Shown piece after piece: positions 1 through 10,532 of a stretch of DNA of 10,532 nucleotides. This DNA is from Nitrospirota bacterium (GTDB lineage: Bacteria; Nitrospirota; Nitrospiria; Nitrospirales; Nitrospiraceae), in contig VBOM01000221.1 in NCBI GenBank assembly GCA_005877535.1, positions 1 to 10,532 of the forward strand. The letters are read 5' to 3'. Position 1 is the first letter of the stretch. Every line of letters starts with the position of its first letter. The notes below the pieces were generated by a model. It had not been told where the DNA came from, searched no databases, and saw only the letters and a program-made list of their open reading frames with translations. The translations under genes were made by a program, and so were the position numbers.

Positions 1-523
1 TCAGTGTGCCAAAGCCCTTGGCATTCATGTCGACGCCTTTGTTGTCTTTGTTCTTCCAATACCAAATATTCACCGGGCCGCCTTCCACCTGCGCCATCGG
101 CTGGCCATGCGCAAAGTGGGCCTTCTTGTCGCCCACCATGAACTCAATCGCGGCCGCATCGTCCGGATCCTCCGTCGGGTCGACGTACTCCAGCAGAATG
201 GCGACGTTGGTCCCGTCATGCAAGGCACGCACGTTCAGATCTTTGACCGTCGCATCCAGAATACGAGTCGGCCAATGGACTTGAGGCGACATCGGGAATC
301 TCGCCAGGGTCGCGCTGTTCCACACAGCAGCAGTCGGGTCATCGATCGGCAGGCCGCCCTTCACCATCGGAGCGCTGACTGAGACGCTTTGCAGGGTTGA
401 GACGGGCGGAGCGGTGGCCGCGACCTTTTCCTCGGCTGAGACGGGCTGCACAATCAGAAACCCCATGGCAAGCCCTATGCCGACGACGACATTCGGAACG
501 ATTTGACTCAGTCCGCGTATCAT
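1..523 (-). CDS. Secreted heme-binding protein, EbdC/NxrC-like (type II DMSO reductase gamma-subunit family), 3' end outside window
   Basis: This frame is open from ATG at 523 to the window edge, giving 174 residues. Residues 1-30 form a signal peptide (basic start, hydrophobic 8-26, likely cleavage after VSA). The mature part opens with a PMVKGGLPIDDPTAAVWNSA stretch and continues with beta-rich sequence ending in GGPVNIWYWKNK (about 148-159). These resemble the ethylbenzene-dehydrogenase/DMSO-reductase gamma heme b domain. In that family a Met and a Lys bind the heme; Met143 and Lys157 are candidates here (hand alignment). The family passes electrons from a periplasmic molybdoenzyme such as nitrite oxidoreductase to c-type cytochromes. 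A purine-rich GAGAGAGGA lies about 8 bases upstream of the ATG. A 266-bp repeat-rich gap separates it from the cytochrome genes, so it may be transcribed separately. The family is fairly sure; identity as NxrC rather than a paralogue is not. Confidence 0.72.
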   Translation of the reverse strand, partial: MIRGLSQIVPNVVVGIGLAMGFLIVQPVSAEEKVAATAPPVSTLQSVSVSAPMVKGGLPIDDPTAAVWNSATLARFPMSPQVHWPTRILDATVKDLNVRALHDGTNVAILLEYVDPTEDPDDAAAIEFMVGDKKAHFAHGQPMAQVEGGPVNIWYWKNKDNKGVDMNAKGFGTL

Positions 524-789
524 AAGTTCCGTCCTCTCTCTCTACTCACTTCATCAGAGGGTGGGGCTCTGTGCCTTCCACTGCGCGCATTTTCTCACCA
601 GCCCAACCCCGACGCACCAAGATGGGTCCTTCCCTGGACGAGCACCTTCTTGGGGCCGCGCATTTCAACGATAGTCTTCCTCAACAACTCTTCAAGGGGC
701 GGACGGGCCTGTCTCCAACTGCGCGCGTCGAGCGACCACTGCTTTATCGTGGGGGCTCCGCGAGCAACGGGGACAACCCGTCTGCCCCG
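524..789. repeat. Intergenic region with long inverted repeat and repeat-family fragment
   Basis: No convincing gene is seen here. Imperfect inverted arms lie at 696-716 and 769-788 (about 20 paired positions, with two wobbles and one mismatch/bulge). They begin immediately after the stop codon of the cytochrome gene ending at 790 and enclose smaller stems (GCTC-CGC-GAGC, CCAC/GTGG). The next part, about 592-650, shares TTCTCACCAGCCCAACCC and about 54 alignable bases in all with the spacer at 5251-5304. A GCGCGCA-containing segment occurs twice (around 581-590 and 720-727). The hairpin could stop or process the transcript, but no T-run follows it. The region is probably a decayed mobile or structured repeat. 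Confidence 0.6.
696..788 (-). terminator. Possible 3' hairpin after the c-type cytochrome gene
   Basis: Arms 696-716 and 769-788 can form a long GC-rich stem starting one base beyond the TAG stop at 790-792, with a loop of about 52 bases that contains further small stems. Its position right after the last gene of the cytochrome block suggests a transcript end or an RNA-stabilising structure. There is no downstream T-tract on the minus strand, so a classical intrinsic terminator is not shown. Confidence 0.3.
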
Positions 790-1506
790 CTACTCCCACG
801 TCCTCGGCGATTGATGCGCTCCATCGTACTCGCCCATGATGATTTTCCAGATCCATTCGTCAGGAAGTTCGACTTCCCAGCGAGGCATTGCGGATTTCCA
901 TGGCATCCCCTCGATTGGGAGGCCCACGCCGCCCTTTTTGATGCGCCAGAAGAGATAGCTTTCCTGGAGCATGGCGATCGTTGTTGGATCGGAGAAGTTG
1001 GCTGGGGGAGGATTGAACCCCCTGGCCGCCGGACCCTTGCCATCGAAGTTTCCGCCGTGGCAGGGGGAACAGAACGCAGCATAGAAACCCTTCCCCTGCT
1101 GGATGTTGTCTGGTGTCTTTGCAACGGGACTCGACAAGCCGGTATATTCGCCTGGCGGAGCCGGGTGAATCGTCCGGTTTTCTGATGGCGGCGCATCACT
1201 CACCGCCGTATTGTTATAGGTTTGCCAGCCGACCAGCAAAGGGAACAGAATCAGGACGCCGTAACGCACTGCTTGCAGCCCGCCAATATTCTCTCCCGTC
1301 AGGAACCGTTGGATCGGGCCCCAGAAGGCCTCTTTGGACTCTGCGCTCAATGTGGCAAAGATCAGAAAGCCCGACGTCGTCAGCATCAGATAGAGAAAAA
1401 CCAGACTGGCCGGCAGCGGCGCGGAGCCAGGGACATTGGGCACGACAAACTTGCAGATCACATAGGCGATCACATTCAAAATGATGAGTTTGATCAATGG
1501 CCCCAT
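790..1506 (-). CDS. Membrane-anchored monoheme c-type cytochrome
   Basis: The 238-residue protein has three N-terminal hydrophobic segments (about 4-22, 33-52, 80-97). A periplasmic class I-like cytochrome c domain follows, with heme-binding CSPCH at 146-150. The likely sixth heme ligand is Met201 or Met207 in the segment GLPIEGMPWKSAMPRW. The C-terminal part (FWRIKKGG ... PDEWIWKIIMGE) resembles the cytochrome at the right edge of the window, so the two are probably paralogues. The start is well supported: GAGGAGGA (1511-1518) lies four bases before the ATG and overlaps the stop of the preceding cytochrome gene, implying translational coupling. It probably accepts or delivers electrons on the periplasmic face for the neighbouring CydA-like/cytochrome b complex. 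The specific partner is unknown. Confidence 0.85.
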   Translation of the reverse strand: MGPLIKLIILNVIAYVICKFVVPNVPGSAPLPASLVFLYLMLTTSGFLIFATLSAESKEAFWGPIQRFLTGENIGGLQAVRYGVLILFPLLVGWQTYNNTAVSDAPPSENRTIHPAPPGEYTGLSSPVAKTPDNIQQGKGFYAAFCSPCHGGNFDGKGPAARGFNPPPANFSDPTTIAMLQESYLFWRIKKGGVGLPIEGMPWKSAMPRWEVELPDEWIWKIIMGEYDGAHQSPRTWE

Positions 1507-1516
1507 ATGTTCCTCC

Positions 1517-2140
1517 TCAGTGCGCTTGCGCCACGGCCACTGGACCGGACTGGGCTGCCTTCGCAGGAGCGGCAGGTGCCTGTCCCGGCGCGTCCAGTTC
1601 AGTTACAGTGACAGAAATCGGTTCCCCGCTCATCTGCTGCAGAAATGCAATGACCGAGAGAATCTCATTCCTGGACAGCCCGATCGGATTCTTATTAATG
1701 TAGGGCATCCGGGCCGGATACTCCTTCGCCACTCCTTCATGGCGATAGTCGAGATAGATATAGGCCTGCGGTTGCGTCAAACTTTCAAAAAGAAACTCGC
1801 GGCTCAACTTGGCCCCAATCCCCTTTAGGTCCGGGCATCGGGCCGATTCGCTGGGGCCGATCGTGTGACAAAGCGCGCATTGGCCCTTACTAAAGAAAAT
1901 CTTCTGCCCGATGGTCGCCATGTCGGTCGGCGTTTTCACCGTGGCAATATCGAATTTCTCCTCGACAGGCGGCAACGACGCCATTTGCGGCACCGACAAC
2001 GCGACGAGGGTGAAGAGGCCAAGCACTATCGCGACAAATCCAATGACCCGGACGAACGAGGCGCGAATGAAGAGGAGGATCAGGATCCCGATTCCCACCA
2101 CTGAGAGACCAATCAACTGCAACTTGACAACTTCGCTCAT
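1517..2140 (-). CDS. Membrane-anchored monoheme c-type cytochrome
   Basis: The 207-residue protein has two close transmembrane segments (about 7-25 and 31-50) and then a periplasmic cytochrome c domain. Heme-binding CALCH is at 88-92 and the likely Met ligand is Met145 in ARMPYINKN. The region between them (CPDLKGIGAKLSREFLFESLTQP) is typical of small class I cytochromes that have a gap after the heme motif. An Ala/Pro-rich tail (184-207) follows the last helix (NEILSVIAFLQQM). ATG at 2140 is preferred over an in-frame GTG at 2146 because GGAAGG (2147-2152) sits six bases upstream of the ATG. The gene is ten bases from the next cytochrome, and the two probably act together. It is likely an electron shuttle subunit; the partner is inferred only from context. 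Confidence 0.84.
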   Translation of the reverse strand: MSEVVKLQLIGLSVVGIGILILLFIRASFVRVIGFVAIVLGLFTLVALSVPQMASLPPVEEKFDIATVKTPTDMATIGQKIFFSKGQCALCHTIGPSESARCPDLKGIGAKLSREFLFESLTQPQAYIYLDYRHEGVAKEYPARMPYINKNPIGLSRNEILSVIAFLQQMSGEPISVTVTELDAPGQAPAAPAKAAQSGPVAVAQAH

Positions 2141-2146
2141 AACCAC

Positions 2147-2152
2147 CCTTCC
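2147..2152 (-). promoter_or_regulatory. Ribosome binding site deciding start of the 1517-2140 gene
   Basis: On the minus strand GGAAGG ends six bases before the ATG at 2138-2140. The alternative GTG at 2144-2146 would lie directly next to this motif and is therefore unlikely. Confidence 0.6.
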
Positions 2153-2165
2153 GTGTGGAATGGTA

Positions 2166-2235
2166 AATGTTGAATGTTCAATGTTGAATGGAGAGTCAAC
2201 TCAACATTCCTAATTCATAATCCACAATTCATCAA
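2166..2235. repeat. Heptamer-phased degenerate repeat in intergenic spacer
   Basis: On the plus strand the spacer divides into ten consecutive 7-base units. The first four are AATGTTG, AATGTTC, AATGTTG, AATGGAG; later units are more degenerate (TCAACAT, TCCTAAT, TCATAAT, CCACAAT, TCATCAA). It fills most of the gap between the CydA-like gene ending at 2232 and the cytochrome gene starting at 2140. It is AT-rich, unlike its GC-rich surroundings. A second heptamer-phased array occurs at 5130-5164. Confidence 0.65.
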
Positions 2236-4088
2236 TGCGCTTTCGGTTCATCGAGCGCACTCGATGCGCCTGCCATCGCCGGCATGCCCTGCGGCAACTC
2301 GACCTTACTCGCTCCACCAGGCGCCTTCGCCTTATCGCCCATCGTGGCCACCCAGAAGATGAAGGCGACAAGCATGCAGAAAAAAAATGTGTTCAAGGAC
2401 ATGAGCGCAGCAGCATAGCCGAGCGCCGGTGAAAACGCGTAGGGGGACGTATCGCGGACCACGCCATAGACATGCCAATGGACGCGGGAGGACGACCGTG
2501 CGTAGCCCATCAGCGTCATCAGGAGGACGACCATGACCGCGTTGAGGACGAGCGAGTAACCGGCTCGTGGAGGCATCTTGCCCCAGACCATTTCCGTTGT
2601 GGTCTTGGCACTTCTCAGCAACAAGGCCGTCAGCGGGGTGATCGTCAACATGACACCGAGCACGACCAACACCTGCGACGTCGAGAAGTAATTGATGCGA
2701 ATGATAGCGGGAACGAAATACCCCCACACGCCAAGGATGATAACCGCGATCGCCGCGGAGGCAAGGATGGCGCCCATGATCGCTTTGGCGACCTTGGCCC
2801 AGCCAGCCGTTTCCTGCTTGCCGGCCCGCCAATACATGATGAAGCTCATGAATGTGACGAGGATCATCAGATTCGCCACGGTCATCTTGGCCGACATGAC
2901 GCCGAACACGCCAAGAAGCGGATGGTGGCTGCCCCCCATCTTTCTCGCTTCTTCCATACTGGCCACAAGCGAGTGGGGTGTCATCCAGACGCCCAGGCAA
3001 AGCAGCAGAGCAATCAACATCGCCAGCATCGGCTTCCGGTATTTTATCTCAGAGCCGGGGATGCGATAGGTGATCCCCAGCCAGAAATAATAGTTCGATC
3101 CGAGAAAGAGCACCCCGATGAGCATGGCTTGCAGAATGAACAGCCAGGACAGAAAGCCTCCCATGAGCGTGATGCCCATCTGCTGGTTGTACTGGTAAAT
3201 TTCCCGCATGAGCCAGTAGCCGGCAAAAGGGAGCGCCAAGAGACCGAATACGCCGATGAAGTTCCCGACATAGCCCATCCAGTCGTAATGGTCGCGCTCT
3301 TCCGTATTCGTGGCAGACAGATAGCGAATCCCGGCATAGGCGCCGCAAATGTAGCCGCCGAGCACTACGTTCGCAATCAGGCGGTGAATGTTCACCGGCC
3401 ACCAGGTCGGATTCCATGTCGCGGCCCAGGCCCGCGCCATATCCGACCCCTCGGCAAGCACGACCGGACTGGACTGGAACGTCGCCCAGGAGTTCGGCAC
3501 GACCATGATGAAGAACGCGAAGAAGTTCAGCAGGAAGCCGAGGAAAATATGAAACGTCTTCTTGCCGCCATCTTGCATCGCATCCCAGCCATACCAATAG
3601 AGATACAGCGTCGCGGTCTCGACCAAGAACAGGATGCAATACACAATAAAAGACGGAAAGAAAATATCGGTGAGGTAGTTCATCAGCTTGGGATAAAACG
3701 AGATCAGCAGGAACAGCAGGATGCCGCCGAAGAGCGCCGTTGTGGCATAGGCGGAGGTCAGGAGCTTGGTGAATTCCTTGGCTAATTTGTCGTAGCGTTT
3801 TTCGCCGGTCTTCCAGGCAACGACTTCGCACAACCAGGCAAAGATCGGTACACCCAGCACAAATCCCGCGAGCAACAAATGGAGCTGCGCGACAACCCAG
3901 ATGATGTTGCGACTCCCGACGTAGGGAACGTCGCGATACTCGACCGGGGCTGCCGGCGTGGCATCTGCCCCAAAGGCCAGCGCGGGAAGGCTGAGGAGGC
4001 CCACTGCCATTACGAGCCCCAAGAGCGTCCCCCCATGACCGCTGCTGCTCCGGAGAAGCTTCTGAATCCATCCACCCTGATGTTGCAT
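2232..4088 (-). CDS. CydA-like (cytochrome bd-like) membrane protein B
   Basis: The 618-residue protein has a signal-like N-terminus (hydrophobic 21-40, possible cleavage after LAFG) and about 13 transmembrane segments. The N-terminal half aligns by eye with CydA. His70 (WVVAQLHLLLAG) corresponds to the heme b595 ligand His19, Glu157 (FLVETATLYLYWYGWDAM) to Glu107, and His235 (VNIHRLIANVV) to the heme b558 ligand His186. The Glu99 position is Val149. No clear quinol loop and no adjacent cydB are seen, so ordinary quinol oxidase activity is doubtful. Relative to the paralogue at 8008-9750 it has about 72 extra residues (about 422-500). Such proteins in Nitrospira have been proposed as terminal oxidases or as membrane subunits of a complex III-like assembly; neither role is proven here. 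ATG 4088 is chosen over GTG 4112 because GAGGTG lies six bases upstream. Confidence 0.85.
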   Translation of the reverse strand: MQHQGGWIQKLLRSSSGHGGTLLGLVMAVGLLSLPALAFGADATPAAPVEYRDVPYVGSRNIIWVVAQLHLLLAGFVLGVPIFAWLCEVVAWKTGEKRYDKLAKEFTKLLTSAYATTALFGGILLFLLISFYPKLMNYLTDIFFPSFIVYCILFLVETATLYLYWYGWDAMQDGGKKTFHIFLGFLLNFFAFFIMVVPNSWATFQSSPVVLAEGSDMARAWAATWNPTWWPVNIHRLIANVVLGGYICGAYAGIRYLSATNTEERDHYDWMGYVGNFIGVFGLLALPFAGYWLMREIYQYNQQMGITLMGGFLSWLFILQAMLIGVLFLGSNYYFWLGITYRIPGSEIKYRKPMLAMLIALLLCLGVWMTPHSLVASMEEARKMGGSHHPLLGVFGVMSAKMTVANLMILVTFMSFIMYWRAGKQETAGWAKVAKAIMGAILASAAIAVIILGVWGYFVPAIIRINYFSTSQVLVVLGVMLTITPLTALLLRSAKTTTEMVWGKMPPRAGYSLVLNAVMVVLLMTLMGYARSSSRVHWHVYGVVRDTSPYAFSPALGYAAALMSLNTFFFCMLVAFIFWVATMGDKAKAPGGASKVELPQGMPAMAGASSALDEPKAH

Positions 4089-4091
4089 TGC

Positions 4092-4100
4092 CCTCACCTC
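4092..4100 (-). promoter_or_regulatory. Strong ribosome binding site of CydA-like gene B
   Basis: GAGGTGAGG on the minus strand lies upstream of ATG 4086-4088, with GAGGTG six bases from the start. The longer frame beginning with GTG at 4110-4112 would translate through this site, so the ATG is the better start. Confidence 0.7.
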
Positions 4101-4113
4101 ATCATCTCCCACG

Positions 4114-5118
4114 TTACGGTTTCATGGCGGCAGGCGGAGCCGGTTCTGCTGCTTCCGGCGCTTTCACTGCTTCTTTGCTGGCCTGGCCTTTTCCCTTGTT
4201 CTGCTCTTTTTCCAGTTCAGCTGCGGCCTGCTGTTCTACCAGCAACTCCACCTTCGCCGCAAGCTGCGCAATCATTTTCTCGTCTTTATTCAGTGTCTCA
4301 AGCGGTTTGATTGGGGGCGCTGCTTTCACTTCCGCCTTCTTGCAACAGTCGTGCGGGTGCGGTGTAGACACAGGGAGAGAAGACCAGAACAGGAGCGATA
4401 ACAGAACGGCTACACCGGCCAAGGCTGTCAGCATCAATCCTTGATCCCCCGGCACCCGCATCAGATCCCAGCGGGTAATCAGCCCCTGATAATTCTCCGA
4501 CGGATGACCTGCTGCCTTCACCGTGCCACGGATCACCCGCCCCACGAGCGAGAAACCGATGACTAACAACGACACAAGCGCCCCTGTGGCAGCTGTGCCC
4601 CAGAGGGTCAGTTCAATGCTGATCCGCTCCGCCACAGGAATTCCCCTCAGAGAATCCGACTCAAACATCGAATGGACTGCCGAGATCGAGGCTTCAGTAA
4701 TCGCACTCTCAGCCACCCAGAGGATCGGCACAAAGATGGCGCCGACCAATGCGCACTTCCACCAGAGCGTCAGCCCCAACCCATCTTGCGGTTCGCGCCC
4801 CAACCGTTCGAGGAAAAATGTTCGGCCCACGAGCCCGAGCGCCCAGATGTCGATCGGAATCGCCAACAAGAACAGCAACGCGATGCCGGCTCCTTCACCG
4901 ATGTGCGAGTCCAATCCCAGGGTGATCGTTGGCAGCGCAAACACCGTGACCGGACTCGCCAGGAGCACCAAGAACGCGAGAGCGATTCTGGTTTCAAAAT
5001 GCACGATCCCGAACGCCATAAAAAGCACGGCAAAGGCAAGTTTGATCGGCAAGCCGGTCCAGAAGGCGGGCCAGAGAATGCCGAACCCGAGCTTTGTGGG
5101 AGAGATCTGATCGTTCAT
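4114..5118 (-). CDS. Unrecognised multi-spanning membrane protein with CysCys motif and coiled-coil tail
   Basis: I do not recognise this family. The 334-residue protein has about six to seven hydrophobic segments (near 10-34, 44-63, 76-98, 117-135, 168-192, 227-247). These are followed by HPHDCCKK (254-261), a Lys/Glu/Ala-rich probable coiled coil (about 275-310) and a Pro/Ala-rich end. The paired cysteines next to two histidines could bind a metal or heme or form a disulfide, but this is not a CXXCH motif. The gene ends 25 bases before CydA-like gene B, so the two are probably co-transcribed, and it may be an assembly or accessory subunit of the same complex. The frame extends to 5202, but the upstream 28 residues read through repeat-like sequence and lack membrane or conserved features, so ATG 5118 is chosen. 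No strong ribosome binding site is seen there. Confidence 0.72.
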
Positions 5119-5484
5119 GCAAATACCCAACGATGAACAAGGGACGATGAACGATGAACGACAGCGGGCCCGGATGACTTCGGCGTTCTGCGTGCATCGC
5201 ACGTCATGGATAACAGGAGAACAGCGGCAGGACGCTCAAAAAGACTAGACTTCTCACCAGCCCAACCCTGGCGCACCGAGACGCGCCTTTCCGCTGGCAA
5301 GGCCGCAACGAGCGAAGAGGCGAGGAGGTACGTACCGCACTTCGTGTGGGCCGTTCGCCCTTTGAATGGATCTTGGCGAACGGAAGCACCCCTCCAGTGA
5401 TTCCGATATCCGAGAGGGTCTCCCCAGTAGCTTGAGCCTCTGAGCGATGCGAGAACGTCGCTGGCGGACTTTTTCAGCATCCTG
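5119..5484. other. 366-bp gene-free spacer between the two blocks
   Basis: From the low end the spacer holds a heptamer-phased repeat (5130-5164), a small palindrome with arms CGTGC/GCACG (5191-5203), and a 259-bp MITE-like element (5227-5485). Short open frames here run through the repeats and have no recognisable protein features. Any promoter for the 4114-5118 gene should lie in this interval, but none can be pointed to. Confidence 0.6.
5130..5164. repeat. Heptamer-phased repeat upstream of the 4114-5118 gene
   Basis: There are five consecutive 7-base units on the plus strand: ACGATGA, ACAAGGG, ACGATGA, ACGATGA, ACGACAG. The array ends about 11 bases before the ATG at 5118, the same kind of position as the array at 2166-2235, so it would lie in the 5' untranslated or intercistronic RNA. 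Confidence 0.65.
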
Positions 5485-5485
5485 C
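5227..5485. mobile_element. MITE-like element with 17-bp terminal inverted repeats
   Basis: The left end is GCAGGACGCTCAAAAAG (5227-5243) and the right end is CTTTTTCAGCATCCTGC (5469-5485). They are inverted copies matching at 15 of 17 positions. Inside are a perfect 9-bp hairpin CCGTTCGCC/GGCGAACGG (5351-5359 and 5375-5383), a 10-bp palindrome GGTACGTACC (5327-5336), and nested arms GGAGG/CCTCC and AGAGGC/GCCTCT. There is no transposase gene. The right end touches the TAG stop of cytochrome b, sharing base 5485. The part at 5251-5304 resembles the spacer at 592-650. From memory, such GCAGGATGCTGAAAAAG-type ends recur in Nitrospira spacers, which needs a genome count to confirm. Transcribed, it would fold into a long structured RNA between the two gene blocks. 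Confidence 0.68.
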
Positions 5486-6423
5486 TAGTCCAAATACTCT
5501 CGATTGATAATGGCAGAGACCGTGAAAAGCAGGATCGAAACTATGAGCACCACCCATCCGATAAGGGCAAAAGGGCGCTTGAAAATATTCCGCTCGGGGT
5601 TCCTGTCGAAGAAGGGCAAAAGCACCAGCACGGCCCCAAGGAGGCCTGGCAAGAGCATCGAACCGAGAAACTGTCCAAACTCGCCGGAAAACATCTTCAG
5701 ACGCAGGTGCTGGAATAAGAACAAGAAGTACCATTCCGGTTCCGGGTGATAATCGCCGGGATCAGGCGTCGCCTCTTCCAACAAGACGACCGGCTCCCAG
5801 AAGGCCAGCGCACTGATGCAGGCAAAGACCACCGCCATCCCGACGACGTCCTTCCAAATCTGCCGTGGAAAAAAATAGTCGGTCTTCGCCTTCAGCTCTA
5901 CCGGCGTACCGCGGAATGGACCAGCCGGTCCCGCACATCTAAACAGGAAGAGATGCAACCCGGCCAACCCAATCAGGGCTGCGGGGAGCACCATGACGTG
6001 AATGACAAAGAACCGGCTCAATGTCATCTGTCCGGGGGTCGGGCCTCCCTTGAGGAAACGCGACATGAAGTCGCCAAGCAACGGCATCTTATCCATAATC
6101 TCGACGCCGACCGTCGTGGCCCAATAGGCTCGCTGGTCCCACGGGAGCAAATAGCCTGTGAAGCCGAATCCCATGACGATGGCGAAGAGCGCCAACCCAA
6201 CCAGCCAGATGAGTTCGCGCGGTTTCTTATACGCGCCCCAGAGAAAGACTTGGGACATATGAGCAAACACGCAGATCACCATGGCCGAGGAGCCCCAGAA
6301 ATGGTAACCCAGTAGGAACCAGCCGTAGTCGACGTCATGAATAATGTATTGGGTACTGGCATAGGCATGGTCGGCGGTCGGCACGTAGTAGAACATCAGC
6401 AGCACGCCCGTGATCGTCCTCAT
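5485..6423 (-). CDS. Cytochrome b (b6-type, fused b6/subunit IV), N-terminally short
   Basis: This 312-residue quinone-reactive subunit of a bc/b6f-type complex has the four heme b ligands His41 and His55 (14 apart) and His142 and His157 (15 apart, the b6f-like spacing). The Qo-site PEWY is at 229-232 (HPEPEWYFLFLF). The b6 and subunit IV parts are one chain. It begins MRTITGVLLMFYYVPT: the usual N-terminal amphipathic segment and the first half of helix A are missing. Its ATG directly follows the Rieske TAG stop in the same frame, so no upstream in-frame extension is possible without readthrough. Only a weak GGA-containing site precedes it. The short form could be a true lineage feature, a deletion, or an assembly fault. 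Its stop codon abuts the MITE-like element. Confidence 0.88.
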   Translation of the reverse strand: MRTITGVLLMFYYVPTADHAYASTQYIIHDVDYGWFLLGYHFWGSSAMVICVFAHMSQVFLWGAYKKPRELIWLVGLALFAIVMGFGFTGYLLPWDQRAYWATTVGVEIMDKMPLLGDFMSRFLKGGPTPGQMTLSRFFVIHVMVLPAALIGLAGLHLFLFRCAGPAGPFRGTPVELKAKTDYFFPRQIWKDVVGMAVVFACISALAFWEPVVLLEEATPDPGDYHPEPEWYFLFLFQHLRLKMFSGEFGQFLGSMLLPGLLGAVLVLLPFFDRNPERNIFKRPFALIGWVVLIVSILLFTVSAIINREYLD

Positions 6424-7356
6424 CTAAACGATCCGCGTTTGGGACTTCGTCCCGGCCTTGAATTCCATATCGATAATTTGCACCTCGCCACTCGGGGATA
6501 CCTGAATCGGCAGCAGGTCGAGGGGGCGCGGGGCGGGGCCCTCCAGCACCTTGCCGGACGCGTCATAAATGCTCAAGTGGCAGGGGCAGAGGAAGACTTG
6601 CCCGAGTATCTTGTGTTTTCGCCATTTATATCCGCAACCAAGGTGGGGACATTTGCCGGAAAATGCGAGGTAGGGCATATCCTTCTTATTGGTCCAGATG
6701 GCTTTCCCTGTGGCATCCCGGAATTCCATATCCTTCCCCTGATACACCTTTTCCAACACTGGAGGAGTCGCCTTGACGAGCCACACATTCTTCTCGATCT
6801 CAGCTTCAGGCATATAGGCTTCTTTGACATTGCGCTTGTACTTGAACTGGGTCCCAGCATCGTCCACCTTCACCTTCCCGATGTTGCCGATCTTCAGCCA
6901 TCTGTTATCCAACGGTGCATACATCGGTTTCATCAAGTACTTCAGCACTGGGAAGGCCAGCGGCAATCCTATAAACAGCCCCGTCACGTAGGTCAAGTTT
7001 GCGAAAAACTTCCGCCGCTTGACGTTCCGCTCCAGATCAGGGAACGGCACCAGGACTTCGCCCGGTGTGACGTGAATATGCCTCTCGAGGCCAGGGATTT
7101 CCACTTCATGCAGGGTGACATAGTCTTCACGCTTGAAAGGAGGCAAGGCCATGACTTCGGACGAGGACGACCGCAGTTGCACCAGATCGTCCGTCACAGT
7201 CTGCACAGCGCCCATCGATACTTGTCGTTCGCCCGCGCCGTTCATCGATACGACGAGATGGCTGACCTCATGGGACAACGGGTCCATGATGACCTTGGCC
7301 ACTTCTCCGACTTCTCGATCCGCACAGCGGACTTTCGATTTCAGTTGAGGCTGCAT
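6424..7356 (-). CDS. Rieske iron-sulfur protein with N-terminal PRC-barrel-like domain
   Basis: The 310-residue Rieske subunit carries the 2Fe-2S ligand motifs CPHLGC (236-241) and CPCH (257-260), followed by the usual GPAPRPLDLLP. One transmembrane helix lies at about 117-138, just after a basic NVKRRK. Ahead of it, residues 1-105 (KVRCADREVGEVAKVIMDP then VSHLVV) look like a PRC-barrel domain. That domain is not part of classical bc1 or b6f Rieske proteins and would face the cytoplasm. The protein transfers electrons between quinol at cytochrome b and a c-type cytochrome in the periplasm. The ATG is one base after the stop of the cytochrome c gene and the stop abuts the ATG of cytochrome b, so expression is probably coupled. 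The Rieske call is firm; the PRC call rests on pattern only. Confidence 0.9.
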   Translation of the reverse strand: MQPQLKSKVRCADREVGEVAKVIMDPLSHEVSHLVVSMNGAGERQVSMGAVQTVTDDLVQLRSSSSEVMALPPFKREDYVTLHEVEIPGLERHIHVTPGEVLVPFPDLERNVKRRKFFANLTYVTGLFIGLPLAFPVLKYLMKPMYAPLDNRWLKIGNIGKVKVDDAGTQFKYKRNVKEAYMPEAEIEKNVWLVKATPPVLEKVYQGKDMEFRDATGKAIWTNKKDMPYLAFSGKCPHLGCGYKWRKHKILGQVFLCPCHLSIYDASGKVLEGPAPRPLDLLPIQVSPSGEVQIIDMEFKAGTKSQTRIV

Positions 7357-7357
7357 G

Positions 7358-7816
7358 CTACTTCTTCTTGATCGGTTTTGGAGTGTTCACCGATGTATTC
7401 TTGAAAGTACCCAGCCAGGAGGCGAGCGCCACGACGTCGCCTGGCTCCATGAGATCCTTATATTTGTCCGGCATCTTGCCCTTCTCCCACTCCTTCTCGA
7501 ATCCCTCGGCCATAAAGCTCTTGGGATCCAGAATTTTCTGTTTAATGTCGTCGACCGTGAGATATGTGCCGATGTTGTCCAACTCCGGACCGCGCTTCTT
7601 CCCACCCTCACCCTTGAGCTTATGACAATTGTAACATTCTTGTAGCTGCCACTGCTCTTCACCAAGCTTCATAAAGTCTCCGGTTGCCACGCTGGCCGTG
7701 ACCGGAGGAGAATCGCCGGTCGTCGGCCCTTTCGTCACCTGATCCCCGCCGAGCGCCCTGAGGCGAATTTCCAGGGCTTTCACCTGCTCATCAAGTGACT
7801 TCGCACGTGCGATCAA
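7358..7816 (-). CDS. Monoheme c-type cytochrome without signal peptide, TTG start
   Basis: The 152-residue protein has a charged, probable coiled-coil N-terminus (SLDEQVKALEIRLRAL, 7-22), a Gly/Pro/Thr linker, and a cytochrome c domain. CYNCH is at 61-65 and the likely Met ligand is Met115 in KGKMPDKYKDLM. A lysine-rich tail ends the protein. Heme attachment needs export, yet no signal peptide or membrane segment is present. In this frame a TAG stop lies immediately before the TTG codon, and the TTG overlaps the TGA of the small membrane ORF (TTGA). The small ORF plus this gene may descend from one membrane-anchored cytochrome that was interrupted. The gene lies one base upstream of the Rieske ATG and is a good candidate for the cytochrome c1/f-like partner of the Rieske/cytochrome b pair. 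The exact start is uncertain. Confidence 0.78.
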   Translation of the reverse strand: MIARAKSLDEQVKALEIRLRALGGDQVTKGPTTGDSPPVTASVATGDFMKLGEEQWQLQECYNCHKLKGEGGKKRGPELDNIGTYLTVDDIKQKILDPKSFMAEGFEKEWEKGKMPDKYKDLMEPGDVVALASWLGTFKNTSVNTPKPIKKK

Positions 7817-7968
7817 CTATCCAGCAACATGAAGACAGCAGCCCCCAACATCGCGTAGCCGAAGAACATCATCTGGAAAATAAAGGGAAACTCGAGCGCC
7901 CTCGTAATACCGACAAGCACGCCGCCCACCACCAGACCGATCGACAGCTTCTTTATCACATTCCACAT
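7813..7968 (-). CDS. Small membrane protein (51 residues), possible detached anchor of the next cytochrome
   Basis: The frame starts at ATG 7968 and begins MWNVIKKLSIGLVVGGVLVG. It has two hydrophobic segments (about 8-21 and 28-49) separated by ITRALEF, and ends AAVFMLLDS. The basic start plus first hydrophobic stretch could act as an uncleaved signal anchor. A purine-rich AAGGAAAGAGAG is seen upstream. It begins 39 bases after CydA-like gene A and its TGA overlaps the TTG start of the cytochrome gene, so translation is probably coupled. The cytochrome lacks an export signal, so this may be the N-terminal half of a split or decayed anchored cytochrome, or an independent small subunit. I do not recognise a family. 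Confidence 0.6.
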   Translation of the reverse strand: MWNVIKKLSIGLVVGGVLVGITRALEFPFIFQMMFFGYAMLGAAVFMLLDS

Positions 7969-8007
7969 GCAGACTCTCTTTCCTTCAGTAGGCGTTCCGC
8001 ACCCCGG

Positions 8008-9750
8008 TTACTTGGCCCTGGCAGGAACAGGATCTCCCTCGGGTGCATGCCCCTTCGAATCGGAAGGTCGAAGGGTTACGATAATGGCGAAACTGACGAC
8101 TACGAAAAAGACGACAGTGATCCCGGTAATCCACCAGGCGGAATACGACAGCGTCGGCGTGAAGGACTCCGCGGTGAAATCGGGCAACAAATTGTAGGTA
8201 TGGTAGTACTTCCGCAGCAGCGAACGGACTGCGCCCATCAACCCCATCGTCCAAATTGAACTGAAGGCGAGAAAGATCAGCACGAACTGGGAGGCGAAAT
8301 CAATTTTCCCCCAGATAATCGTGCCCTGCCTGATAGCCCGGTTATAAATGACGTAGTTGACGACCGTGACGAACACCAAGGTGAACGCCGCCGAATTCTT
8401 GGCCGGCATCAACGCCAGGAAGTTCCAATCCGACGGCAGCTCCAACTCCGCCACCAACTTGGCGCCGGTCGGAACGAATCCGTGGGGGGTGAGCCAGATG
8501 GCATCGCCCACGACGACCATCAAGAACCCGATTTTAATGACGGTCCGCGCAGAAACAGTCTGCGGAATGAACCGGCCCACCAGCGGGATGAACCGGACCA
8601 GCGGGACGAACCGGGCCAGAGTAAACGGCGCCAGGATCAACGGCAGAAGGAACGCCAACGACATCGGGTCGGGAACCGGATAGTCCGTCATCACCTTGGT
8701 CATCACCAGGGGGAGCGCCACCATCACGATGGGAGCCAGGATGGTCATCCGGACCTTTTCGACCCCCTCAATACGTTTCATACTGAGCCAGATGTAATAG
8801 TTACTGGCCAAGAACATGAGTCCGATCATCGCTCCTTGCATTTCAAAAAACATCGAGAGTTGGTCAGCCATCATGTACGGGCAGATCGACGCATCGTAGT
8901 CGCAGAGCTCATACGCCAACAGATACCCCATGAAGGGCAGGAACAGCATCGCGCCCACTCCGATTAGATTTCCGACGAAGCCCATCCAATCGTAGTAGGC
9001 CCGCTCTTCATCCTTTTTCGCTCCCATGTACATGTAGGCGGCAATCATGCCCGCCACAAATCCTCCGAACGTGACGTTACCGACAATCCGGTGGAGATTG
9101 AGCGGCATCCAGCTATAGTTGGCAATTTTGTCCCACAAGGTCGCGACTGCGAGGAACTCTTGTGGCGAAACACCCTCGGCCTTCACAGGAGTATTCATGA
9201 ACGAGGTCGGGCCGTTGATCACAACCAGCGTGACCAGACCGATCAGATTCAAGAGCACCCCGAGGGCGATATGACGGGCCTTCTTCTCACCTTTCCAGGC
9301 GTCCCAGGTGTAGAAATACAGGTATAACAAGATGGTTTCGCTGATGAACAACAGCGGGTAGATCACCGCAAACACGAGGAAGAAGTGATTGATGAACCAC
9401 GTGGTGAACTGCGGGTATGTCGCGAGAAGCACGAAAATAAACAGGCCACCGGTGAGGGCAGTCATGCTGTAGAGAATGACCGTGACCTTTGTGACCTCTT
9501 TTGCCAAGCGATCGTATCGAGGCTCTTGCTTCCGATACCCCATCCATTCTGAGATCACGACAAAAATCGGGGCGCCGAGAATGAACGCCGCAAACAGAAT
9601 GTGAAGCTGGGCGACGATCCATACCGCGGTCCGATTCCCCGTATAGGGAAACTCCACCGGAGGCGCGCCAGGAGCTTGTGCATACGCCACTCCTCCGATC
9701 AACGCCAGAAGCGCACATGCCGCCACGAGACTACGCTGCCAAGTTTTCAT
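8008..9750 (-). CDS. CydA-like (cytochrome bd-like) membrane protein A
   Basis: The 580-residue protein has a clear signal peptide (MKTWQRSLVAACALLALIGG, probable cleavage after AYA at 24) and about 13 transmembrane segments. Residues matching CydA heme ligands by eye are His50 (WIVAQLHILFAAF), Glu138 (ISETILLYLYFYTWDAW) and His220 (LNLHRIVGNV). The CydA Glu99 position is Ile130. A quinol loop is not evident and no cydB is nearby. It is paralogous to the protein at 2232-4088, sharing YDWMG.VGN.IGV, SNYY.WL, a TPH motif (421-423) and a late MG-R-S segment. It has about 65 extra residues before TPH, including the RFVPLV-type repeat, and lacks about 72 residues found in the other protein after the shared RA (471-472). 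It heads the tight block with Rieske and cytochrome b, suggesting a structural partner of that complex. Oxidase function is unproven. Confidence 0.86.
   Translation of the reverse strand: MKTWQRSLVAACALLALIGGVAYAQAPGAPPVEFPYTGNRTAVWIVAQLHILFAAFILGAPIFVVISEWMGYRKQEPRYDRLAKEVTKVTVILYSMTALTGGLFIFVLLATYPQFTTWFINHFFLVFAVIYPLLFISETILLYLYFYTWDAWKGEKKARHIALGVLLNLIGLVTLVVINGPTSFMNTPVKAEGVSPQEFLAVATLWDKIANYSWMPLNLHRIVGNVTFGGFVAGMIAAYMYMGAKKDEERAYYDWMGFVGNLIGVGAMLFLPFMGYLLAYELCDYDASICPYMMADQLSMFFEMQGAMIGLMFLASNYYIWLSMKRIEGVEKVRMTILAPIVMVALPLVMTKVMTDYPVPDPMSLAFLLPLILAPFTLARFVPLVRFIPLVGRFIPQTVSARTVIKIGFLMVVVGDAIWLTPHGFVPTGAKLVAELELPSDWNFLALMPAKNSAAFTLVFVTVVNYVIYNRAIRQGTIIWGKIDFASQFVLIFLAFSSIWTMGLMGAVRSLLRKYYHTYNLLPDFTAESFTPTLSYSAWWITGITVVFFVVVSFAIIVTLRPSDSKGHAPEGDPVPARAK
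8560..8613 (-). repeat. In-frame tandem repeat inside CydA-like gene A
   Basis: Three units of about 18-21 bases encode RFVPLV, RFIPLVG and RFIPQ (residues 380-397). The DNA units are also similar (GGGATGAACCGGACCAGC and GGGACGAACCGGGCCAGA on the plus strand), so this looks like a recent or conserved micro-duplication. It lies in the part absent from the paralogue and would form an Arg-studded amphipathic stretch between membrane helices. Confidence 0.7.
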
Positions 9751-10096
9751 AATATTTTGCCGCCCCTCTTCACACGGACCATTGAATTTTCACCGTGCCA
9801 CAATGGTTTTTCCACAACCTGCTAGGCTTCGGCGGCGGGTGGAGATCCAGGGCGTCAGGAGGTTGTGCGTCGTACAGAACAGCATCCATTCACCGTGAAC
9901 CGTGCGATGCCCCCGCGACTAGAACTGACGGAGCCACAAGAAGATCTGGTTATGACCGTAGGGGCACAACGTTCGTCCAAGCATCGCATAGCACCCTAGG
10001 CGATCAGTAAGCGAATACACCGATAGCCCACCCGGAGGCTCAGGGCAAGAGGATATCTTCGGTTAATGTCGGACAGGCTCCTAGATTGAAGTCCCC
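9751..10096. promoter_or_regulatory. Repeat-rich leader region upstream of CydA-like gene A
   Basis: No gene is seen in these 346 bases. Paired elements include ACCATTG/CAATGGT (9778-9784 and 9801-9807), CACAACCT/AGGTTGTG (9813-9820 and 9860-9867), and TGCGATGC/GCATCGCA (9903-9910 and 9981-9988). There is also a TTCAC-C-GTGAA palindrome (9889-9899). The 9-base word TTCACCGTG occurs at 9789 and again at 9889, exactly 100 bases apart. These could be operator sites or a structured leader RNA of the block starting at 9750. No convincing -35/-10 pair or terminator with a T-run was found. AGAGGGGCGG upstream of the 9750 ATG may serve as a ribosome binding site, though its spacing is long. Confidence 0.4.
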
Positions 10097-10532
10097 TTAC
10101 TTGCCCGCCGGTGCCGGAGCAGCTGAAGCTGCCGGAGCAGCAGGAGCAGCCGAGACGCTTGCCACATCAACCCAAGATTTCTTGTCGGCGTCCCATCCCT
10201 TCCCGGCCAGCCCGAAGTTCCGCTCAAACAGCATCACCTTCCAGATATCTTCTTCTGGCAGCTTACTCTTCCACGCCTTCATCTTCGTATTGGGAACCCC
10301 TTCGGAAATCCGCCAGATCCACACTGAATCGGAGTAGAGCTTCATCCGCTCGCCGACGCGGAAGTCACGGGCACCCGCCTTGACCGGCTTGCCGTCCTTG
10401 CCATGGCAGCTGGCACAATTTACATCGGGGTTTGTCTCGCCGATGAAGATCTTCCGCCCTTCTTCCATTTTGGCCGCATCGGCCCACCAACCGGCCGGCA
10501 TATGTTTGTCGGCGTACTCAGCAGGAGCAGGC
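10097..10532 (-). CDS. Monoheme c-type cytochrome, 5' end outside window
   Basis: The reading frame stays open to the right edge (PAPAEYADKH precedes the internal Met at 10501), so the true start is outside and about 145 residues are visible. It contains heme-binding CASCH in PDVNCASCHGKDGKP, a GARDFR segment, WIWRISEGVPNTKMKAWKSK with the probable Met ligand, and PEEDIWKVMLFERNFG. This is the layout of small periplasmic class I cytochromes. It ends in an Ala/Pro-rich tail of about 20 residues. The Trp-rich and Met-ligand region resembles the cytochrome at 790-1506, indicating paralogy. It is separated from the next gene by 346 bases, so it may belong to a different transcript. It is probably a periplasmic electron carrier or complex subunit. 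Confidence 0.84.
   Translation of the reverse strand, partial: PAPAEYADKHMPAGWWADAAKMEEGRKIFIGETNPDVNCASCHGKDGKPVKAGARDFRVGERMKLYSDSVWIWRISEGVPNTKMKAWKSKLPEEDIWKVMLFERNFGLAGKGWDADKKSWVDVASVSAAPAAPAASAAPAPAGK

Follow-up and report, generated by a model that had tools for sequence, protein, structure and literature searches.

The cluster described here is best explained as a two-module respiratory hub, a reading to which we give an even chance: one CydA-like protein (bd2) would be a cytochrome c oxidase and the other (bd1) a subunit of complex III, and the two might cooperate in O2 respiration and reverse electron flow. The window, that is, the whole stretch of DNA analysed (10,532 nt), is the entire contig VBOM01000221.1 of a Nitrospira genome. 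All cluster genes are on the minus strand, in the order cytochrome c, CydA-like bd1, cytochrome c, Rieske protein, cytochrome b, six-helix protein, CydA-like bd2, two anchored cytochromes c, and NxrC-like protein.

Organization of the cluster

The features, by increasing coordinate, are as follows.

2..523, minus strand: NxrC-like protein (EB_dh / DMSO reductase type II heme b subunit-like), cut by the contig end; PF09459, E 7.6e-9
790..1506, minus strand: cytC4, membrane-anchored monoheme cytochrome c with three hydrophobic segments; Pfam match
1517..2146, minus strand: cytC3, membrane-anchored monoheme cytochrome c with one hydrophobic segment; Pfam Cytochrom_C
2232..4112, minus strand: bd2, CydA-like, of the bd-like_2 / NIDE0901 type by description; candidate terminal oxidase
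4114..5118, minus strand: six-helix protein, 334 aa, six hydrophobic segments
5485..6423, minus strand: cytochrome b, b6 and subunit-IV-like parts in a single chain; PF13631/PF00033/PF00032
6424..7356, minus strand: Rieske iron-sulfur protein, 310 aa, with both motifs (CPHLGC and CPCH); PF00355, E 6.2e-9
7358..7816, minus strand: cytC2, remaining C-terminal heme domain; Pfam Cytochrom_C
~7813..7968, minus strand: 51-aa two-helix ORF, the detached N-terminal hairpin of cytC2
8008..9750, minus strand: bd1, CydA-like membrane protein, 580 aa; PF01654 (Cyt_bd_oxida_I), E 3.5e-22
10097..10531, minus strand: cytC1, c-type cytochrome, 5' end cut by the contig end; Pfam Cytochrome_CBB3/Cytochrom_C

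The first-pass annotation had named two CydA-like proteins, a Rieske protein, cytochrome b, a six-helix protein and c-type cytochromes, and Pfam matches and motifs bear out all of them; the cytochrome c proteins at 790-1506, 1517-2146, 7358-7816 and 10097-10531 have one CxxCH each. It had also noted the absence of cydB: no PF02322 match was found in the genome of the window, a MAG of 505 contigs with 79.8% completeness, and a search for CydB (PF02322) in 30 relatives gave none in 25 of them. As for the extent of the cluster, given as 790..9750, the core holds but the ends do not: the NxrC-like/EB_dh gene (2-523) and the cytochrome c gene (10097-10531) also belong to it, and these outermost two genes are both truncated by the contig ends. 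The NxrC-like protein matches TIGR03477 with an E value of 1.8e-15, under the cut-off.

In 2019, Mundinger et al. (PMC6606698) described a highly transcribed region of N. moscoviensis with CIII_1, bd-like_1, bd-like_2 (CIV) and alt_nxrC_1, and put forward a III–IV supercomplex for it. Matched by that description, the cluster of the window is this CIII_1/bd-like/alt_nxrC_1 cluster: both have Rieske and cytochrome b, two bd-like proteins, several cytochromes c, and a membrane-anchored NxrC, with two cytochromes c (cytC3 and cytC4 in the window) between bd-like_2/the putative oxidase and NxrC. Compared by text description, no difference from the region was seen; the cytochrome b and cytC2 of the window are damaged. 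The idea of a joint assembly, already published there for N. moscoviensis, is not new. What is added here is that the cluster looks, from its occurrence across genomes, to be built from two separable modules.

Complex III genes and cytC2

The Rieske protein has an extra N-terminal domain with a weak PRC-barrel likeness (PRC E 0.073, under the cut-off). Cytochrome b has the heme-b His pairs 41/55 and 142/157, and PEWY at 229. About 58 N-terminal residues are missing from the window copy, a region present in 16 of 16 relatives compared, and a database cytochrome b 99% identical to it is 370 aa long. Of the features of a cytochrome bc1/b6f complex, the window thus has the Rieske 2Fe-2S motifs, both His pairs and PEWY, and lacks a complete cytochrome b with its first helix. 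In cytC2, about 65 residues before the heme domain are missing and the frame is changed, as compared with nine relatives, in which the hairpin forms the N terminus of a single cytC2 frame of 272-284 aa. The 51-aa hairpin ORF, which has no Pfam match at E<=0.1, stands apart as a result of this deletion and frame change.

Neither Pfam nor NCBIfam gave a match for the six-helix protein at E<=0.01, and its structure model has a pTM of 0.58. A search covering 295 genomes, all of Nitrospirota, found it in 97 (that of the window included), all from the order of the window. In sister families its place is filled by a small one-helix protein, which weakly resembles the region of its last helix.

The CydA-like proteins bd1 and bd2

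The Pfam matches of bd1 and bd2 (for bd2, E 7.2e-20) cover roughly the first 240 of the 418 profile positions of Cyt_bd_oxida_I, and the two proteins are homologous to each other over nearly their full length (hhalign E 3.5e-76). In bd1, His50, His160, His220, and His517 are kept in 78/78 rows of the window's order and in 18/18 bd1 rows from seven families; L052, L076, and L084, which are bd2 rows, were taken out of the bd1 conservation table. Glu138 is present in 72 of the 78 rows, with Gly in the other six. His50, Glu138, and His220 align with the first-helix His, the E107-like Glu, and the H186-like His of canonical CydA, respectively; E107 and H186 are E. coli residue names.

In bd2, His69, His179, His234, His266, His371, His387, His388, His536, His538, and Glu156 are kept in 78/78 rows of the order; numbering follows the 617-aa chain starting at 4085. 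L012 (a bd1 row) was taken out of the bd2 conservation table, and a length filter kept L020 and L067 out of it. Besides the window, a broader set of 53 rows comprised 25 chosen loci and 27 rows drawn from L020 and from loci with numbers of 88 or higher, and is thus a selection of the loci. In this set His179, His234, His371, and His538 are invariant, His69 is found in all 52 rows having the column, His388 in 52, His387 in 51, and His536 in 47. His536 is replaced by Tyr in two sister-family composites (L089 and L090) and by Pro in L124, and two far rows have another residue in place of His387. In bd1, the profile alignment shows residues other than His at the positions of bd2 His387 and His388, and Tyr at that of His536. 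It should be mentioned that published bd-like proteins of Nitrospinae are without two of the proposed ligands (PMC8026999).

The structure model of bd2 shows a predicted CydA fold. With canonical cytochrome bd (CydAB) the cluster thus shares this fold, the first-helix His, the E107-like Glu, and the H186-like His. Unlike the canonical enzyme, it has no CydB, E99 is not kept in the alignment, and the C-terminal half is not alignable: the alignment to canonical CydA stops at residue 249-260, near the Q-loop, and GRQPW is absent from both bd1 and bd2. Two CydA-like chains, the lack of CydB and of a recognisable Q-loop, and nearby cytochrome c genes are also features of OR-N CydAA', a type reportedly due to work by Murali and colleagues in 2021.

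Distribution of the two proposed modules

Of the 96 other genomes bearing the six-helix protein, 89 have all ten genes in this order, and the remaining seven are collinear as far as the contig reaches; cytC1 immediately precedes bd1 in the 89 complete rows. The comparison across Nitrospirota suggested by the first-pass annotation thus found the order kept, and by this conservation the cluster exceeds chance. The genome of the window is fragmentary and incomplete, as given above, and its contig has two internal deletions, which might suggest an assembly artefact. For the gene row, we reject this explanation as having practically no chance, since the same row recurs in the other loci, several of them from one-contig genomes.

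Within the order, the flanks are also conserved. All 75 loci that include the flank in question have a downstream diheme cytochrome c and, in antisense orientation, a UbiA-family gene; a radical-SAM/DUF3463 gene is present in 70/74. Because unrelated flanking genes are syntenic as well, gene order by itself is weak evidence there, and synteny within the order was rejected as a sole argument. Such flanks also speak for the row being a co-regulated operon for separate enzymes (complex III, a bd-like oxidase, soluble and anchored cytochromes) that meet only via diffusing cytochrome c, an explanation further favored by the modules being found apart in other families. Given the synteny of the flanks, a comparison with sister families was made. 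Seven of their loci (L089, L090, L091, L093, L118, L120, and L122) keep a similar row, with the small one-helix protein, whereas the radical-SAM flank gene of the order was not seen in them and ubiA only in L091. In addition, L096, L098, L101, and L102 (f9, f6) have a different Rieske protein and a split cytochrome b in the same cluster as bd2. These observations, together with the MrpD-bearing variants described below, make separate enzymes unlikely, though this is the strongest of the competing explanations.

By hand count, bd1 is found in 89 of 116 genomes of the class and Rieske/cytochrome b of the window type likewise in 89, both being present in 88; in the two genomes with only one of bd1 and the window-type Rieske, both misses are at contig ends. 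The window-type Rieske was not found in the f3 genomes G332 and G334, the loci of which stop at contig ends there. The complete row is absent from family f43, inside the window's order: in its loci L222-L224, bd1 adjoins Rieske/cytochrome b, and a search for a bd2 orthologue in this family found none. Conversely, bd2-cytC3-cytC4-NxrC occurs, whole or in part, without bd1 in far relatives. Loci with bd2 and without bd1 are those of f6, f9, f10, f11, f13, f17, and f18, and no bd1 orthologue was found genome-wide in the sampled genomes of f6, f9, f10, and f11. These two arrangements argue against one obligatory complex. Of the joint complex postulated earlier, the conserved order stands and the single obligatory assembly is less likely; two usually coupled modules seem to fit better, judging from gene occurrence, than one indivisible complex.

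The same distribution bears on the possibility that bd1 and bd2 form one heterodimeric oxidase of the OR-N CydAA' type, in which bd1 would stand in for CydB, while the neighboring genes code for complex III as an enzyme of its own. Pairing of OR-N1 and OR-N2 CydA as one oxidase is a published hypothesis (PMC12342949; PMC10839748), and the near full-length homology of bd1 and bd2 and their joint presence in the complete rows agree with it. However, unlike in OR-N CydAA', bd1 tracks complex III, not bd2, across the sampled families: it occurs with Rieske/cytochrome b in f43, where no bd2 orthologue was found, bd2 occurs apart from it in the seven families above, four of them with no bd1 found in the sampled genomes, and within the row bd1 lies in the half that holds Rieske. 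The heterodimer is thus doubtful, a little more so than separate enzymes.

MrpD-bearing variants

In four relatives, the place of bd2 in the row is taken by a cytochrome-c-fused bd2 (bd2c) and two Mrp/complex-I-like ion-pump subunits, so that a divergent bd2c and MrpD cassette lies beside complex III at the same spot. In L020, cytC3 is fused to bd2, and two MrpD genes lie between the fusion and cytC4; the row tally ignored MrpD genes, and L020 was therefore scored as complete. Ion-pump subunits also accompany bd2c in L127 and L131, loci with no bc genes in view. The MrpD-associated bd2 lacks the glutamate at the proton-path position that all other examined bd2 rows keep. No MrpD genes are on the contig of the window, and no MrpD1 homologue was found in its genome at E<=1e-150.

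Bd-like proteins together with cytochromes are also found in the TO complexes of Ca. Manganitrophaceae, of which TO_2 has two MrpD-like subunits (PMC9040806). Compared by description, the window differs from these complexes in being without MrpD genes and in having an unsplit cytochrome b and bd1.

These variants raise a more speculative idea, which we hold only tentatively: the complex III of Nitrospirales and sister families may be of a distinct kind that includes bd1 as an integral heme subunit of CydA fold and docks to an exchangeable cytochrome c oxidase module, also of CydA fold. Some lineages would have swapped this module for a version with two ion pumps. If this is true, a single machine would combine the reduction of O2 with quinone chemistry and ion pumping. 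The MrpD-bearing natural hybrids offer a test of how the oxidase couples to ion movement.

Proposed mechanism

The proposal of a two-module hub starts from what is observed in gene content, gene order, module co-occurrence, and conserved candidate ligand residues, and from the CydA fold of the bd2 model. Module A (cytC1, bd1, cytC2, Rieske, cytochrome b, and the six-helix protein) would be complex III. Within it, bd1 probably binds heme b and would be a membrane subunit with a structural or electron-transfer role, not an oxidase; this role is argued from co-occurrence. Module B (bd2, cytC3, cytC4, and the NxrC-like protein) would be a cytochrome-c-fed terminal oxidase on the CydA fold, in which bd2 is the putative site of O2 reduction.

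Electrons from nitrite would enter the anchored cytochromes c, and bd2 would hand most of them from there to O2. Proton motive force may drive the bc part in reverse, so that it sends some electrons to the methyl-plastoquinone pool (methyl-PQ at +57/+59 mV, PMC12324825); with quinol as donor, the bc part would run forward. Both this direction of flow and physical contact between the modules are what we infer for the hub.

Alternatively, the bd-like proteins might not reduce O2 at all and might act as electron-transfer or quinone-reactive subunits aiding the step from cytochrome c to quinone, as in alternative complex III. This is improbable: most Nitrospirales are without a canonical heme-copper oxidase (PMC10579370), bd2 retains extra conserved His residues, and ion-pump subunits join bd2c even where no bc genes are in view.

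Implications for Nitrospira

Nitrospira, which is widespread and oxidises nitrite or, completely, ammonia, has to reduce O2 mostly without the usual heme-copper oxidase and to drive electrons uphill to quinone. For both tasks the cluster supplies candidate parts. The split into modules sharpens the question, namely, whether bd1 co-migrates with complex III or with bd2.

Gene content and two damaged genes

The window is one entire contig of 10,532 bases. It belongs to a genome of 505 contigs and 79.8% completeness that is called Nitrospira-like here because homologues of its proteins are named Nitrospira or Nitrospiraceae. Its cluster is on the minus strand and reads, in transcription order:

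cytC1, minus strand, c-type cytochrome, cut
bd1, 8008-9750, minus strand, CydA-like membrane protein
hairpin ORF of 51 aa, about 7813-7968, minus strand
cytC2, 7358-7816, minus strand, c-type cytochrome
Rieske protein, minus strand
cytochrome b, 5485-6423, minus strand
six-helix protein, minus strand
bd2, 2232-4112, minus strand, CydA-like membrane protein
cytC3, minus strand, c-type cytochrome
cytC4, minus strand, c-type cytochrome
NxrC-like protein, minus strand, cut

The first-pass annotation had described a composite respiratory cluster, in which two CydA-like proteins lie among Rieske, cytochrome b and c-type cytochromes with no cydB. The genes found bear out this parts list and the description stands; the extent then given to the cluster does not, since both ends reach further, into the truncated cytC1 and NxrC-like genes. 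The CydA family match of bd1 and bd2 corresponds to the N-terminal half of the family, and no CydB was found in this 79.8% complete genome. An additional domain at the Rieske N-terminus (7059-7356) weakly resembles a PRC barrel (E 0.073, which does not reach the curated cut-off). The intergenic stretch 5120-5480 is a mosaic interspersed repeat with 66 matches in its own genome including itself, a count based on scoring 40 of 147 candidates from the first look; the other copies are fragments, about 30-280 bases long and 78-100% identical.

The cytochrome b gene starts directly after the Rieske stop, and about 58 N-terminal residues are missing compared with all 16 relatives examined. A database protein 99% identical to it (462 member sequences) has 370 aa, which indicates that cytochrome b is intact in near-identical strains. 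Proteins at 97-98% identity have 370-373 aa; among the 120 database matches listed, lengths are mostly 356-375 aa, with some of 252-348 aa, among them a 99%-identical protein of 343 aa. In cytC2, about 65 residues' worth is deleted and the frame is changed, leaving the hairpin ORF and a heme domain; this is absent from the nine relatives compared. Both losses may be assembly errors or real deletions.

Conservation of the gene order

A search of 295 Nitrospirota genomes for the six-helix protein gave matches in 97, every one in the taxonomic order of the window (families f1, f2 and f3) and none outside it. In G200, a member of the order lacking a match, the expected site falls in a contig gap. 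All 96 loci of the other genomes were fetched (80 + 16). The comparison across Nitrospirota that the first-pass annotation had called for gave the complete ten-gene order on one strand in 89 of them (best tblastn hits); the other seven (L012, L052, L076, L084, L209, L216, L218) run into contig ends, and the part of the row that they retain is collinear. The ten-gene row is not present in f43, a fourth family of the order.

As a control, the flanks on both sides were syntenic in the order too (75/75 and 70/74 loci). Gene order alone could therefore reflect slow rearrangement. In seven sister-family loci (L089, L090, L091, L093, L118, L120, L122) the row is cytC1-bd1-cytC2-Rieske-cytochrome b-small membrane protein, and bd2 and its neighbours come next if the contig extends far enough; no bd2 is visible at L118, and L093 is an MrpD variant, carrying Mrp/complex-I-like ion-pump subunits. 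The radical-SAM flank gene was not seen at any of the seven, and the ubiA flank gene occurs only at L091.

In all 75 loci with the downstream flank (e.g. L008), the NxrC-like gene is followed by a diheme cytochrome c and then, in antisense orientation, by a gene for a UbiA-family prenyltransferase (PF01040, E 6.3e-53). Upstream of cytC1, 57 of 74 loci and the seven sister-family loci encode a small protein that contains a HEADHRF stretch and matches CarboxypepD_reg only at E 0.095; in L096, L098 and L102 it lies beside the other type of Rieske. Both types of complex III thus have this protein as a neighbour, and it may be part of the complex.

Association of bd1 with complex III

Among 116 genomes of the class, the bd1 orthologue (at least 57% identity in the best segment) and this Rieske type (E<=1e-60) each occur in 89 and together in 88, as counted by hand. 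The two non-shared genomes are G200 (contig gap) and G301, whose Rieske gene lies 1.1 kb from the contig start. This Rieske type was not found in the f3 genomes G332 and G334, where the contigs are broken. In f43 (four genomes, 73-96% complete), bd1-cytC2-Rieske-cytochrome b is present at L222, L223 and L224 and partial at L225. No bd2 orthologue was found there; the best other bd2-like protein (G329, G333, G335; none in G331) has 46% identity, not above the level of paralogues elsewhere. Judged by this distribution of sequences, bd1 goes with a single type of complex III. No mention of this linkage was found in the available portions of the literature on these clusters and oxidases.

bd2 without bd1 and MrpD-bearing hybrids

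In most of the regions inspected at L092 and L094-L106, bd2 is accompanied by cytC3, cytC4 or NxrC without bd1, and in some it is alone; genome-wide searches covered the class members, and no bd1 orthologue was found in the sampled f6, f9, f10 and f11 genomes. In L096, L098, L101 and L102 (f9, f6), a bd2 fused to cytochrome c shares its cluster with antiporter-like genes, an NxrC-like gene, a different Rieske and a split cytochrome b. The association of bd2 with a complex III thus takes two different forms, and this supports cooperation between bd2 and complex III.

In L020/L126, L093/L125, L113 and L124, two Mrp/complex-I-like subunits (MrpD1, MrpD2) have joined a composite row with cytochrome-c-fused bd2. 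The cassette order is bd2-MrpD-MrpD in three genomes and MrpD-MrpD-bd2 in L113; the L020 pair matches Proton_antipo_M (E 6.5e-58 and 6.5e-41). MrpD1 homologues (E<=1e-150) were found in 5 of 235 genomes of the order, within the composite row in G167 (L126) and G414 and elsewhere in the genome in three f43 genomes. The hybrid also occurs in G264 (L125, Hainich), which is outside the order, and in L124 (groundwater). Relatives of MrpD2 are present at 79 named loci; five of these also have a bd-like protein, three of them in a composite. The other 74 (L128-L130, L132-L202) have no bd-like genes in the fetched stretch, and many are titled Deltaproteobacteria or Desulfobacter-type.

In quickly built trees, whose branches are long and several of whose forks are weak, the fused bd2 of composite-row cassettes is separate from the f6/f9 MrpD type. 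Of 56 rows compared, the six cassette sequences all carry Ser or Thr at position E156 (numbering of the 617-aa bd2), and the remaining 50, including the f6/f9 MrpD type, carry Glu. This might reflect a changed proton route once the ion-pump subunits had joined, and it may have been a single event. The bd-like complexes bearing MrpD are already described in PMC9040806, as far as its available text goes; an MrpD-bearing composite in Nitrospira was not mentioned in the accessible parts of the literature on these clusters and oxidases.

Possible function

In the sections available, the cluster and a supercomplex hypothesis appear in Mundinger et al. 2019 (PMC6606698), and OR-N CydAA' and the NIDE0901-like oxidase in PMC12342949 and PMC10839748. 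The excerpted text of PMC12324825 reports methyl-plastoquinone of Nitrospira measured at +57/+59 mV and proposes a complex III working in both directions; these values are compatible with a bidirectional bc complex.

Beyond gene content and sequence, we infer the function of the cluster as follows. On the best reading, bd2 would act as the cytochrome c oxidase, and complex III would include bd1 as a heme-b subunit. The anchored cytochromes c and the NxrC-like protein would be common to bd2 and the bd1-containing complex III, and the NxrC-like protein may dock nitrite oxidoreductase.
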